Positions 1-64,000 of a stretch of 64,000 nucleotides of DNA are shown here, one piece after another. The stretch is taken from the IMG/VR virus record IMGVR_UViG_3300024239_000016, positions 62,001-126,000 of that record. One strand, 5' to 3'. Made by a program: the position numbers and the translations under genes. The notes beneath the pieces were generated by a model. The model searched no databases. It worked only from the letters and a program-made list of their open reading frames with translations, and was not told where the DNA came from. The DNA comes from a virus. The first letter of the stretch is position 1, and the number at the start of each line of letters is the position of its first letter.

Positions 1-1
1 A

Positions 2-298
2 GATCGCTATAGTGGGGCTTTCGTTCAGCTCTTCCAATCTCCGATGGACGATCAAGATGGCGCTTTCCTCAACGTGGATTCCCACGGAGTGCGTCTCGAT
101 GAAGATCATCCCGAACTGCCCACTGAGCTCACCAAAGTGATCTCGGGGCTGAAATTGGCTTTCTGCCGTTATAAGGAAGCTCACAACGATAATCCGAATC
201 TCTCGGTCGATCATGTGCTGCATGTTGCCCGCGCAGCTGATCAATTCGATACCTTCTCGGAAAAAGAAGTGTATCAGGTCTTTGGCGATAACGCTTGA
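2..298 (+). CDS. Unknown protein, C-terminal part (truncated by window edge)
   Basis: The frame is open from base 2 with no stop, so the gene starts outside the window; the first in-window ATG (44) is probably internal. The visible 98 codons give an acidic, soluble segment with no membrane helix, signal or motif I recognise. It ends in TGA followed at once by a run of ten A residues and then the first long non-coding block. Coding is supported by the open frame across the edge and codon use like nearby genes. Confidence 0.6.
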   Translation, partial: DRYSGAFVQLFQSPMDDQDGAFLNVDSHGVRLDEDHPELPTELTKVISGLKLAFCRYKEAHNDNPNLSVDHVLHVARAADQFDTFSEKEVYQVFGDNA

Positions 299-884
299 AA
301 AAAAAAAAGCATGTGCTCGCTATTGTCTGAATAGTAAAGAAAGCACGGACTTACTGAGTCCGATAGTGAGGCAGTCCTGCATTGTCGTCAGATCAAGGCC
401 TATTCATGATAGGTACAGTTTGACATCAGACTCTGGCAGTTAGGCTGATCAGAAGTGGAGCCGTGATAGTTCCGGATTTCGCAAAACCCTCAGATTACTT
501 CTGTGGTCAGATGCGAGAGATGATGGAGTACCAGTGTCGAAGAGTGTGCGAGGGTGAACCTAGCGCTCTTAAACGGTCGACTAAATCAGAACTGATATTT
601 GGCTATCGGCGATGAGGATTGGTTTAGAATCATGCCAATGTTCGAAATCCAAGTTCAAGGAGTTTATTGGGTAGTGATGAGAGAACTATCCTAGATACGT
701 TTTCTCATCACTAGAACAGACGACATCCAGGCGAAACTGGGTTAAGTGAACTAGACCCACCAATCCATAGCACATAGGTGAATACGCACTCCCTTAGGTC
801 TAGAGTGTCAGTAGTTCGCGCGGACTACCTCGACAGCATCGCCCTTGCAAAGCGGTGCTGTCCTGGAAGTGCGCATGAAATTGT
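299..884 (+). ncRNA. Candidate large structured RNA 1, just upstream of tRNA-Pro
   Basis: No convincing ORF in about 585 nt, but many helices. Local hairpins: 346-351/357-362, 399-403/409-413, a perfect 11-bp stem 672-682/703-713, 811-815/824-828 and 832-842/852-862 (11 bp, one G-U). A helix 450-456/497-503 extends via 445-448/507-510. Long-range pairs: 751-757/797-803 (7 bp), and 785-790/868-873, which crosses it and would form a pseudoknot. 486-491/550-555 crosses 450-456/497-503. The ends can pair as 310-316/871-877, closing a domain that starts just after the previous stop codon and ends 7 nt before the tRNA (this competes with 785-790/868-873). Size, pseudoknots and tRNA adjacency recall the ROOL/GOLLD class of phage ornate RNAs, but I have not matched a consensus. 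Pairings were found by eye; no energy calculation. Confidence 0.5.
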
Positions 885-961
885 CCGTTCGTAGCGCAGC
901 CTGGTAGCGCATCTGTTTTGGGAACAGAGGGTCGCAAGTTCGAATTTTGCCGGGCGGACCA
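885..961 (+). tRNA. tRNA-Pro(UGG) with encoded CCA
   Basis: A full cloverleaf can be drawn. Acceptor arm 885-891 pairs with 951-957 (two G-U), the discriminator is A958 and CCA is encoded at 959-961. The anticodon stem 912-916/924-928 encloses a 7-nt loop with anticodon TGG at 919-921. The T arm has the TTCGAAT loop. D-arm and anticodon-loop sequence closely follow bacterial tRNA-Pro(UGG). The 5' end lies directly behind the structured RNA block, suggesting a common precursor cut by RNase P. Confidence 0.95.
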
Positions 962-985
962 TTCTTATTTTACCAAGAGGTAATC

Positions 986-1228
986 ATGCAATCAAACCAT
1001 AAAAAAGATGGCGTTGAAGCAATAAAAGAGCTGATCAAAGAAGTATGGAATACGCTCAAACGGCTTATCGAAGACTGTTTCATTAAACTGATGCAAAAGC
1101 ACATCAGGTGCTCTAGCAAAAAGAATTGGGTAGCGCGCAGCTCAAGTATTTTTTCTTTGGGCGACCGCAAATTACTTGGCATCAGGCGACATACCCCTGA
1201 TCGTTGGCTAGGTTATATTCGGAATTAG
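986..1228 (+). CDS. Small basic protein of unknown function (80 aa)
   Basis: ATG at 986 is chosen because AAGAGG lies 5 nt upstream (975-980); a longer version would start inside the tRNA. The N-terminal third is an amphipathic helix (EAIKELIKEVWNTLKRL) and the rest is Arg/Lys-rich, so nucleic-acid contact is possible but unproven. It lies 24 nt after the tRNA-Pro CCA and 21 nt before the next gene, so probably shares their transcript. Not recognised. Confidence 0.55.
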   Translation: MQSNHKKDGVEAIKELIKEVWNTLKRLIEDCFIKLMQKHIRCSSKKNWVARSSSIFSLGDRKLLGIRRHTPDRWLGYIRN

Positions 1229-1249
1229 TAACATTGGGAGCGGTGTAAC

Positions 1250-1675
1250 ATGAATCTTCATTTCACATCCCCTAGCGTTGGGAGCGATGTATGGATTGTC
1301 AAGGAGGATAAAATCCTTGGCACTGGCGCTGTAGTGGGATTTGATGGACAAGATCGACTGAGTGTGATGTTAAAAGACGCTGCAGCGAACGATCTACTTC
1401 CTCTGACTACCGATGACTTAAAAAGCATTGGTTATGGTTATTTATTTATCGGCTATGATGCGAATACGTGCGATTTACATCGTAATCAGGCAATAGTCGA
1501 TCTTATCAAAGATGACAGCCCTCTAATTGGCACTTCCATTGTTGATAAATTTAAACTCCGCTATGGTCTTGTTAACGACCGTTTCAAAAATGTCCCTGGT
1601 TATCGCGAAGCGTGCATCATGGAAGTCGGCCAGTCATTGACTGAACTACCCCAGAGGTCCTGTGATGGTGCGTAG
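1250..1675 (+). CDS. Conserved-looking unknown protein (141 aa)
   Basis: ATG 1250 follows GGGAG at a normal distance. The first 45 residues read like a small beta-barrel (DVWIVKEDKILGTGAVVGFD), the remainder is mixed alpha/beta with no catalytic motif I can name. The stop overlaps the Nudix start, indicating translational coupling. I cannot assign a function. Confidence 0.7.
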   Translation: MNLHFTSPSVGSDVWIVKEDKILGTGAVVGFDGQDRLSVMLKDAAANDLLPLTTDDLKSIGYGYLFIGYDANTCDLHRNQAIVDLIKDDSPLIGTSIVDKFKLRYGLVNDRFKNVPGYREACIMEVGQSLTELPQRSCDGA

Positions 1676-2219
1676 AATATTTCAGAGCAGGGATTTACCG
1701 TGGCGTCAGCGTGTTACAATTGTTGTTGTCAACGATAACGGGAATGTCCTCATCGCTAATCAGCCCCCGTTACCGCCTTATAACGAAAAAATGCTGACCC
1801 TACCTGGAGGCGGCATTGAGCCAGGACAGACTCCAGAAGAGGCAGTAGCAGCTGAGCTTCTTGAAGAGGTTGGCGTCAAAGTAAGCGGCATTCAGGTACT
1901 TGACTGTCATACATTCGAAGAGCCGTTTACCGTGCTAAAGCCAGGAGAAGGTACCCCAGTTCAAATCGAGCGTCGCAAGTTGTTTAAAGGCGTACAATCT
2001 GTTGCTTATTTTGCCAAGTTCGAACGCACCATCAATGGTGGTAAAGGCACTGGCAATGATGCAATGGAATGGGAATGGTATCCGTTCCATAGGGCTACTG
2101 GAATAATGCTCGCTCAGCGTGCCCTGGCAATTAAAACTGGAAGAAATGGAAAGCTCCATATGTTCATGGCAGACGCGATCAGGGTCGCTAAAGACCATTT
2201 TTATAAAATAGAAAGCTAA
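1665..2219 (+). CDS. Nudix-family hydrolase
   Basis: Hydrolyses nucleoside diphosphates linked to another moiety; phage members clean up damaged or signalling nucleotides or act on capped RNA. The Nudix box lies around residues 43-65. The metal-binding core is kept as AELLEEVG, but two usual positions differ: the Glu after GGIEPG is Gln, and the Arg of the REXXEE core is Ala. A beta-grasp-like N-terminus (VTIVVVNDNGNVLIANQ) fits the fold. A GTG three bases upstream (1662) is an alternative start. The gene overlaps the preceding stop by 11 nt. The substrate cannot be told from sequence. Confidence 0.85.
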   Translation: MVRRIFQSRDLPWRQRVTIVVVNDNGNVLIANQPPLPPYNEKMLTLPGGGIEPGQTPEEAVAAELLEEVGVKVSGIQVLDCHTFEEPFTVLKPGEGTPVQIERRKLFKGVQSVAYFAKFERTINGGKGTGNDAMEWEWYPFHRATGIMLAQRALAIKTGRNGKLHMFMADAIRVAKDHFYKIES

Positions 2220-3237
2220 ACTGCTCGCTAGTATGAGCGGGTGAAGCTTCAATTAGGGCATTACCGAAAAATACGCTGGTAGTAGTGAAGAGATTCTTGT
2301 ATCGATGACAGATAGCTGTCGGTATTTCCGTGTCATGGCGGATAGATCAGCGAGTACTTTACACGGAACAGCGTAACCGAAAGGCGGTAAAACAACACCA
2401 TGAAAGCGGACATCCGCGCGCACATGTGTAGTACCGGTCATACAGACCGGAACGAGCTACTCTGACGCGATGGAAAAAATGGGCTGCCATAGTGGAGAAC
2501 TCTTAGTAGTGTTTAGGATAGCTGTGAGACAATGAAGCTCAGTCGCCAGGTTGAGTGGAGTCATCCTTGAAATAGCAGCCATAAACGGAGTTCAGTTGAA
2601 TGCAGTGTGATGAATCGTACGCCGCGTGGCCAGGCGATGAAATCACATTCCTCGGAAAGTCGGCGAATGTTTGATGTGTAAGGCCGTTGGGTCTCCGTGA
2701 GAGCGGAGACTGGAACAAGGTGAAACGGCGTTGAGTCGTCAGTGCTAAACTAACGAACAACGAGGCTGGGTCGAAAGATGCCGCTTACTGGATGTTCGAA
2801 TCGTCCCACAATACTAACGCCGAGCCAAGTCTGTGTGATCCGTAATGGGAAAATCGCCTCTGTAAAAAAGTCCAGTGTGCGAGGATGCTGTTGCGAACTA
2901 TCAGAAAGGTGTAGAGAGTAGACCCGAGGGACCTAAAACAATTTGTCGATAATAGCTATTGGATCACTTCATCGCGCGCCGCGGGGTGTTGGTCTAGTAA
3001 CAGGTAGCTTAGATGGGTTGTCATGGTAGAGGCGTATTCCAGACCACAAACAAAATCAGGGCTCCTAAAGAAAGAGTAACGCCTGTTTCTGGTAGTGAAA
3101 ACTATAGTGGTAGGCTTCCTAAGCCTGTATCTCCTGTTCTAGACATAGGGGATGGTTTCTTCAATAGAAGCAGTACCACGAGATAATATCGGTATTCTTA
3201 GATACTATCGTAAAACTCGTGCACAAAGAGTTCAGTA
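2220..3237 (+). ncRNA. Candidate large structured RNA 2, just upstream of tRNA-Ser
   Basis: About 1 kb without a credible ORF. Visible helices: 2274-2280/2346-2352; 2406-2409/2414-2417; 2434-2439/2445-2450 (6 bp, pentaloop) inside 2428-2431/2457-2460; 2606-2611/2642-2647; 2691-2697/2704-2710 (7 bp) nested in 2683-2688/2724-2729; 2790-2794/2802-2806 with a T-arm-like loop; 3112-3117/3121-3126; 3178-3182/3216-3220. 2990-2995/3041-3046 is crossed by the perfect 6-bp helix 3030-3035/3079-3084, a pseudoknot. The block abuts the tRNA-Ser acceptor stem. It may be more than one RNA. Boundaries are inferred from flanking genes; family membership (GOLLD/ROOL-like or new) is untested. Confidence 0.45.
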
Positions 3238-3325
3238 GGGGGTTTGGCAGAGCGGTCGATTGCACTGGTCTTGAAAACCAGCGATGGGAAACCATCCGTG
3301 AGTTCGAATCTCACAGCCCCCGCCA
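3238..3325 (+). tRNA. tRNA-Ser(UGA) with encoded CCA
   Basis: Class II tRNA. Acceptor 3238-3244 pairs with 3315-3321, discriminator is G3322, and CCA is encoded at 3323-3325. Anticodon stem 3265-3269/3277-3281 carries TGA at 3272-3274. A long variable arm (GATGG...CCATC type) and a T arm with loop TTCGAAT are present. It closely resembles bacterial serine tRNAs reading UCA. Confidence 0.95.
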
Positions 3326-3340
3326 ACAAAGGAGATCTGA

Positions 3341-3622
3341 TTGCGAAGTCTTGGTCGTAAAGTTTTAATTCTTACGGCCTCGTGTCTTTTGGCAGCTACG
3401 TTTCCTCTTATCGTTTTTGGATTAAGCAACAAAGCTCAATCTGTCGTATGCTTACCGTCCCAGTTAGTAGGACTGGATAACAGTAGTTCAGTACGGAAAG
3501 CAGATAGCTGGTTAAGTGATGTTGATGAACAATCGGCACGCCTTGCCGATCCGCAGCGCCCTATCAGCGCATATAACCCAAATCGCCTAAGAGCTAATGC
3601 AAGACATGGTAAGGGACCATGA
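3341..3622 (+). CDS. Small exported or membrane-anchored protein (93 aa)
   Basis: Starts with TTG at 3341, supported by a strong AAAGGAG at 3328-3334, 15 nt after the tRNA-Ser. Residues 6-30 form a signal-peptide or membrane anchor (basic MRSLGRK then VLILTASCLLAATFPLIVF). The mature part is short, polar and Arg-rich at the end. A periplasmic or inner-membrane role is inferred from the leader only. No family recognised. Confidence 0.6.
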   Translation: MRSLGRKVLILTASCLLAATFPLIVFGLSNKAQSVVCLPSQLVGLDNSSSVRKADSWLSDVDEQSARLADPQRPISAYNPNRLRANARHGKGP

Positions 3623-3975
3623 GTCTGCACCCAAACTACACCAGGTCACGTGTAAACACTCACAAACAAATACCACTCGTGTGGTAGAGCGTTAGAAGCT
3701 AAAGCTATGGTAGCCGAAGATGATTGTGGATCGTACATCGAACATAATTCCTGATCAGAGTTACGATCGATAAGATGCGACCATTGAAGACTCAGAGCCA
3801 ACCAACGATTACGCTATAAAGAAGCAAAGGATTTATCCGAGCGCACTGTGTCGCATTAAAGGTGGATCCGACAGTTTCAATTGCAGACTGAGAAAGCTCT
3901 CAGTCTGCAATCCAGTTTGTATCTTACCGTGTACCAACTGGATTGCACGACTGTGTAAAAGTTAGATAGAGATAA
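3623..3975 (+). other. Non-coding stretch with competing long hairpins
   Basis: No ORF over 353 nt. Hairpin 3671-3676/3681-3686 (6 bp, TCGT loop). The main feature is a pair of overlapping stems: a perfect 14-bp hairpin (3880-3893/3898-3911) and a perfect 12-bp hairpin (3906-3917/3936-3947). Both use TGCAAT 3906-3911, which can pair with ATTGCA at 3880-3885 or with the identical ATTGCA at 3942-3947. This makes them partly exclusive and open to branch migration. No T tract follows, so simple termination is unlikely. The next gene starts 28 nt downstream. Confidence 0.55.
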
Positions 3976-4185
3976 ATGCCAAAATTTACTTTACATCAGT
4001 ATAAATTAGTCAATTGCTCTTTAGCTAAAGCTCTTGGCGACAACAGCGCTAAAACCGTAATTGACCTTGCAAGAGGTCGAGTGTGCCCAATTTGCCATAA
4101 TTATAAAAATGGCGGATGCGCGGCTTCTCGTAAATTGTTGGAGTTAAGAATGAACAAAAAAATTAACGACGAGATCCCACTGTAG
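3976..4185 (+). CDS. Small protein with a Cys-rich centre (69 aa)
   Basis: ATG 3976 has a weak upstream GAGATA. The middle carries CPICHNYKNGGC, a CxxC plus later Cys pattern suggesting one metal site; the C-terminus is basic. No signal or membrane segment. It lies just after the competing hairpins, which may affect its translation. Function unknown. Confidence 0.5.
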   Translation: MPKFTLHQYKLVNCSLAKALGDNSAKTVIDLARGRVCPICHNYKNGGCAASRKLLELRMNKKINDEIPL

Positions 4186-4230
4186 CGTTCAGCGAGAATG
4201 CCAAAAGATAGTCTTTTGGACGCTGAGCGC
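4185..4230 (+). other. Long intergenic hairpin
   Basis: Outer stem 4185-4194/4221-4230 (10 bp, one G-U) and inner stem 4201-4208/4212-4219 (8 bp), separated by an asymmetric AGAATG/A internal loop. It sits between two small genes, begins at the stop codon of the first, and has no U tract. An RNase III-type processing or stability element is more likely than a terminator. Confidence 0.6.
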
Positions 4231-4241
4231 GGGAGAGAATC

Positions 4242-4496
4242 TTGTCCAGATCACTGCGTGTGTATAAAACCAAAGTTAAGAAATTGGCTAGGTTAAAAAG
4301 GATTACTGCCAAGAGTTACGCTGCCATCGGTTTTGTAAAGGTAAACGTTCTGTTACAGACTCCTAAAATCTGTAGTTGTCATATGTGCGGCAATGCAAGA
4401 AAGCACTATAGGCGCCGCACGCTTAAAGAAGAGCGCGACCTTGTTGATTACAAGGAGCAGCTTAAGAGCCTTTCGTTGATCCCTTCCTACAGGTAG
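4242..4496 (+). CDS. Basic protein with CSCHMCGNAR motif (84 aa)
   Basis: TTG 4242 follows GGGAGAG (4230-4236); no better ATG exists. The protein is strongly basic. CSCHMCGNARKHYRRR near residue 46 is a motif I recall in short phage and bacterial proteins of unknown function (CSxxMCGNPR type) and probably binds zinc. A nucleic-acid-binding role is plausible given charge and context between two structured RNA blocks. Confidence 0.65.
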   Translation: MSRSLRVYKTKVKKLARLKRITAKSYAAIGFVKVNVLLQTPKICSCHMCGNARKHYRRRTLKEERDLVDYKEQLKSLSLIPSYR

Positions 4497-4499
4497 ACT

Positions 4500-4850
4500 A
4501 ACTTGGGTGATTGTAGGAGTAGCCCAAAAATAAGCCGTAACAAGCTGGGAAGAAAACCCAGTACCATTTTAGCGAATGGTGAGGAGTGTTACGGAGCCAT
4601 GATGAGTTATTTTAACCAACGACCAATCAGGATTCTCGAATCTAAATGCGACATATGGCCTTAGTGACATCATAGCGGCTGACCACTCGGCAATATATGG
4701 CTGGCCGGCCCGGTCCCTGGCGCGATCCGCGAGTGCTCGCGGATATCCGCCGCTGCCGACTTGTTGCAAATAGATGGATCCAGATGTAACTCAATATTGG
4801 TGTACCGCAGCACGCCCCTAGGGGCGTGCTGTAGTTAATTTATTTTTTAT
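4500..4850 (+). ncRNA. Candidate structured RNA 3 (about 330 nt) with own terminator
   Basis: No ORF. Hairpin 4503-4507/4523-4527. A three-way junction follows: closing helix 4535-4542/4587-4594 (8 bp, perfect) with arms 4545-4549/4557-4561 and 4563-4568/4575-4580. Directly abutting it, a 10-bp helix with one bulge (4595-4604 with 4668-4673 and 4677-4680). Then 4687-4692/4754-4759 encloses an 8-bp GC hairpin 4725-4732/4737-4744. The RNA ends at the hairpin terminator at 4808. Helices stack end to end with little unpaired sequence, unlike a plain intergenic region. No known family recognised. Confidence 0.55.
4808..4848 (+). terminator. Intrinsic terminator
   Basis: Perfect 11-bp GC-rich stem 4808-4818/4821-4831, followed by a T-rich tail (TTAATTTATTTTTT). 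Ends the structured RNA block before the GNAT gene. Confidence 0.85.
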
Positions 4851-4911
4851 TTATTTTAGAAAATTCTTTTATTAATTTTTAATAAAAGAATCTTTTATAA
4901 GGAACAAAATC

Positions 4912-5757
4912 ATGGGAAAAGAAGCTAATGTGACTAAGCCACTAGCTGTTATAATTAAAGGTAACCCAAAGTACCTTGATAAGAAAGAAATCAAACCAAT
5001 CGCCGATGAATTTTACAAGACAGTAAAAAATCTTCTTGAAGAACAAGGCTTCCATGTAACCTTTGACAGTGGCGAGGATTTCACCAAACCGGATATTGCT
5101 GCCAAGGTATGGGTAGCGCATTCGCGTGGAATTGGAAGATTACAATATGCACCGGATCATATCAAAACCGTAGCTTTAGATACCAAAAATGGAAAAGATG
5201 GCACTGACCCAAAGCATTATCAGCTTTCTTCTAAGGATATAAAAAACCTCAATAGTTTAAAAGAAGAACCCTCGTCCGGTACGGTGCCATTGACATTAAA
5301 TCTTCTCGACGAATACATCAAGTTCAGGCAACAATCGCATAAAGAGAGCGATTATGTGAACGCTCTCTCGAAAAATGATGCTGTGAAACAAATCAGTGAG
5401 CAAAACAAGGACAACAAAACAGCTCTAGTTGCTCTGAAGGACGGAGAAATTGTCGGTCAGCTATTTGTTACTGCGCCGACTAAAAAACGCAATATAGCGA
5501 TCATCAATCTGATCTCGGTTCTAGAATCTGAGCAAGGAACCGGATTAGCGCATCGTTTGATGAAGAAAGCTATCTGGATCGCGGAAGACGCTGATTGCGA
5601 CAAACTTCAGCTGATTGTCAATAATAAAAATGAAAAGGCAATCAAGTTTTACAAAAAACACAATTTCAAGCCAATTAACAATTACTCAACTCGCGCCACT
5701 ACTTATGAACTCGATCTTCCTTATGATCGAGACTTAGGCGATCACGAATACAGATAA
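4912..5757 (+). CDS. Two-domain protein: HSRG-type N-domain fused to GNAT acetyltransferase (281 aa)
   Basis: ATG 4912 after AAGGAAC. Residues about 1-100 hold a small alpha/beta domain with AKVWVAHSRGIGRLQYAP, a pattern I recall from prophage proteins of unknown activity. Residues about 145-270 are a GNAT fold: beta strands around LVALKDGEIVGQLFV, the acetyl-CoA loop ESEQGTGLAHRLMKKA, and NEKAIKFYKKHNFKP typical of the last helix-strand. It would transfer an acetyl group from acetyl-CoA to an unknown amine. Codon use is AT-richer than the structural genes, suggesting a recently acquired accessory gene. Confidence 0.8.
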   Translation: MGKEANVTKPLAVIIKGNPKYLDKKEIKPIADEFYKTVKNLLEEQGFHVTFDSGEDFTKPDIAAKVWVAHSRGIGRLQYAPDHIKTVALDTKNGKDGTDPKHYQLSSKDIKNLNSLKEEPSSGTVPLTLNLLDEYIKFRQQSHKESDYVNALSKNDAVKQISEQNKDNKTALVALKDGEIVGQLFVTAPTKKRNIAIINLISVLESEQGTGLAHRLMKKAIWIAEDADCDKLQLIVNNKNEKAIKFYKKHNFKPINNYSTRATTYELDLPYDRDLGDHEYR

Positions 5758-5760
5758 GCT

Positions 5761-6075
5761 ATGAAAAACGCACAGAAAATACACACGACAACAGCTGAAG
5801 AAATAAAAGCAGCTGTAATAGCGGCAGGGGTAAGTTCAACCAAATTAAGGGAATGTAGCATCTGTGGAACGAAGTTATTTTATTCGTTTGATCAAGAAGT
5901 AATTAGAAACTCCGATGAGAAGGGAGTCTTCTTCACATCAGAATGTGAGTGCACTTCTTTCGGAGTTGCTCCGCAGCCAAGAACGTGGGAAGATATCGCG
6001 TTTTTGATTAATTTACAAATCACCACCGAGAACTACAATAAGGCTCGCCAACTCTTTTTCTTAGATCCAATCTAA
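5761..6075 (+). CDS. Putative zinc-binding small protein (104 aa)
   Basis: Starts 3 nt after the GNAT stop, so is cotranslated with it. Contains CSICGTK and CECTSFG, four or five Cys in a spacing that fits a zinc ribbon. No other domain. Function unknown; linkage to the GNAT protein is inferred from spacing. Confidence 0.65.
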   Translation: MKNAQKIHTTTAEEIKAAVIAAGVSSTKLRECSICGTKLFYSFDQEVIRNSDEKGVFFTSECECTSFGVAPQPRTWEDIAFLINLQITTENYNKARQLFFLDPI

Positions 6076-6153
6076 ACTCACCATCATGAAAATCAAATTC
6101 TATCAAAACTACGACTCGGATTAAATATTTTAATTAATCCGGGGAGTATCCAG

Positions 6154-6528
6154 ATGTCCAGAACCGTTCGTAGGAAGAACTTGGCTTATTTGTACAATCG
6201 TTATGTCGAAAACATCGATTGCATTTATGTTATCGGTAACGTTATTTACATTAAGCGCGACTGGCGGTTTGAGCTGTGTGAGGTCATGAAGCTCAATCGC
6301 ATCAACATGTCCGATCCGGATGCCTACGTCGCGTGCGAGCGCGCTCGCTTTCATTCGGACGCCAGGCGTATCAGCAGTCGCGAAAAGCCCAATAAATTTG
6401 GTCGCAAATACCTGCAACGCAGTTATCGTAACTATGTCAAAAATGCTATTCGCAATGCCGTTAAAACTGATCTGGAGAACTATCCTGTCATTCCGCGACG
6501 CTACATCTGCGCTGGCTACTTTGACTGA
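6154..6528 (+). CDS. Small basic protein of unknown function (124 aa)
   Basis: ATG 6154 follows GGGGAG at 6142-6147, ideal spacing. The product is rich in Arg and Tyr (MSRTVRRKNLAYLYNRY at the start) with no motif I know. The opposite-strand frame over the same bases is a shadow without a ribosome site. Confidence 0.65.
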   Translation: MSRTVRRKNLAYLYNRYVENIDCIYVIGNVIYIKRDWRFELCEVMKLNRINMSDPDAYVACERARFHSDARRISSREKPNKFGRKYLQRSYRNYVKNAIRNAVKTDLENYPVIPRRYICAGYFD

Positions 6529-6584
6529 CAGTAAAGGAAATGTGTTTAAGATTTTTTTGAACATATATTTCTATTATGAGTTCG

Positions 6585-7271
6585 GCCAAGTTTCATAGTC
6601 TGAATTCATTCCCGGTACTAACTTACCGTGAGATCGTAACGATCGGGTTGGAGTCGTATAATCGAGCACCTGTACCGCGCCGGGGAATCCTCTCGAGGAT
6701 ATACTCGCCGCATCGACATAATCGGCGCCTTGTAGTATTGGCCCCGACAGTCTGAGAAACACATCCGCGTAACTTCGGGTGGAGTTTACTTTACGTGGTT
6801 TTTTACTCGATGAATGCTTGTAGAATTGATGCGTTGTAAAGGACAAATCTTTTTAAACGATTACAAGCTCGACGGAGTCGGTTGCCCTACACTGACTCCG
6901 AGACAATAGATGCAGTAGGGATGGCTAGTTTCGCTAGGTCTGATTAAGGCGAGCGAAAGGTGGAGTGCAGATTTTTAGCAGATAGGTGTCGCGACCGACC
7001 CGTTAAATTTTTGCGCGTAGAAGCCCATAGTCAGCACCGCCGCCATCCGGGTGATGGCAAAAGTTAGATTGCAATTTTATCGAAAACACGCTCGTAGGCT
7101 GACATCACGTCGATCTGCTCTGCGTCGGTGTAAACAGCCGTGCAATCAGTTAGTAGCTCGCGATAGCTACCGTCTGGGTCGTGTGTGGAAACACGATCCT
7201 TTCGATAGTTCTTGCGTAAGGGGTACATCCCCTGTTTTACACACCTCCCTTCGGGGAGGTGTGTATTTTTT
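6585..7271 (+). ncRNA. Candidate large structured RNA 4 with H-type pseudoknot and own terminator
   Basis: 769 nt separate the neighbouring genes. Helices in order: 6613-6617/6624-6628; 6632-6636/6640-6644; closing helix 6681-6685/6742-6746 around hairpins 6687-6691/6696-6700 and 6706-6710/6723-6727. A textbook H-type pseudoknot follows: 6873-6879/6894-6900 (7 bp) crossed by 6885-6890/6915-6920 (6 bp). Then 6929-6935/6952-6958; 7042-7047/7053-7058; 7067-7073/7141-7147 (7 bp, long range); 7153-7158/7165-7170; 7176-7184/7191-7199 (one G-U); 7219-7223/7229-7233; terminator 7239-7264. AT-rich sequence at 6550-6585 could hold the promoter. No family recognised; found by eye. Confidence 0.55.
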
Positions 7272-7272
7272 T
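7239..7272 (+). terminator. Intrinsic terminator with UUCG tetraloop
   Basis: Perfect 11-bp stem 7239-7249/7254-7264 capped by TTCG, followed by ATTTTTTT. Marks the 3' end of the structured RNA block. Confidence 0.9.
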
Positions 7273-7297
7273 ATGCTGTTTAATTTAAGGAGACAAA

Positions 7298-7564
7298 ATG
7301 AGCAGCGACAATGTAGATGACGATTTAAATAGTCGTCGTATGGCTAAACAGTTACTAGCGATGGAATTAGCTAGTCATTTTCACCAGCAGGCCATACGAC
7401 TGCGTGCAAAATCCATGCATGCAAAAGCAATAGCGGATATGCCTGAAGGGGCAATTGATGCGGATGAGCTGTCCGAAGTTGTCCGTATGGCCGGTAACTA
7501 TGCTGCGTCCACTATAACTCTCGGTATGGATATCTACATTGATCCAACTGGTGAGTCATTGTGA
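7298..7564 (+). CDS. Unknown protein (88 aa)
   Basis: ATG 7298 after TAAGGAG. Helical, soluble, His- and Met-containing product. Its stop overlaps the GTG start of the following membrane protein, so the two are coupled. Not recognised. Confidence 0.7.
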   Translation: MSSDNVDDDLNSRRMAKQLLAMELASHFHQQAIRLRAKSMHAKAIADMPEGAIDADELSEVVRMAGNYAASTITLGMDIYIDPTGESL

Positions 7565-7680
7565 AAACGGTTTTCTTTATCCTGGTATCCGGAGCCGCAT
7601 GGCTCTGGATATTTTCAAAAATTGAACCTATGTGGTTAGCTGTCTTGCGAGCAGCCTACATAGGTTATTCTTTTATATAG
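7561..7680 (+). CDS. Tiny membrane protein (39 aa)
   Basis: GTG at 7561 overlaps the previous stop (GTGA). The product is almost wholly hydrophobic with two possible membrane segments (VFFILVSGAAWLWIF and WLAVLRAAYIGYSF). The frame ends in TAG 10 nt before the next start and carries that gene's GGAG. Too short for homology judgement; holin-like or regulatory roles are guesses. Confidence 0.5.
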   Translation: MKTVFFILVSGAAWLWIFSKIEPMWLAVLRAAYIGYSFI

Positions 7681-7690
7681 GAGTTTAGCT

Positions 7691-7924
7691 GTGCCTTATG
7701 GAATCGATCAGCTGCGTGTACCAACCACCAAGTCCGAGCGAGAGGACAAAAAGTACGACATGAACGACGTAATGCGAGCGGCGCGCCTCCGTATGGAAGG
7801 CAATGGCATTTGCATAAACGCCATCAGTCGCCGTCGCCTAAACAAAAATTCGCGATTTACCATGATTGAGTTGAATCAAATAGTTGACGAAGTTGTCGAC
7901 GATTCCAACTTCTACAACCAATGA
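7691..7924 (+). CDS. Unknown protein (77 aa)
   Basis: GTG 7691 with GGAG at 7680-7683. Polar, Arg-rich middle and acidic end. Followed 9 nt later by the next gene with its own GAGGAAA. Function unknown. Confidence 0.65.
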   Translation: MPYGIDQLRVPTTKSEREDKKYDMNDVMRAARLRMEGNGICINAISRRRLNKNSRFTMIELNQIVDEVVDDSNFYNQ

Positions 7925-7933
7925 GGAAATGCC

Positions 7934-8725
7934 ATGAAATTCAGCTACGCGCACTTTCCGAAGGGAACAGTGTTTGAGATCGGTGAGCTCGCTACCAGAT
8001 TAACGGATAGTCAGACGCAACACGAGGTGGAGAGTTTATATTCGGTTTATCCTGGCACATATGTGATCAATACAACCAGCTTTATTGAACGGGAATACCC
8101 GATCTACAATGACGATAACACACCGTCTGGCGAGACTCGAAAAGAGCGCACTCAGGTATGCCTGAATATCGATCACGTTACAAAAATAATCAAACGTGGT
8201 GCTGGCAGTGTTGTATTTGAGGCAGAACCTGAGCCTCTAGCCAAATGGTCTATTCCCGTCAGTAAGCCCTCGAGAAGCAGCTATATCGGCTATGAAAACG
8301 TTTGTCCTTTCAGTGATGTAATTCTATCATTAGTCGAGAAGCAGTTACATACCAAGCACGATTCCTGGGTTGATATGAATCGATTGACCTTGTATGTACT
8401 CGCTCATGGTGCGATCAGACGGAAGGCTAACGGCATAAATGATCCTTTTACGGGTGACCAAATGGCCATTCGCAAAAGGAAATTGAAAAGCATAATTCGC
8501 CGAAATCTTAATCGATTTTTAATCCCGATAAGAGAAGCTGAAGCCGAATATTTGCGAGAAAGAGATAACGACTATGCCCGTGATGATCTTTTCTGGTTTC
8601 AGCATGATGTAGTCGATGAAGTTGATCAGGACGACTCAGCTGATGATGGACTGTTCGGTCATGCTCTGGATGAAAGATTCGCTCTCTCTAGCGATGATCT
8701 CCATGAGGATGAACGTAAAATCTAA
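7934..8725 (+). CDS. Unknown protein with acidic C-terminus (263 aa)
   Basis: ATG 7934 after GAGGAAA. N-terminal half is beta-rich (KFSYAHFPKGTVFEIGELATRL), the middle is helical and basic, and the last 50 residues are very acidic (DEVDQDDSADDG). An acidic tail is common in phage DNA-mimic or scaffold proteins, but nothing else supports such a role. Last gene before a terminator. Confidence 0.75.
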   Translation: MKFSYAHFPKGTVFEIGELATRLTDSQTQHEVESLYSVYPGTYVINTTSFIEREYPIYNDDNTPSGETRKERTQVCLNIDHVTKIIKRGAGSVVFEAEPEPLAKWSIPVSKPSRSSYIGYENVCPFSDVILSLVEKQLHTKHDSWVDMNRLTLYVLAHGAIRRKANGINDPFTGDQMAIRKRKLKSIIRRNLNRFLIPIREAEAEYLRERDNDYARDDLFWFQHDVVDEVDQDDSADDGLFGHALDERFALSSDDLHEDERKI

Positions 8726-8763
8726 TTAGTTAAGCCAGAGATGCCCGTGTATTGTCTAGTCTA

Positions 8764-8796
8764 AAAATAGCCCCATTTGGGGCTATTTTTTTTTTA
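8764..8796 (+). terminator. Intrinsic terminator
   Basis: Stem 8766-8774/8779-8787 (AATAGCCCC paired) with ATTT loop, followed by a run of more than eight T. Confidence 0.9.
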
Positions 8797-8873
8797 TGTG
8801 TCGGCCCCATTGCAAATCTGATGACATGTTTATAAACTTTTTTCTTCCCAATAAATATACAGGAGATTAGCTC

Positions 8874-9227
8874 ATGAGCGGCGATCTGCTTACCGAAATT
8901 CGTGATGTTTTGCAAAACATCGGTATCGATATCCACACGATCTCATCTGCACTAATGCAAGTTCGAGAATTTGGTGAAGACTTAATGAGCGTTGAACGTA
9001 GCGATCGCGATGAGAATGATGTTTTTCGCATTGTGAAACACTTCCGCGATGATGGGACTCTCTATCGCAAATCGACGCTATCAGGCGGTACATCGCCAGA
9101 ATACACGTCGTATGTCATTGAGTACTATGATGCAACAGGATTGACTGTTGTACAAACTCGAGCATACACCATGACGTACAGCAATGGCGAGATGGTTTCT
9201 CGCACCTACGTGCCACCGCAGCCATAA
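8874..9227 (+). CDS. Small tail-associated protein, paralogue of the 35996 gene (117 aa)
   Basis: ATG 8874 after AGGAGA. The C-terminal 75 residues match the layout of the protein at 35996: charged strand (FRIVKHFRDDGT), then a VIEYYDATG-like strand, and a terminal YSNGEMVSRTYVP versus YSYEGDVIKSKIAVP. Both lie beside structural genes, so a small virion or fibre-associated protein is likely. The paralogy is seen by eye only. Confidence 0.7.
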   Translation: MSGDLLTEIRDVLQNIGIDIHTISSALMQVREFGEDLMSVERSDRDENDVFRIVKHFRDDGTLYRKSTLSGGTSPEYTSYVIEYYDATGLTVVQTRAYTMTYSNGEMVSRTYVPPQP

Positions 9228-9239
9228 AGGAAACACAAA

Positions 9240-10532
9240 ATGCTGCAAGATTTCAGACACGGTACAGCAGTCTCCAAGAGACATATGTCAGCTCATCTAA
9301 CCACTTATTTGAAGTTAGATGAAATTGGTCAGACAATACCGCCAGTGGTTGATGGTCTAATTCCAACTGAATTCATTCCGACACCAGCTGGTACTACTGC
9401 GTTTACTATTTTAGATAAACAGAAGCTAGATGGTATCCAGGCCGAAGCTCAAAAGAACGTCGCCACTAATCTGTCACTAGGTGGTACGGACGATGTAGTC
9501 CATGTACAGAGTAGCACTGGTAATTTTGTTACTCTTCCAATAGTCTCGAATTTGCGCGCTGGTCTCATGACCAGATCTATGTTTGAGAAACTAGTTGGCA
9601 TTGAGGAGGGTGCTCAGAAGTGGCGATTGCCGACACTTACCGAACTCAATCTAGATCAGGTGGACAACACACCAGATTCGAATAAGCCAGTTAGCGTATC
9701 GCAGCAAGCGGCGTTAGATCTCAAAGAACCATCGATCACTGCTGGTACAATTGCCCAGTATTTTTCAGGTACTAAGACATGGCGTAACCTTGCCGCAGAT
9801 GTCCGTAATGTAGTTCTCACTGGACTATCGGCAGGTGTGGCTAGCGCGATTATAGCTACTGATACATTGCTGGAAGCTTTGGCTAAGTTGCAAAAACAGC
9901 TAGATGCAAAAGAGAACGCACTAAGCCCAGGTAACGCCACGCAATATTTCAAAGGGGATAAAACCCTGGGTAGTTTTGTAGATGATGTAAAAACTGCAGC
10001 AATTCAATCTGTCCTGACAGGTATCTCGTTCATTTCCGGAACAGCTGTAGTTGAAACAGATTCCATTCTGGTAGCTATTGGAAAGCTACAGAACAGAATC
10101 AATCATTTCACGACTGTCACCAATGCCCTAATGGCCGAGCTGATCAACAAAGCGTCACTGGCGCAGGCCAATGATTTTCAGCAAAAGATGTCAGTAGCCG
10201 GTACACTGACCGTTTACGCTGGAGCGTTCACTCCGTCTGTACCTTTGCAGTTCAGTGCGGCTGGGATAAATATTGACCCTGCGGCATCAAACTCATTTGA
10301 GGTGGGTACGCTCACTGCCAATACATCTCTTGTAATAGACTCAGGCGTCACTGGCCAAACCATCCAAATTCGGTTTCAGCAGGATGGAATCGGCAATAGG
10401 ACTGTATCGTTGCCGGCTGACGTAAAAGCATCAGGTACTTTGTTAGCGACAGCAAATAGAGCCAGCTGGTTGTGTGTTACTAAAGCAGCCAATGGTAATT
10501 GGGAAGGAAACTGGTTCCAGGTACCTTCCTGA
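9240..10532 (+). CDS. Tail fibre protein (430 aa)
   Basis: ATG 9240 follows AAGGAAA, 12 nt after the previous gene. Contains KLDGIQAEAQKN and KLVGIEEGAQKW, forms of the KLDGIEAGAQ repeat common in phage tail fibres. Two similar segments around residues 160-195 and 225-280 repeat the pattern 'NATQYFKGDKTL ... LQKQLDAKE'. The end is a beta-rich domain. It would lie outside the virion at the baseplate and contact the host surface. It heads a cassette with two adhesin-like genes and a small possible assembly protein. Confidence 0.85.
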   Translation: MLQDFRHGTAVSKRHMSAHLTTYLKLDEIGQTIPPVVDGLIPTEFIPTPAGTTAFTILDKQKLDGIQAEAQKNVATNLSLGGTDDVVHVQSSTGNFVTLPIVSNLRAGLMTRSMFEKLVGIEEGAQKWRLPTLTELNLDQVDNTPDSNKPVSVSQQAALDLKEPSITAGTIAQYFSGTKTWRNLAADVRNVVLTGLSAGVASAIIATDTLLEALAKLQKQLDAKENALSPGNATQYFKGDKTLGSFVDDVKTAAIQSVLTGISFISGTAVVETDSILVAIGKLQNRINHFTTVTNALMAELINKASLAQANDFQQKMSVAGTLTVYAGAFTPSVPLQFSAAGINIDPAASNSFEVGTLTANTSLVIDSGVTGQTIQIRFQQDGIGNRTVSLPADVKASGTLLATANRASWLCVTKAANGNWEGNWFQVPS

Positions 10533-10547
10533 AAATCTAATGATTTT

Positions 10548-10580
10548 ATACATCCAGGGCAGTGCCCTGGATGTATTGTT
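10548..10580 (+). terminator. Hairpin terminator after tail fibre
   Basis: Perfect 13-bp stem 10548-10560/10564-10576, AGT loop, then TGTTT. Could leave partial readthrough into the adhesin gene. Confidence 0.75.
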
Positions 10581-10595
10581 TCGGAGATATAAATC

Positions 10596-11579
10596 ATGAG
10601 TTTTGCAGTAAGATCTTTATTCGGAATGGCAGATAGCGGACCGGTATATCCACCAAACAAATATATAGCGAAGATAATTCCGGACGCTCCGATCGATACA
10701 AATCGAAAGGTGACGTTAAGTTTTATTAGCGTTGGAGAAAAGTTAATTGACTGGGGCGACGGTCAGACCTCAATTGCTCCTTCAGGATCAGTTAATGTAT
10801 CGCATTCGTATGCGCAATCTTCGAATGAGCTCACTCTGACCATAGAAGGCGGAACAATATCCGCTATAGTTTTTCAGGGTACCGAAGCACTTCGATCAGT
10901 GGAGTCATACGGAAATTACCAATTATCTCAGCACCTCTTCACATCATCTAGAAAACTCATACGAGTGCCAGTACCTCCCGCATCATTTAGATCGATGTTA
11001 AACATGTTTAACTCGTGTAGCGAATTTAATCAAGATATTGGTGACTGGGATACCTCGCTCATAACTAACATGCGAGGTATGTTCTCTGGAGCATCTGCAT
11101 TTAACCAGGATATAGGTGGCTGGAATACCGGATCAGTTACTACGATGGAGAGCATGTTTCAAAATGCAATCTCTTTCAATCAGGATCTAAGTATGTGGGA
11201 TGTGAGATTGATACCCCAGGCAGCGCCGGCGTTTGATCTGAACACACCGGCCTGGAATAAGCTAAATCGCCAGCCGATTTGGGGAACGGCCGGCAATCAA
11301 CCAATTGAATTAGATTGGATAAATCGAGATCCAGCCAGCGGTGAACATTACCAAATAAACGTATCGCATTGGGCGGAAAATCGTCCAATATTATCGGAAT
11401 ACAATAATTACTCTGTTCTATGGAATGGCACTACAATCTATACCCAGAATACACCAAATCAACTACCTCCTGATTACGTAGATGTAGGAGGGTATCGATA
11501 CTTTAAAGGAACGTATCGAGAAGGTGATCCTGGCTTTGGTGCGTATTTTCACGGAATCTATAGAGTACCAATTGTCTAA
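10596..11579 (+). CDS. Adhesin-like fibre protein, WGDGQ domain plus DUF285/BspA repeats (327 aa)
   Basis: ATG 10596 after CGGAGA. Residues 1-100 are beta-rich with LIDWGDGQTS, a PKD-like signature. Residues about 135-205 carry two clear repeats of the DUF285 type (FNQDIGDWDTSLITNM and FNQDIGGWNTGSVTTM) and a third degenerate copy. Such repeats occur in surface proteins and BspA-like leucine-rich adhesins. The C-terminal about 100 residues form a separate, Tyr/Trp-rich domain. Likely a receptor-binding component. Confidence 0.8.
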   Translation: MSFAVRSLFGMADSGPVYPPNKYIAKIIPDAPIDTNRKVTLSFISVGEKLIDWGDGQTSIAPSGSVNVSHSYAQSSNELTLTIEGGTISAIVFQGTEALRSVESYGNYQLSQHLFTSSRKLIRVPVPPASFRSMLNMFNSCSEFNQDIGDWDTSLITNMRGMFSGASAFNQDIGGWNTGSVTTMESMFQNAISFNQDLSMWDVRLIPQAAPAFDLNTPAWNKLNRQPIWGTAGNQPIELDWINRDPASGEHYQINVSHWAENRPILSEYNNYSVLWNGTTIYTQNTPNQLPPDYVDVGGYRYFKGTYREGDPGFGAYFHGIYRVPIV

Positions 11580-11612
11580 AGTTTCTTTTTAACTTAATCA
11601 GGGATATGTAAA

Positions 11613-12740
11613 ATGGCTGGTTTCTTAGAGCTGCATAATTTACGGAGGGTGATCGCTAATCCCAATATTCAAAGACCGTGGGTGCGATCCCCTCTTTACT
11701 TACATTTACCAGAGATTCAAGCGCAAGACCAGCGATTCGTTGGTCTATACGCTATTTTTCCAACAAATAGCTATCTTGCCTTCAGATGCCACGGCAACTA
11801 TGTCGTCGATTGGGGCGATGGTCAGATTCAATCATTTTGGGGCGGTCAGGCTGCTGAGCATTTTTATAATTTCAGCAGCATACCGACATCTACAATTGAA
11901 GATCGGGGTTTCAAACAAGTCATTGTTCAAATCTACCCTCAGTCAAATCAGAATCTTACATCTATTGATTTGAATGTCAAGCACAGCTCAGCAACTGGTC
12001 CAGCCTCTTTAATGACCGGATGGACTGATATCGAAGTCAATGCTCCTCAGCTGACTTCTCTGCAGATTGGTGGTAGTTGGTCGGCTATTCAGCATAGATT
12101 GCTCGAGCAATTTGCACTCACTAGTTCTAAACTAGCCGATTTTAGTTACTTCTTTAATCAGTGTTCAGCTCTGAGAAAAGTAGTAGCTCTAGAAACATCA
12201 GTGTCAATCACGACAATTGAAGGCATGTATCGTAATTGTCACTCCCTTGATGAAATTGTTACGATGGATGGGGCCAACGTATCTAGTTTCAGATACCTAT
12301 TTGAGAATTGCTATAAACTCAGAAAGTTACCGGAGTTAAATTACAGCAATGTAACAAACATGAGCTACATGTGTGCAGGCTGCGTATCGCTCGAATCGAC
12401 TCCAGTTATCCCATCAGCTAAAGCCACTAATGCTGCTTATATGTTCAGCGGTTGCGCTAACTTAAATCAGATCACAGACATCAATATGTCTAAAGTCACA
12501 AGTGCCGGATCGATGTTTGCCGACTGCGTGTCGCTCAAAAAGGCCATTCTGAGCGGCGCTAAAACTGACCTAGATCTAAGCGATGCTAAGCTGTCTATCA
12601 TCGATCTACTTGCTCTCTTCGGTAGTCTTGGGTCTACCAGTAACAAGATTATTAACGTCTCAGGTAGTTGGGGGTCAGCGGCCCTAACAGCAGCTCAACG
12701 TAACATAGCTCTGAATAAGGGCTGGACAATCATTGGTTAA
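11613..12740 (+). CDS. Second adhesin-like protein, WGDGQ domain plus BspA-like leucine-rich repeats (375 aa)
   Basis: Follows the previous gene after 33 nt. Shares VVDWGDGQ near residue 70 with its neighbour, so the two are divergent paralogues. Residues about 190-330 hold at least five BspA-like repeats of about 23 residues with core patterns MYRNCHSLDEI, LFENCYKLRKL, MCAGCVSLEST, MFSGCANLNQI and MFADCVSLKKA. This is a curved leucine-rich-repeat solenoid for binding a ligand on the host cell. Function inferred from fold and cassette position. Confidence 0.8.
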   Translation: MAGFLELHNLRRVIANPNIQRPWVRSPLYLHLPEIQAQDQRFVGLYAIFPTNSYLAFRCHGNYVVDWGDGQIQSFWGGQAAEHFYNFSSIPTSTIEDRGFKQVIVQIYPQSNQNLTSIDLNVKHSSATGPASLMTGWTDIEVNAPQLTSLQIGGSWSAIQHRLLEQFALTSSKLADFSYFFNQCSALRKVVALETSVSITTIEGMYRNCHSLDEIVTMDGANVSSFRYLFENCYKLRKLPELNYSNVTNMSYMCAGCVSLESTPVIPSAKATNAAYMFSGCANLNQITDINMSKVTSAGSMFADCVSLKKAILSGAKTDLDLSDAKLSIIDLLALFGSLGSTSNKIINVSGSWGSAALTAAQRNIALNKGWTIIG

Positions 12741-12749
12741 GGAAACAAC

Positions 12750-13181
12750 ATGGCTTTCTATAAAAAGTTAGATACCGGAGAAATCGCAAGTGCTGGATTA
12801 TTCGTTTACGGTATTAATTACACGCTCACTGCTGACAATTTAGCTAATCTCAATTTACCAATCGACGGATGGCATTGGTTTGAAACTCGGACTGAGGCCG
12901 AGACTAAGCTCAATCGTGTCACCAGACTCATGAAGAGTCAGGCTAAGTTAGCTTTAGCTGCGACTCCGTCAGCCCAGTACCCTGGCAAGAGTTTGTACGA
13001 TCTGATCGAGATCTACATGTCTCAGCCAACAACTCCAGCCCAGCACAAAATCGCTTGGTACGATACACAGATATTCGAAAGGGATTCGCCGTCTCTTCTC
13101 CTTATCGCGCAGATGTTCCAACTGACTGATGAACAAATAGATGAACTATTTGCTCTCGGTGCGACGTTTGAAACTTTCTAA
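12750..13181 (+). CDS. Possible tail-fibre assembly or cap protein (143 aa)
   Basis: Starts 9 nt after the adhesin. N-terminus YKKLDTGEIASAGLFVYG resembles the opening of phage fibre-assembly proteins. The C-terminal half is helical and acidic. Assignment rests mainly on position at the end of the fibre cassette. Confidence 0.55.
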   Translation: MAFYKKLDTGEIASAGLFVYGINYTLTADNLANLNLPIDGWHWFETRTEAETKLNRVTRLMKSQAKLALAATPSAQYPGKSLYDLIEIYMSQPTTPAQHKIAWYDTQIFERDSPSLLLIAQMFQLTDEQIDELFALGATFETF

Positions 13182-13184
13182 AAT

Positions 13185-13216
13185 ATACATACCAGGCCAA
13201 TGGGCCTGGTATGTAT
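13185..13216 (+). terminator. Hairpin terminator of fibre cassette
   Basis: 14-bp perfect stem 13185-13198/13203-13216, loop AATG. AT-rich base, GC-rich top. Little T tract; near-symmetric. Confidence 0.75.
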
Positions 13217-13233
13217 TTAAATTTATTGTACTT

Positions 13234-13242
13234 ACATATTAC
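13234..13242 (+). promoter_or_regulatory. Early-promoter-like element (ACATATTAC)
   Basis: Differs from TATATTAC at one base; lies after a terminator in an AT-rich stretch, about 60 nt upstream of the next start at 13302. TATATTAC is the motif I recall for phiKZ-type early promoters. Confidence 0.45.
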
Positions 13243-13301
13243 GACCATGAGAGCAATGTATTCTCTCATATTCTTTTAATTTCTCTAGGAAACTAGCCGT
13301 C

Positions 13302-13772
13302 ATGGAAACAGTACCAGAAGTAGAAGAAGTTCCAAAAGTAGCAAAACCGATGCCGTGGGACTGGATGGACCTGACAGAAAATGCTCTTAATCGAGCATTG
13401 ACTGGATTCAATCTTTCCTGTCAAAAGAAAATCAGCGCGCCGTTCGAATCGGTCGAAGAAGAAAAATTCTATTACTATCTCCTCGGCCGCAACAGCGTCC
13501 AATCGTGGGATTTGCGCAAACCCTACATCATCACCTCTGGGCTACTGACTGATCAGACTCTGGCTTCAAGTCCAGCCCAGCATCGGCGTGTACCCGATGC
13601 AAGGAAGGAAGCAGAGCGTCTTTCCAAGAAGCACAAAGACACTCCCTTCTATATCTGGGGTGCAGTCGGTGCGTATGTCAATGGCCAAGCCGTGCAGTTC
13701 TCACCAGCACTACATCAGTTCCAGCTTCAATCAACGACCAACCAGGACGATGACAATGAGACCAATCTTTGA
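13302..13772 (+). CDS. Unknown protein (156 aa)
   Basis: ATG 13302 follows a weak AGGAAACTAG region. Starts with an acidic EVEEVPKVAK leader, then a mixed domain. Its end overlaps the next gene by 17 nt. First gene of a run of small genes behind the possible early promoter. Not recognised. Confidence 0.7.
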   Translation: METVPEVEEVPKVAKPMPWDWMDLTENALNRALTGFNLSCQKKISAPFESVEEEKFYYYLLGRNSVQSWDLRKPYIITSGLLTDQTLASSPAQHRRVPDARKEAERLSKKHKDTPFYIWGAVGAYVNGQAVQFSPALHQFQLQSTTNQDDDNETNL

Positions 13773-14169
13773 ACGCATTGTGGGCGCTGAAAATAATACC
13801 AGCAGCTCTTACAACCGCAATACACCTGAACGCATTTCTACGCCAGCATCGCGACCACTGCCGGATGAAGCAACAGTCTGGCAATTTGTGGCCATCGGTA
13901 AGCCGAACATCGCTATGACGCTACCTGAGCTGAAGGAATCCACCATTCGCAATACAGCGATCAAGTACGCCACCAAGCTCATGGAAAACATGTTTGTCGG
14001 CCAGAACAACAAAGATGTTTGCGTTGTGGCTTATGCTCGTGTGGGCCTGGCAATTTGGCGAGAGCAGTTTCATATCGGCTACAATCACGAACTGAATCGT
14101 ATTGAAGTTGTTCCGTACACCATTCCGGGCGTCTTCAAAGAAGCAATCAAAATGCTTCGGGTTTATTAA
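13756..14169 (+). CDS. Unknown protein, paralogue of the 14232 gene (137 aa)
   Basis: ATG 13756 is preferred because AGGA (13744-13747) lies 8 nt upstream; ATG 13750 is too close. Shares a layout with the next gene: WQFVAIGKPN near residue 38 and IWREQFHIGYNHELNRIEVVP near 100 match WQFVVIANDGN and NWRIVFARQYSDGNITPRLVD. Function unknown. Confidence 0.7.
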   Translation: MRPIFERIVGAENNTSSSYNRNTPERISTPASRPLPDEATVWQFVAIGKPNIAMTLPELKESTIRNTAIKYATKLMENMFVGQNNKDVCVVAYARVGLAIWREQFHIGYNHELNRIEVVPYTIPGVFKEAIKMLRVY

Positions 14170-14174
14170 ACTCC

Positions 14175-14209
14175 AGCATATATGCCCGGCAATGCCGGGC
14201 ATATATGCT
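14175..14209. terminator. Hairpin terminator
   Basis: Perfect 16-bp stem 14175-14190/14194-14209 with AAT loop; no long T tract, symmetric. Confidence 0.75.
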
Positions 14210-14231
14210 TAACGACAGAAGGTAGATACCC

Positions 14232-14564
14232 ATGAAAAAAGCCGCGATTCGCGATTTCACCAAGATACCTACTAATTGGCAGTTTGTTGTTATTGCCAAT
14301 GATGGTAATGCCATTGCATTACCAGTTAACAGAACTCCAATGATTTTAGCAGGCGCTATTCATTTAACAGAACAGCGAATGAAGTCGGACATTACCGCTG
14401 GCGCCCTGCAGCCATATGTCATCTACGGTATAGCGTTGATTGGCATTGGCAACTGGCGCATTGTGTTTGCCAGGCAATATAGCGACGGTAACATCACCCC
14501 TCGGCTGGTCGATCTCACCGAAGAGACAAATGCAAAAATAATGCGGTGCATCTACCCATTTTGA
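14232..14564 (+). CDS. Unknown protein, paralogue of the 13756 gene (110 aa)
   Basis: ATG 14232 after AGAAGGTAG. Single domain with the WQFVVI...NWRIVFARQY pattern seen in the preceding gene. Tandem duplication followed by divergence is the simplest reading. Confidence 0.7.
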   Translation: MKKAAIRDFTKIPTNWQFVVIANDGNAIALPVNRTPMILAGAIHLTEQRMKSDITAGALQPYVIYGIALIGIGNWRIVFARQYSDGNITPRLVDLTEETNAKIMRCIYPF

Positions 14565-14568
14565 TGTA

Positions 14569-14612
14569 GAGCACGCGGCCAAGATCTCCTGGCCGCGTGC
14601 TCCTTTTTTTTT
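14569..14612 (+). terminator. Intrinsic terminator
   Basis: 12-bp stem 14569-14580/14591-14602 (GAGCACGCGGCC paired), loop AAGATCTCCT, then CTTTTTTTTTT. Confidence 0.9.
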
Positions 14613-14702
14613 ATGTGCTTTAGCCATTTATATTTACATATAACAGCATTGATAAGCTTTAGCAACATCGCTAAAGAGATCATCCATGCCAAGGAGAAAA
14701 TC

Positions 14703-15161
14703 ATGGAAAAGCAAATTGCTCGTCGCGCCAAGCGTTTTACAGAAGTGTATGAGGCTGCCGAACAGATTCCATTCAAAACGGAATGGTCCAATGGCACCGG
14801 CTATTTCAACTTCGCAGTTGGCGCCAGTCGCCGCCCATCGCCGCATGCCCCGGTAATTCCGGTTGGCGAGGTTCGTGCATCAGCGACACCGACCGGCCGC
14901 CGGTTGTTGTTCATCTCGACCTATCTCGGTCTGATGGTGATCTTTGATCGCTATGACGATCGTAAAGATGTCTTCACTTACAATGAAGACGACCGAATTC
15001 GGTCGGGACGCTGGGTATCGGAGCGTGCTATTTCGGACGACGACATGGAGTTCCTTCTTGGGCTCCAAGGCGCATCTACGATCCGGGGTGGTATCGCTGA
15101 TGTGATTCGTGAAGTTCGCGAGCACATCATCACAGACCTCAAGAAAGGAAAGGGGGCGTGA
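14703..15161 (+). CDS. Unknown protein (152 aa)
   Basis: ATG 14703 with AAGGAG at 14691-14696; the longer frame to 14613 lacks a ribosome site. Basic N-terminus, central beta-rich part (GRRLLFISTYLGLMVIFDRY) and helical end. It may belong to the same loose family as the two genes upstream (short strand-rich core), but identity is low. Confidence 0.7.
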   Translation: MEKQIARRAKRFTEVYEAAEQIPFKTEWSNGTGYFNFAVGASRRPSPHAPVIPVGEVRASATPTGRRLLFISTYLGLMVIFDRYDDRKDVFTYNEDDRIRSGRWVSERAISDDDMEFLLGLQGASTIRGGIADVIREVREHIITDLKKGKGA

Positions 15162-15162
15162 G

Positions 15163-15522
15163 ATGAAAATCAAGTTTAACAGCTCCTTGCCCGATGCCCC
15201 AGGTTTCTCCAAGGAGACTTCGACTGAAGAATTGCTGGCAATCTTCTTGTCAATCTCTCAGCTGGTCAAGGATTGTCATAGCGATCCAGTCATTCATCAG
15301 TGGGTATTTCTCAACGGATACATTTTCATCCTTGGCAACTTCGGCAAACTGGCGTTCAATAGAACGTTTACCGCTAAGCTGTCAACCGCAACATCCGTGT
15401 GGATTGGAGACCACAATGGCCAAAAGATCCGAATGGATTCGCCAAATGAGTTTGGTATATCGACCCTGCTAACACTTTTGGGTCGCGCGCCATATGGCGT
15501 GTATCAGATCGACGAGGAATGA
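15163..15522 (+). CDS. Unknown protein (119 aa)
   Basis: ATG 15163 is preceded by GGAAAGGGGG, one base after the upstream stop, so translation is coupled. Contains a hydrophobic WVFLNGYIFILGNFGKLAF stretch that looks like buried strands rather than a membrane helix. Not recognised. Confidence 0.7.
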   Translation: MKIKFNSSLPDAPGFSKETSTEELLAIFLSISQLVKDCHSDPVIHQWVFLNGYIFILGNFGKLAFNRTFTAKLSTATSVWIGDHNGQKIRMDSPNEFGISTLLTLLGRAPYGVYQIDEE

Positions 15523-15524
15523 AG

Positions 15525-15608
15525 ATGGACAGTGCTGAATTGTGTTTTGTAGCGTCATTGGTTGGTCTGGCTGTATTTTCTATCTACCAGATCAGTAAAC
15601 TTTTTTGA
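15525..15608 (+). CDS. Tiny membrane peptide (27 aa)
   Basis: ATG 15525 with GAGGAA about 6 nt upstream, 2 nt after the previous stop. The product is one hydrophobic helix (CFVASLVGLAVFSIYQI) and ends at TGA inside the ribosome site of the lipoprotein gene. Paired with that lipoprotein it could be a membrane-located accessory. Low certainty because of size. Confidence 0.4.
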   Translation: MDSAELCFVASLVGLAVFSIYQISKLF

Positions 15609-15619
15609 AGGAGAAAATC

Positions 15620-16135
15620 GTGTTGAACCAAATCAAAGCAGTGGTGTTTTGGGCAGTTGTCGCAGTTACTGCTCTTGTTCTCACTGGTTGCAGTGATGAA
15701 GCCAAGACGACTGATACCAAGTCGCCGACCGGCGTAGTTGTTGCCGCTGTGGATGAGAATCCCGGCTGGCTCAGCTCTTTTGGCCAGGGCGTGCATGAGT
15801 ACAGCGCGGCCAGTTCTACCGGTCAGCTGACAATCGCTTGTATGGATGGTGACAATGTCCATGCCATTGCCACTATCTCCGGCCAGGATTACTCATCCCT
15901 GACCTATGAAAGCCAGTTTGACGTTGAACTGGATGGTGTTGTGATCGAAGCCCCGTTTGCTCTCCCGAGTCGTGGTGATGGCGAAAAGGCTGATGTCTTC
16001 TGGGCTGCTATGCGCAACGCAAAAACCATAGCAGTGATCAAAAATGGGCAACGTGCTGAGATTCCCACCAAGGGAATCAAGGAGACAGTTCCCGAGTTGA
16101 ATAGCGCCGCTAGCGCTTGCCAGCTCACGTGGTGA
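15620..16135 (+). CDS. Lipoprotein (171 aa)
   Basis: GTG 15620 is chosen because AAGGAG (15608-15613) lies 6 nt upstream. The protein begins with a classical lipoprotein signal: short basic start, hydrophobic VVFWAVVAVTALV, lipobox LTGC at residues about 21-24. The mature part (about 147 aa) is beta-rich and soluble. It would be lipid-anchored in the envelope, possibly for lysis or superinfection exclusion; neither is shown by a motif. No overlapping spanin partner is visible. Confidence 0.8.
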   Translation: MLNQIKAVVFWAVVAVTALVLTGCSDEAKTTDTKSPTGVVVAAVDENPGWLSSFGQGVHEYSAASSTGQLTIACMDGDNVHAIATISGQDYSSLTYESQFDVELDGVVIEAPFALPSRGDGEKADVFWAAMRNAKTIAVIKNGQRAEIPTKGIKETVPELNSAASACQLTW

Positions 16136-16140
16136 TTAAG

Positions 16141-16170
16141 AGCCCCCTGAACGGGGGGCTTTTTTTTTTA
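16141..16170 (+). terminator. Intrinsic terminator
   Basis: Stem 16141-16147/16154-16160 (AGCCCCC paired), then a run of nine or more T. Confidence 0.9.
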
Positions 16171-16191
16171 CTTTAAAAAAAATAATAAGTG

Positions 16192-16199
16192 TATATTAC
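16192..16199 (+). promoter_or_regulatory. TATATTAC early-promoter-like element
   Basis: Exact TATATTAC in an AT-rich stretch after a terminator, 31 nt before the ATG at 16231. Confidence 0.6.
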
Positions 16200-16230
16200 T
16201 AAAGTGTTACAACCTACGGAGTGACTTAAA

Positions 16231-16545
16231 ATGGAAATCGAAATTGGTGATCGTTCTGTCAGCCACTTACGAGTCTGCGACGAATGTGAGGGTGTGTATT
16301 CCAAGAGCATTGAACCGAACCAAGAGGAGTGGGAAGATATTCTGAGAAAGGCAGAATTAGGACTACTCATCATTACCGAATCGGCAGATGATATCGATGT
16401 TCGTGAATCGTATTTCGTTTGTGCCGATTGCAATAATTCCACCCACATAGATGATACTAGCGGAGAAGATCTCCGTAAACCGGAAGATGACGAAATCATC
16501 TTTCCCCACCCGTTTTTCAAAGCTGATTTTACCAAGCCAAAATAA
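16231..16545 (+). CDS. Acidic zinc-binding-type small protein (104 aa)
   Basis: ATG 16231 after CGGAGTGA, first gene behind an exact TATATTAC element. Two knuckles, VCDECEGVY (residues about 14-18) and VCADCNNST (about 66-70), form a likely four-Cys zinc site. The rest is very acidic. An early host-takeover role is plausible from promoter and size, not from a motif. Confidence 0.7.
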   Translation: MEIEIGDRSVSHLRVCDECEGVYSKSIEPNQEEWEDILRKAELGLLIITESADDIDVRESYFVCADCNNSTHIDDTSGEDLRKPEDDEIIFPHPFFKADFTKPK

Positions 16546-16599
16546 TGTTTACAAAAAAACAGGCCTTGGCTCAGCTATTTCCAAATGTAAAGGAAAATC

Positions 16600-17343
16600 A
16601 TGACCAAGTTTGCCATTGTCTCTACCAAGCTGGTAGATCCGAAACACGATGAGATTTTGCAACTCAGTAGCCTAGTCAATGAAATTAAGCTGCTGAGAAA
16701 CCCCGAAGAAAAGATTGAATTACTCGATCTGGATACCGATAGCCGTTCATGGGAAGACCCAATAACTATCCAGATTGACCCATTCACCTACAACTACCAA
16801 CATCACTTTGTTTATAAGCTGACAAATCAGCTCGGTAAAACATGGTATTTTGGTGGTCGCGATATCAGCTTTCTAGCTCTGGTCGCGCTTGCTGTTCAGC
16901 GCAATGTGTCTTTTGTACCTGGCGAAGGTAGCGAGTATTTCTGGTTACTGAATAAGCATGTGGCTGTTTCCAGAACGATCGACCGAGTAGATCATGGGTC
17001 AAGAAGGATCTACGCGCAGACTGTTATTTCCGATCTCATCGGAAGTGATGAAGTCATCGAAAACTTCTTACGTGGCAGGACGTTGAGCTCTGTTGCAGCC
17101 CAAGCACAAGAAGTTTTTGAGCAGTTGCTGATTCAACGCAATAGTCAGCAGTGCGGTTGTATTCCACAGCACCATCTTTTCTATATGGTACTTGAGGATC
17201 ACGTACTGGGAGTAAACAACGACGACTATACTGAGAAGCGCTACTTTGAGCAATTCAAAGATCGCCTAAACTTGCGCGATAAAGATCGCCTGAACTCGAT
17301 CAATGAAGCGTGGGAAAAGTATTGGTTGAAATCTGGAATTTAA
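16600..17343 (+). CDS. Unknown early protein (247 aa)
   Basis: ATG 16600 after AAAGGAA, 54 nt after the zinc protein and likely on its early transcript. Mixed alpha/beta, no signal peptide. Contains QCGCIPQHHLF around residue 187 but no full metal motif. Ends at a symmetric terminator facing a minus-strand gene. Not recognised. Confidence 0.7.
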   Translation: MTKFAIVSTKLVDPKHDEILQLSSLVNEIKLLRNPEEKIELLDLDTDSRSWEDPITIQIDPFTYNYQHHFVYKLTNQLGKTWYFGGRDISFLALVALAVQRNVSFVPGEGSEYFWLLNKHVAVSRTIDRVDHGSRRIYAQTVISDLIGSDEVIENFLRGRTLSSVAAQAQEVFEQLLIQRNSQQCGCIPQHHLFYMVLEDHVLGVNNDDYTEKRYFEQFKDRLNLRDKDRLNSINEAWEKYWLKSGI

Positions 17344-17371
17344 TACATGGCGCCCTAAGGGCGCCATGTAT
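17343..17371. terminator. Bidirectional hairpin terminator between convergent genes
   Basis: Perfect 13-bp stem 17343-17355/17359-17371, TAA loop, T-rich on the plus side (TTTTTATTTT) and A-rich on the other. Serves both the plus gene ending at 17343 and the minus gene ending at 17382. Confidence 0.85.
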
Positions 17372-17381
17372 TTTTATTTTA

Positions 17382-17861
17382 TTAAAATTTACGCTTTTCC
17401 AATTCCCATTTAAGGGCATTTACTATTGGGCGCTTAGGATTAGTAGCAAGCCTATAAGCTGTAACTCCAGCCATGATAAGCTTATGCCGCCATTTCTCAA
17501 CACCCAGAACTTTCATCGCCTCATCGAAAATTTCATCGATCTCTTTACGATCGATTGTTTCCACAGAAACCACACCATCGCGAATACGCGTGCACATATA
17601 TCGCTCGCACAAATAATCATGCAGAACAGTAGCTTGTCCGTAAGATCCCCAAGCTGGGATCAGAGTGTTCACTGGAAAGAAAACACTAGCGCCATCGGAT
17701 AAAAATCCAGCCGGTACATCTACCCAGCGGGCCGATCCTAGCGCACCAATGTAATAACGAAAAGCATGCGCTGTCCGCCAATAATCCTTACCCAGTGCGA
17801 CAGATGCTTCTTTATCGTAAATCATCGCAGATGGACTATCGAAAAGTGTAAAGCTGCTCAT
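17382..17861 (-). CDS. DUF1353-family phage protein (159 aa)
   Basis: Shows the DUF1353 pattern: VDVPAGFLSDGASV around residues 47-60, then ATVLHDYLCERY around 77-88. This small family is frequent in tailed phages; the conserved His-Asp pair suggests an enzyme, but the reaction is not established as far as I know. Starts ATG at 17861 on the minus strand with GGGGGC just upstream. Isolated minus-strand gene. Confidence 0.8.
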   Translation of the reverse strand: MSSFTLFDSPSAMIYDKEASVALGKDYWRTAHAFRYYIGALGSARWVDVPAGFLSDGASVFFPVNTLIPAWGSYGQATVLHDYLCERYMCTRIRDGVVSVETIDRKEIDEIFDEAMKVLGVEKWRHKLIMAGVTAYRLATNPKRPIVNALKWELEKRKF

Positions 17862-17945
17862 TAGCGCCCCCTAAATGTTTTTAATGCTCATTAAATACAG
17901 TAAAAAATAGTAGCAGCTATAACTGAGATGACCGGAGGATAGTAA

Positions 17946-18503
17946 GTGATCGATTCCCTTCTAAAGAATTTTAACGAGCCATCATTTGCATTGTTAAAAG
18001 CGATTGCTAATAAACCAATGCAAGTATCGTATATTTCATTTAAACAAGAGGTAGGATTCTACGCAGCTGTTGTAAGTGGATTTTCACTTAAGTCATTAAT
18101 TAGAGATTTGGAAGGGCTAACTGGAGATGAGTTAGAGAACTTTATAACTACAATCTCATTGATCGTTGGCGAGTTTCTGTACGAGTATATCACCATTGGA
18201 ATGGATGTAATTCTTGCGACTTGCTCTAATCCAAGTAAAAACAACTACAATCATTTCAGTCAATCTTCTACCAATGAACTTACAAAAACAATCCTAAGAA
18301 AATACATAGAAGAAAGAATAAAAACCAAAAGCACTGATTTTGATAAATTAACGTTTACCCTAATCGCTGAGACAGATAGCGAACAGAATTACGGCAAAGA
18401 TGTAACTGGATTTGTTTTTAAAGCATCAGTGATAAATCCTGATAACCCTAATAAAGAAACGCGCAAGCTAATCTCTTGCGAGCTAAGATATCGATGCAAT
18501 TAA
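17946..18503 (+). CDS. Unknown protein (185 aa)
   Basis: GTG at 17946 with a GGAGGAT region upstream. Helical, with an AT-rich codon bias compared with the next gene, from which it is separated by 16 nt. Probably cotranscribed with the AAA+ ATPase. No motif recognised. Confidence 0.65.
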   Translation: MIDSLLKNFNEPSFALLKAIANKPMQVSYISFKQEVGFYAAVVSGFSLKSLIRDLEGLTGDELENFITTISLIVGEFLYEYITIGMDVILATCSNPSKNNYNHFSQSSTNELTKTILRKYIEERIKTKSTDFDKLTFTLIAETDSEQNYGKDVTGFVFKASVINPDNPNKETRKLISCELRYRCN

Positions 18504-18519
18504 ATAACAAGGAGCGCTA

Positions 18520-19800
18520 ATGCCTTATTACACCTCAGAAGGTAAGATCAGCCTGATTCCGTCATCGGCTGAAATCGCCAGCAAATTAAAAGTTGGCACC
18601 TACACTGTCGTGCAAGATCGAGATAATAAAACCTACTATCTCGAAATAACAGCAGATATGGAAAACTCCGAAGGTCTCTTCGGCCTGAAGGAACGAGCCG
18701 AACGAGTCGTGAGGACATTCCTCGATCGCAAGCGCAGCACTGGCGTTCTTGCAAAAGGACCGCAAGGTACCGGCAAGACTGAACTGGTGCGCTGTATTTC
18801 CTACACCTTGCGCCAAATGGGCATTCCGACCATTTTGGTCAATGGTTCGTTTCGTGGACCAGAGTTTATTCAGTTCATGACCGACATTACGGATATCTGT
18901 TTTGTTGTTTTTGATGAGTTCGAAAAGAATTTCTCGATGTCAGAACAAAATCAACTACTTACGCTCTTCTCCGGAGTAAGCAGTGGTAAGAAGTTGTTTC
19001 TGCTGACTGCCAATGACGGCAATGCCATCAGTAAGTACTTTAACAGCAGACCAGGGCGTTTGCTGTATTCGTTTACAATGACTGGTCTTTCGCCTGAAGA
19101 CATCCGTGCTTACAGCGAAAAGCACCTGAAGAATAAAGATCATCTGGAAGACCTGATAGCTTTTGCGCAAGCTAAGGTTGTTTTCACTGTCGATATGCTT
19201 GAGTCTGTGATCGAGGAAATGAACAGATACAACGAATCGATCGAGGATATCAAGGACTTCATCAATATCGCCGATATTGCGGATTACGCTTGCTATGTTG
19301 GTTTGTTGACTGATAAAGACGGGTTAGTCGTCTGTACTCAGTCTGTTTCTCTGAACTCAACTCCACCACAGCTGAGTAATCGCCAACTGAACTTCCGTGT
19401 TTTGGTAAACGAATACACGGATCACGAAGGTAAAGTAGTGCCGCTCGAGAAGCCGCAAGAAACCATGGAGCAGCACGTAATCAAGCAAAGCAATTTGCTC
19501 GCGCTCAATCGGCAAAACAAAACGTATGTGTATAGATCAACAAATGGCCGGATGATTGCTCTTCTGCAATCATCTTTGTTTGGGAGTAATGCTGATCCAG
19601 ATGACTGGCAATCACGAAACGTCATCTCCGATGATCAGCAAACGGAAATCTTTGAAACCATTCGCAATCACCCGTGGTACAACGATGAAAAATCAATCAC
19701 CACATCCGTTTCATCAGGCCTTGCGAAAGCTGTTACCGCAGCAATGGCCCCTAAAACAGATAGTACCAAGATGCTCACAGCGTCAATCACAGGGCTATGA
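18520..19800 (+). CDS. AAA+ ATPase (426 aa)
   Basis: Walker A GPQGTGKTE at about residues 81-89 and Walker B CFVVFDEFEK at about 127-136, followed by a sensor-1-like LLTAND near 166. An arginine-finger candidate follows in NSRPGRLLY. The N-terminal 70 residues and the C-terminal 150 are unique. This is a single AAA+ module used to remodel a protein or nucleic-acid partner with ATP. Phage AAA+ proteins of this size serve in replication, morphogenesis or host interference; the role here is not decidable. ATG 18520 has GGAGCG upstream. Confidence 0.85.
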   Translation: MPYYTSEGKISLIPSSAEIASKLKVGTYTVVQDRDNKTYYLEITADMENSEGLFGLKERAERVVRTFLDRKRSTGVLAKGPQGTGKTELVRCISYTLRQMGIPTILVNGSFRGPEFIQFMTDITDICFVVFDEFEKNFSMSEQNQLLTLFSGVSSGKKLFLLTANDGNAISKYFNSRPGRLLYSFTMTGLSPEDIRAYSEKHLKNKDHLEDLIAFAQAKVVFTVDMLESVIEEMNRYNESIEDIKDFINIADIADYACYVGLLTDKDGLVVCTQSVSLNSTPPQLSNRQLNFRVLVNEYTDHEGKVVPLEKPQETMEQHVIKQSNLLALNRQNKTYVYRSTNGRMIALLQSSLFGSNADPDDWQSRNVISDDQQTEIFETIRNHPWYNDEKSITTSVSSGLAKAVTAAMAPKTDSTKMLTASITGL

Positions 19801-19879
19801 GGTCGGTTATATCTGTGGATTTGCAAAAGGCATAAGTAGTGCCATAGTTTTCGTTAGTCTAATTCTGATTTTAATTTGA
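19685..19879 (+). CDS. Possible overlapping small membrane protein (64 aa)
   Basis: A second frame starts inside the end of the ATPase gene and continues 79 nt beyond its stop, ending right at the terminator. Its C-terminus is a clear hydrophobic helix (SSAIVFVSLILILI) preceded by GYEVGYICGFAKG. The first two thirds lie in an alternative frame of the ATPase and are low-complexity basic. The start is uncertain; a later start giving only the membrane part is equally possible. Confidence 0.35.
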   Translation: MKNQSPHPFHQALRKLLPQQWPLKQIVPRCSQRQSQGYEVGYICGFAKGISSAIVFVSLILILI

Positions 19880-19916
19880 GATTACAGGTGGGGATCCCCA
19901 CCTGTAATCTCGTCTT
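19878..19916. terminator. Symmetric hairpin terminator
   Basis: Perfect inverted repeat, 16-bp stem 19878-19893/19896-19911 with a minimal loop, then GTCTTTT. One of the longest perfect stems in the window. Confidence 0.85.
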
Positions 19917-19931
19917 TTATGGAGTAAGTGA

Positions 19932-20366
19932 ATGTCTGCTTCAATGTCGGCTGATGTTTGTATCCCGGTTGTGATCCGTATCGCTCGTATCAATGGTGGT
20001 CGCGATATGGTGCCTGCTGTACTCGCAATTCCGGAGGATGTGTTTGATGCAACCAATGAGAATCAGCGTCTCTTGTTGGTCTCCCAATACGCTTTTGATG
20101 ACATGAAAAAAGTCAATGACAATCAAAACAATAGCGGTACATTGATATCAGTCAGCGGCCCTGACAAGATCGAACGACTCTTTTTCATCGAATCGTTCAG
20201 TGATCACTTGGATAGCTCGACGGAAAAACTGGTACGCATGGTTGCCGCCACATCGCCCAAGCCCGTGACCGCTACTGGCTCTACGGCAAAGGTAATACGC
20301 CGCATGTTGCGCGACCAAGCAATCGAGCGCGTTGGAAAAGGAGAAATAAATAAATGCGCAGCTTAA
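19932..20366 (+). CDS. Unknown protein (144 aa)
   Basis: ATG 19932 after ATGGAGTAAG. Mostly alpha/beta and soluble. Its end overlaps the thymidylate kinase start by 13 nt, so the two are coupled. No family recognised; a nucleotide-metabolism link is only contextual. Confidence 0.7.
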   Translation: MSASMSADVCIPVVIRIARINGGRDMVPAVLAIPEDVFDATNENQRLLLVSQYAFDDMKKVNDNQNNSGTLISVSGPDKIERLFFIESFSDHLDSSTEKLVRMVAATSPKPVTATGSTAKVIRRMLRDQAIERVGKGEINKCAA

Positions 20367-21130
20367 TCACTTTACTTAAGTGGCGAGCTTTAGGTGGGAT
20401 CCCAACTTTCCTTGTCATCGAAGGATTGGACGGATCTGGTAAATCTACACTCTGTAAGCAAATAGCTTGCGAGCTGCTAGACCCTGAGATGGACATACCG
20501 ACAATCATGTTACGCGAACCAGGCGGAACTACTGGCGGTGAGATACTTCGTAGACTGATTATGGAGAATCCCCTCAATCAGTCCACTACGGCATTAGCTA
20601 TGACGCTTTCGCGTGCTCTGTTAAACTCAGAGGTAATTCTTCCTGTCATGAGAGCCGACTACACCGGTAAAACAGCTCCAGTGATCATTTGTGATCGGTA
20701 CATTCGTTCTACTTTTGCTTACCAAATAGCAAATGACGATTCGCAAATTGCTGACGCCAATCGCAAGATGGTGAGCCGGTTACACGATCATTATGTCTCG
20801 GCTAAGGAAATGGCGCTACCGGATTTCGAGATCGTTTTAGACGTAGATTTCAGCACGTCTATACGCAGGTTAAGCTTTCGCAACTCTGCTGAGATTAACC
20901 GGCTAGATATTGTGATCGAAACAGACGATAAGAGCCAATACGAGGAAAAAAGAAAGCTATTTGAAGCTCGTCGCGCTGCCATGATCGGCGATTACGAAAT
21001 ATGGCTTAAACAAGTCAGGGATAAATGCCCTGCTACTCTCGCTAAGGAAAAGCATTCGTACTTTAACGCGAGTACAGAGTTCTCCGATCTACTTAGAATG
21101 ATAGATTTTCATTTCTTGCAGTTTCTGTAA
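20354..21130 (+). CDS. tmk: Thymidylate kinase (dTMP kinase)
   Basis: Phosphorylates dTMP to dTDP for phage DNA synthesis in the cytoplasm. P-loop GLDGSGKST at residues about 24-32, the dTMP-binding LREPGGTTGG at about 55-64, and ICDRYIRSTFAYQ at about 113-125 are all present as in Tmk enzymes. At 258 aa it is longer than the usual about 210 aa because of an 18-residue N-terminal extension and an insert in the lid region. ATG 20354 has AAAGGAG about 6 nt upstream within the preceding gene. Confidence 0.9.
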   Translation: MRSLITLLKWRALGGIPTFLVIEGLDGSGKSTLCKQIACELLDPEMDIPTIMLREPGGTTGGEILRRLIMENPLNQSTTALAMTLSRALLNSEVILPVMRADYTGKTAPVIICDRYIRSTFAYQIANDDSQIADANRKMVSRLHDHYVSAKEMALPDFEIVLDVDFSTSIRRLSFRNSAEINRLDIVIETDDKSQYEEKRKLFEARRAAMIGDYEIWLKQVRDKCPATLAKEKHSYFNASTEFSDLLRMIDFHFLQFL

Positions 21131-21149
21131 TTGAGTGAGCGGTAAATTC

Positions 21150-21178
21150 AAGAGCCTACCCAGGCTCTTTTTTTTTAA
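21150..21178 (+). terminator. Intrinsic terminator
   Basis: Stem 21150-21157/21162-21169 (AAGAGCCT paired), ACCC loop, followed by a T run. Confidence 0.9.
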
Positions 21179-21193
21179 TTCAAGGAGAATATC

Positions 21194-21955
21194 GTGGCTC
21201 TATTGAAATTAGGTTCCAAAGGTTTTGAAGTTGGTGCAGTTCAAGGCGCGCTTGGCTTGCCTGTAACAAACGTCTATGACAAACCAACCATGGAGAAAGT
21301 GCGCGAGTTCCAAGCCAAATCTGGTCTTCTGAATGATGGCATCTTCGGGCCAACGACCCGTAACCAATTGTTTGGTATGACCAAAAACGTCATTACCGAA
21401 CAAGCCTATACAGAGTGCGCAAAACGCCTTGATGTAGAGCCAGCAATTCTGAAAGCGTTCGCCACTGTCGAGTCCCGCGGTGATGGATTCCTGACTGACG
21501 GACGAGCAAAGATTCTGTATGAGCGCCATTGGGCCTACAAGCTCCTCGAACAAAAGGGCATGGATGTTGAGAACATGCAGCTTCTCATTCCTCGGCTGGT
21601 GAATAAAACACCGGGCGATTACCTGGATGGTGCCGGCTCGTGGGAAAAATTCGAGATCATGGAAATGATCGATATGGACGTCGCGATCCAGTGCTGCTCG
21701 TGGGGTACCTTCCAGATCATGGGCTTTCACTGGAAAGAGCAAGAGTGCAGTTCACCGCTTGAGTTCATGCAGAAAGCGATGACTAACTCTACAGCTCATC
21801 TTGAAATGTTAGCTGAGTTTATCCGCGACAATGCCAAGTTACACAAGGCTATCCGTGAAAAGAACTTCTTGTTAATGGCGCAAATCTACAATGGTCCAAA
21901 TCAAAAGGGCTACGACAAAGCCATGGCCGAGGCTTTCTCTCGTTACTCAAAGTAA
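21194..21955 (+). CDS. Endolysin: N-terminal peptidoglycan-binding domain plus DUF3380 muramidase
   Basis: Degrades host peptidoglycan at lysis. Residues about 1-55 fit PG_binding_1 (LKLGSKGFEVGAVQGALG, then FQAKSGLLNDGIFGPTT). Residues about 70-253 match the N-acetylmuramidase DUF3380: FATVESRGDGF with the likely catalytic Glu, KILYERHWAYK, and QCCSWGTFQIMGFHW. This two-domain order is known from phage endolysins such as OBPgp279 and PVP-SE1gp146. No signal peptide, so a holin or other export route is needed. GTG 21194 has AAGGAG upstream. Confidence 0.92.
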   Translation: MALLKLGSKGFEVGAVQGALGLPVTNVYDKPTMEKVREFQAKSGLLNDGIFGPTTRNQLFGMTKNVITEQAYTECAKRLDVEPAILKAFATVESRGDGFLTDGRAKILYERHWAYKLLEQKGMDVENMQLLIPRLVNKTPGDYLDGAGSWEKFEIMEMIDMDVAIQCCSWGTFQIMGFHWKEQECSSPLEFMQKAMTNSTAHLEMLAEFIRDNAKLHKAIREKNFLLMAQIYNGPNQKGYDKAMAEAFSRYSK

Positions 21956-21970
21956 ACAATTTTTTAACGA

Positions 21971-21978
21971 TATATTAC
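21971..21978 (+). promoter_or_regulatory. TATATTAC early-promoter-like element
   Basis: Exact TATATTAC 15 nt after the endolysin stop and about 355 nt before the next ORF. If used, it gives a transcript with a very long, structured 5' leader. Confidence 0.6.
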
Positions 21979-22332
21979 TGTAATGAGCATAGTCGTAAGT
22001 GTCCTACTCACTTCCTATGTTCCACTCCGTTCTGACTAGCGCAAGATGGTTAGAATGCGAGTCGTTTGTTTGGTGGTAGTCGATGCACCCGGAGCCTGCT
22101 TCTTAACCGCAGGTACTGGCTCTCTCGATGCGGACCCACTAAGCAAATTAACGCCGTCCAAATGCAACACCGGTGTAAGCGTTTGGATGTGCTGCTGAGA
22201 GCGCAGCTGTTAGCCCAACTGGGCTAACAGATGTCTTTTCATCAATCTCTTAATACAGGCGTTAAGAGACGTAGGGAGTTCTGGTGAGCAGCCTGATCGC
22301 CAAAATACTTTTCAATCAAGAGGAAACAACTC
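21979..22332 (+). ncRNA. Structured leader or small RNA upstream of the 159-aa gene
   Basis: No gene in 354 nt. Helices: 22156-22165/22179-22188 (10 bp with two G-U) with an inner ACACCGGTGT palindrome; CCTGC/GCAGG near 22095-22118 with a GAG/CTC extension; 22207-22216/22221-22230 (10 bp, then TCTTTTC, terminator-like); 22246-22253/22262-22269 (8 bp). The terminator-like stem ahead of the ORF suggests either a separate small RNA ending near 22240 or attenuation. The final AGAGGAAACAACTC before ATG 22333 is the ribosome site. Confidence 0.5.
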
Positions 22333-22812
22333 ATGACCACCGTTACCGCCGAAGTCGATGTCAAAGGTCACAAGGACTCGACACAACTGATCATCACCAA
22401 AATCAACGACCTCAAGGGCATCGTGCTGGAATCCACCGGCTCATCCGTGATCGCCGATGGCGTTTTCGAAAAGACCCTGCCCGAAGGCATGACCGCCGAT
22501 ACCGTCGCCAGCGTCCTGTCGCACATCAATGACTTCAATGCCGCCGCCGCCGATGTCGCCACTTCCCAGGCCGTCCCGTTCATCGTCTCGAATCCCGAAT
22601 TCACTGCCGAACTCTCCGTTCCCCTGGTCAAGGGCAGCGCAATCAATCTGCTGATCGAAGGTACCAAGGAAACCTCGGATGGCAAGGGCGGGCGTCAAAC
22701 CGTTCATGGCAGCGTTGCCAGCAAGCTGACCGTTCGTGGTTGGAAGGCCGGCGGCTTCGGTATCGTCAAGTCCCAGTTCCGTGCGGCTTGCACTGCCGGT
22801 CTGAACAAGTAA
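22333..22812 (+). CDS. Probably abundant unknown protein (159 aa)
   Basis: ATG 22333 with AGAGGAAA upstream. The codon use is strikingly GC-rich and C-ending (ACC GTT ACC GCC, GAC CTC AAG), shared only with the shell and SSB-like genes, which points to very high expression. The protein is Ala/Val/Thr-rich, beta/alpha, with no membrane segment. It lies behind an exact TATATTAC element with a structured leader, so is probably early. I do not recognise the family. Confidence 0.8.
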   Translation: MTTVTAEVDVKGHKDSTQLIITKINDLKGIVLESTGSSVIADGVFEKTLPEGMTADTVASVLSHINDFNAAAADVATSQAVPFIVSNPEFTAELSVPLVKGSAINLLIEGTKETSDGKGGRQTVHGSVASKLTVRGWKAGGFGIVKSQFRAACTAGLNK

Positions 22813-22830
22813 CAACAACCAGGCTTAAGT

Positions 22831-22858
22831 ACTGACCTCCCCATATGGGGAGGTCAGT
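22831..22858. terminator. Hairpin terminator
   Basis: Perfect 12-bp stem 22831-22842/22847-22858 with ATAT loop. Confidence 0.8.
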
Positions 22859-22902
22859 TACTACCTTGTATGTTGTGATTAGTCTTTTTTTTTAAGGGGA
22901 GC

Positions 22903-23268
22903 ATGATGAACAATCTGTCGCCGGAGAAAGCTAGGCTTAGCAAGCTACTCAGAGCTCGCTTACGCGCACGATCGCGGTTAGTTGAGATGCTCCTATTAGA
23001 CGGAGCTGAAAACGAACCTGTGTCGATTATAGCATAGCTGCAAGCACTAATAGCTGAGATCAATTTCTTTCAGATTCAGATATTCGAATTAAATCAAGAA
23101 ACATCCGATGAGCTATCCAAACAAGCTGGCCATCATCTTTATGTAGAGCTATCTACATCTGGTCTAAGTAGAGGCACTGACGATATTTTAAAGTTGTCTC
23201 AAGCTATGCGCGCTAGTAAAACATCATCGCTCATATGTCAGGTAGAGCCGATCAGGAGAGTTAAATGA
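22903..23268 (+). pseudogene. ORF of 121 codons interrupted by one in-frame amber codon
   Basis: ATG 22903 follows AGGGGAGC. The frame runs 44 codons to TAG at 23035-23037, then stays open for 76 more codons to TGA at 23266, overlapping the next ATG (ATGA). Both halves look protein-coding: a basic helical N-part and a helical LQALIAEINFFQIQIFEL just past the stop. TAG for CAG or similar would be a single-base change. TAG is used as a normal stop elsewhere (for example 38941 and 46125), so general recoding is unlikely. Options: nonsense mutation, readthrough, sequencing error, or a real 44-aa gene plus restart. Confidence 0.6.
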
Positions 23269-24476
23269 ATTCAATCAAAGAGGTATTTGATACGCTTTGC
23301 GGCGACCTCAAAATCGATACCCGCCTTATGAATCTAATCAAAGCCTTTCGCATTGGCTTTGTAAATAAGAACAGCGACCACATTGACTTCTTCGGTGGAC
23401 ATCTGACAGGAGTCCACTCGATCAAGTTTACCAATGCGGACTACTTCCGCTGGTTTACCGAGATTGTGCAAGTGGATGAAGCTGAGTTAAAGGCAGCCTT
23501 ACATAGTCTCCCGACTATTGATAAGACACGTAAGGTTTCGTCAAATCCACTTTACCTATCATGTCTGTGGCTTGCTCATAAATTCCATAATTCGCCACTT
23601 TTAAAAGAAGACAAGAAACACGAAGCAATCGTAGAAACTTTCTTAGTGATGAATTTCCGTTTCATCACGCAGCTGCATAGAAAATATTTTCCTTTTCCAG
23701 CTAGGCGCGAAGTAGCTGAAGCAGCCCACGCTGAACTCTCGATGAAGTTTCGTTTGAAAGCCGATGGCAACTGGCTAAATTCTCTTGAAATTCGCTCTAC
23801 TCACATCTATGAGAAATACAGCGACGTAATCGCTAAATTCAACGATGATAAGAAAATTACAGATTGCCTAAGTGATGCTCAAGGTCGTATTAATAATCGC
23901 CTCAAGAACATTACTGGTGTATTCCGAGATATTCACCGCGCTGGTAAGACAATGAGATCCGTGTCTGATACAGTCGGTTTCGATGGCGCTAATATACTTC
24001 GCGATAAGGTGAATAGCGTCACGCTGTATAAACAGTATATCTTGTCAGCTCTCATCGATGAGCGTACATTTATCAAGGAAGAAATTCTGGACGTAGTGAT
24101 GCGTATTCTGCCCGCTGTCCCAGAGAAACATTTCCGTACAACTCTTATCTGGATGGTAAAGAATTTTGGTAATGCTAAAAGTGGCATTATCGAAACCGTT
24201 GTAGATGAGCTGCTGACTCACTCGTTTACGTATCTGTCAAAGAACAAATCCTTAGTGACAGGGTCTGTTGATTTGGTCTCCCTGCTTTCGAATCTACGAG
24301 GTATCTATACGTCATCCAGAACGAAAGAAGATGCTCTTATTAAGTTACGCGATGACATCGAAGGAATTGTAGAGACCGCTACTGGTATCCATAATCGTAA
24401 CAACTTAGCTGCAATTCGTACAGCGGTTATGTTGTATATCGTTACACGAGCCTACACTCGTAACCACTATGCATAA
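23265..24476 (+). CDS. Unknown protein (403 aa)
   Basis: ATG 23265 after AGGAGAG, overlapping the preceding stop. Long, mainly helical, basic protein without signal or motif. The 120-165 region (FITQLHRKYFPFPARREVAEA) is aromatic-rich. It ends at a symmetric terminator facing the minus-strand tail genes. Function not recognised. Confidence 0.75.
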   Translation: MNSIKEVFDTLCGDLKIDTRLMNLIKAFRIGFVNKNSDHIDFFGGHLTGVHSIKFTNADYFRWFTEIVQVDEAELKAALHSLPTIDKTRKVSSNPLYLSCLWLAHKFHNSPLLKEDKKHEAIVETFLVMNFRFITQLHRKYFPFPARREVAEAAHAELSMKFRLKADGNWLNSLEIRSTHIYEKYSDVIAKFNDDKKITDCLSDAQGRINNRLKNITGVFRDIHRAGKTMRSVSDTVGFDGANILRDKVNSVTLYKQYILSALIDERTFIKEEILDVVMRILPAVPEKHFRTTLIWMVKNFGNAKSGIIETVVDELLTHSFTYLSKNKSLVTGSVDLVSLLSNLRGIYTSSRTKEDALIKLRDDIEGIVETATGIHNRNNLAAIRTAVMLYIVTRAYTRNHYA

Positions 24477-24483
24477 GGCATAA

Positions 24484-24514
24484 TAATACAGCCCGCCATT
24501 GGCGGGCTGTATTA
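24484..24514. terminator. Bidirectional hairpin terminator between convergent genes
   Basis: 14-bp perfect stem 24484-24497/24501-24514 with ATT loop, between a plus-strand and a minus-strand gene. Confidence 0.85.
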
Positions 24515-24526
24515 GAATTTATGACG

Positions 24527-25057
24527 TTATTTCTTGAATATATCAACCGGGCTGTTGACCACGGTACCACCTTTGCTAACAACAAAGGCTTCCATTGAAT
24601 CGATCATCCGCGATTTGGTCATGTGCTCACCAATAGCCAATTCACGCACACCGCCATCAGCGTTTGCATCATTCACCATCACGTAGCGGACAGCTTCCTT
24701 GTCGTTTTCAAACTCATCGACATTGGCGACTAAATCATCCATGCTACTTGGTGTAACAAGATCCAGACGAGTAGCCCAGACATACGTTTTTGGTACCTCT
24801 GTGGTGTACTCGATCGAGTTTTCCGACAGAGCACCAATCAGCTGTTTGGCCAGATGTGAATCATTGGCTTGGGATTCGGTAGACGGAGCGCCCATCTTGC
24901 TCTCCCCTGTAACAGGATCATCGACCGCATAGATTTGGTTTAGTGCCTGAGTATAAATCTCGGACAATGGACCATTCACGACGATTGGTTTTTCCTGTTC
25001 TGGCGGAGGAGAAGTATTAGGTAAACCAGCACTAACAATTTTGCTAAATATCCGCAT
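24527..25057 (-). CDS. Virion-associated candidate next to tail tube (176 aa)
   Basis: Minus-strand gene downstream of the tail tube. Polar N-terminus with Pro/Glu runs (PNTSPPPEQEKP), then an alpha/beta domain. In position it equals the gene following sheath and tube in phiKZ (gp31), suggesting a virion protein, but no motif confirms this. Separated from the tube gene by 150 nt that contain a minus-strand terminator. Confidence 0.65.
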   Translation of the reverse strand: MRIFSKIVSAGLPNTSPPPEQEKPIVVNGPLSEIYTQALNQIYAVDDPVTGESKMGAPSTESQANDSHLAKQLIGALSENSIEYTTEVPKTYVWATRLDLVTPSSMDDLVANVDEFENDKEAVRYVMVNDANADGGVRELAIGEHMTKSRMIDSMEAFVVSKGGTVVNSPVDIFKK

Positions 25058-25157
25058 TTTGTTTCCAATCTCAGTATCAAAAAAGAAGTCCCATGTACTC
25101 CATAGCTACCAGCAGGGAGGGGCTCGTATTTTTCTCGCTATCTCATACATGGGACCT

Positions 25158-25190
25158 AGAAAAAAGGCCGTTATCCGCTTAGGCCTTTAA
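25158..25190 (-). terminator. Intrinsic terminator after tail tube (minus strand)
   Basis: On the minus strand, AAAGGCC...GGCCTTT (plus coordinates 25163-25169/25182-25188) is followed by TTTTTTCT. Upstream GTCCCATGTA near 25092 can also pair with TACATGGGAC near 25145. Confidence 0.75.
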
Positions 25191-25207
25191 GGAGATACTG
25201 AAACCTA

Positions 25208-26074
25208 TCAGACTTGCTGGTTGACCAGAGACTGAACGTTGTTACGCAGGCCGACATCAAGAGCATCGATGTTAGCTGCGATGCCAGTCATACCGGCAGC
25301 GCGACGTGCAGGATTGGCACCGACGATCGAAATGGTGTCCATGACCTGCTTCGCAAGTTGCTTGACGCCACTGCTAACCTGCTGAGTCATCGTGAACGGA
25401 ATATCGTAAACGATCTGCTCAAGACCATTGGTGATCTCACGACGGCCAATGATTTCGCCAGATGTCTTCGGCGTGATGTTGAAACCAAGCCAGGCTTCGA
25501 CCGGGTACTTATTGGTCGGATCGGGTTCGTACGCCAAGATCGTAGCAGCGTAGTTGTCCATCAGCGTGTCATCGACATCCAGGCCTGCGGTGGTGATGAG
25601 CGGAGCACCGAAGTCAGGATCCATCAAGCAGTACTGAGTCCAGAACTTGTTGAATTCCACGATCGGCTTGCCGTAGCGTTCAGGAATACGAAGAACCGGA
25701 TTGGAACGCTGACGAGTCGAATGACTGACCTGCTCAATGACTTCACCAGAACGGCCATACGGAGTTGACTCGTGTTCGAGATCAATCGTTTGGTTGAAGC
25801 CATCAATAGACAGCGGCAGGAGTTCGAACATTGCTTTCAGGACACCGTAGTAGTACTTCGGATTGTCCGTCTTCTTGAAGAACTCAGGTCCCTTCAAAAC
25901 AATGACGTTCAGATTACGGCGCAGATGCAACTGAGAAGAGCACAGCTCGACATATGACGTAGCTTGACCCATCTGACCACCACGGCGAGGATCCAGCATG
26001 GGTGCCAAGCGACCACCATCCCAGCCGTTTCCTTGACCATGATGCATGAGCGCATCGGTTAGGCGAGTTACCAT
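25208..26074 (-). CDS. Tail tube protein
   Basis: 288 aa, the size of phiKZ-type tail tube proteins, placed directly downstream of the sheath as is typical for contractile tails. Hexameric rings of this protein form the inner tube through which DNA passes. The sequence is beta-rich with YVELCSSQLHLRRNLNVIVLKG near residue 42 (strand-rich) and a helical C-terminus with an Asn/Ala-rich end. Assignment relies on size and synteny more than motifs. ATG at 26074 (minus) with GGAGATTTT upstream. Confidence 0.75.
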   Translation of the reverse strand: MVTRLTDALMHHGQGNGWDGGRLAPMLDPRRGGQMGQATSYVELCSSQLHLRRNLNVIVLKGPEFFKKTDNPKYYYGVLKAMFELLPLSIDGFNQTIDLEHESTPYGRSGEVIEQVSHSTRQRSNPVLRIPERYGKPIVEFNKFWTQYCLMDPDFGAPLITTAGLDVDDTLMDNYAATILAYEPDPTNKYPVEAWLGFNITPKTSGEIIGRREITNGLEQIVYDIPFTMTQQVSSGVKQLAKQVMDTISIVGANPARRAAGMTGIAANIDALDVGLRNNVQSLVNQQV

Positions 26075-26105
26075 TTTATAAAATCTCCAAAACGGATTAA
26101 GTTAA

Positions 26106-26129
26106 TAGGGAGAGCTTTCACTCTCCCTA
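26106..26129. terminator. Hairpin between sheath and tube genes
   Basis: 9-bp stem 26106-26114/26121-26129, loop CTTTCA. On the minus strand it lies 17 nt after the sheath stop. A weak T tract suggests partial termination or an mRNA-processing site, setting different levels of sheath and tube. Confidence 0.6.
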
Positions 26130-26145
26130 CCAAGCGGGGATGGAA

Positions 26146-28245
26146 TTAGTTCGAGCGACGTACCGCGCGAACATCCAGAGTCATGACGGTCCGTGCAGGA
26201 TCGCCAGCAACAATCACCTGATTATGCCATGCATAACCAAGCAACCTGTCACGACCTTCGATGTTGGTTACAACTGAAGTATCGAAGATGCCGGCAAACT
26301 TGCGGTCCAGCAAACGCTCGTATTCCTTGGTCACTTCTTCCTTGAATTCGTCTGCAGTGAGTGTCACATTACCAGAGTAGGTAGCATGAACTCGAGCGCC
26401 GAGGTACTGAACTTCGGCACAGGCAAACGCCGCAAAGACGGAATTGAGGATGGAGGTATCGTCCGGATAGACGGTTTGCAGAGACGGCATGTACAGGCTA
26501 CCGGCCTGATCCCATGCAGCGACCCAGTTCATGCCGTTGTTCCAATCAACAGCTTGGGCGCTACCTGGCACGAACGTAGCGTTCACATCAGTAAACAGCT
26601 TGATCATGTTGCGCGGATTGCGATCCGGAATGAACTCAGACTTCCAGCGACCATTACCAGCGCCCATCATCTGGGAGAACCAGTCCGCAACTTCAACGAT
26701 GAGCGGAAGCTCGCCCTTGAAGACACTGTCGATCTTGGTACCGTGACGACCGATGATGAAGCAGCGGTTCGTTGAAGTACCGTGGAAGGTTGATTCAGGA
26801 TACAGGCGAGCCAAGCTCTGAAGAACAAGAGCGCGCGATGATTCCTGAGATGCAGTCAGCCGAGGCTCACCAACCGTGTATGTCGTCAGACCAAGGACCA
26901 GGTCCTTTCGCGAGCCGATGAACGGAATGAGCTTCTTCTTGTTATCCATCGTGAACCCGGTGTCGTAGAAGACACGAACCGGATACTTCAGGACTTCGGA
27001 GTACGGATGATTGGGATTGGCCCAGTTAGCAATTTCGCTAACCACAGCAGCTTCGTAGTTTTCCTGATTCATCTGACCATCAGAACCACCGACCATGTAA
27101 TGCTGAGATTCTTTCACCAGCAAAATGGAATCGGCATCTTCGGTATTGATCTGTACGGTCAAGTACGGAGCACCAGACAGGCTGCGACCACTGATCATGT
27201 TCATCAGGTACGGCTTATCGGCTTTGCCAATCAGCTCCTCAGCAAAATGCTGATCGGACGACTGAGCTTGCTCAGCGGCCATCAATAGGCCCAGGATGGT
27301 GCGAACATTGTCGTCGTAGACATAGAAGTCTTCGAACTGACCATAGATCGGCGCCTCACCAGTTGTTTGAACCGGTTTGAACATTTTGAGGAAATCCTCA
27401 CCGACGTAAACGTCCTGCTCAACACGACTGTTGTAGGAACCAGGCTTGAGAGTTAGCTCCAGCGAGTCTTCATTCCAGTTGGTCTTGACGTTCTTGCCAG
27501 TGGAATTGGCTGTTTCGCGGTAGAACTGAGCGATACGGAACGGGAAAGCCTCTGCCTTCGGGTCGCTCAGGAGAGCAACGTCAGGAGTCAGCTCATCCAT
27601 CTCGGTGTTTGCCCAGATGGAAATACCACGCGAGTTGCCATCTTCGCCCGGATCAGGCGGCAGGATGTCGAAAATCGGATAACGACGCGACTGCAGAGTC
27701 TCGCCATTTTGATCGATAGCCTGATTGCCATTGGACTGAGCCATACGACGGAAAGTCGTTAGGTTATTGCTATCCAGGGTGATCGGACCACTGACCCATT
27801 TCAGTTTGTAACCGGTACGAACAGCACCAGTCGGGATTTTTTCGCCCTGCTCAGTCAGAACAAAGAGACCTTGTTCATCGCGTTGAAATTGCGGAACATC
27901 AAACGGACCAAGCAGATCAACGCTGATGCGCAGCGAGGCCATTGCGGCGCCAGGTGCGAAGAGACGCTCGATTGCCATTGTGTTTGCGCGATGGGCAAAA
28001 ACAGCATACAGCGGAGTCGCATGAGTGGCATACTTGCCATTTTCATAAAACGACTCATCGCCGTAAACAAGATTGGCACGGTTCGGACTCATGAACTGCA
28101 AGCCACCCTTACCTTTCTTGGCGTATGTATAGATAACCGGCATGTGCTGCGGTCGCTCAGCTACAGCGACAGGAGCGGTCCGACCAGAGTCATCCTCGAC
28201 TCCACGCAGAATTAACCGCGGTGAAGCATTGTCGTAGAGGTTCAT
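26146..28245 (-). CDS. Tail sheath protein
   Basis: 699 aa, close to the about 695 aa of phiKZ gp29. The start MNLYDNASPRLILRG at 28245 is preferred over an upstream one because GGAGATTTT lies just before it. The N-terminus carries Arg-rich linker strands. The conserved C-terminal domain of sheath proteins fits the last 200 residues: RNMIKLFTDVNATFVPG, then AWDQAGSLYMPSLQTVYPDDTSILNSVF (given here as two parts, AWDQAGSLYM and PSLQTVYPDD). It polymerises around the tube and contracts on infection. Confidence 0.85.
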   Translation of the reverse strand: MNLYDNASPRLILRGVEDDSGRTAPVAVAERPQHMPVIYTYAKKGKGGLQFMSPNRANLVYGDESFYENGKYATHATPLYAVFAHRANTMAIERLFAPGAAMASLRISVDLLGPFDVPQFQRDEQGLFVLTEQGEKIPTGAVRTGYKLKWVSGPITLDSNNLTTFRRMAQSNGNQAIDQNGETLQSRRYPIFDILPPDPGEDGNSRGISIWANTEMDELTPDVALLSDPKAEAFPFRIAQFYRETANSTGKNVKTNWNEDSLELTLKPGSYNSRVEQDVYVGEDFLKMFKPVQTTGEAPIYGQFEDFYVYDDNVRTILGLLMAAEQAQSSDQHFAEELIGKADKPYLMNMISGRSLSGAPYLTVQINTEDADSILLVKESQHYMVGGSDGQMNQENYEAAVVSEIANWANPNHPYSEVLKYPVRVFYDTGFTMDNKKKLIPFIGSRKDLVLGLTTYTVGEPRLTASQESSRALVLQSLARLYPESTFHGTSTNRCFIIGRHGTKIDSVFKGELPLIVEVADWFSQMMGAGNGRWKSEFIPDRNPRNMIKLFTDVNATFVPGSAQAVDWNNGMNWVAAWDQAGSLYMPSLQTVYPDDTSILNSVFAAFACAEVQYLGARVHATYSGNVTLTADEFKEEVTKEYERLLDRKFAGIFDTSVVTNIEGRDRLLGYAWHNQVIVAGDPARTVMTLDVRAVRRSN

Positions 28246-28426
28246 TATTAAAATCTCCTGGATCAAAAGAAAACAATTAATCGACGTAGCATAAATGACT
28301 TAAGACGTCTAGCTAGGTCACATCCTAAATTACTAAGCTACAGCCCCAAAGAATTGTATGGTAAAGCGATGAAACTCCTTACAGGCTGCTCACCGATCAA
28401 TTGTTGATTACGATCATCAACTAACC

Positions 28427-28434
28427 TATATTAC
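28427..28434 (+). promoter_or_regulatory. TATATTAC early-promoter-like element
   Basis: Exact TATATTAC in the 268-nt divergent region between the sheath gene (minus) and the plus-strand virion genes, 80 nt before ATG 28514. The remainder of that region shows no gene and only weak hairpins. Confidence 0.5.
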
Positions 28435-28513
28435 GGCTCGTTGAATGCTCATATCAGTTAGTTTGGAATGGCCTGATTAGGGTGATTTAAAAATTTAATT
28501 TTGGAGTCAAAAC

Positions 28514-29473
28514 ATGTCAGTTTTTCAATCCGCATATCACACCGAAGCCATGGCCGGGCATGAAACCAAGATCAAACGCCTGACCGATAAGCTGCAACAG
28601 CTGCGCATGAACGACTACATCACTCCCCTCACCAAGGAGCTAGTCGAAAAGGCCGGCTCCTTAGAGATGAGCGATAACCTCAATTTGGGAGTGATTCGCC
28701 TGATCGTTGGAACTGCAAATGAGAGCAGTATCGAAAGCTTCGATCAGCCAGTCATTCTGTTTACGAGCGCAGGCGAAGTCGCAGCAGTGGTAATTGATGT
28801 TCGTCCTTTCATCAAACACACGAACTCAGTCGGTGAGTGGGTCATTCGCGTTCCTTACGAATTCAATTTTGCTGTTCTTCGTGCTACGCTCGCATACCTT
28901 TGGGCGAGTGGCGATCAGCGGCACATCCAGTCGCTTTCTCGTCTACCTTGCATGCTCTTTGCACGATGGATCGCTGATAGCATTTCTCGCCGCTTCGGCC
29001 TCAACCCCGAAACTCAAATGAAGATCGCTGTAGTTGCAGCTATCCATTACATCAAACTTTTCAGCGATGACGATATCGCCACTGTGGATAAAGTCCGCAC
29101 AATCGGCATCATCGCAGCAGCCACTGACATGAGCTCGTCGAATATCGAAACGATCATGCAACAGATCGATGGCACAGGAACTTCTCTAGAAGATCTGTCT
29201 GAAAACATCATCAATGTAGCAGACACTCCGCGTTTGGAAGGCTTCAATAAAGACATCCTTCTTACGGCAGTAACTGGTGTTTGGTATGGCGCTAACGGTC
29301 GGACTGTAGCGGCCGTAGCTCTGCAATATCCTCCAGTATGGATCTCTATGCTGCTGGCTGCATCTATTATCCGTGGTTTTGCACAAAGTGGCATTGCAAA
29401 ACTCTTTTATAAAACAGAGAATAAAGAAGTCGCGCAACTGCTAGCTTCCGTCTTTGGCCTACTGCGTGAATGA
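28514..29473 (+). CDS. Virion protein candidate, phiKZ gp28 position (319 aa)
   Basis: ATG 28514 after TTGGAGTC. Helical, soluble, no signal. It starts a run of three genes leading to the terminase; the order (sheath, this, 850 aa, 570 aa, terminase) mirrors phiKZ gp29-28-27-26-25. Function as structural protein is inferred from order only. Confidence 0.7.
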   Translation: MSVFQSAYHTEAMAGHETKIKRLTDKLQQLRMNDYITPLTKELVEKAGSLEMSDNLNLGVIRLIVGTANESSIESFDQPVILFTSAGEVAAVVIDVRPFIKHTNSVGEWVIRVPYEFNFAVLRATLAYLWASGDQRHIQSLSRLPCMLFARWIADSISRRFGLNPETQMKIAVVAAIHYIKLFSDDDIATVDKVRTIGIIAAATDMSSSNIETIMQQIDGTGTSLEDLSENIINVADTPRLEGFNKDILLTAVTGVWYGANGRTVAAVALQYPPVWISMLLAASIIRGFAQSGIAKLFYKTENKEVAQLLASVFGLLRE

Positions 29474-29482
29474 GGAACAAAT

Positions 29483-32035
29483 ATGCTCGAGAATTTTCTC
29501 CAGGCGCACGTCAGAAAGAATCTCTGGTGTAGCCCAGCTCAGGATAAGCAAGCGATCTTCAGCCCAGCCAGACTATCGATGTTTCCTGGAGATCTGAGCT
29601 ATTTTTACCTGAACTACAAAAAGTACGATTTACCTGATCAGTCGAATCGTTATTTTGTTTACATGATTGGCAAGCTGCATGCTGATCGTCTTGGTATCGC
29701 TCCAGTTACTGGTTCTTGGAAGAAGCTTAGCGATGCCTGTAACGAACAGCAGATGATCATTCATGTCTACACGACAAATGGTGTATCGTATCCGCTCCAT
29801 CGTTGCTTCTACCGGTACAACTCCGATGGTAACTTGTTATTTGCAATTCCCAGCATTTCAAAATTTGGTATCAATCTAGAGGTAGAGCCGATCTACATCA
29901 AGTTTTATACCAATGCCTATTTCTTCACCGATGAGAGTAGTTCCATCCCTGACGAGATAAAAGTAATTGGTCAGACAGCCGGCGATATCAATGACATTGT
30001 TGCTTTTCAGAATGCAACCGATCCTTACAGGAATAATGCACTTGGTAAAGCGGTGTTTTATGTTAACGGATATCGCGTTGATCGCGTGCATCCTGGGAAC
30101 GCTAAGTCCGGTGATTCGATCGAGATGGTCTACGACGGTACTGTTCGGACAGAGTTTGTAGTTCCGATATCTGAACTGAAAGATTTTGTCAGCATCGTCG
30201 ATAATGAACCAAAGTACCTGGTGATGAATCCAGAACGTCGTGAGATGATCGATTACGTGGATGACTTGGAATTCTACATTTCATCGCACATCGATATTCG
30301 TCGGGCTGTCTATTACCATAAGAACATGGGTAACCCGAGATCAGCGCGGATGGTGACGCATCAGGATTATTCGATCCGTGTAGCATCTGTGCTGAGCCTG
30401 TGCCAGGCGCTGGGTATCGAAAACGCAGCTGATGCTTTTCTTACGGTAGTGATTCGTAAGGGCGGCTATGTGCGCGATCTGAAGACAAACGCCAATCGGA
30501 CACACGAGTTATTTAAGCTACCGTTTGCTAAACGAATGGCAGCGATGGTTGGTGTAGAGTCAACGGTCGATGTTTGGCGCGCTGCAAATCTTGAAGCATC
30601 TGCTTACACTGAGGTGATGGGCTTGCTACGAATGCCTGTTTCCCTTCAGCTCACAGAGGATGCACTCGGATACAACAGTATATCCACTATTCTCGGCGAA
30701 AGCCCGCTTACGCCATTCCTCCAAAGCGGAATCAAGAGTGTGCATCTTCCGTATGGTTTGGTAGATCGCGCTACGGTTTACAACTATGACATCAATGGTA
30801 AGCTGATCAATCACTCAGTTCATCATGGATTAGGGGAAGATGTTGTAGTCCCAGCCAATACAGATTTAGTTCAAGCTTTCAGCGGCATTGCCGACACCAT
30901 GTTTGACGATCAGTACGGTCAGACATTTGTTATTCAGCCGTTCAACGAGTATCGTTTTTATAAAGCCAAGAAAGTCGGCGATGAAAGCAAGCTTGTTTGG
31001 GAAGATGTAACAGGCAGTAATGATTATCTGGCTGGCCCTACCGGTGGTGCTTGGAACATTGATCTGAGTCAGTATTCTGTTATCGTCAGAAGCGATGCTA
31101 AATTTGTGCATCGTGAGATTCAGCACAGTTCTTTATTTGGCACAATTGAAGTCTTGCTAAATGAAGTTGAGGGCAATCTGCAGACAAGAATGCAGGTACC
31201 ACCAGGTACCGTAGATGTTTTCTTGAACGATTACCTATTGACAAAGAACATCGATTACCGTTACACATTCCCTCGTGTCACGGTTCTGAACAAGAAGCAT
31301 CTGATCAATCCTGGTGTAGCTACGCAAAAGATAACAATTCGCTGCATGGCTTTCCCGAGAAAAGATCTAACGAGCGAATCTCTGGAAGATATCGGATTCA
31401 TTGTCGCTGGTCGCTTGTCAAATAACAGCCGCTACGATCTTCGCGATGATAAAGTGCAGCAAATCGTAATTGGTGGCTGCGTTCACCGCGTAAATGAGAT
31501 TCCATTTGCTGAGAATCTGGAATTTTCACCGTATCTGGACTCTATGAACGGCACGCCGTATCATGTAAAAGATATCATTGTTCCAACTCGTGGTCTGACC
31601 GTTAGTAATACTGTCGATTTACGTGATCGGAGTTTGATCGTCGATAAACAGATTAGCAACTACATGTCTGTTAAGTTACCGGATAATCTTGGGGATGAGT
31701 TTTACACGATCCCTGATAAATATCCTGTCGTTTCCCCATTCTTTGCTCGAATGACAGTTATCGCTAAGGCGGGCATCATTCCTCGCGAGGACATCAGCGG
31801 ACACCTTACTGATGAGCGGGTCATCGAACTATGTAATCCATACGTGGAATTTCTCGAACACGATCCAACTCAAGCTGGTAAAGAGATTGACGATCGTTTT
31901 GTTATTGTGATTCCGCACATGTACGATTACGTAGTCGATCTTACACCGGAGCAATATCGTTTCCTCAGTCGAGTCAATAAGCTGATTTGTAACAGCGTGC
32001 TTGATATGAGTCACTTTTACACCATTTCCTCCTAG
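29483..32035 (+). CDS. Large virion protein candidate, phiKZ gp27 position (850 aa)
   Basis: ATG 29483 after GAGGAAC, 9 nt after the upstream stop. Beta-rich with many YxVYM/VxF strands and repeated FLNDYLLTKNIDYRY-type segments that resemble beta-sandwich modules of baseplate or neck proteins. No enzyme motif. Cotranscribed with the 319-aa and 570-aa genes. Confidence 0.7.
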   Translation: MLENFLQAHVRKNLWCSPAQDKQAIFSPARLSMFPGDLSYFYLNYKKYDLPDQSNRYFVYMIGKLHADRLGIAPVTGSWKKLSDACNEQQMIIHVYTTNGVSYPLHRCFYRYNSDGNLLFAIPSISKFGINLEVEPIYIKFYTNAYFFTDESSSIPDEIKVIGQTAGDINDIVAFQNATDPYRNNALGKAVFYVNGYRVDRVHPGNAKSGDSIEMVYDGTVRTEFVVPISELKDFVSIVDNEPKYLVMNPERREMIDYVDDLEFYISSHIDIRRAVYYHKNMGNPRSARMVTHQDYSIRVASVLSLCQALGIENAADAFLTVVIRKGGYVRDLKTNANRTHELFKLPFAKRMAAMVGVESTVDVWRAANLEASAYTEVMGLLRMPVSLQLTEDALGYNSISTILGESPLTPFLQSGIKSVHLPYGLVDRATVYNYDINGKLINHSVHHGLGEDVVVPANTDLVQAFSGIADTMFDDQYGQTFVIQPFNEYRFYKAKKVGDESKLVWEDVTGSNDYLAGPTGGAWNIDLSQYSVIVRSDAKFVHREIQHSSLFGTIEVLLNEVEGNLQTRMQVPPGTVDVFLNDYLLTKNIDYRYTFPRVTVLNKKHLINPGVATQKITIRCMAFPRKDLTSESLEDIGFIVAGRLSNNSRYDLRDDKVQQIVIGGCVHRVNEIPFAENLEFSPYLDSMNGTPYHVKDIIVPTRGLTVSNTVDLRDRSLIVDKQISNYMSVKLPDNLGDEFYTIPDKYPVVSPFFARMTVIAKAGIIPREDISGHLTDERVIELCNPYVEFLEHDPTQAGKEIDDRFVIVIPHMYDYVVDLTPEQYRFLSRVNKLICNSVLDMSHFYTISS

Positions 32036-32046
32036 GGAGAAAATCA

Positions 32047-33759
32047 ATGGCAGACAATAACGAACAGAGCGTGGATCCGGGTGTCGTCGGCACTGATGGA
32101 TTCCCGCCTGTTTACCAGCCCCATCGTCGCTTCACTACGTTCCGTGAAGAAGAGCTGTTCATGGGACTAGCTGGTAATAAAAAATACGTTGGCAACGTGG
32201 GTGATATCGTCTACTCTGTTGTCGGTAATCGGATCTATCACAAAGAGATTGTTTACGTTGATGAATCCACAAAGATTCCGACGTTACGCAAGCTCGAAGA
32301 GCCAGACGAAGACACGACGCTCACAGATGAAGAGCTTCTCCTTGGTCGTGGCCCCGGCACCGATTCGGATACGTACCGGATCTTCATTGACAAATCAGTT
32401 CGTCCTTTCTATGCAGCAATCGATGCTCGGTTGGACATCCGTGGCAGCATGGCTAGCATTGGCCGTCTGTACAAAGGCGCTGATGTCTATGACGAAACTG
32501 GTCGTATCAGTCTCCTCTATGATGCCAGCGGTAACTTCTTAGGGAACGATATCCCTTTGCAGTTAGTGGATCGCCAAGATAATGTGGCGGTGAAAATCAT
32601 GCCGCCGTTCAATACGTTGGCTGATCTGGACGATGGTGAGCGAGTCACTGCCCTTTTCCTGAGCGACGAAGGCGGAATGATCTCTACCCGGCAGCTGACA
32701 GTTGTTAACTCTGGATTCATTTTCAAGAGCGATCGCCATCTCCGCTATGTAACAGGCATTTCGTTGCGCACGGACTATTTGTCCTCATCTGACCCAAGCA
32801 TCATCGATTTCCCAATCGGAACCACTCAACTCAGTATGAACTTACGAGGTGTGGTGCATTACTCGAATGGCGATGAAGTCGAGATGCCAGTAGATGGTAC
32901 GAAGTTTGAGTTCATCGGACTGGATAACTTTCTGGCTACCTCACCAGGTAAGCGGTTCAAGGGTTTCCTGAAATACAAGCTCTCGGATGAAGAGGTTCAT
33001 TTTGGCGGAAGCGTAGTTGGTGCTGAGCGTTTCTTCCAGAGCGAATACACTATCCGCACTCTTGTTCAGGATGGAGCATATTCGGTTAAGTTGTTCGCAT
33101 ATCCGAATTGGATCGATCAGACCAACGGCTATCGGATGGAATATTTCCTGATGAACCTAGATCGCAGCATTTGTCAGCGCGTTACACCTCATGTGCGCCT
33201 TGGCGAAAACTCACCTGCATTCGAGCCATTGTCACTGGGCATCAAGCAGAATCTGAATGTACAGCTGGACCTCAACAAGGCCTTGCCGTCATTCAAGAGC
33301 CATCTGCACGCACAGGTCATTGGCATCTCTCTCATTACTGCTGGTGGTGAGTCAGGTACTAACTGGCGCGTTGAGTACGAGCCTGGTCAGAATCCTCAGT
33401 TTGGAACTGGTAACTATGGAGAGATGGTCTTCATTAATGCCAATCTGAAACGAGTGAAGCTCGATATGGGTCTCACAGAGCAGAGCGAATGGCTGGAACG
33501 ACTCTATCGTACCAGCAAGCCTCTGATGAATGTGGTCACTGAAGCCGACGCTCCATCGCCCACTCATTTTGCCATCATCACCAATGCATTCAGGACGGAG
33601 CATCTTCTGAGCGAATGGCGCGATGTGTTTGATCTTGGCCAGGAGATCTACCATGGCCACACCCTGTACGTTGAGTTCTTCCGGCGTACGGTAAACAACG
33701 ATCTGCACTTAGCGATTGCTGGTATCCCTCTGCGGCAAGTAGCCGCTTTTACCTCATAA
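32047..33759 (+). CDS. Virion protein candidate, phiKZ gp26 position (570 aa)
   Basis: ATG 32047 after GGGAGAAAATC. Beta-rich, with Asp/Gly turns and no membrane segment. Sits between the 850-aa protein and the terminase and ends at a strong terminator. A neck, baseplate or tail-associated role is likely from order. Confidence 0.7.
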   Translation: MADNNEQSVDPGVVGTDGFPPVYQPHRRFTTFREEELFMGLAGNKKYVGNVGDIVYSVVGNRIYHKEIVYVDESTKIPTLRKLEEPDEDTTLTDEELLLGRGPGTDSDTYRIFIDKSVRPFYAAIDARLDIRGSMASIGRLYKGADVYDETGRISLLYDASGNFLGNDIPLQLVDRQDNVAVKIMPPFNTLADLDDGERVTALFLSDEGGMISTRQLTVVNSGFIFKSDRHLRYVTGISLRTDYLSSSDPSIIDFPIGTTQLSMNLRGVVHYSNGDEVEMPVDGTKFEFIGLDNFLATSPGKRFKGFLKYKLSDEEVHFGGSVVGAERFFQSEYTIRTLVQDGAYSVKLFAYPNWIDQTNGYRMEYFLMNLDRSICQRVTPHVRLGENSPAFEPLSLGIKQNLNVQLDLNKALPSFKSHLHAQVIGISLITAGGESGTNWRVEYEPGQNPQFGTGNYGEMVFINANLKRVKLDMGLTEQSEWLERLYRTSKPLMNVVTEADAPSPTHFAIITNAFRTEHLLSEWRDVFDLGQEIYHGHTLYVEFFRRTVNNDLHLAIAGIPLRQVAAFTS

Positions 33760-33767
33760 GTAAGCAT

Positions 33768-33798
33768 ATATTCCTACCGCCAATGGCGGTAGGAATAT
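33768..33798. terminator. Hairpin terminator
   Basis: 14-bp perfect stem 33768-33781/33785-33798 with AAT loop, followed by CTATTTTTGG. Confidence 0.85.
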
Positions 33799-33849
33799 CT
33801 ATTTTTGGTTGATAGAATGACTATAAATAAATAATGGAGCTAGTCCGCG

Positions 33850-35991
33850 ATGATTCTTTTTTTAGAAGATTGGGGACGTTACCCTACAGCCTTACCTGAT
33901 TTCGATACGCCGAACAGATCTTTTGTTGAGCTGTGTGCTAAGTACAAGCTCATGGGAGTTAAAAATCATTTATTCCCTTTGGCGCTAGTAAATCAGAAAC
34001 TAAAGGGAGTGGATCCTTTCTCTGAGCAAGTCTTACAGTCCAGAGAGTTAATGGACATGATTGCTCTAGAGTGCCGTATTAATCCATGGTACTATTTCCG
34101 CGAATGTATGCGAGTACCAGGTCAAGCTGGTCAGGCTCCTATTCATCTGAGAGCCAATCGCGGCAACATTGCATTATTTTGGGCATTCTTTAATCACGCT
34201 CTTTTCTTATTGATGCAAATTCGTCAGACTGGTAAGAGTTTGAATCTTGACGGATTAAATGTTGGTTTGTTGAATATCTGGTGTAATAAATCCACGATTG
34301 GTCTTCTGACAAAAGACGAAGGTCTAAGAGCGCGCAATATTCAGCGTCTCAAAGACATCATGGATGAACTACCTCCGTATCTGGATCGTCGTCAAAAAGG
34401 CGATGCGAACAATACAGAAGAAATCACCATCAATGCACTGGGTAATCGTTTAAAAGCTTTCTTACCACAGATGAGTCCAAAGATGGCGCTCAACTCTGGT
34501 CGCGGTTACACAATGGAAATCTTCGAGAATGACGAAGGTCCATTCCAACCAAATTGCCACATCAGTATTCCAGCAGCTCTAGCTGCAGGCGGCGCTGCTC
34601 GTGAAATGGCCGAAGCAGCTGGCGCTCCATATGGGACTATCTTCACCACAACCGCTGGTGTAAAGAGCACTAAAGAAGGGGCGTATATCTACAACCTCTT
34701 CCAATCAGCAGCTCCATGGACGGAGTCGTTCCTGGATTGTAAGAATAATGCTGATCTTAGAAATGTCGTTGGTAAAGCAGCAGGTGGTGAGTTCCGAATC
34801 GCTGGTGTATTCAACCACACAATGCTGGGCTACAATGATGAATGGTTGCGTAAGCGAATATCTGAAGCTCTAGCTGAAGGCGAAAATGCAGCCGCAGACT
34901 TCTTGAACAGATGGGCGGATAGTAGCGGTGATAATCCAATCCCAAAAGAATATCTGGATCTGATTGAAGGATCTAGAAAAGAAGTCAAGTTTACGGAATT
35001 CAATTCAGAGGGATACACAATCCGCTGGTATGTAGATTCCGATGTCGTTTATAACGTCTTACCAGATCGAGGATTCATCATCAGTATGGATACCTCCAGC
35101 GCGTCTGGTCGTGACGATATAGCTATCACTTTTATGGATCCAGAGGATCTCGGTATTCTTGGTGTTGCTACTATCTCAGAAACAAGTTTGTTTATGTTTA
35201 GTATCTGGGTCGGTAAGCTACTACTTAGATTTAGAAGATCAGTCTTGATGATTGAATACAAGAGCAGCGGCGTAGCTATTGTGGATTATCTATGCGACTA
35301 TCTGCCCGCTAAGGGCCAGGATCCATTTAAGCGTCTGTTTAATCGAGCAATCAACGAACCAGAAGCTGACTCGGTGCGAACGGAAGAAATTCGCAAGCCT
35401 TTAAATAGACGTAGAAGCGATGTATATGTCAAATACAAGAATACCTTTGGTTTCAACACCTCAGGTACCGGCCTAACCAGTCGTAAAGATCTGTACTCAA
35501 CCACATTGATGGATGGTCTGAAGAAAGCAGCTAGTCGTATCTTCGATGCGCAGCTTATCGATCAATTCCATACATTGAAAACCATCAATAACAGAACAGA
35601 TCACGCTCAGGGTAAGAAAGACGATATCGTCATTAGTTGGCTTTTGTCAATTTGGATGCTAACGAACGGTCGGAATTTGGTAGAGTATGGTTTAGATGTT
35701 ACAAAGATAATGTCGAGACTGACTAGCGTTCTTCCAGATACCGCATCGCCACATGAGCGCAGAGAGGCAGCTTTACAGAAGAGGATTCGCGATAGGATCT
35801 ATGAGCTCTATGAGACCATGGTCAGAGAAACAAATCAGCTAATCCTCAGGAAGTATGAAATCGAGCTGCGTCAACTTGAGAGTAAATTAATTCTCGGTAA
35901 TGAGGAATTCTTCAATATCGATTCTTTCTTACAAAGAGTTGGTGAAGAACGTAAACGTAACGCCCGCAACAATCGACTTAACCACAGGTGA
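33850..35991 (+). CDS. terL: Terminase large subunit
   Basis: Packages DNA into the prohead. N-terminal ATPase: a degenerate Walker A LLMQIRQTGKSLN at about residues 119-131 and a Walker-B-like IFENDEGPF near 223. C-terminal RNase-H-like nuclease: FIISMDTSSASGRDDIAI at about 408-425 with the metal-binding Asp, MIEYKSSG near 468, and GKKDDIVISWLLSIW near 588. Length 713 aa is typical of phiKZ-type TerL. ATG 33850 has GGAGCTAG upstream. No small subunit is evident nearby. Confidence 0.9.
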   Translation: MILFLEDWGRYPTALPDFDTPNRSFVELCAKYKLMGVKNHLFPLALVNQKLKGVDPFSEQVLQSRELMDMIALECRINPWYYFRECMRVPGQAGQAPIHLRANRGNIALFWAFFNHALFLLMQIRQTGKSLNLDGLNVGLLNIWCNKSTIGLLTKDEGLRARNIQRLKDIMDELPPYLDRRQKGDANNTEEITINALGNRLKAFLPQMSPKMALNSGRGYTMEIFENDEGPFQPNCHISIPAALAAGGAAREMAEAAGAPYGTIFTTTAGVKSTKEGAYIYNLFQSAAPWTESFLDCKNNADLRNVVGKAAGGEFRIAGVFNHTMLGYNDEWLRKRISEALAEGENAAADFLNRWADSSGDNPIPKEYLDLIEGSRKEVKFTEFNSEGYTIRWYVDSDVVYNVLPDRGFIISMDTSSASGRDDIAITFMDPEDLGILGVATISETSLFMFSIWVGKLLLRFRRSVLMIEYKSSGVAIVDYLCDYLPAKGQDPFKRLFNRAINEPEADSVRTEEIRKPLNRRRSDVYVKYKNTFGFNTSGTGLTSRKDLYSTTLMDGLKKAASRIFDAQLIDQFHTLKTINNRTDHAQGKKDDIVISWLLSIWMLTNGRNLVEYGLDVTKIMSRLTSVLPDTASPHERREAALQKRIRDRIYELYETMVRETNQLILRKYEIELRQLESKLILGNEEFFNIDSFLQRVGEERKRNARNNRLNHR

Positions 35992-35995
35992 TCCC

Positions 35996-36316
35996 ATGAG
36001 CAATGCAACATTACGTGAAAGTATGAAACAGCTGGTAACTTCCCCAGCACTTATCGTCCCGGAAAATTACGGGTTTACTCGGTCGAATCCAGATTCGGAC
36101 GATCCGACTCTCTTCACTCGCGTTGTGTATCTTCGACGAAACGGTACGCGTATTCTGCAGGCTGATTTGCAGAATAAGGTTGATGGCAAATACCTGCGTG
36201 AAGTCGTGAAGTACTTCGAAGACGACGGTGCCACCATTCGCGACGAGATCACCTGGGAATACTCCTACGAAGGTGATGTCATCAAGTCGAAAATCGCTGT
36301 GCCGAATACGCCATAA
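35996..36316 (+). CDS. Small virion-associated protein, paralogue of the 8874 gene (106 aa)
   Basis: ATG 35996 is chosen because AGGTG precedes it by 5 nt; a longer frame would lie inside terL. Layout VVKYFEDDGATIRDEITWEY then YEGDVIKSKIAVPNTP parallels the end of the protein at 8874. The stop overlaps the next ATG (TAATG), so both are coupled. Likely a small structural component. Confidence 0.7.
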   Translation: MSNATLRESMKQLVTSPALIVPENYGFTRSNPDSDDPTLFTRVVYLRRNGTRILQADLQNKVDGKYLREVVKYFEDDGATIRDEITWEYSYEGDVIKSKIAVPNTP

Positions 36317-37032
36317 TGACAATGTCAAAACTGAAAATGCCAGTGGGACGCTCTTTGTGTCTCTGGGCAAATAAAACACAATCCACTTACACGGCAAAAA
36401 TAACTTTGCACAATCCCAAGCCATTGCCAGCAACAGTACAATACTGGGCTGGCCAATGGGCTGAGAAAGTAAGTGGAAAACCTAGCGTTAAGATTCCGGC
36501 AAAGCAAGATAGTCGGATCATCGAGCTTGAGGTCCTACCCGGTGAGTCGCTTTGTGTCTTTACAGATAATCGCGACATCGTGGCTGAACTCGAGCTGTTT
36601 ATCGTTCACATCGATAAACCGAATATCGATATCAGTAAAACACGTGAGGCTGTAGTTCGAGTTAGTGTAGCTGGCGCAAAATCACCAGTTACAATTGGGC
36701 CAGCGTCTGTTGCTAAGGGACTGACAGTAACTCCCAAAGAAATAACAGTTAAGCCACGTGAGCAGGCATCATTCAAGATCGAAGCTAGCGATGCCACGGA
36801 CAGTATCCGCAAAGTTCGTTTTGGCATTCTGGATCGGGCCACTTCAGCATCAGGTACCGTTGTTGCTGATTGTCGTAAGATGATTCGTGAGACGTATCGG
36901 GCCGCTCGTGATGAATCTACGATTGAACCTACCGCTCATGCGGTTCAGCAAACACCCGCGCCTGAAAACGACATCATTGCAGGTATGAAGAGTAGCTATT
37001 TCAAAACTCATCCTGCTTTTGTTAAAAAGTAA
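36316..37032 (+). CDS. Unknown beta-rich protein (238 aa)
   Basis: ATG 36316 overlaps the upstream stop. Beta-rich, Ig-like rhythm (TAKITLHNPKPLPATVQYW, then VTPKEITVKPREQASFKIE) suggests two Ig-like or bacterial-surface domains, common as decorations of capsid or tail. The last 60 residues are polar. Structural role is inferred. Confidence 0.7.
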   Translation: MTMSKLKMPVGRSLCLWANKTQSTYTAKITLHNPKPLPATVQYWAGQWAEKVSGKPSVKIPAKQDSRIIELEVLPGESLCVFTDNRDIVAELELFIVHIDKPNIDISKTREAVVRVSVAGAKSPVTIGPASVAKGLTVTPKEITVKPREQASFKIEASDATDSIRKVRFGILDRATSASGTVVADCRKMIRETYRAARDESTIEPTAHAVQQTPAPENDIIAGMKSSYFKTHPAFVKK

Positions 37033-37042
37033 TACCACATAG

Positions 37043-37074
37043 ATACATTCCTCCCCATTCGGGGAGGAATGTAT
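37043..37074. terminator. Bidirectional hairpin terminator between convergent genes
   Basis: 14-bp perfect stem 37043-37056/37061-37074, ATTC loop, between genes ending at 37032 (plus) and 37079 (minus). Confidence 0.85.
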
Positions 37075-37078
37075 TGTT

Positions 37079-37879
37079 TTATCTATGCGCACTTATCAAA
37101 GAACGGATTGTACGAGATTTACTTTCGCGATCATTCAGAATGAGGATCTTGGCCCATTTAACCACCATCTCATCGTACATCTCGTAATCGTCAGCGTAGC
37201 CATCAATCAAGCTCGAGATAATGCCCAATTCATGACCACCCTTCATTGCTCCTTCATCGAGATCTACCCTTGTATGGTTGTAGATGTATCCCTTAACAGC
37301 ATGCAAGACCATCTTCGCAAAGATCGTGTAATAGCGAGGACGAATTTTTGTAAGATTGGTATCATGTGTGATAATACAACGTAGATAAGAAGTGCGCGGT
37401 AAGAACACGTTATCCTTCACCATTACGGTGTTTTCAGCAATGAGTTCGATGTTTGCCGTTGACATCACTGGCAGCATTGCTAGGGCATCAGTGATGCCCT
37501 GGGTAAGACGCAGCATTGCGTTACCAGATAGCGCGCCAGCTAAGCTCTGCTGAAGCTGCTTAGTGGGATCTACGTGCAGGACATGTAAGAGAGACATAAT
37601 GGATTGTCCATTAGTGATCTCCTTCGGTACTCGGAATACATAGGTCACGTCATCAGTACGTTCACTTGGTACGCGACTCAGATCGATCAGTACCTCAGTA
37701 CCGCCTACCAGATTGCAATCGACCATGACCATTGGTCTGATCACCAGATCCATGATCTGGCTATCGATTGTTTTTGGGGTGAATCCATATCCGCGGCTAT
37801 TAGACATGAATGCGTATCTGAGAACTTGTGGCGGGATTCTTGCCTTGACATGGTCAATGGCTTTATTCGCAATGTTCAT
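37079..37879 (-). CDS. Unknown protein (266 aa)
   Basis: On the minus strand ATG 37879 follows GGGAG by 5 nt; four extra codons upstream (GTG 37891) would overlap that site. Mixed alpha/beta, no signal, with several Met/Val-rich strands (DLVIRPMVMVDCNLVGG). Single minus-strand gene in a plus-strand region. Not recognised. Confidence 0.7.
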   Translation of the reverse strand: MNIANKAIDHVKARIPPQVLRYAFMSNSRGYGFTPKTIDSQIMDLVIRPMVMVDCNLVGGTEVLIDLSRVPSERTDDVTYVFRVPKEITNGQSIMSLLHVLHVDPTKQLQQSLAGALSGNAMLRLTQGITDALAMLPVMSTANIELIAENTVMVKDNVFLPRTSYLRCIITHDTNLTKIRPRYYTIFAKMVLHAVKGYIYNHTRVDLDEGAMKGGHELGIISSLIDGYADDYEMYDEMVVKWAKILILNDRESKSRTIRSLISAHR

Positions 37880-37910
37880 GTTCACTCCCACATGAAAAAT
37901 TTTTCAACAA

Positions 37911-37918
37911 TATATTAC
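37911..37918 (+). promoter_or_regulatory. TATATTAC early-promoter-like element
   Basis: Exact TATATTAC preceded by AATTTTTCAACAA, 55 nt upstream of ATG 37973. Starts the transcription unit that contains dCTP deaminase and the tubulin-like gene. Confidence 0.6.
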
Positions 37919-37972
37919 AAGATTGATGCTCTATCAGACAATTTCCGTTAATGCCAATTGTAAAGGACCGAC

Positions 37973-38350
37973 ATGGAAGACGAAGTAGCGATTAAAAGAC
38001 GCCGCAAGATGTCATTAGGAGTTATGTCATTAATGGCAGCCCGTCGGGCTCTTGATGATGCTTTGATGTTTATCAACGATGACACAAAGCAGTTCTTTGG
38101 TATGTCCGCGTTTGCTGAACGTGACATCACGATGTATGACGGCCGATATGCTTTTGTAAGCGGCCTGAATAGTGTTGAGGAGATTACGTATTTTCTCGAT
38201 ACTCTGTTAAATCCCGCTAGCGAGTACCTGAAAGGAATAGCCAAACTGAAAAATACCGAAACCCTATACAAGATCGGTACAGCCAGTCGTAAACGTGTCT
38301 TTCAACACTACATTCAACAAGCAAAAGAAAATCAAGGGACAGAAGCATGA
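37973..38350 (+). CDS. Unknown early protein (125 aa)
   Basis: First ORF after the TATATTAC element. Basic start ([19 protein letters not shown]), then helical. The stop overlaps the dCTP deaminase ATG by 4 nt, so they are coupled. No family recognised. Confidence 0.7.
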
Positions 38351-38943
38351 GTATTTTGAACGATCGTCGTATCCGCGAGTATGCCTGGAATCAAGGCATG
38401 ATTGAGCCGTTTGAGCCGGACCTGGTCCGTGAGATACCGGTAAGACTATCTGCTGGCGACGGGTTTCTGGAAAAAGTAATTTCCTACGGCACATCTAGCT
38501 ATGGCTACGATATTCGTTGCGGTCGTGAATTCAAAGTTTTCACAAACATCAACAGTACCGTAATTGATCCGAAGAATTTCGACGAACGCAATTATGTAAA
38601 TGTGGTGGATGATTTCTGTATCATTCCTCCAAACTCATTTGCTCTGGCTCGCTCAGTGGAGCGCTTCAAGATTCCTCGTAACATGCTGACTGTATGTCTT
38701 GGTAAGTCGACGTACGCTCGCTGCGGCATCATTGTTAACGTGACTCCGTTTGAACCTGAATGGGAAGGTTACGTGACCCTGGAATTCTCCAACACCACTC
38801 CGCTGCCAGCGAAGATCTATGCCAATGAAGGCTGCGCTCAAGTCCTCTTCTTTGAAGCTGACGAAGAGTGCGAGACTTCCTATAAGGATCGTAACGGCAA
38901 GTACATGGGGCAGCCAGCCGTTCCGGTTATCCCGAAGGTTTAG
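38347..38943 (+). CDS. dcd: dCTP deaminase
   Basis: Deaminates dCTP to dUTP, feeding dTTP synthesis. 198 aa against 193 in E. coli Dcd. Conserved parts: [10 protein letters not shown] at about residues 46-55, [12 protein letters not shown] at about 117-128, and [20 protein letters not shown] at about 134-153, including the catalytic Glu in the EWEG segment. The end [14 protein letters not shown] is typical. Together with thymidylate kinase elsewhere in the window it supplies thymidine nucleotides for phage DNA. Confidence 0.93.
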
Positions 38944-38945
38944 CA

Positions 38946-39341
38946 ATGGAGATGCTACATTTTTATCAATCGGTAGCCGTAGCATTGCTGATCATGGCAG
39001 TTGGTGCGCTGGTTCTTTGGTTGCTTAATCAACCTCCGAAAAAATCATCTGCCACTGCTGAAGACATCCTCAAACTCTTTGATTTGTATGAAAAATTAAG
39101 AGTACAAGAATCCGGGCTACATAAAAAAATCATTGAGCTACGTGGTATTGTAGTCGCGAATGCCATTACTCAGAATCACAACAACAAAGGCATGATTGAT
39201 GGTTTTCGAAATCATAGCCGCGAGATAAGAGTGATCAAAAGGATAATTAATCCTAAGATCAATCGAGCACGGTTGCTTGTAATGGCTAATGCGCTTCAAG
39301 CGAGAAATAAAAAACATCTACGTAAGCCCAAACTCCTTTAA
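38946..39341 (+). CDS. Single-pass membrane protein (131 aa)
   Basis: ATG 38946 two bases after the dcd stop. One membrane helix at about residues 10-27 (ALLIMAVGALVLWLL), then a cytoplasmic-looking coiled, very basic tail (KIIELRG, INPKINRARLLVMANAL). First of three membrane proteins directly before the tubulin-like gene. Function unknown. Confidence 0.65.
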   Translation: MEMLHFYQSVAVALLIMAVGALVLWLLNQPPKKSSATAEDILKLFDLYEKLRVQESGLHKKIIELRGIVVANAITQNHNNKGMIDGFRNHSREIRVIKRIINPKINRARLLVMANALQARNKKHLRKPKLL

Positions 39342-39366
39342 TCCTATATTTAAGATAGGAGCTAAT

Positions 39367-39549
39367 GTGAAAGCAAAAATGTCCGAGTATTTAGGAGCCA
39401 TAGCGTTTATTGTGGCTTCGGTAATCTGGAAGATCTTTGTATCGGTACTCAGTTTTTTGGGTAGCGTCTTTTCTATAGTTTTAGGATTTGCTTTTTTAAT
39501 TGGTATTCTGGTTATTGTTGAGACCATCATGTTTGATCTAAGGATGTGA
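39367..39549 (+). CDS. Small two-helix membrane protein (60 aa)
   Basis: GTG 39367 with TAGGAG 6 nt upstream is preferred; the earlier ATG lies inside the preceding gene. Two hydrophobic segments (YLGAIAFIVASVIWKIFV and VLGFAFLIGILVIVETI). Stop adjacent to the next start. Confidence 0.6.
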   Translation: MKAKMSEYLGAIAFIVASVIWKIFVSVLSFLGSVFSIVLGFAFLIGILVIVETIMFDLRM

Positions 39550-39550
39550 G

Positions 39551-39775
39551 ATGAAACTCCCATCACAAATCAAACTACGGGCCTCTTTGACCACACCTAC
39601 CATCGGCTATAAGTTTTTCACTGATCTCAGTAATTGGTTCGCTGAAAAAAGCTCAACTGCTAAATTAATACTGGTAGCAGTGACATCGTTTGTTACACTC
39701 TTTTTCCTGATGTTCTTAGCTATTGCAGCTGGGAATGTTTTCGCTCTTTACCTTATTTATCGTAGTATTTTGTAA
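39551..39775 (+). CDS. Small membrane protein (74 aa)
   Basis: ATG 39551 overlaps the preceding stop region (TGAGATG). A C-terminal pair of hydrophobic stretches (LILVAVTSFVTLFFLMFLA, FALYLIYRSI). Twelve bases before the tubulin-like gene. Role unknown. Confidence 0.6.
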   Translation: MKLPSQIKLRASLTTPTIGYKFFTDLSNWFAEKSSTAKLILVAVTSFVTLFFLMFLAIAAGNVFALYLIYRSIL

Positions 39776-39787
39776 GAGAGGTTTTAC

Positions 39788-40786
39788 ATGTCGAAACAAA
39801 AGAAAATGCTGATCATCGGCTGTGGTGGCGCTGGTGTTGTTACTGCCAGTGAGTTCGAAGCAACTCGCGGCGTCCCGGAAGAACTGACCACTCTGTTCGA
39901 TGTCTGTTACGTCGATACCTCGCGGGCAAACATTCCCGTGACGGTGGAAGTCGATCGTGCTTTCACAATCCCTGGTCTTGATGGTGCTGGCGGTAACCGC
40001 GCTCTTTACGCCGATCCCATTCGCCAGGCAATGCCCAACATTGTGTCGTTCGTCAAGCCTGCAGACATCCATGTCATCATCTACTCTGCCTCTGGCGGCT
40101 CTGGTTCAACGATCGGCCCAATGCTGGCATCCCAGTTGCTGAAGCGCGGTATGAATGTCGTGTGTGTTGTTATTGGCGACACCACTACCATCGAAGCCAC
40201 CAAGAACACGATCGGCACTCTGCGCAGTATCGACGGTGTTGCTCGTGCAAACCAAGTCACGATGCCGATCATCTACGCGTTCAACTCGGTGAACAAAACA
40301 ATCGCCGAAGTGAATCGTGAGATTCGCAGCAACATCGTTCTCCTGGCCACTCTGTTCTCTGGCAATCACGAATACATCGACAGTCGTGACCTGTACAGCT
40401 GGTTGCACTTCCATGAAACCACTGAATACGATCCTGGTTTGGCCATGCTGGAAATCATGACGTGTGATCGCTCCGATCTTTCCGAACTGAAGAGCAAGCT
40501 GCCGATCGCATCCATGATCACTCTCGGTCAGTCGCTCGATGAACGGGCAATCCTCGGCGATGATGCCCCGGAATACCAGAAGGTTGGTCTGCTGTACGTT
40601 GGCGATGGCTCGAAGTATTCCAACAATGTCTCCATTTTCTACGCACTGCATACCCACGGCATTGCAAGGATTGTTGGCGAATACACTGATCGCCTGGTGC
40701 GTTTGCGTGAGCGTGCTAATGCCAGCCGTGAACAGATCGCAATCGCTGATCCCAATACCGTTGCCGATGACGGTATGTTTTACTGA
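39788..40786 (+). CDS. Tubulin/FtsZ-like GTPase, PhuZ-type
   Basis: 332 aa, the size of phage PhuZ proteins. Signs of the fold: the N-terminal nucleotide-binding loop IIGCGGAGVV (residues 9-18) and the glycine-rich signature SASGGSGSTIGP (about 100-111), equivalent to the tubulin GGGTGSG loop. A Thr/Asn-rich region and an acidic end (ADPNTVADDG) fit the acidic PhuZ tail. PhuZ filaments centre the phage nucleus and carry capsids to it. The sequence is divergent and the T7 catalytic loop is not obvious to me. Codon use is GC-rich, implying high expression. ATG 39788 has GAGAGG upstream. Confidence 0.8.
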   Translation: MSKQKKMLIIGCGGAGVVTASEFEATRGVPEELTTLFDVCYVDTSRANIPVTVEVDRAFTIPGLDGAGGNRALYADPIRQAMPNIVSFVKPADIHVIIYSASGGSGSTIGPMLASQLLKRGMNVVCVVIGDTTTIEATKNTIGTLRSIDGVARANQVTMPIIYAFNSVNKTIAEVNREIRSNIVLLATLFSGNHEYIDSRDLYSWLHFHETTEYDPGLAMLEIMTCDRSDLSELKSKLPIASMITLGQSLDERAILGDDAPEYQKVGLLYVGDGSKYSNNVSIFYALHTHGIARIVGEYTDRLVRLRERANASREQIAIADPNTVADDGMFY

Positions 40787-40805
40787 CATCAGTTTGTCAT
40801 AATTC

Positions 40806-40835
40806 ACATACAGCCGGGGAAACCCGGCTGTATGT
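40806..40835. terminator. Hairpin terminator with GAAA tetraloop
   Basis: 13-bp perfect stem 40806-40818/40823-40835 capped by GAAA. Follows the tubulin-like gene. Confidence 0.85.
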
Positions 40836-40898
40836 CTATGACCTCAGTAAATTATAGCAGTTGCTGGAGATTTGATGACAAATACGGACTAAAGTCTT

Positions 40899-41228
40899 AT
40901 GAATGAATTAGTAATTGACTTGAAAGAACCGATTTTGCAGCTTTTTACGGCATTGCAAAATAGCGATCGATTCCGTGAAGATTTTGCAGTATCCATCGAA
41001 AAGTGTGTGCAGTCGGCCGCCGAGCGGATTCTGTATTTTGAGAAAACCAACAATAACCATATGTGGAAGCTGCTAGATGGTAACGGCTACCGCTTGTTGA
41101 ATTACGCTCTATGGAACCACGTTCTGCGCTGTCAGTCTAAAGATGGATCTTTTGTATGTAGCGAGAAAAACACTGTTGTAGTTAAGATACGTGGTACGCT
41201 CGCTTATTTCTCTTTTGAAAAAATATAA
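40899..41228 (+). CDS. Member of small paralogous family (109 aa)
   Basis: Starts VIDLKEPILQLF and ends VVVKIRGTLAYFSFEKI. The same arrangement (short IDL...LLF start, helical middle, terminal strand pair) recurs in the genes at 41241 and, more loosely, 42142, 42591 and 43015. Ribosome site is weak. Function unknown. Confidence 0.65.
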   Translation: MNELVIDLKEPILQLFTALQNSDRFREDFAVSIEKCVQSAAERILYFEKTNNNHMWKLLDGNGYRLLNYALWNHVLRCQSKDGSFVCSEKNTVVVKIRGTLAYFSFEKI

Positions 41229-41240
41229 ATGGAGTAATCA

Positions 41241-41582
41241 ATGTTAGCTATTGACCTACGTGAGGTCTTGGTGCTCCTGTTTCAGAAGAGCATCAAACTC
41301 AAAAAAGAAAACCAAAAATCATTAAGTGAAGTTACGGTCGGAATAATAATGCAGCACCTCTATAGCGTTATTGTTTTTGGCTTGGTTAATAAACAGCTTC
41401 CGATGGATTGCTACGCTGGCATCGATGTGCTCGATCAGTTAACTTTGAATGACATCTTTTCACCAGCTGAGCTAAAGTGGTTTCTATCGCGAACATTAGC
41501 CCATACTTTATTACAGAAATGTGAAGTGATTGATACGATCATCGTAGGACAGCATGCTGTAATAAGTTATAAAAATGATTAA
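41241..41582 (+). CDS. Member of small paralogous family (113 aa)
   Basis: ATG 41241 after TGGAGTAATC. Start AIDLREVLVLLFQ and end IIVGQHAVISYKND align in layout with the preceding gene. Part of a run of short genes with small gaps or overlaps. Confidence 0.65.
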   Translation: MLAIDLREVLVLLFQKSIKLKKENQKSLSEVTVGIIMQHLYSVIVFGLVNKQLPMDCYAGIDVLDQLTLNDIFSPAELKWFLSRTLAHTLLQKCEVIDTIIVGQHAVISYKND

Positions 41583-41591
41583 GGATAGTAA

Positions 41592-42200
41592 ATGTCATCT
41601 AAGCGTTTAAAAAGATCTGACGTAGAACATCTTTCGTCACTTACAGTGCTAACCGTAACCTCAGTTACAGAGGATGCTCTCGGGATAGAGGAGCTACTTT
41701 CCAAATATTTGGAAATCGATAAAGATGAGCCGCTCTCGCTTTTTAATACAAGCGGCTTTCTGCGCAAAGGCCTACAGAGACAAGATGCAACAGTTGGCTA
41801 TAAGTTGCTGCTGGCTTACGTGAACGAATCGATTGATTGTCGCTCTAAGTGGTCTAATCGATATAACCGGCGAGAGAGTTACTCTTACCGGCAGATGGCT
41901 GAAGTATTTGTTAGTCATCTCAGAACAGAATATGCAATCAAAGCGGTCTCTATCGAAAAATGGGGAGAGCTGCTTTATTCGAGTGAACCTTTGTTTTCGA
42001 TCTTAAGGCGTATCGAAAACATAATCAAAGATGCTTTACTGCCTACAAACGAATGGGGAATCATCTTCGCAGAGATTGATAACGGTTTTTTAAAACTGAC
42101 CGACTACGGAGATTTTCGCATTCATCAATGGGAGTCTGGTGATGGAGTTAATTTTAGGAAACGGAAGGGGCTCAAACCGGCCAGAGGTATTTTACGTTAA
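41592..42200 (+). CDS. Unknown protein (202 aa)
   Basis: ATG 41592 after AAGGATAG. Polar helical protein with IEELLSKYLEIDKD near residue 30 and a C-terminal basic tail that overlaps the next gene by 59 nt. The overlap is long for this genome, so either the next start is later or the tail is dispensable. Confidence 0.65.
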   Translation: MSSKRLKRSDVEHLSSLTVLTVTSVTEDALGIEELLSKYLEIDKDEPLSLFNTSGFLRKGLQRQDATVGYKLLLAYVNESIDCRSKWSNRYNRRESYSYRQMAEVFVSHLRTEYAIKAVSIEKWGELLYSSEPLFSILRRIENIIKDALLPTNEWGIIFAEIDNGFLKLTDYGDFRIHQWESGDGVNFRKRKGLKPARGILR

Positions 42201-42594
42201 CCTACAGCCTGCCCTAGATGTGCTGCAGCAATACGAGATGTGGATAGGCGGTGGCATTGATTACGAAGAGTACTTGCGTGCTCTCGGCTGGCATATTTTC
42301 AGCAATGACCAAGATCCGTTTGAACTAACCATCTGTCGCAAGATGCTAGCTCAGCGCGGATTACCGACTGAGCGCATTGAGCAAATCGAACACGATGTAA
42401 TTAGCGCAGTGGCTCCAGCTATCGATGAATTGATGCTGGAATACGATCGCATCAATGCATTGTTTCATGGTCAGATTCAAGGCTATCGGTGTTACATGAT
42501 CAGGTCGCTTTTCACTGTTTTTATTCAGTGGAATACTCCTAACAATGACATCGTATCAGAGATCAGCAATAGACTGAAAGAGTTAACTAAATGA
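42142..42594 (+). CDS. Unknown protein, same cluster (150 aa)
   Basis: ATG 42142 has GGGAG 7 nt upstream (GTG 42139 is the alternative). Helical, acidic, with FYVNLQPALDVLQQYEMW near the start, reminiscent of the IDL...L starts nearby. Its stop overlaps the next ATG (ATGA). Confidence 0.65.
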   Translation: MELILGNGRGSNRPEVFYVNLQPALDVLQQYEMWIGGGIDYEEYLRALGWHIFSNDQDPFELTICRKMLAQRGLPTERIEQIEHDVISAVAPAIDELMLEYDRINALFHGQIQGYRCYMIRSLFTVFIQWNTPNNDIVSEISNRLKELTK

Positions 42595-43037
42595 TCGATA
42601 TCGATGATATCTCTGGAAAAGCGAGCATTAGCGTAATCGGCTATGTCATTAACGGTTATGCAATCCTTAGCAAGATCAGCTGCAAGATTCCAAACATGTA
42701 CTGGTATCCGGATAATTTCATGAAGGTTACCATGCTGGTCATTGACCGAGTGTTGCGTCCCCAAATAATCGAGGAAGTCATTCACAGTGGTCGGGCATCT
42801 GACTTCACCATGGAGATTACAGCCAAAGTACTGGAAGATATGCGTCGCTTCCATCGCTTTTCTCCAGATGTTAAAAAGGACCCGGATATCGATACGGATA
42901 CTGAGCTTTTCATAGACGCCCTTGTTATGGAGGTAAGTATGTTTGCTGAGCAGGAATGCATACCGCCAGCTAACAGTAAAGTTACTCGGGTATATCTAGA
43001 TGGAGGGCTTCTTTGTGTCGATTTCGAAGTTACCTGA
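42591..43037 (+). CDS. Unknown protein, same cluster (148 aa)
   Basis: Coupled by ATGA overlap. Ends with VTRVYLDGGLLCVDFEVT, again a terminal strand pair. Function unknown. Confidence 0.65.
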   Translation: MIDIDDISGKASISVIGYVINGYAILSKISCKIPNMYWYPDNFMKVTMLVIDRVLRPQIIEEVIHSGRASDFTMEITAKVLEDMRRFHRFSPDVKKDPDIDTDTELFIDALVMEVSMFAEQECIPPANSKVTRVYLDGGLLCVDFEVT

Positions 43038-43479
43038 AGGGCTGATCTCGTTGGAGCCAGACAAGATCAGTCTATCTCTGGAAGATGAGCTACGTGAGTT
43101 ACTCGTAGCCAGTAGTAGCCCTGAGTTCAATCTGTCTGTACGCAATTACGAATGGGTTGTCAGTGCTGCGTTTGATGCATTGAGGGTTGATTCCGACCAA
43201 TCTTTTAAGCAAGCTGATTTTGTAGTTTCGGTGATCAACACTCTCTTTCCAACAATAAAGCTACTAGGAGGATATGGTACGTACGATGTAATTAGTGGGA
43301 TTCTCGATAGAACTATAAAAAGACTCCATGAACGACTCATCGATGATCGGCTGTACATAGAACATCGATTCCCGTACGTACCAGTCACATATTTGTCCGC
43401 AACGACAATTGTTTTCAATTATCAACCAAATGACCTCCCATTCGTATTCAAGGGAGTCAATATGGTTGTAAGAGGGTAA
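43015..43479 (+). CDS. Unknown protein, same cluster (154 aa)
   Basis: GTG 43015 is preferred since GGAGGG (43002-43007) lies 7 nt upstream; ATG 43000 has no ribosome site. Contains ISLSLEDELRELLVAS near the start and ends TTIVFNYQPNDLPFVFKG-like, matching the cluster layout. Last of the run, before a terminator. Confidence 0.65.
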   Translation: MSISKLPEGLISLEPDKISLSLEDELRELLVASSSPEFNLSVRNYEWVVSAAFDALRVDSDQSFKQADFVVSVINTLFPTIKLLGGYGTYDVISGILDRTIKRLHERLIDDRLYIEHRFPYVPVTYLSATTIVFNYQPNDLPFVFKGVNMVVRG

Positions 43480-43497
43480 TTGCCCTCTTTTTTTTTT
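43471..43497 (+). terminator. Intrinsic terminator
   Basis: AGAGGG 43471-43476 pairs with CCCTCT 43483-43488, followed by a run of T; overlaps the preceding stop codon. Confidence 0.85.
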
Positions 43498-43509
43498 CAA
43501 GGTGAAGTC

Positions 43510-43914
43510 ATGGAACTCGAACGCCAAAAATCGTATACGTTTGACAGCTACAGTCTGGCATCTGGTCGTCGCGCAATTGGTTGGTCGTTAGCCGATGTGG
43601 TTGGTTACCCTACCGCTGTGCGTCTTGGCTTTGATGTGGATGCCACTCATGCTCGCGTGATTGGCTCGCTGCCCCCTGGTGTCTCCAAAGATCCCACAAA
43701 ACTAACGTACTACATCTTCCGTAGCCAGGATAGCCGCGAAGAATGCATTGCCAAAGAATGGATCCGTGAAGATTCGATCGAGGAATTTTCTAATGCAGAA
43801 GTGCATGTTGTGGTACGAGGAGAACTGATCAGCGTGTCTGATAAAGAGCGCATTCAGCTCATCCTTGCAGAGAATGGATATTCCGATTTCACAATCACTT
43901 TGGTAGGAACGTGA
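43510..43914 (+). CDS. Unknown protein (134 aa)
   Basis: ATG 43510 after AAGGTGAAG, right behind a terminator. Compact alpha/beta protein with FYSDF-like end (NGYSDFTITLVGT). Precedes the DNA polymerase by 20 nt and is probably cotranscribed with it. Not recognised. Confidence 0.65.
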   Translation: MELERQKSYTFDSYSLASGRRAIGWSLADVVGYPTAVRLGFDVDATHARVIGSLPPGVSKDPTKLTYYIFRSQDSREECIAKEWIREDSIEEFSNAEVHVVVRGELISVSDKERIQLILAENGYSDFTITLVGT

Positions 43915-43934
43915 GATCGAGTTAAGGAGACTCG

Positions 43935-46127
43935 ATGGATCCGAATTTGATTTTCTGCCGTCCAACGGCAGATTACAAACGCGACCTGAATCCAGTCCGC
44001 TCATACGTGGAGGACATGTCCTTCTACTTAAAAAAGATGACGGGTTGTAGCGCGCAATACGCTCGTGAGTTTGTGGTTACGCATATCAAACCAACAGGTC
44101 GCCTACCTCTACATAATCCAACAGTGGTTTATGCAGAGCGTGAGAATTACGCAGATCGATTTGAGAAAACTGGTACGCTAATGCAGTATCTTGGCGAAAC
44201 TATTAGGGATAGGAACATTCTTGCTCCAACGCTTACGACGTACGTACATCCGTCAGAGCGCGAAGCTATCCCGAGTAAATCGATCCGAGCCGGTCTGCAA
44301 AGCCGCAGTAAAAAGAAGAAGGCTAAATTTGTTCATGAGCAGCTGCGCAACCAGTACTTAAAAGCAAATGATGCAATAGAGGCCCAGAAAGAAAACTTCC
44401 TCTATCTGTTAAATGACGCACTTGAAAAAGTGGAGAAGATTCGTAATAACTCCTATTCTGGTGCGTATATATCGAAGTCTACTCCGCTCACAAACAAAAC
44501 ATCACATGCAGCCCTGACGTCAACGTGTCGTATGACAAGTGGCTGCGCTAACTCTAACAATGAAAAGTTTGTGGCTGGTAACAGACACTACTTCCATCCA
44601 TCGTTAGTTTTAGACAATCTGATTACTATCTCACGCCTGACTGATCTTGTCAAACTTGAGGCAGTAATGGAAAAGTACAGACTTCATTACCCAACGGTCG
44701 AAGAGACTCTGGATGTCATTAAGTATAGCGCTAGGCTATATTGGAATCCTAGTCAGAATACGAACTGGATGCAACAGATTAAAGATCTAATCGCCAAACT
44801 GCTGCCTATTGAGCGGGCCGCATTTTGCTACGTTAGCGATATGCACCACATTCGTAAATTTAACGATGATTTTGCAAGAAAGCTTCTAGGTAGGCTGTCG
44901 GCACATGTCGAAGATCCGACAATGACTGAAGCCGAAGCTACTGAGATTACAAATAAAGTACCTGAGTCTTATCTTTATTTGGGTATGAGTATTTGTTCCA
45001 GTGAATCCGTTGGCGCTAAGAATTTCAAAAGTTTAAAAGGTACGCCAGCATATATCACAATTGCTGCTACTGTCCGAAACATATATCAGACGCTGGTCGA
45101 TTATTCTGACTTCATCGCTGCGATGTTTGTTACGGATAACATGCCTTTATCAGTAGCGCATTTTCCAGACTCAATGCGACGCATTGCTCTGGTTTCAGAT
45201 ACCGACTCAACAATCTTTACAGTGCAGGAGTGGGTAAAGTGGTTTACTGGGAGTTATGATGTTACTCCCGTTGCTGACGCTATTGAGAGTACATTAATCT
45301 TTCTAACATCTGAGACCATTACTCATATCTTGGCTACCATGTCTAAAAATATGGGGGTCGACGATGCTGAGCTTAAACTTATCGCAATGAAAAATGAGTT
45401 TAAGTTTGTTACGTTTACGCCGACTTTGCTCGCTAAGCACTATTTCGCTAACATCATTATCCAAGAGGGTAATGTTTACGAAGTAACCAAAACCGAAATT
45501 AAGGGCGTTAATCTGAAAACCTTGCGGATTCCTGCTGAGGTACTCAACGACGCTACTAACTTAATGAACGAATTGATGGATGCTTTAGCGACAAATAAAC
45601 AGCTGTATCTGCGAGATATTCTTAAGCGTGTAGCGAACATGGAGCGATCCGTGTATCAGTCACTTCTCAAAGGCGATACTCGATTCTTCCGAGCTAGCCG
45701 AGTTAGCGATAAGAGCGGATATACGAAAGGACCGACCGAGTCTCCTTACCAGCACTATCTGTTCTGGAACGAAGTATTCGGACCGTCGTACTCAATATGT
45801 CCGCCGCCGCCTTTCATGTCAATCAATGCTACTTTGGATTTATCATCGCCTGGAAAAATTAAGGCATGGACTGATACTTTCGAAGACAGGGCACTTGCCG
45901 AGCGTTTACTGAACTACATGCGAAAAAATGGCAAGAAAGCGCTTGGTACGTTTGTAATTCCGCGACCCATGCTGGATGCCCATGGGTTACCTAAAGAGTG
46001 TATTGGTCAGCTGCAATTGCGCGAGTTAGTGTATCGTGCATCTAGCGTCTACTACTACATTCTGGATTCGTTAGGCGTTCACCTCATCAATAACAAGCTC
46101 ACTCGTTTGGCTATGGATGAATTCTAG
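43935..46127 (+). CDS. DNA polymerase, family-B-like, phiKZ type (polymerase part)
   Basis: Replicative polymerase candidate. The best signature is LVSDTDSTIFTV at about residues 419-430, equal to family-B motif C (DTDS). AKHYFANIIIQEG at about 501-513 fits the KKRY-type motif. An upstream CYVSDMHHI near 297 may be motif A, and KNFKSLKGTPAY near 355 may be motif B. I see no ExoI-III exonuclease motifs in the first 280 residues, so proofreading is either divergent or on another gene. Lies between the tubulin-like and shell genes, as phiKZ gp44 lies between gp39 and gp54. Confidence 0.75.
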   Translation: MDPNLIFCRPTADYKRDLNPVRSYVEDMSFYLKKMTGCSAQYAREFVVTHIKPTGRLPLHNPTVVYAERENYADRFEKTGTLMQYLGETIRDRNILAPTLTTYVHPSEREAIPSKSIRAGLQSRSKKKKAKFVHEQLRNQYLKANDAIEAQKENFLYLLNDALEKVEKIRNNSYSGAYISKSTPLTNKTSHAALTSTCRMTSGCANSNNEKFVAGNRHYFHPSLVLDNLITISRLTDLVKLEAVMEKYRLHYPTVEETLDVIKYSARLYWNPSQNTNWMQQIKDLIAKLLPIERAAFCYVSDMHHIRKFNDDFARKLLGRLSAHVEDPTMTEAEATEITNKVPESYLYLGMSICSSESVGAKNFKSLKGTPAYITIAATVRNIYQTLVDYSDFIAAMFVTDNMPLSVAHFPDSMRRIALVSDTDSTIFTVQEWVKWFTGSYDVTPVADAIESTLIFLTSETITHILATMSKNMGVDDAELKLIAMKNEFKFVTFTPTLLAKHYFANIIIQEGNVYEVTKTEIKGVNLKTLRIPAEVLNDATNLMNELMDALATNKQLYLRDILKRVANMERSVYQSLLKGDTRFFRASRVSDKSGYTKGPTESPYQHYLFWNEVFGPSYSICPPPPFMSINATLDLSSPGKIKAWTDTFEDRALAERLLNYMRKNGKKALGTFVIPRPMLDAHGLPKECIGQLQLRELVYRASSVYYYILDSLGVHLINNKLTRLAMDEF

Positions 46128-46160
46128 TACCAGCACTCCGGCATTGCCGGAGTGCTGGTA
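46128..46160. terminator. Hairpin terminator after DNA polymerase
   Basis: 15-bp perfect stem 46128-46142/46146-46160 with ATT loop, beginning directly after the TAG stop. Confidence 0.8.
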
Positions 46161-46186
46161 GCCAACTCTTTACTCAAGGTGACAAA

Positions 46187-47269
46187 ATGTATTCTCTTCT
46201 TGGGATGGAAAAACAAACAGGTAGTCCTAGTCTGCTCGGTGGTCGTTGGTACGCCCTACAGCAGATGCTCAGTAGAAACTTAGATGACACAATTTCTTAT
46301 TATCGCACAAAGACTCGTTATATCGAGGCAGGTCACGTTCTTGAGCGACTATTGATCGCTAACCCTATCAGTTATCAACTACCATTAAGGCAGTTTATTA
46401 ATGGCGCGGAATCCGTAGCGATACGTTTGGCTCAATCTGCTCGCATCAATACGTACATTCAGACAGGACTCAGTGAAACGAGCAGAATGTACAGCGACGA
46501 TATTACAGAGTTTTACTTTGCTTGTAACTTAGGTCAGGATTTATTTAAACCTACCGTTAGTTGGAAGGATATGGAATCCGTAAAGATCCTCCACCATCCA
46601 TGTACGGATATGGGATTATATCCGCTAGTGGGTGAGAGAACATCTGTCGAAGACGGCTATGCTGTAATTGCAATAGATATCCCTGTTTTATTCTATCAGT
46701 ACAGAAGATACTTGGAGGATTCTGCTGGACTGGGTATCTCTGGTACACGATCCGATTTCATTTTTAAATACCCCCTTTTGAATGCATTGAAATCACACTA
46801 CGATATCGTGATCCTAAACCGCATGTATAATCGCTTACATAAAGTTGTTAATTCTGAACCGCTACGCAAACAGCCATTTATGTTTAGCGATTGGAGTAAT
46901 CGGTTAGATCAGTTTCAGGACGAGCACATCAGACTAATCCGTGAGAGATCCTACGACATCGATTCTGTGATGTTTAATATTCCATTAATCACCGCAACCA
47001 ACATGCAGGCGATTGTAAAACTACCGAGTGTTCCAGCCACCAGACAAATTCTTTGGTTATTGGTGATTTCTCGCATCAAGATGCTGAGATTGGTATTGGA
47101 GTTGTCATCAGAAAAAGCACTGATGCGCGATACGGCAGAATTAGCTACAATTAAACGGAAGATCATTATGTACCGAAATGATAACTCGTTCAAGAGCTTC
47201 CTGCCCGCTTACATTTATCAAAATCTAGAAATGGATTTTGATGCGTTACTGAAGATAGTTGACAATTAA
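46187..47269 (+). CDS. Unknown protein (360 aa)
   Basis: ATG 46187 after AAGGTGAC. Mostly helical, Tyr- and Arg-rich, no signal. Located between polymerase and shell genes; in phiKZ this interval holds several poorly known early/middle genes. I see no motif. Confidence 0.7.
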   Translation: MYSLLGMEKQTGSPSLLGGRWYALQQMLSRNLDDTISYYRTKTRYIEAGHVLERLLIANPISYQLPLRQFINGAESVAIRLAQSARINTYIQTGLSETSRMYSDDITEFYFACNLGQDLFKPTVSWKDMESVKILHHPCTDMGLYPLVGERTSVEDGYAVIAIDIPVLFYQYRRYLEDSAGLGISGTRSDFIFKYPLLNALKSHYDIVILNRMYNRLHKVVNSEPLRKQPFMFSDWSNRLDQFQDEHIRLIRERSYDIDSVMFNIPLITATNMQAIVKLPSVPATRQILWLLVISRIKMLRLVLELSSEKALMRDTAELATIKRKIIMYRNDNSFKSFLPAYIYQNLEMDFDALLKIVDN

Positions 47270-47276
47270 AGCACTC

Positions 47277-47318
47277 ATACACTATCCTGCCATCTGGCAG
47301 GATAGTGTATATATTTTT
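47277..47318 (+). terminator. Hairpin terminator upstream of shell gene
   Basis: 16-bp perfect stem 47277-47292/47295-47310 with a minimal TC loop, then ATATTTTTT. Isolates the shell gene from upstream transcription. Confidence 0.9.
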
Positions 47319-47462
47319 TATTACAATATGTATAATAATGTGCACATAACCGTGAGGTTATAAAACTGGGGAAATTACGTCTTAAACTCGTTTAGGAGAA
47401 AAAATTATAGGTTAAGAATTAATTGGACCAAATTGTTTTCAAAATGAAATTATTTTTGAATG

Positions 47463-47589
47463 CATATTACAGTCTTGGTTCTAGGGAATTAATCCTAGAG
47501 CGTTAGGGAGATTGCATATGGTAAAGAGCTCAAACTACCATGTGCGATCAAAATTCAGCTGAAAAAAGAAACATATACAGGAGTTTCAC
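47463..47589 (+). promoter_or_regulatory. Early-promoter-like element and hairpin leader of the shell gene
   Basis: CATATTAC at 47463-47470 (one mismatch to TATATTAC). The leader that follows holds hairpin 47480-47485/47494-47499 and a 10-bp hairpin 47514-47523/47536-47545 (one G-U), then CAGGAG before ATG 47590. The 140 nt between the terminator and this element are AT-rich and show no gene. Leader hairpins could stabilise a highly used mRNA. Confidence 0.5.
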
Positions 47590-49485
47590 ATGATCAATCG
47601 CAACATCGGCGGCGCTGGTAACGACACCGCATCCGCACAACAAGAAATCCACGCTGGCGCCACCGATCCCGCCGGCTCCGGACAGACCACCGAAAAGAAG
47701 TTCTCCCTGTCCCGCCTGGGCTCCATCGGCAACATGCCCATGAGCCGCCGCAGTGGTTCCGAAGTCGCTGTCGAGCTGGCCAACGCCATGGATGACCTGG
47801 CCGAGAAGTACAAGCTGACGAGCAACATCAGCACCCTGATCGTCGAACCGAAAAACGCTGACGGCCTGTTCTACTCCGCCATCGCCGTGATTTTCGCAAT
47901 TCCCGAAAAGCGCATCTGTGCCTACCACCTGCTCATCGCCGCCGCCTCGAGCGAATCCAGCGGCGCGCCGCTAATCGAAAATGTTCCGAACTATGGCACC
48001 ATCGAAACTCGCATCACTCCGGGCTGTGGCGTCACGGTGCGTACGATCGAATCGATCAGCAACTACATCAAGGGCCGCATGAACATGACGGCAGTCTACG
48101 CAGCCTCGTGCGTTGTGCCGGCCACCTTCGATCCGAAGGACCAGTCCAGCGTCTACCGTCTGCTCGCCAATGCCGCCACCGCCGGCGCACACACGCTCAA
48201 CGTCCGCAGCGGTCAGCCCGACCTCAATCTGGCTGAAACCGTTTTCGATGAGCAACTTTCCGTTCGCATTTCTGGTATGGAAGATCACATTGTCGGTATC
48301 GACTCTTTGCCGATCCGGTCCGACATCTGTGTCGAAATTCTGTCACAGCCGATCGCCCGTCAGAACAGCCCGACCGACAACATCCTCAATCGCGCTGCCA
48401 ATGACGGCATCGGTTCCAAGGTCCTGACCCAGCTGATCGGCTATGTTGATTTCCTGAGCGCGCCGCCCGACAACCTGCAAGGTGGCCAAGCCTTTGGTCT
48501 GAACAAACCGACCCAAGCTCTGCGTCCGCGCATCATGATCACCGACTTCCAGGCCGTGGACTCCATCACCCAATCCATGCAGCTGCTCGCTCTGATCAGC
48601 GCCAAGAAGCTGACCGAAGGTTACGGTTGGTCTGGTGCTTTCAGCGCTCCGCGCCGCGTCTTGGCCAAGGGCGAAATCGATTATCGCAACATCGGCGCAA
48701 TCGGCTACATGCTCGAAACTCTGCCTGGCAATGTACCTGGTCATGTCATGGTGGAAACGTCGCCGGACAAGTTCAACGCCCAAGTTCTTCGCGTTCTCCT
48801 GAACCACGGCGTCTATCCGGATCCGGTGGTTACCATGTTGATCGATGAAGCCGGTCCCCAGACCTGGATCAATTCGATCTTCCTGGCAGCTGCTCGTGGC
48901 GTTCCCAATGCTGTCAAGGCACTGCTCGCTGCTTGCAACCTGCTGACTGGCGGCAACTTCAACAAGTACTACGACCCGCAGAAGCCGCTGGTCACTGCCG
49001 AAGAAAACCGCATCCATGCTGGTACCTGGCGCGATGGCCAGGATCGTTTGCGCGATCTCCTGGAATTCGACATGCTGGCCGCCATGAACTTCTATGGCAA
49101 TGCGGGCGACATGGACGCTGTCCATACCTTCTCCGACAGCTATGTTGACATGGCACTCCCGCTCAAGGTCCGCCTGGATCGTCGCTGGAACCTGATCAAG
49201 AATGCTCTCGGTCCGTCGGTCCGTCACACCGGTTACAAGCGTCCGGTCAATCTGTCTCCGAATCTCCTGGTTTCTCTGGTCCGTGGCGCCGCCGATTGCG
49301 GGCTCTCCATGAACCCGATCTACAACCTGGGCGAAACGATGGGCAGCCTGCAGCGTGCAAGTCTCAACGTGACTGGCCTGACCTTCGGCAGCGACATCTC
49401 CGCCCTGTTCAGCGGCAGCAACACCTCCGGTAGCGGTGCCAACCTGGGCAACCTGGGCATGGGCAATTTCAACGTCGGTTGGTAA
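47590..49485 (+). CDS. Phage-nucleus shell protein candidate (chimallin/ChmA-like, 631 aa)
   Basis: Proposed to self-assemble into the proteinaceous shell that encloses replicating phage DNA. Support: 631 aa, the length I recall for 201phi2-1 gp105; the next gene encodes RNA polymerase beta', as phiKZ gp55 follows shell gp54; and codon use is the most GC-rich, C-ending in the window, as expected for a very abundant protein. The N-terminus (about 50 residues) is polar and flexible, the centre alpha/beta, and the last 40 residues are Gly/Asn/Ser-rich (SGSNTSGSGANLGNLGMG), fitting the extended terminal arms used in the shell lattice. No direct sequence comparison was possible. Confidence 0.72.
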   Translation: MINRNIGGAGNDTASAQQEIHAGATDPAGSGQTTEKKFSLSRLGSIGNMPMSRRSGSEVAVELANAMDDLAEKYKLTSNISTLIVEPKNADGLFYSAIAVIFAIPEKRICAYHLLIAAASSESSGAPLIENVPNYGTIETRITPGCGVTVRTIESISNYIKGRMNMTAVYAASCVVPATFDPKDQSSVYRLLANAATAGAHTLNVRSGQPDLNLAETVFDEQLSVRISGMEDHIVGIDSLPIRSDICVEILSQPIARQNSPTDNILNRAANDGIGSKVLTQLIGYVDFLSAPPDNLQGGQAFGLNKPTQALRPRIMITDFQAVDSITQSMQLLALISAKKLTEGYGWSGAFSAPRRVLAKGEIDYRNIGAIGYMLETLPGNVPGHVMVETSPDKFNAQVLRVLLNHGVYPDPVVTMLIDEAGPQTWINSIFLAAARGVPNAVKALLAACNLLTGGNFNKYYDPQKPLVTAEENRIHAGTWRDGQDRLRDLLEFDMLAAMNFYGNAGDMDAVHTFSDSYVDMALPLKVRLDRRWNLIKNALGPSVRHTGYKRPVNLSPNLLVSLVRGAADCGLSMNPIYNLGETMGSLQRASLNVTGLTFGSDISALFSGSNTSGSGANLGNLGMGNFNVGW

Positions 49486-49511
49486 TAGCCGTTAGCAAGT
49501 AGTTCTGTACG

Positions 49512-49548
49512 TAGATACCGCCCCAAAAGGGCGGTATCTATTTTTTCC
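49512..49548 (+). terminator. Intrinsic terminator
   Basis: 12-bp stem 49512-49523/49529-49540 (loop CAAAA), followed by TTTTTT. Confidence 0.9.
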
Positions 49549-49566
49549 ATTAATTGGAGTGGTCAT

Positions 49567-50979
49567 GTGACAACATACCTAGAATTAATAAATCCCGATG
49601 ACCGGATACAGGAACTATCTCATCAGCCAATCATTCTGAATGATCTTTCGTATTTAACAACTGAGGATCAGGCTTACGTCGACGGCGTAACGCTGACAAA
49701 GTTCAAAGGTGATTTGCTTGAGAATTTACCGAAGTGTGAATGTAACAAATATCGAGGTTACCCTGATCTCGGTGTCGTATGCGATGTGTGCGGACACGAA
49801 GTAACTGATCCGCATGGTGCCTTAGAGGCAATTACCTGGATCAGAGCGCCTGAGGGCGTGAAGGCCATGGTAACGCCTGAGTTCTTTTTGATGTTACGCG
49901 AAGCATTTACAGCATCGCGTTTCTCAGTAATTGATTGGTTAGTTGATCCGTACTATGTGCGGAGAGTTAGCAACTACCCAGCGTGGATGGTCAAAATCGA
50001 GCTGATGAATCTCCCGAGAGGATGGAATCAGTTCATTGATAATTTTGACAGAGTTATCAATCAGTTAGCCACGGTGAAAGAATTCCAGAAACAATCGCTC
50101 ACCGATTTCATGCAGCTGGTAAAAGAAAATCGTCATAAGTTGTTTTGTAAACATATTGCTGTTCCTAACAAGGCCATCTTGGTTTTGGAAGAAGAAACAA
50201 CAGCTACATATGTGGATGAAATCTTCATCGGCGCCACCGACGCTATTCGCAAAATGGTAGGCATCGATACCGTGCACAGTTCGCTAACTCGCGAAGAGAA
50301 AGAAAAGCGCACGTACAGTCTGTTGAGCAATCTGGCTAATTTCTACGACGATGTAAGTCAAGCTTTTTACGCTGCCAAAAAGGGTATATTCCGGAAACAT
50401 CTTTTAGGTACGCGTTGCAGCTGGTCGTTTAGAGCAGTTATCTCATCTATTGATGGGCCATCGCGTGGCGATGAAATGCACGTTCCATGGGGTGTCGCGA
50501 TCTGTGTTTTCAGGACGCATCTTACATCCCTTCTGCTCAATGAAGGATTCACTCCCAATAATGCGAAGCGACTGATTCAGGATCACGTTCATACGTACAA
50601 TGAACACCTGCACAGGCTGATGCTACAGCTGATTGATGAGAGTCCTGAAAAAGGTATCCGTTGTAATTTCAATCGCAATCCGAGTATGTCTCGTAGTTCC
50701 ATTCTCAGCATGCTGATCACGTACATCAAGATCGATATGTTGGATAAGACTGTTTCTGTTCCTAACTGGATCATCAAACTACCGAATGGCGACTTTGACG
50801 GCGATGAGTGTAACTTCACACTCGACATCGATGAATACATGTCCGGCATGATGTCTGGTTTTAAGCCGTTCATGAACATGTTTGACCCAAACAAAGTGCG
50901 GTCATTCAACAATCTGTTAGCACTACCGAAGCCTCAAGCAGCTATGCTTGATGCAATGTTCCAATATGAACCCGACTAA
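49567..50979 (+). CDS. Non-virion RNA polymerase beta' subunit, N-terminal part (phiKZ gp55-like)
   Basis: Carries the catalytic magnesium motif: LPNGDFDGDECNF at about residues 405-417, equal to the beta' NADFDGD loop. A zinc-binding-like PKCECNKYRG...VCDVCGHEV lies at about 57-80, as in beta' N-termini, followed by APEGVKAMVTPEFFLML. The chain stops 60 residues after the active site; the bridge-helix/trigger-loop part is on the gene at 63124. Starts with GTG 49567 (GGAG 8 nt upstream). The polymerase transcribes phage late genes independently of host RNAP. Confidence 0.9.
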   Translation: MTTYLELINPDDRIQELSHQPIILNDLSYLTTEDQAYVDGVTLTKFKGDLLENLPKCECNKYRGYPDLGVVCDVCGHEVTDPHGALEAITWIRAPEGVKAMVTPEFFLMLREAFTASRFSVIDWLVDPYYVRRVSNYPAWMVKIELMNLPRGWNQFIDNFDRVINQLATVKEFQKQSLTDFMQLVKENRHKLFCKHIAVPNKAILVLEEETTATYVDEIFIGATDAIRKMVGIDTVHSSLTREEKEKRTYSLLSNLANFYDDVSQAFYAAKKGIFRKHLLGTRCSWSFRAVISSIDGPSRGDEMHVPWGVAICVFRTHLTSLLLNEGFTPNNAKRLIQDHVHTYNEHLHRLMLQLIDESPEKGIRCNFNRNPSMSRSSILSMLITYIKIDMLDKTVSVPNWIIKLPNGDFDGDECNFTLDIDEYMSGMMSGFKPFMNMFDPNKVRSFNNLLALPKPQAAMLDAMFQYEPD

Positions 50980-50994
50980 AGGAGATTGACGCCA

Positions 50995-51633
50995 ATGGAA
51001 ATCGGTGTAATCGATTGTACAGGCGGGACTGAGCTTGCGTTTACCTATGGCCTACCGCATCAAGGTACGGTAAATTACCTGTCCAGTAGACTGGCTGAAT
51101 TTGGTAACTCCATTGCGACTATTCCGAGCGCAGTCCGCGGAATGTTTGACGACGTGAAGCGATCATTTGGCGCATACTTTAGCGACGAGGCTATTGAGGC
51201 TGCCAAAAAAGCATTACATAATAGCGGATCTGAAATCAATGTGTTTGCTGTGTCAGCTATGCTCGACTTGATCTCAACACAGAATGCCAATCTAGCAAAT
51301 CAGCGCTGGATTATGGCCGAGCCAACTCTTCGTGCGTTGTATCACAAACAGCAAGTAGATGGCTTTAGTGGATCGTATGTAGACATGGAGCCAGGTAGTA
51401 TTGGTGACAGTCACTACGATTATCGACGAGCCATTGATGGCTTGTTGATTGAGGAGCCGGATGGTGATTTTGTGTGCGACATTTTCTGTGATGATCTCGA
51501 AGAAGGGGATACTCATCTGACAATTCGAGAGCAAGTCAATATCCAACTATCCTGGGACTTCCTGCGTAGCCACCTGAAGAGTAAGGTGGAAATGCTACAA
51601 GATCCAACGGATAAATCAGGCGGGTATTTGTAA
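50995..51633 (+). CDS. Unknown protein following RNAP beta' (212 aa)
   Basis: ATG 50995 is chosen (GGAG at 50981-50984, 10 nt away); an upstream TTG lies too close to the ribosome site. Gly-rich start MEIGVIDCTGGTELAFTYGL, helical middle, acidic end. Probably cotranslated with the polymerase gene; a polymerase accessory role is only positional. Confidence 0.7.
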   Translation: MEIGVIDCTGGTELAFTYGLPHQGTVNYLSSRLAEFGNSIATIPSAVRGMFDDVKRSFGAYFSDEAIEAAKKALHNSGSEINVFAVSAMLDLISTQNANLANQRWIMAEPTLRALYHKQQVDGFSGSYVDMEPGSIGDSHYDYRRAIDGLLIEEPDGDFVCDIFCDDLEEGDTHLTIREQVNIQLSWDFLRSHLKSKVEMLQDPTDKSGGYL

Positions 51634-51640
51634 CATCGAA

Positions 51641-51674
51641 AAAGATGGGGCTCACCGCCCCATCTTTTTTTTTT
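51641..51674 (+). terminator. Intrinsic terminator
   Basis: 11-bp stem 51641-51651/51657-51667 (loop TCACC) leading into a run of ten T. Confidence 0.92.
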
Positions 51675-51689
51675 CAATGAGAGTACATC

Positions 51690-52097
51690 ATGGCAAAAAA
51701 GGTAATTGGAATCGTCACACTATCGACAGCTGGTGTGGTGCGCACACCTAATGAGAAGATAGACGCAGCTATGGCCTACTTCTTTGAAACACAGCATTCT
51801 CAGTCAAATGAGACCAGGCAATCTAATGTGAGTTGTCAGGAAATCACGATGCGCACTAGTCATGACTCTAACCTACTAAGTAGTGAGTTACAGAAGCAGC
51901 TAACTGAATACCTGAATCGTTTCTTTGTATCGACTGAACTAGAGGTCAGCATAGATGATCCCGATGATGGCGGAGCATATGACGTCGTTATTACCGGTAG
52001 TGTCACCGAAGTCGATGGAAAAAAATATCAAGTCGCTGAATCACTTGAGGCGCACGGTACTAATTTCAAACGTGTGATGAAACTTAATAACGGTTAA
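51690..52097 (+). CDS. Unknown protein (135 aa)
   Basis: ATG 51690 after TGAGAGTAC. Small alpha/beta domain with a Lys-rich start (AKKVIGIVTLSTAGVV). No motif recognised. Confidence 0.65.
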   Translation: MAKKVIGIVTLSTAGVVRTPNEKIDAAMAYFFETQHSQSNETRQSNVSCQEITMRTSHDSNLLSSELQKQLTEYLNRFFVSTELEVSIDDPDDGGAYDVVITGSVTEVDGKKYQVAESLEAHGTNFKRVMKLNNG

Positions 52098-52106
52098 GGA
52101 ACAAGC

Positions 52107-52679
52107 ATGAACGAGAACGAATTGCCGCGGCGGCTGACGAAAGAAGACACTGGCGTGGACATGGAGCTGATTTACAACAGCATCGCGAATGGCGCTAAGG
52201 AAGCTCCTCTTTGGTCACTGAAAGAAGCGGATTTCTGCGCTCACTTTCTGCCAGTGTTTGCCGGTGAAGAGGAGAGCGATCAAAAGATGGCGGATTGGGC
52301 TCGCATGGCTGGAGGACCAAATCGTTGGGTGCGCGTCACCGATATTGCTGGCCGACAGCTGTTCCTGGTACCTCCGCTGCAATCGACTTACTCAATCAAC
52401 CCAGGTGCCCCAGGACTCAGTGGGGTCAATGCAGCGGACATTATCGGCCGTTATCGTGCGTTAGGTCTGTCAGGTCGTGCCGCGCTGGCTAATGATTATC
52501 TCAAAGCTCACATGACCGACTACATCAAACGTGGGACTGAGGAAGAAAATCTGTACGAAATAAGTCGCGCTTGGTCGGATATCTTCGACCGTTACGGTAT
52601 TGTGGTGAAGGGAAGCAATGACACGACCGAAGCAGCTGAAGAGCCAGTCCAGCAAGTCCTTGGTTTCGATCCGATCTGA
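52107..52679 (+). CDS. Unknown protein (190 aa)
   Basis: ATG 52107 after TAAGGAAC. Acidic, helical, Trp-containing protein, separated by 9 nt from the previous gene and ending 25 nt before the nuclease start. Not recognised. Confidence 0.7.
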   Translation: MNENELPRRLTKEDTGVDMELIYNSIANGAKEAPLWSLKEADFCAHFLPVFAGEEESDQKMADWARMAGGPNRWVRVTDIAGRQLFLVPPLQSTYSINPGAPGLSGVNAADIIGRYRALGLSGRAALANDYLKAHMTDYIKRGTEEENLYEISRAWSDIFDRYGIVVKGSNDTTEAAEEPVQQVLGFDPI

Positions 52680-52704
52680 TATCGAGACAAAAGAACCAGG
52701 TGTA

Positions 52705-53808
52705 ATGAGGGGGGCTGTTCTCTCTGATTTACACCTGGGGACTGAGAGAAATCCTACCTCTGAAAAGATACAGAAAATAAGAGCAGCCACAATTGATAGC
52801 CCTAGCTTTGACAGGCTAGATTACCTATTCTTTGCTGGAGATACTTACGATAGCAATCTCAATCATTCGAGCGAGGTTGTTATTGAGATCGATATCTGGA
52901 TTGCAGACACTCTCAGGGCTTGCGTTAAGCATAATGTTGCATTGCGCGTTCTTCTAGGGACTCGCTCACACGACCACAATCAGCCACGTAGATTTACAGC
53001 TATTAATTATCTGGCTGAAATTGGAGCTGACATTAAGTATATCAGTGATATTGACGTAATGGTAGAAAAGGGAATGTCGTTCCTTTATATTCCGGATGAC
53101 GTTGATAGAGATACTGATAAAATCTATCATCGCGCTAAAACGATGATGATGGATAAAGGATTAGAGCAAGTTGACTTTGCAATTATGCATGGTCAATTCG
53201 AATACCAATTGCCGGCAGTAGTTAAAGCACCGAAGCATAATTCTAAAAAATACCTAGACTTAGTCAAGCACTATATCTTTATTGGGCACGTCCATGTTCG
53301 CTCTACCTTTGAGCGCATTATCGCTCAGGGATCTTTTGATCGAGATAAGCATGGTGAAGAAAAACCAAAAGGACATGTGGAGTTTGAAGTAAACTACAAC
53401 ACTGAGGAAAGACGTTGTAAGTTTATTGTCAATAAAAATGCAAAGATTTTCAAGACACTCAAGATCACTCAGTCAGATATTGAAAAAGTACTTGAGTACG
53501 TAAAAGCGCAAATAACCGATAGAATTCCAGATGGCTCTTTTGTCAGATTAATGGCGCCTAAAAATCATCCGTTACACACCAATGTAGCAAGTGTAGCGCG
53601 GCTTTTTCCAATGATCACCTTCACGGCTAATCAAGCTGAGGAAGAAAAATCAGAAGCTGTTAATCTGATAGACGAAGTACCAACATACCAGGCTATCGAC
53701 ATCACGCCTGAGAATATTGTTGAGCTAGTGATCGAGAAAGCTAAGACGTTAACCGATGATAGTGGACTACTTGACGAGTGTCAGCGTCTATTATCAGTTC
53801 TCAAATAG
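52705..53808 (+). CDS. Mre11/SbcD-like metallophosphatase nuclease (367 aa)
   Basis: Calcineurin-type nuclease that probably processes DNA ends or recombination intermediates. Motifs from this start: I SDLHLG (5-10), II FFAGDTYDSN (about 41-50), III a divergent GTRSHDHN (about 88-95, instead of GNHD), IV MHGQFEYQ (about 159-166), and V IGHVHVRS (about 192-199). ATG 52705 is preferred because the motif-I strand starts there; an ORF start at 52618 would add 29 residues over the preceding gene. No SbcC/Rad50-like ATPase is seen beside it. Confidence 0.82.
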   Translation: MRGAVLSDLHLGTERNPTSEKIQKIRAATIDSPSFDRLDYLFFAGDTYDSNLNHSSEVVIEIDIWIADTLRACVKHNVALRVLLGTRSHDHNQPRRFTAINYLAEIGADIKYISDIDVMVEKGMSFLYIPDDVDRDTDKIYHRAKTMMMDKGLEQVDFAIMHGQFEYQLPAVVKAPKHNSKKYLDLVKHYIFIGHVHVRSTFERIIAQGSFDRDKHGEEKPKGHVEFEVNYNTEERRCKFIVNKNAKIFKTLKITQSDIEKVLEYVKAQITDRIPDGSFVRLMAPKNHPLHTNVASVARLFPMITFTANQAEEEKSEAVNLIDEVPTYQAIDITPENIVELVIEKAKTLTDDSGLLDECQRLLSVLK

Positions 53809-53815
53809 GTGGTCT

Positions 53816-54646
53816 ATGAACGGAGTTCGTGATCGCGCAAAAGGAAAACTTCCATTATCGATAGCGACATCAATCGCTATTGAATCAATAATTGGACACC
53901 CTGAGCCAACCAATGAGATCCGCACTACGAATACGTTAGGTAACTATCGTGAAATGTGGATCAATGTAAAGACTCTATTCCGTAACGTCATGGGCGCAAT
54001 GCCATCAAACTCACCGCCAGCTGCGCATGAGGACTTAGTTATTGCGCTTTTAAATGAGATCAGCAGCATCCGAGATATCATTGGCAAACACGGAATGACT
54101 AAAGTCTTCTTCTACGTATCCAACTATAGTCGGCTGGAAAGTATTTATAAAAACGTAGATTTACGGCGGGACAATACGCCGAAGCAAAAAGAATACACTG
54201 CGCTAATGACGCGGACAATTCAGAGTGTGATCAAAAGGACACCAAAAGAAAACGACTATTTTCTTTTGTTCAATCATGAACTAAAACCAAAGCAGCGCAA
54301 CGATGCGGTAATTCTGACTCACATTCCGTATGATTTAGTGAGCGCTCCTAGCTTTGGTTCTTTGGTGCTTCTTGAGAGCCACACTGGTAAACTGAAAACA
54401 AAAGTTCTATGGTACACGAAGTACTATCAGGGCGAGAACTTGCCGCCAATTCCTTTTACAGATTTTCTGTTAGCAGTCTTTGGCGATCGCGAAATGTTTA
54501 GGCCTCTGAAGATAGATGCCAAAGAACAAGTTATCCAGCTCGCACGTAAAAAAGGATGGACTCCCCTCACAACTGAGGCTAAGATGAAATCCGACATCCG
54601 TGAGCTCAGGAATAAGTATCTGATGGAAGTAATCCGAACAATTTAA
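53816..54646 (+). CDS. Unknown protein (276 aa)
   Basis: ATG 53816 has AGGTGG 5 nt upstream; the upstream in-frame ATG is inside the nuclease gene. Mixed alpha/beta, with MTKVFFYVSNYSRL near residue 98 and a helical basic end. Placed between the nuclease and SSB-like genes, so a replication or recombination role is likely from context only. Confidence 0.7.
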   Translation: MNGVRDRAKGKLPLSIATSIAIESIIGHPEPTNEIRTTNTLGNYREMWINVKTLFRNVMGAMPSNSPPAAHEDLVIALLNEISSIRDIIGKHGMTKVFFYVSNYSRLESIYKNVDLRRDNTPKQKEYTALMTRTIQSVIKRTPKENDYFLLFNHELKPKQRNDAVILTHIPYDLVSAPSFGSLVLLESHTGKLKTKVLWYTKYYQGENLPPIPFTDFLLAVFGDREMFRPLKIDAKEQVIQLARKKGWTPLTTEAKMKSDIRELRNKYLMEVIRTI

Positions 54647-54662
54647 CCGGGAGTGTTCTTAC

Positions 54663-55361
54663 ATGTCAAATCAGCAACAGGGGCAATTTCCTGCTCCGAA
54701 ACGCACTATCATCAATTCCAACATCTTCAACATGATGGCTCCGTGCCCAAGCGCTGAAGGTAAGTGGAGTTCCTTCACCCTTCACGCATCCAACGATGGC
54801 CTGAGCATCACTGTCTGGACTCGCGATCCGCAGGACGCGAACAACCAAAATGGATCGATCAAGTTCAAGGCGCCGTTGCCCCTGGCATTCATGATCTTCA
54901 AGGCGATCGATGAAGTTGCTCGTGGTAAGGTCAAGGAACGCAGCTTCAAGCACGAAGACTTCACGTTCATGGCCGGGAAGCGCTCCGACAAGAAAGTCCT
55001 GATCTCTACGCTCATCGTCGGTCGTGATGAAAGTGGCATCTACATTTCCGTTCGTGCCTACAAGAGCGATCGTCCGCGCATCAACTTCTACTTCGGCTCC
55101 GCCATTCTTCGCTCCTATGAAGTTCTGGACGAAAGCGGCAACAAGATGAGCATGGTCGATGTCTCGCGCGATGCAGCCCTGGCTTACATCGATGCTTTGG
55201 CGCGTGTCCTGGCCTACATCGTCGCCAAGGACTACAAGCACCCGGAACCAAAACCGGGCCCTGGTAACTCGGGTGGTCAGCGCAGCTCTGGCGGCTCTCA
55301 GGGCGGCAGTTACCAAGCGCAAGCAAGCAGCTCGAGCGACGAAGACGATAACTTCTTCTAA
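54663..55361 (+). CDS. Single-stranded DNA-binding protein candidate (232 aa)
   Basis: A beta-rich N-domain (about 1-185) with many Phe/Tyr/Lys is followed by a Gly/Ser/Gln linker (PGPGNSGGQRSSGGSQGG) and the acidic tip SSSDEDDNFF. Globular domain, flexible linker and acidic-aromatic tail are the hallmark layout of phage and bacterial SSBs, whose tail recruits polymerase and helicase. GC-rich codon use indicates abundance. No clear OB-fold consensus was checked. Confidence 0.7.
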   Translation: MSNQQQGQFPAPKRTIINSNIFNMMAPCPSAEGKWSSFTLHASNDGLSITVWTRDPQDANNQNGSIKFKAPLPLAFMIFKAIDEVARGKVKERSFKHEDFTFMAGKRSDKKVLISTLIVGRDESGIYISVRAYKSDRPRINFYFGSAILRSYEVLDESGNKMSMVDVSRDAALAYIDALARVLAYIVAKDYKHPEPKPGPGNSGGQRSSGGSQGGSYQAQASSSSDEDDNFF

Positions 55362-55375
55362 GTCATACATACCGC

Positions 55376-55400
55376 ACACCACCCCCATTGGGGGTGGTGT
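55376..55400. terminator. Hairpin terminator
   Basis: 11-bp perfect stem 55376-55386/55390-55400 with ATT loop after the SSB-like gene. Confidence 0.8.
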
Positions 55401-55410
55401 ATTTCCTCAG

Positions 55411-55440
55411 TAATCAATTAAAATAAAAACCTATATTACA
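55411..55440 (+). promoter_or_regulatory. TATATTAC promoter element in a 29-bp repeated block
   Basis: TATATTAC at 55432-55439, preceded by an A/T-rich segment. The 29 bases ending at 55440 recur exactly at 60922-60950. Lies 28 nt before ATG 55468. Confidence 0.7.
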
Positions 55441-55467
55441 AGACTGAGCTATACCTAGGAGCCGTTA

Positions 55468-57033
55468 ATGAAAATAGCTGTAGTGAAAGTAGTCCATGGT
55501 TCTCGGTACGATATTGAGGTAAGTCATAATAACGAATCGTTATTGTGGCATGGGAAACCTTACGACAAGACCGAACTCTTCAAGGACCGCTGGGACTCAT
55601 TGAAGTACATCAATTTGTATTGGAAGTCTTTACCGCTTTCTACGCAAGATGAGATTTTTGAGATCTATAAAAAGATCCGTGATGTTTTCTACAACGCAAA
55701 CGACATCCATGCGGTTATGGTGAGTCTGTACCAGATCGTTAAAACCTTGCTGGACGATTACCACGACTTAGCTGAGATTCTCAGTTGGGTAAAAACCAAG
55801 TCGGATATCATCGTCCCCTCAGATATAAAAGAGGCGATGGAATATGAAGCTGGTAGCAATATCACTTCCGAGAAAACGTATCTGCGCGACGATTACTTGG
55901 AATTGATTGCAATGGCTATTTCATGCCAAACAATGATTCCCGTTTGGTGTGAGTACATTCGTTACGCTGGTCCTGTTGTTGGTAGCGACTTCAAGGAATG
56001 GCAAGCTCTTCGTCTGATGAGCCATGCTAAGCTTTGGCGTAGTGGCGCAATGAACATGCTGACTCGCTATGTAGCCCTGCATTCCGGGGATATTAGCGAA
56101 GACGACGCAATCATGCGTGGTATTTGTCGTGAGGATCTCCCAAAGTTCAATGCTACGCCCGTAATTATTCGACGCGTCGCTATTGGCGATTTATCCGGGC
56201 ACAATCCCGCTCAGTACTTTGTGAAGTACATCTACTCCTACACGAAGCAGATGAACAACAACCCAAAAGGCTTGGGTAGAAATCAGCCGTCCTCGCGAAT
56301 TAAACCAAAGAGAGATCCAGGTGAAGATCGCGGCGGAGTAGATGAGCTCTCAACTCTTGAGGGCTACAAGAGTCAGCCAAAAGTCTGTATTGGTGATTCG
56401 GAATCGTTGCGTTTCTTTTGCGATGATCCAAAAGCAATTGCCAATGCAATCGATGAAACAATTCCAGTAGCTAAATTAAAGCTGTGCCTGCAATCAATAC
56501 GTGCGCTCTCGACTAATCGCATCGATCGTACGCAAAAGATTCTTACACAGTGGTTCTGTAAACCAGCCATTCCTCCAAGAGGTATCGATGAGCTGACAAG
56601 AACTCAGTTATTAAACGTAATGGCCGCATGCCAGGCAGCTCTATGGCACTGGGGTAACTACCACGTAGCTCTGTTGCTAACCGCCATTCCTGATGAAGGA
56701 ACAGATGAGGGCGATGAGTCTTCGCTCATGCTGTCTGATAGCTTTGATATGTCCACAAAATCAAAGCAACTAATGCAAGATCTGTTTCCGTACGAAAAAG
56801 GTGGTAAACGTGCCAATGCCAAGAAAGCATCAAACCCAGGTATTGATTGCATTGAGAGCATCACAGCGATGTTACATACCCGCGAGTGGTTATCTTTCGC
56901 ACCAGCTGAACTGAAAGCTCTGAACAATCCGCCAGTTCAGACTCACGTATTTATCGATCCCAGAGTACGGGATCTTTTAGTCGAATCATTCGTTAACGCA
57001 ATAAATACAAGGAGAAATTCGAATGCTCAATAA
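55468..57033 (+). CDS. Non-virion RNA polymerase subunit candidate, phiKZ gp68-like (521 aa)
   Basis: 521 aa, which is about the length I recall for phiKZ gp68, the nvRNAP subunit without similarity to cellular RNAP subunits. It lies between the beta' N-part and the beta C-part in the same order as phiKZ 55-68-71/73. Helical, with a basic, flexible centre (NQPSSRIKPKRDPGEDRGG) and a second polar stretch near 440-455. No sigma motif visible. ATG 55468 follows AGGAGCC behind a promoter element. Confidence 0.6.
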   Translation: MKIAVVKVVHGSRYDIEVSHNNESLLWHGKPYDKTELFKDRWDSLKYINLYWKSLPLSTQDEIFEIYKKIRDVFYNANDIHAVMVSLYQIVKTLLDDYHDLAEILSWVKTKSDIIVPSDIKEAMEYEAGSNITSEKTYLRDDYLELIAMAISCQTMIPVWCEYIRYAGPVVGSDFKEWQALRLMSHAKLWRSGAMNMLTRYVALHSGDISEDDAIMRGICREDLPKFNATPVIIRRVAIGDLSGHNPAQYFVKYIYSYTKQMNNNPKGLGRNQPSSRIKPKRDPGEDRGGVDELSTLEGYKSQPKVCIGDSESLRFFCDDPKAIANAIDETIPVAKLKLCLQSIRALSTNRIDRTQKILTQWFCKPAIPPRGIDELTRTQLLNVMAACQAALWHWGNYHVALLLTAIPDEGTDEGDESSLMLSDSFDMSTKSKQLMQDLFPYEKGGKRANAKKASNPGIDCIESITAMLHTREWLSFAPAELKALNNPPVQTHVFIDPRVRDLLVESFVNAINTRRNSNAQ

Positions 57034-58582
57034 TGTCCAAAAGATCAGCGTTTTGAAGTTGCTCATTTACGATGCTTTTGGCTATCGTCCGCACGTTGCT
57101 CGTCCTTACGAGATGTTTCTCAGTCAGGATGAGCTCGATGCTGTCTGTGAAAAGGTACACGATTCCATTTCGTTCTCCGGTGGCATTGGTATCCCCGCGA
57201 CTCAATTTGCCACGCAGATGGCTACTGCGCTGCAGCCGCAAATGGCTCATGAAAAAGAGGTCCTGATTGACGGCGGCTGGGAGAAAGCACGGCATCGCTA
57301 TATCCTCTTCATCAACGTACTGGATACTCTCGGTGTTGAGACGATCTATCTGATCGCTGGTTATACCAATGATCAAATCGTCAACGATGGTGTTACATCT
57401 GGCATTACGTCCAGCGTGCGCATTGATCCCGATGCCGACTTCATCATCAACTCGATTTCGCAAATCACACAAAATACCGTTCTCACTAACTATGCGGCTG
57501 TTAAACAGGTAAGCGGCGTATCATCTCGACTCGTGCTGGCTAACAATGGCCCTGTCGATTTCAATCACCTCCCGGCTCAAAAAATCCGGCCGGAAGATAT
57601 CTGTCTGCAACTTGCTGTGAAGTCATCGTTCGGTAAATCCCGCGGCGGAAGAACAATTATTAACAGCAGCAATGGTCTTACTACCGCTCCTTCTCTCTCC
57701 GACCGTACCAACTCCATCAGTAGCAACTTCATTGCAAAGATGGTCAATGGCTATACCGAAAGCTTGCGTTCTACTCAGACTGGTGAAGAACCATCGGTGA
57801 CGATGTCAAACGCAGGTGGGTTCGTTCGCGATCCATCAGCACACAAAGATCCATTTCTCAAGTTTATTGGTAAGCTTCACGATACCAGCGTAGATTCGGC
57901 GTTCACCATTAAGGATCTGATAGCGATCGATCCTTCCTGTCCGGCACGTATCAAAAAGATGCGCACTGGACGTATGCTTGAGGTACCTAACGCCTCGGCA
58001 AATATCGGCGGCGTTTCATCTCTTGCAAACATGAATCCATCTCATGCTCAAGATTGGCGTGTGCAGGGACATGAGACCAAGATTGCTACGATTCTCGCAC
58101 AGGGTGTTCCGGCTTTGTGTTTTGAATGCGGTCTCGGCGCTATCAGCTTTGTGTGTCATAACCTGGCACCACAACGCATGATCAGCTTTATCCCAGGTGG
58201 CGGTTGGTCGCTGATGTCGATTGACACTGGCACCAGTGTTGATCTCAGCAAACCTCTGGAAATGTTCCGGGTGCGCTTCGAGCGCGAAGTAATGCCGTTG
58301 CTTACATTCGATAACAAACTTGGCGTTAGTGTACAAGTGCACTGCGATGCTCTCAACGATACACGCATTAATGTGTCCGTTGAAGCCAATCGTCCGGTGC
58401 AGTTCATTCAGGCCAGCTTTGCCGATGCTCTTATGCCACCGGTCATCACCAGTGATACGTCCCGTCCTTCACAACTGGCAGATAACTTCGAAACTCTCTT
58501 TGAAGCAGTCGCGCCAGGTCAAGGTATCAGTAACCCAATCTCGCAGGACTTCTCCCGTTCAAACGGCTTTAACCTCATTTAA
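57023..58582 (+). CDS. phiKZ gp69-position protein, possible nuclear import factor (519 aa)
   Basis: Starts 11 nt inside the preceding gene after AAGGAGAAA. The N-terminal 130 residues are alpha/beta (GWEKARHRYILFINVLDTLG, VETIYLIAGYTNDQI), the middle is Gly/Ser-rich with low-complexity loops, and the C-terminus is beta-rich. In order it equals phiKZ gp69, recently reported as a factor (Imp1, homologue of PicA) needed to bring proteins into the phage nucleus. The function is inferred from synteny only; a virion protein is an alternative. Confidence 0.5.
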   Translation: MLNNVQKISVLKLLIYDAFGYRPHVARPYEMFLSQDELDAVCEKVHDSISFSGGIGIPATQFATQMATALQPQMAHEKEVLIDGGWEKARHRYILFINVLDTLGVETIYLIAGYTNDQIVNDGVTSGITSSVRIDPDADFIINSISQITQNTVLTNYAAVKQVSGVSSRLVLANNGPVDFNHLPAQKIRPEDICLQLAVKSSFGKSRGGRTIINSSNGLTTAPSLSDRTNSISSNFIAKMVNGYTESLRSTQTGEEPSVTMSNAGGFVRDPSAHKDPFLKFIGKLHDTSVDSAFTIKDLIAIDPSCPARIKKMRTGRMLEVPNASANIGGVSSLANMNPSHAQDWRVQGHETKIATILAQGVPALCFECGLGAISFVCHNLAPQRMISFIPGGGWSLMSIDTGTSVDLSKPLEMFRVRFEREVMPLLTFDNKLGVSVQVHCDALNDTRINVSVEANRPVQFIQASFADALMPPVITSDTSRPSQLADNFETLFEAVAPGQGISNPISQDFSRSNGFNLI

Positions 58583-58602
58583 CATAACAAGGAATCAACG
58601 AA

Positions 58603-59904
58603 ATGAATCTGATCAAAGCGTACGAGCTGATTCTGAATGCATTGCGGCTCAGCGTTACCGAAGATGGCTTCATCAGAAACGCTGATGAAGAACAAATCAT
58701 CGTCAACAAACGCTCTTTGGTAATGCCCGTCGCCAAGCAACTCGCAGTTCCGGATATGAGCAATCGCATCTTCTTCAATCCGTTCCGTGAAAATGCGCTG
58801 GCCAGCGAAACTCCGGCTGTTACCGAATACATCCGTGGCCGCTTCCTCGAACACATCAGCATGAAGACCATGTTGCTCATCAGTGAGCTCGCTGACATTG
58901 CGGCAAAAACCGCAATTCACCCGACGCTTTCTCCTGAGCAGCTTGAATTCCTCGTGTCCGTTCAGGATATGGACGAATCGTTTCTCACCAATCTGGCTCG
59001 ACTGCTGGACAAGCTCAACGAATCCAGCTCGCGTACCAGTGGTGTTGCCCATGTCTTCTCTCGCAAGAATAGCAAGGTCGGCGACAAGGAATACCGTCGT
59101 GTTGCTTTTGTTTCATTCCCGCTTTACGAAATTCTCACTACCGGCGACAAGGAACAACTGAAGGCAGCAGGTCTGAACAGCCTGCGGCCGAAAGATCGCA
59201 AGATTCTGATCGGTATGCTCCAGTACATCTTCCCGAAGATTGCCGAGAGCAACAGCTACTCCAAGGGCAGCAGCTCTGGTGTTTGTCCGTACATGGATTC
59301 GCTGATGCAGGCATTCGGTGGTCTCATTGAGCGCCTGAACGATGTGGTTGAGTTGTTCGTCGACCACATCGAATCGACAGATCTGATCATGACTCCCGTT
59401 GAATGGTTCGAAGCATTCCAGGATCTGACTGTTTTCCAGAATGAACTCCGCATTCTTGGAATTGGTGGTGACTCCACTGCTGCTCCATCTTCACTGGAAG
59501 CATCAGTGGCTGGCGCAGTCAATGGCCATGTTCAGCAACAGGCCGCTACGTTGGCTTCGGCTGGTGCTCCTGTGGTACTTACGCTTCCTGGCATTGGTGC
59601 TATGGTTTCTTTGGCACAAGGGGCTCAGACCGCACTACAGACAGCGCCTCTCACTGCCAACGGGTCAGTTGATCTCTCCGCGGTCATTGCCGGAAATCCC
59701 GTTCTGCAACAGCAGCTGCTCATGCAAGCACTGACTGCAAACCCGGCATACGCCAGCCATCTGCAGCAAATACAGCAAAGTAACAAGCTGCAATCCAAAG
59801 CACGGCGCTGGATGATGGGCGGTACCGCCGCAGCAGCCAATCAGGTTATCCTTCAGCAAGTCCAGAACACCGATAACAACGCCGTTGCCCTCGGTCTGAT
59901 CTGA
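58603..59904 (+). CDS. phiKZ gp70-position protein with Ala/Gln-rich tail (433 aa)
   Basis: ATG 58603 after AAGGAATC. The first 275 residues are helical; from about 290 the protein becomes Ala/Gln/Leu-rich (VQQQATLASAGAPVVLTL, QQQLLMQALTANP), a long flexible or coiled tail. GC-rich codons suggest strong expression. Function unknown; cotranscribed with the gp68- and gp69-like genes. Confidence 0.6.
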   Translation: MNLIKAYELILNALRLSVTEDGFIRNADEEQIIVNKRSLVMPVAKQLAVPDMSNRIFFNPFRENALASETPAVTEYIRGRFLEHISMKTMLLISELADIAAKTAIHPTLSPEQLEFLVSVQDMDESFLTNLARLLDKLNESSSRTSGVAHVFSRKNSKVGDKEYRRVAFVSFPLYEILTTGDKEQLKAAGLNSLRPKDRKILIGMLQYIFPKIAESNSYSKGSSSGVCPYMDSLMQAFGGLIERLNDVVELFVDHIESTDLIMTPVEWFEAFQDLTVFQNELRILGIGGDSTAAPSSLEASVAGAVNGHVQQQAATLASAGAPVVLTLPGIGAMVSLAQGAQTALQTAPLTANGSVDLSAVIAGNPVLQQQLLMQALTANPAYASHLQQIQQSNKLQSKARRWMMGGTAAAANQVILQQVQNTDNNAVALGLI

Positions 59905-59919
59905 TTCGATAAATACAGC

Positions 59920-59958
59920 ATAATACCACGGGCCCTATAGCCCGTGGTATTATTTTTT
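59920..59958 (+). terminator. Intrinsic terminator
   Basis: 13-bp stem 59920-59932/59941-59953 (top can extend by G-C), then TTTTTT. Ends the gp68-70-like unit. Confidence 0.9.
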
Positions 59959-59975
59959 TTCTGGAGAATTTATTT

Positions 59976-60578
59976 ATGAATGAGCTGACCGAAGAGTATT
60001 ATATCGCCGGCCAGAATACGCTGGCTGACGCAGAGTCACAACCATACATACGAGCGGTGCAATATGCTGTACTGAATTTCTTTGTCGATTTAAGCGATCG
60101 AAGTACCGCCGAAACCATGGACGAATACATTAGTACCATTGAAAGCAACCTACTGGATTCATCTTCGCTTTTGTCATTTTCACCAAAAACTCTCCGCAAC
60201 TACTTATATCCGTTTTTCAACTCTCCAATGATGAGAGAGCTGATCTTGCACACATGGCAGAATGTGGTTACAGTTGTTAATCACAACCAGATTAAGACTG
60301 TACATGCACGTCTATGTACATCAGCGACTATGCTGATTAACGGTAATAAAACTTTATCTGACTGGATGGACAGCGAAGTAATCGAAATGATGCGCGGTGA
60401 TTATCCACAGCAGTCTGAAGTCGAAACCGCTTTGAGCGAATTACCTTGGTTGTTTATTCCGCTGATGATTGCAAACTATTGCGATTTTTACATGATCGAG
60501 CAAATCGTCGCTAAGCGGATGAACGAAAGAGTGATGACTGGTAATAACAATCGTCGCCCTAAACAAAACCAAAGTTAA
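59976..60578 (+). CDS. Unknown protein (200 aa)
   Basis: ATG 59976 after TGGAGAAT. Helical, with a basic last 20 residues (NNNRRPKQNQS). Ends 4 nt inside the convergent minus-strand gene with no terminator between them. Not recognised. Confidence 0.7.
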   Translation: MNELTEEYYIAGQNTLADAESQPYIRAVQYAVLNFFVDLSDRSTAETMDEYISTIESNLLDSSSLLSFSPKTLRNYLYPFFNSPMMRELILHTWQNVVTVVNHNQIKTVHARLCTSATMLINGNKTLSDWMDSEVIEMMRGDYPQQSEVETALSELPWLFIPLMIANYCDFYMIEQIVAKRMNERVMTGNNNRRPKQNQS

Positions 60579-60907
60579 GTCTTAGTGGTCATGTAGATCT
60601 GCCTAATTCGCTCAACTTCTGTAATATCTGGGATCAATAGTTGCTCGTAACCAGGTCCAAAATCCTGAGAGCAGACCATACCGTTCAAGCGAGCAACTAC
60701 CCAGTGTAAATATGCCGGTACTGATTTAGTAATCAGATATCCGTCTAAATCGAATTCAAATTTGATCAAGTCATGCGGCGCCACCATGATTGATTTGGTG
60801 TTAGCCGATAGTCGCAGTACTGGAAAATGATGTTCGAGCTCATCCCGGAAAGCTTGCGTATAGAAAACTGGGTTCTGATCAACTGGGAGATACTTTAAAG
60901 CGGACAT
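60575..60907 (-). CDS. Unknown minus-strand protein (110 aa)
   Basis: ATG at 60907 on the minus strand. Compact alpha/beta domain (KYLPVDQNPVFYTQAFRDEL). It lies opposite the plus-strand operon and its 3' end overlaps that of the 200-aa gene. Its start is only 35 nt from the TATATTAC element of the beta gene on the other strand. Confidence 0.6.
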   Translation of the reverse strand: MSALKYLPVDQNPVFYTQAFRDELEHHFPVLRLSANTKSIMVAPHDLIKFEFDLDGYLITKSVPAYLHWVVARLNGMVCSQDFGPGYEQLLIPDITEVERIRQIYMTTKT

Positions 60908-60919
60908 AGAAGGCCTCTT

Positions 60920-60950
60920 GGAATCAATTAAAATAAAAACCTATATTACA
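60920..60950 (+). promoter_or_regulatory. TATATTAC promoter element in a 29-bp repeated block
   Basis: TATATTAC at 60942-60949 inside the second copy of the 29-bp block (60922-60950). Lies 30 nt before ATG 60980. Confidence 0.7.
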
Positions 60951-60979
60951 TAAATGGGTTTCACTAGGAGTCGTTTTAC

Positions 60980-63127
60980 ATGGATCAACAAAACGAATTG
61001 GATCCGAGATTGCTCGGATTAATGGCTATTAACTTTGCTCCGGGCACAATTACCAGCGCTCGGCAGCAGATGGTTGGTAGTCAAATCGCTCAAGTTATTG
61101 ATTGCGATGGGGTAACTGAAAAAGCTATTTTCACCGGCATTGAGTTTGAGTTGGGTAAAACCACATTCAACATTCAAGCACCATGTGATATGGAGATCTT
61201 AAAGGTTTTTGATCTCTATCGACGCTCAATGGGACATGATGCAATTGAGCTGAATCCGTTAAAAGTCGTGATGTACCGTGACCTCAACACAGGCAAAGTA
61301 GGTTGTCTGGAGCTAATGGAATACGCGTCGTATCATCAGACTTTTGGATTCAAGTACAGGTTCACAAAATTCGCTGAGAGAATTAAAGAAAAGGCTGTCT
61401 TTGAAAAAGGTACAGTTTTTGCAGATTCTCCAGCGGTGACTGAAGATGGTTTCTTCTGCTATGGTGCAGAACTTGAGACCGTATATCTGGGTACCCATAG
61501 CTCGGGCGAAGATGGACTGACTTTCTCACGTAGTGCGCTCGAGAGCATGACGTATCGGACGTACATCAAGCGTACCATTCAGTGGGGTAAGTCAACCTAT
61601 CCCATCAATAAGTACGGAACTCTTGACGTAATGAAAGCGTTTCCTGATATTGGCGAGTATGTTGACGAATCTGGCATTCTGATGGTTCTTCGCGACCACT
61701 CGCCTGAGCTGGATATCGTTGGTCTGAATAAATACGATCTGATGGAAGTGGATTACTTCTACGACAATATCGTCTATGCGGCTGGACCTGGCGGAAGAGT
61801 GATCGACATCCGTGTTTGGTACGACGATCGATCTCAACATAACGCTACTCCACGCGGCATGGAAGAGCAAGCGATGAAGTATCTGAAAGCTAAACGCGAA
61901 TTTAACCGCGACATGCTTTCAAAGTATCACGAGATGAAGGCAAGAAACAATGGCGTTGACCCAGAGTTAACTCCGCGTATGCATCAGCTAATGATTGATG
62001 CGCTGAGAGAAATCGAACCTGGTCCAAACGCAGTCGAGAATACCGATGCAACCGATAAGGTTGATGTATGGCGACTTGAGTTCACTATCGAGTACGTCAA
62101 CACTCCGAGCATTCGTAGCAAGTTCACCAATACTGCAGGTGGTAAAGGTGTGGCAGTTAAAGTGGTTGAAGATGAAGATATGCCCGTCGATGATTTTGGT
62201 AATCGTGCGCAAGTGATTGCATCTGTCGAGTCGACCATCAACCGCAATAATACTCAGCAGTGGTATGAGCAGGCAATTAACGCATATGGTCGAGGATTGA
62301 TCCACCACATGCGGAGATTACTCGATCTGCCAATTCACGAAACACCCGCTGGAATTGAGATTATTCTCGGTCGTCAGTCTGAGGAAAAAATCCAACAACT
62401 CCTCGATTTGCTTGAGCGGCATTACAAGATCATTTCCAGACGCATGCATGAGCAGTTTGTCAGTATGTCAAGACAGATAAAACTCGCTCGACTCAGCTCT
62501 ATTCTTACCAGCAAACTCATTCCTTTGCTAAAGCCATCTAACGACGAAGAAGAACTCACCACGATTGTTCTGACTCTGCGTGAGGTATATAGGGCTGAAG
62601 GTATCGAAGAACGCTCGTGTGTCACCTATAAGACATACGCTGGTGTGCATGAGCGTACAGTTACCCCTGCGCTAATTGGATCCGAGTACTGGATGCAACT
62701 GGAAAAGACAGGCGATTCGTGGGCGGCGGTAGCTAGTCCTGATTTCCAACATCACGGAGTGCCTGCGACAATCAGTAAGCTGAATCGTTACAGTCACCCA
62801 CATCGTAATCAACCAACTCGCGCTATTGGCGAAGCTGAAGGTCAGCTAATTTCAGCACATGCTCATCCGCTAGCTCTTGCTGAGTGGATTGACCGCAACA
62901 ACTCACCGGAGTCTCATCGGGCGCTCGTAAGATCGATCTACGCTACCAAAACACCTTCCAACATTCCTATGGCTGTTGATCGTAAAAAGATCCCATTAGG
63001 TGGTCCCAAGCCTATGCGGTTGGTTAAACACCTTATGGAGTGTGCTGGTATGCGGTTCGTCTACAAAGTAAGTGAACGCACCAAAGCCTACTATCGATTG
63101 ATTGCAAAGCAGAAAGAATCGGAATGA
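60980..63127 (+). CDS. Non-virion RNA polymerase beta subunit, C-terminal part (phiKZ gp71-73-like)
   Basis: 715 aa. The clearest hallmark is GGKGVAVKVVEDEDMPVDD at about residues 386-404, matching the beta KGV...P.EDMP segment, followed by INRNNTQQWYEQ in place of the RMNIGQ-type stretch. Near the end, NQPTRAIGEAEGQLI at about 612-626 matches the QP..G..RfGEMEvw segment of beta. The N-terminal beta lobes are expected on another gene (gp123-like). ATG 60980 follows AGGAGTCG. The stop overlaps the next ATG by 4 nt. Confidence 0.88.
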   Translation: MDQQNELDPRLLGLMAINFAPGTITSARQQMVGSQIAQVIDCDGVTEKAIFTGIEFELGKTTFNIQAPCDMEILKVFDLYRRSMGHDAIELNPLKVVMYRDLNTGKVGCLELMEYASYHQTFGFKYRFTKFAERIKEKAVFEKGTVFADSPAVTEDGFFCYGAELETVYLGTHSSGEDGLTFSRSALESMTYRTYIKRTIQWGKSTYPINKYGTLDVMKAFPDIGEYVDESGILMVLRDHSPELDIVGLNKYDLMEVDYFYDNIVYAAGPGGRVIDIRVWYDDRSQHNATPRGMEEQAMKYLKAKREFNRDMLSKYHEMKARNNGVDPELTPRMHQLMIDALREIEPGPNAVENTDATDKVDVWRLEFTIEYVNTPSIRSKFTNTAGGKGVAVKVVEDEDMPVDDFGNRAQVIASVESTINRNNTQQWYEQAINAYGRGLIHHMRRLLDLPIHETPAGIEIILGRQSEEKIQQLLDLLERHYKIISRRMHEQFVSMSRQIKLARLSSILTSKLIPLLKPSNDEEELTTIVLTLREVYRAEGIEERSCVTYKTYAGVHERTVTPALIGSEYWMQLEKTGDSWAAVASPDFQHHGVPATISKLNRYSHPHRNQPTRAIGEAEGQLISAHAHPLALAEWIDRNNSPESHRALVRSIYATKTPSNIPMAVDRKKIPLGGPKPMRLVKHLMECAGMRFVYKVSERTKAYYRLIAKQKESE

Positions 63128-64000
63128 AAACATATCCAATTCGTGATTTGATCGCTATGACTCCTGAGCAAATCTGGGAGGGAATGCGCGGTAGTAAATT
63201 CATCATCGCTTTCGATGATAGTGAAATGGTCACAGATCGCAAAGATACGTGGCTCTCAGCAATCGCATGGACTGTTTTCAAACAGTTCCCGTTGACTCAG
63301 TATTTGAAAAAACACCACTTCACATCTCACTTCAAAGGTAGGTTATTTAAATCTACCACTCATTTCAGTGTCTTTGAAGAATGTGCATTTGACGTACTTG
63401 ATGCTTACCGTGGCGTGATAACGCAAGAGCGCCTAGCTGAGATCATGTTCGATTCGCATATTGAGTTGTGCAATCAGACCACTGTGAAGTTTGGAAAATA
63501 CGTAAAATCCATGGACATCTTCTCTGCTCTGGACTTGCAGTATTCCGACGAAGTTCAGAAACTGAAACGAGAAGTTCAGCCGGATGAGAAATCCATCAAT
63601 AAGGCCATTAGTGCCTTTGAGAAGATGGTTATGGATACCAACTCTTCGGTTGGACAATTCCCCATTAGCCGTATGGCACAAATTAAGCAGATCAAAGTGG
63701 AGCAATTGACATCTTGTGTGTTGCTGCGCGGGTATGCTCGTGATGTGGATTCGTCGGTGTTCCCTAAACCGATCATGCGCTCCTTCTCTGAAGGTATTCG
63801 TTCAATGGCTGACTTTCTAGCAGAATCTCGTGGCGCTCCAGTTGCTATTGAGATGGCTAGTAATCCGCTGCAAATGGCAGCTTACAACTCCCGTAAATTG
63901 CAGTTTATCGATTCCATTATCTCTACACTGCATCGTGGGGATTGTGGATCAAAGAAAACAATGGCTGTCACTTTGCGTGATGCTGAGCGTAACGAGCTTG
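63124..64000 (+). CDS. Non-virion RNA polymerase beta' subunit, C-terminal part (phiKZ gp74-like), incomplete
   Basis: ATG 63124 overlaps the beta stop (ATGA) and the frame is open to the window end (292 codons). FPISRMAQIKQIKVEQL, then VFPKPIMRSFSEGIRSMADF with AYNSRKLQFIDSII and DCGSKK, line up with the beta' bridge-helix and trigger-loop region (PI..SF.EGL..LEFF..., SGYL.RRLV, DCGT). It completes the beta' chain begun at 49567; the two parts are 12 kb apart. Not a shadow frame: codon use is continuous with the beta gene. Confidence 0.9.
   Translation, partial: MKTYPIRDLIAMTPEQIWEGMRGSKFIIAFDDSEMVTDRKDTWLSAIAWTVFKQFPLTQYLKKHHFTSHFKGRLFKSTTHFSVFEECAFDVLDAYRGVITQERLAEIMFDSHIELCNQTTVKFGKYVKSMDIFSALDLQYSDEVQKLKREVQPDEKSINKAISAFEKMVMDTNSSVGQFPISRMAQIKQIKVEQLTSCVLLRGYARDVDSSVFPKPIMRSFSEGIRSMADFLAESRGAPVAIEMASNPLQMAAYNSRKLQFIDSIISTLHRGDCGSKKTMAVTLRDAERNEL

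Follow-up and report, generated by a model that had tools for sequence, protein, structure and literature searches.

Noncoding RNAs have been described in phiKZ, where Grad-seq identified two species derived from untranslated regions, the p40 5′-UTR RNA of about 180 nt and the PHIKZ298 3′-UTR RNA of about 100 nt. The former lies close to its promoter and could result from premature termination ahead of the gene (PMC8545117). Outside this family, the closest described RNAs are ROOL and GOLLD, the latter reported to rise during lysis (PMC12286853). The early promoters of 201phi2-1, OBP, N1M2 and phiKZ have been tabulated, with a family consensus consisting of a TATATTAC-like box, a T-rich upstream element and a TG near the transcription start (PMC7058600).

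The locus analyzed here lies in a 64-kb stretch of DNA (hereafter, the window), corresponding to positions 62001–126000 of a 194,227-base IMG/VR record. Between a promoter and a terminator, it is predicted to encode a noncoding RNA of ~694 nt at 6578 to about 7271 on the plus strand, within which no convincing coding sequence (CDS) was found; this region is referred to below as the block. Like the phiKZ UTR RNAs, it belongs to the same phage family, is noncoding and ends in a terminator-like hairpin (PMC8545117), whereas it is about four times longer, carries a strong terminator and is known from its sequence only. The p40 and PHIKZ298 RNAs are the closest functional precedents. With ROOL and GOLLD the block shares its nature as a phage-encoded noncoding RNA of 600–900 nt near tRNA genes and the presence of a pseudoknot (PMC12286853); in contrast to them, it has its own early promoter, contains no tRNA in the unit and no demonstrable ornate fold, and is matched by neither the ROOL nor the GOLLD covariance model of Rfam, at gathering score or at E up to 5. 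An RNA found at the 3′ end of the tRNA array in Burkholderia phage FLC9 and its relatives is likewise noncoding, about 490 nt long, closed by a UUCG hairpin and from the same phage family; however, its sequence is unrelated to the block, it directly follows a tRNA, and no early promoter was seen ahead of it. Finally, promoter consensus, strand and terminator style are those of the early transcription units of the phiKZ family, which the virion RNA polymerase expresses early and in which, unlike here, a protein gene normally starts within 20–160 nt. No membership in a named family was found, and we class the block among the long noncoding RNAs of phages.

We propose, at a probability of roughly one in two, that the block is a noncoding RNA gene in its own right, belonging to a phiKZ-like phage, expressed early and dedicated to a product that would act in trans. 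It is mostly the early promoter, absent from the earlier sequence-only reading of this DNA, that argues for a free-standing noncoding unit.

Phage and Genomic Context

The window encodes a nuclear-shell protein (47590–49485) and a multisubunit RNA polymerase beta subunit (60980–63127), both matching PHROGs families of jumbo phages, as do a DNA polymerase and a tail sheath. Among named phages FLC9 comes nearest, with 41% amino-acid identity in one virion protein, and the best IMG/VR relative reaches 44%; the corresponding profile yielded 63 loci of the phage group. Its genes mark it as a nucleus-forming jumbo phage of the phiKZ-like type, and with identities no higher than these it is placed on a lone branch. 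Searches with the virion protein or with the 88-aa protein encoded next to the block revealed no close relatives, and no relative of the phage was found in a bacterial genome collection. Upstream of the block, a small gene of 124 aa (6154–6528, plus strand) has a positive codon score, no PHROGs family and no assigned function. The nearest phage tRNA is 3.2 kb away, and the block lies behind an array of tRNAs and noncoding RNAs.

An Early-Type Promoter Directly Upstream of the Block

A motif consisting of a T-rich element, [C/T]ATATTAC, five bases and TG was first met through the AT-rich islands of the window. In the 194-kb record it occurs about 25 times, always on the plus strand and usually 20–60 nt ahead of a gene; examples located with a weight matrix lie at window positions 13235, 16192, 21971, 37911, 47463, 55432 and 60942 (plus strand). 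The same form is found directly upstream of the block as TATATTTC-N5-TG (6564–6578), where an early-type phage promoter spans 6542–6578 on the plus strand: a T-rich element, TATATTTC at 6564–6571, a 5-base spacer and TG at 6577–6578. The box is one mismatch away from the TATATTAC-like early box, and the motif agrees with the tabulated promoters of 201phi2-1, OBP, N1M2 and phiKZ (PMC7058600). The same promoter form is also present in relatives of the phage. Transcription is predicted to start at G6578.

The genome-specific weight matrix was trained on 16 strict matches, all of which lie on the plus strand of the genome; the site at 6564–6578 was not among them because its box reads TATATTTC. 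It nevertheless scores 29.1 bits over 6542–6583, ranking 18th of the 30 sites above 8 bits, compared with a best score of 14.4 bits in a locally shuffled genome.

The 25 plus-strand sites scoring above 11 bits were surveyed. A likely gene begins within about 160 nt at 21 of them, the four exceptions being the block, L003:2188, 14637 and 21971. The block promoter is followed by 720 nt without a convincing gene and with a strong terminator inside. The site at L003:2188 was considered as a second long leader and rejected, as a 168-aa ORF (L003:2225–2731), albeit with odd codon use, begins 23 nt downstream. From the promoter at 14637 it is 458 nt to the next likely gene. The promoter at 21971 (38.9 bits) precedes about 350 nt of apparently noncoding sequence (21985–22332, plus strand), with a 10-bp hairpin at 22207–22230, before the CDS at 22333; this stretch is a further candidate for a long leader or a noncoding RNA. 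The block promoter is thus the sole early promoter of the record (n = 25) with a strong terminator preceding the first CDS.

Terminator, Downstream Gene and Coding Content

A terminator scan located an intrinsic terminator at 7238–7272 (plus strand), with a hairpin at 7238–7265 comprising a 12-bp stem and a UUCG loop, followed by seven T. The block's own strong terminator, noted in the sequence-only reading, was thus recovered, and so was the 3′ end; the 5′ end moves seven bases upstream, from 6585 to about 6578. The terminator ends 33 nt ahead of a small gene of 88 aa (7298–7564, plus strand), which has a positive codon score, no assigned function and no significant homologue. A separate promoter for this gene could not be demonstrated. 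A TATG late promoter was considered and rejected: TATG is not enriched upstream of genes in this phage, so that its occurrence at 7272–7275 is uninformative. With the terminator 33 nt before the gene and no separate promoter shown, the position fits an RNA gene and a leader alike.

The main alternative is that the block is a long 5′ leader whose terminator works conditionally, as an attenuator, and so controls 7298–7564 and the genes behind it. The early polymerase would begin at 6578 and mostly stop at 7265, a signal read by the leader would permit read-through, and the short RNA would be a by-product. The short distance between terminator and gene speaks for this, as do the block promoter being the only one of its class ahead of 7298–8725, the phiKZ precedent of the p40 5′-UTR RNA (PMC8545117) and a possible 7-bp pairing of 7128–7134 with 7236–7242 that would compete with the terminator. 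This candidate antiterminator, however, belongs to a chance-level number of such helices, the block containing 12 perfect helices of at least 7 bp against 10.3 in shuffled sequences. Furthermore, 720 nt far exceeds the other leaders of this phage as well as the phiKZ p40 RNA of about 180 nt. No known leader or riboswitch family was matched in Rfam, the best candidate being a sub-threshold PhotoRC-I match on the terminator hairpin (13.9 bits versus a gathering score of 45). We regard the leader as an unlikely, if serious, explanation.

We also weighed whether the promoter serves protein synthesis after all, through an early gene that is decayed or highly atypical or through one or several tiny ORFs. 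Most other early promoters lead to CDSs, and the apparent noncoding leader at L003:2188 proved to hold an ORF; in the block itself, a minus-strand ORF of 54 aa (7064–7228) has a protein-like composition. Against this, codon scores are negative across 6510–7049, i.e., over most of the block, and near zero over 7050–7229. The longest plus-strand ORF lying wholly within the predicted RNA, before the terminator, encodes about 35 aa, and an 89-aa ORF at 7051–7320 reads through the terminator. None of the ORFs tested, including the minus-strand one, has a significant protein homologue, and a coding function appears improbable.

A tRNA search found none in the block, in agreement with the sequence-only reading. 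That reading had also taken the block for a gene dedicated to a noncoding RNA, about 680 nt in length. The promoter, the terminator and the lack of a convincing gene between them lend this strong independent support, and the proposal as a whole is partly supported.

Structure of the Predicted RNA

All four helices proposed in the sequence-only reading are exact complements at the positions given, and their significance differs. The H-type pseudoknot at 6873–6920 (plus strand) turned out better than claimed, as a classical arrangement of 10 + 6 bp: stem S1 (6873–6882/6891–6900) has 10 bp including one G-U and coincides with the local minimum-energy hairpin, stem S2 (6885–6890/6915–6920) has 6 bp, and the loops measure 2, 0 and 14 nt. 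Under loose rules (stems of 7 and 6 Watson–Crick pairs within 60 nt), a pseudoknot appears in 25 of 400 shuffles and nine times in the 64-kb window. Under strict limits, which were chosen after the pseudoknot had been seen (S1 at least 9 bp, S2 6 bp, L1 1–5, L2 0–1, L3 2–20), the block pseudoknot is unique on either strand of the window and is reached by 23 of 5000 shuffles.

A multibranch domain closed by 6681–6685/6742–6746 was not borne out, its closing stem being no better than chance. Compared with shuffles, 6585–6730 folds at z +0.58 and 6670–6760 at z −0.60, and in the fold of the latter 6681–6685 pairs locally rather than with 6742–6746. The long-range 7-bp helix 7067–7073/7141–7147 is present in the local minimum-energy fold of 7060–7150, where it closes a hairpin domain (7067–7147, plus strand), but as a helix it is no better than chance. 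The fold has a z of −1.77, with 10 of 200 shuffles equally good, and the modeled domain is at most suggestive.

Including the terminator, the block folds at z −3.9; without it, the value is −1.93, while 24 windows of equal size from other parts of the 64 kb average −2.39. Folding energy was therefore rejected as proof of structure, as the block minus its terminator does not outdo coding DNA in folding. The plus strand folds better than the minus strand (z −1.9 versus −0.35). Four of the five 200-nt windows before the terminator region give z −0.27 to −1.66 and the remaining one (6760–6959) −2.73, against a background of −1.09 ± 1.37. The segment 7148–7233 reaches z −4.16, with none of 200 shuffles as good, and folds into a long compound hairpin (7159–7216, plus strand) with a 9-bp apical stem (7176–7184/7191–7199) and a short hairpin ahead of the terminator (7219–7233, plus strand). 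In these models strong folding is restricted to 7148–7265; with the 3′ end and the pseudoknot set aside, the fold does not rise above the coding background.

The sequence-only reading had proposed a check for multimers as in ROOL and GOLLD. A ROOL- or GOLLD-like ornate RNA forming a multimeric cage is suggested by the similar length, the H-type pseudoknot and the position behind the tRNA and noncoding-RNA array, yet it is highly improbable: no ornate RNA family of Rfam matches at E up to 5, most of the structure proposed is at chance level with the 5′ two thirds folding no better than background, no homologue was found against which to check the stems, and the block is preceded by a promoter of the early class, in contrast to the reported rise of GOLLD during lysis (PMC12286853).

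Homologue Searches

No Rfam family matched the block at gathering score, and nothing relevant appeared at E up to 5. Using blastn, comparison with named phages returned terminator matches and chance hits only. Similarly, 49 records, most of them from the phage's own group (46 from IMG/VR plus FLC9, PA7 and LucasX), yielded UUCG terminators and short chance-level matches, and 14 records carrying the 23S-like element described below gave terminator or chance matches. An nhmmer search of the genomes fetched for relatives and of the loci with the 23S-like element did not outperform a shuffled query. In IMG/VR, where very near records may be omitted, two scans for exact motifs returned zero matches. 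Within the reach of these searches, which may omit very near records, the block appears to be an orphan. The block shares no sequence with the window's other noncoding blocks, and kinship with them was rejected, as was kinship with the FLC9-type RNA, whose profile found no match in the block when run against the phage's own genome. Searching the rest of the phage record for a long complementary target revealed only short chance-level matches, which makes an antisense role within the phage unlikely.

Other Noncoding Elements in the Window and in Relatives

An isolated 72-nt copy of the L1-stalk region of 23S rRNA, with no other rRNA around it, was found at window positions 2510–2581 (plus strand), matching positions 2135–2206 of the RF02541 model (50.4 bits, E 6.5e-13). 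We judge this element more striking than the block itself. It sits in a noncoding stretch ending in a tRNA-Ser (3238–3325). A pattern built on it retrieved 16 IMG/VR contigs, one of which (L111) is real 23S rRNA while another (L098) looks like a chance match; most of the remainder look like phage, several with long tRNA arrays. In those contigs the conserved loops are kept and the stems vary in a compensatory way. The element has the look of a mimic of the ribosomal L1 stalk that recurs among phages. It is absent from the 46 IMG/VR records of the phage group and from FLC9, PA7 and LucasX. In the block, 12 nt at 6768–6779 (CGTAACTTCGGG) are identical to part of a bacterial 23S rRNA in the sense orientation; notable beside the element at 2510–2581, this match was rejected as meaningful, being about at chance level (0.1–0.2 such matches expected).

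Further noncoding blocks of the same array lie at 301–961, 3625–3975 and 4496–4850, one ending in tRNA-Pro and one in a strong terminator (4807–4832). Two of these regions fold better than the block at 6578–7271 when compared with shuffles (301–884, z −5.4; 3625–3975, z −3.95).

In FLC9, a conserved noncoding RNA (LC667451.1, 127639–128138, minus strand) follows the last tRNA of the array. It is shared with three IMG/VR phages, G008, G012 and G019 (loci L200, L203, L204 and L205), at 69% identity between FLC9 and the IMG/VR phages, and no Rfam family covers it.

Proposed Role of the RNA

It is probable that a discrete RNA of about the extent 6578–7271 is made. In the proposed sequence of events, strong sequence evidence places the start near G6578, where the early promoter (6564–6578) would initiate the RNA. 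The case is also strong that the UUCG terminator (7238–7265) would end it near 7271, giving the ~694 nt without a convincing gene. With moderate support, the 3′ hairpins (7159–7233) and the terminator may cap and stabilize the RNA, and the pseudoknot (6873–6920) may form. We infer that an RNA made early could then act in trans, as a folded platform or decoy for a host or phage protein; early expression, action in trans and the protein partner would all be parts of this model.

In the literature consulted we found no dedicated early RNA of this kind, the reported phiKZ noncoding RNAs being short UTR fragments. It is possible, though doubtful, that the block represents a new class of long free-standing early RNAs that would act in trans on proteins of the host or the phage, ahead of nucleus formation or while it proceeds.

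As a practical rule for these phages, RNA genes may be better flagged by a strong early promoter that lacks a gene downstream and is soon followed by a terminator than by folding energy, which fails on this block. Nucleus-forming phages keep their DNA apart from translation and rely on what happens within the first minutes of infection. If our reading of the block as a dedicated RNA gene is true, an early gene with an RNA product would be a concrete component of these first minutes, testable by knock-down.
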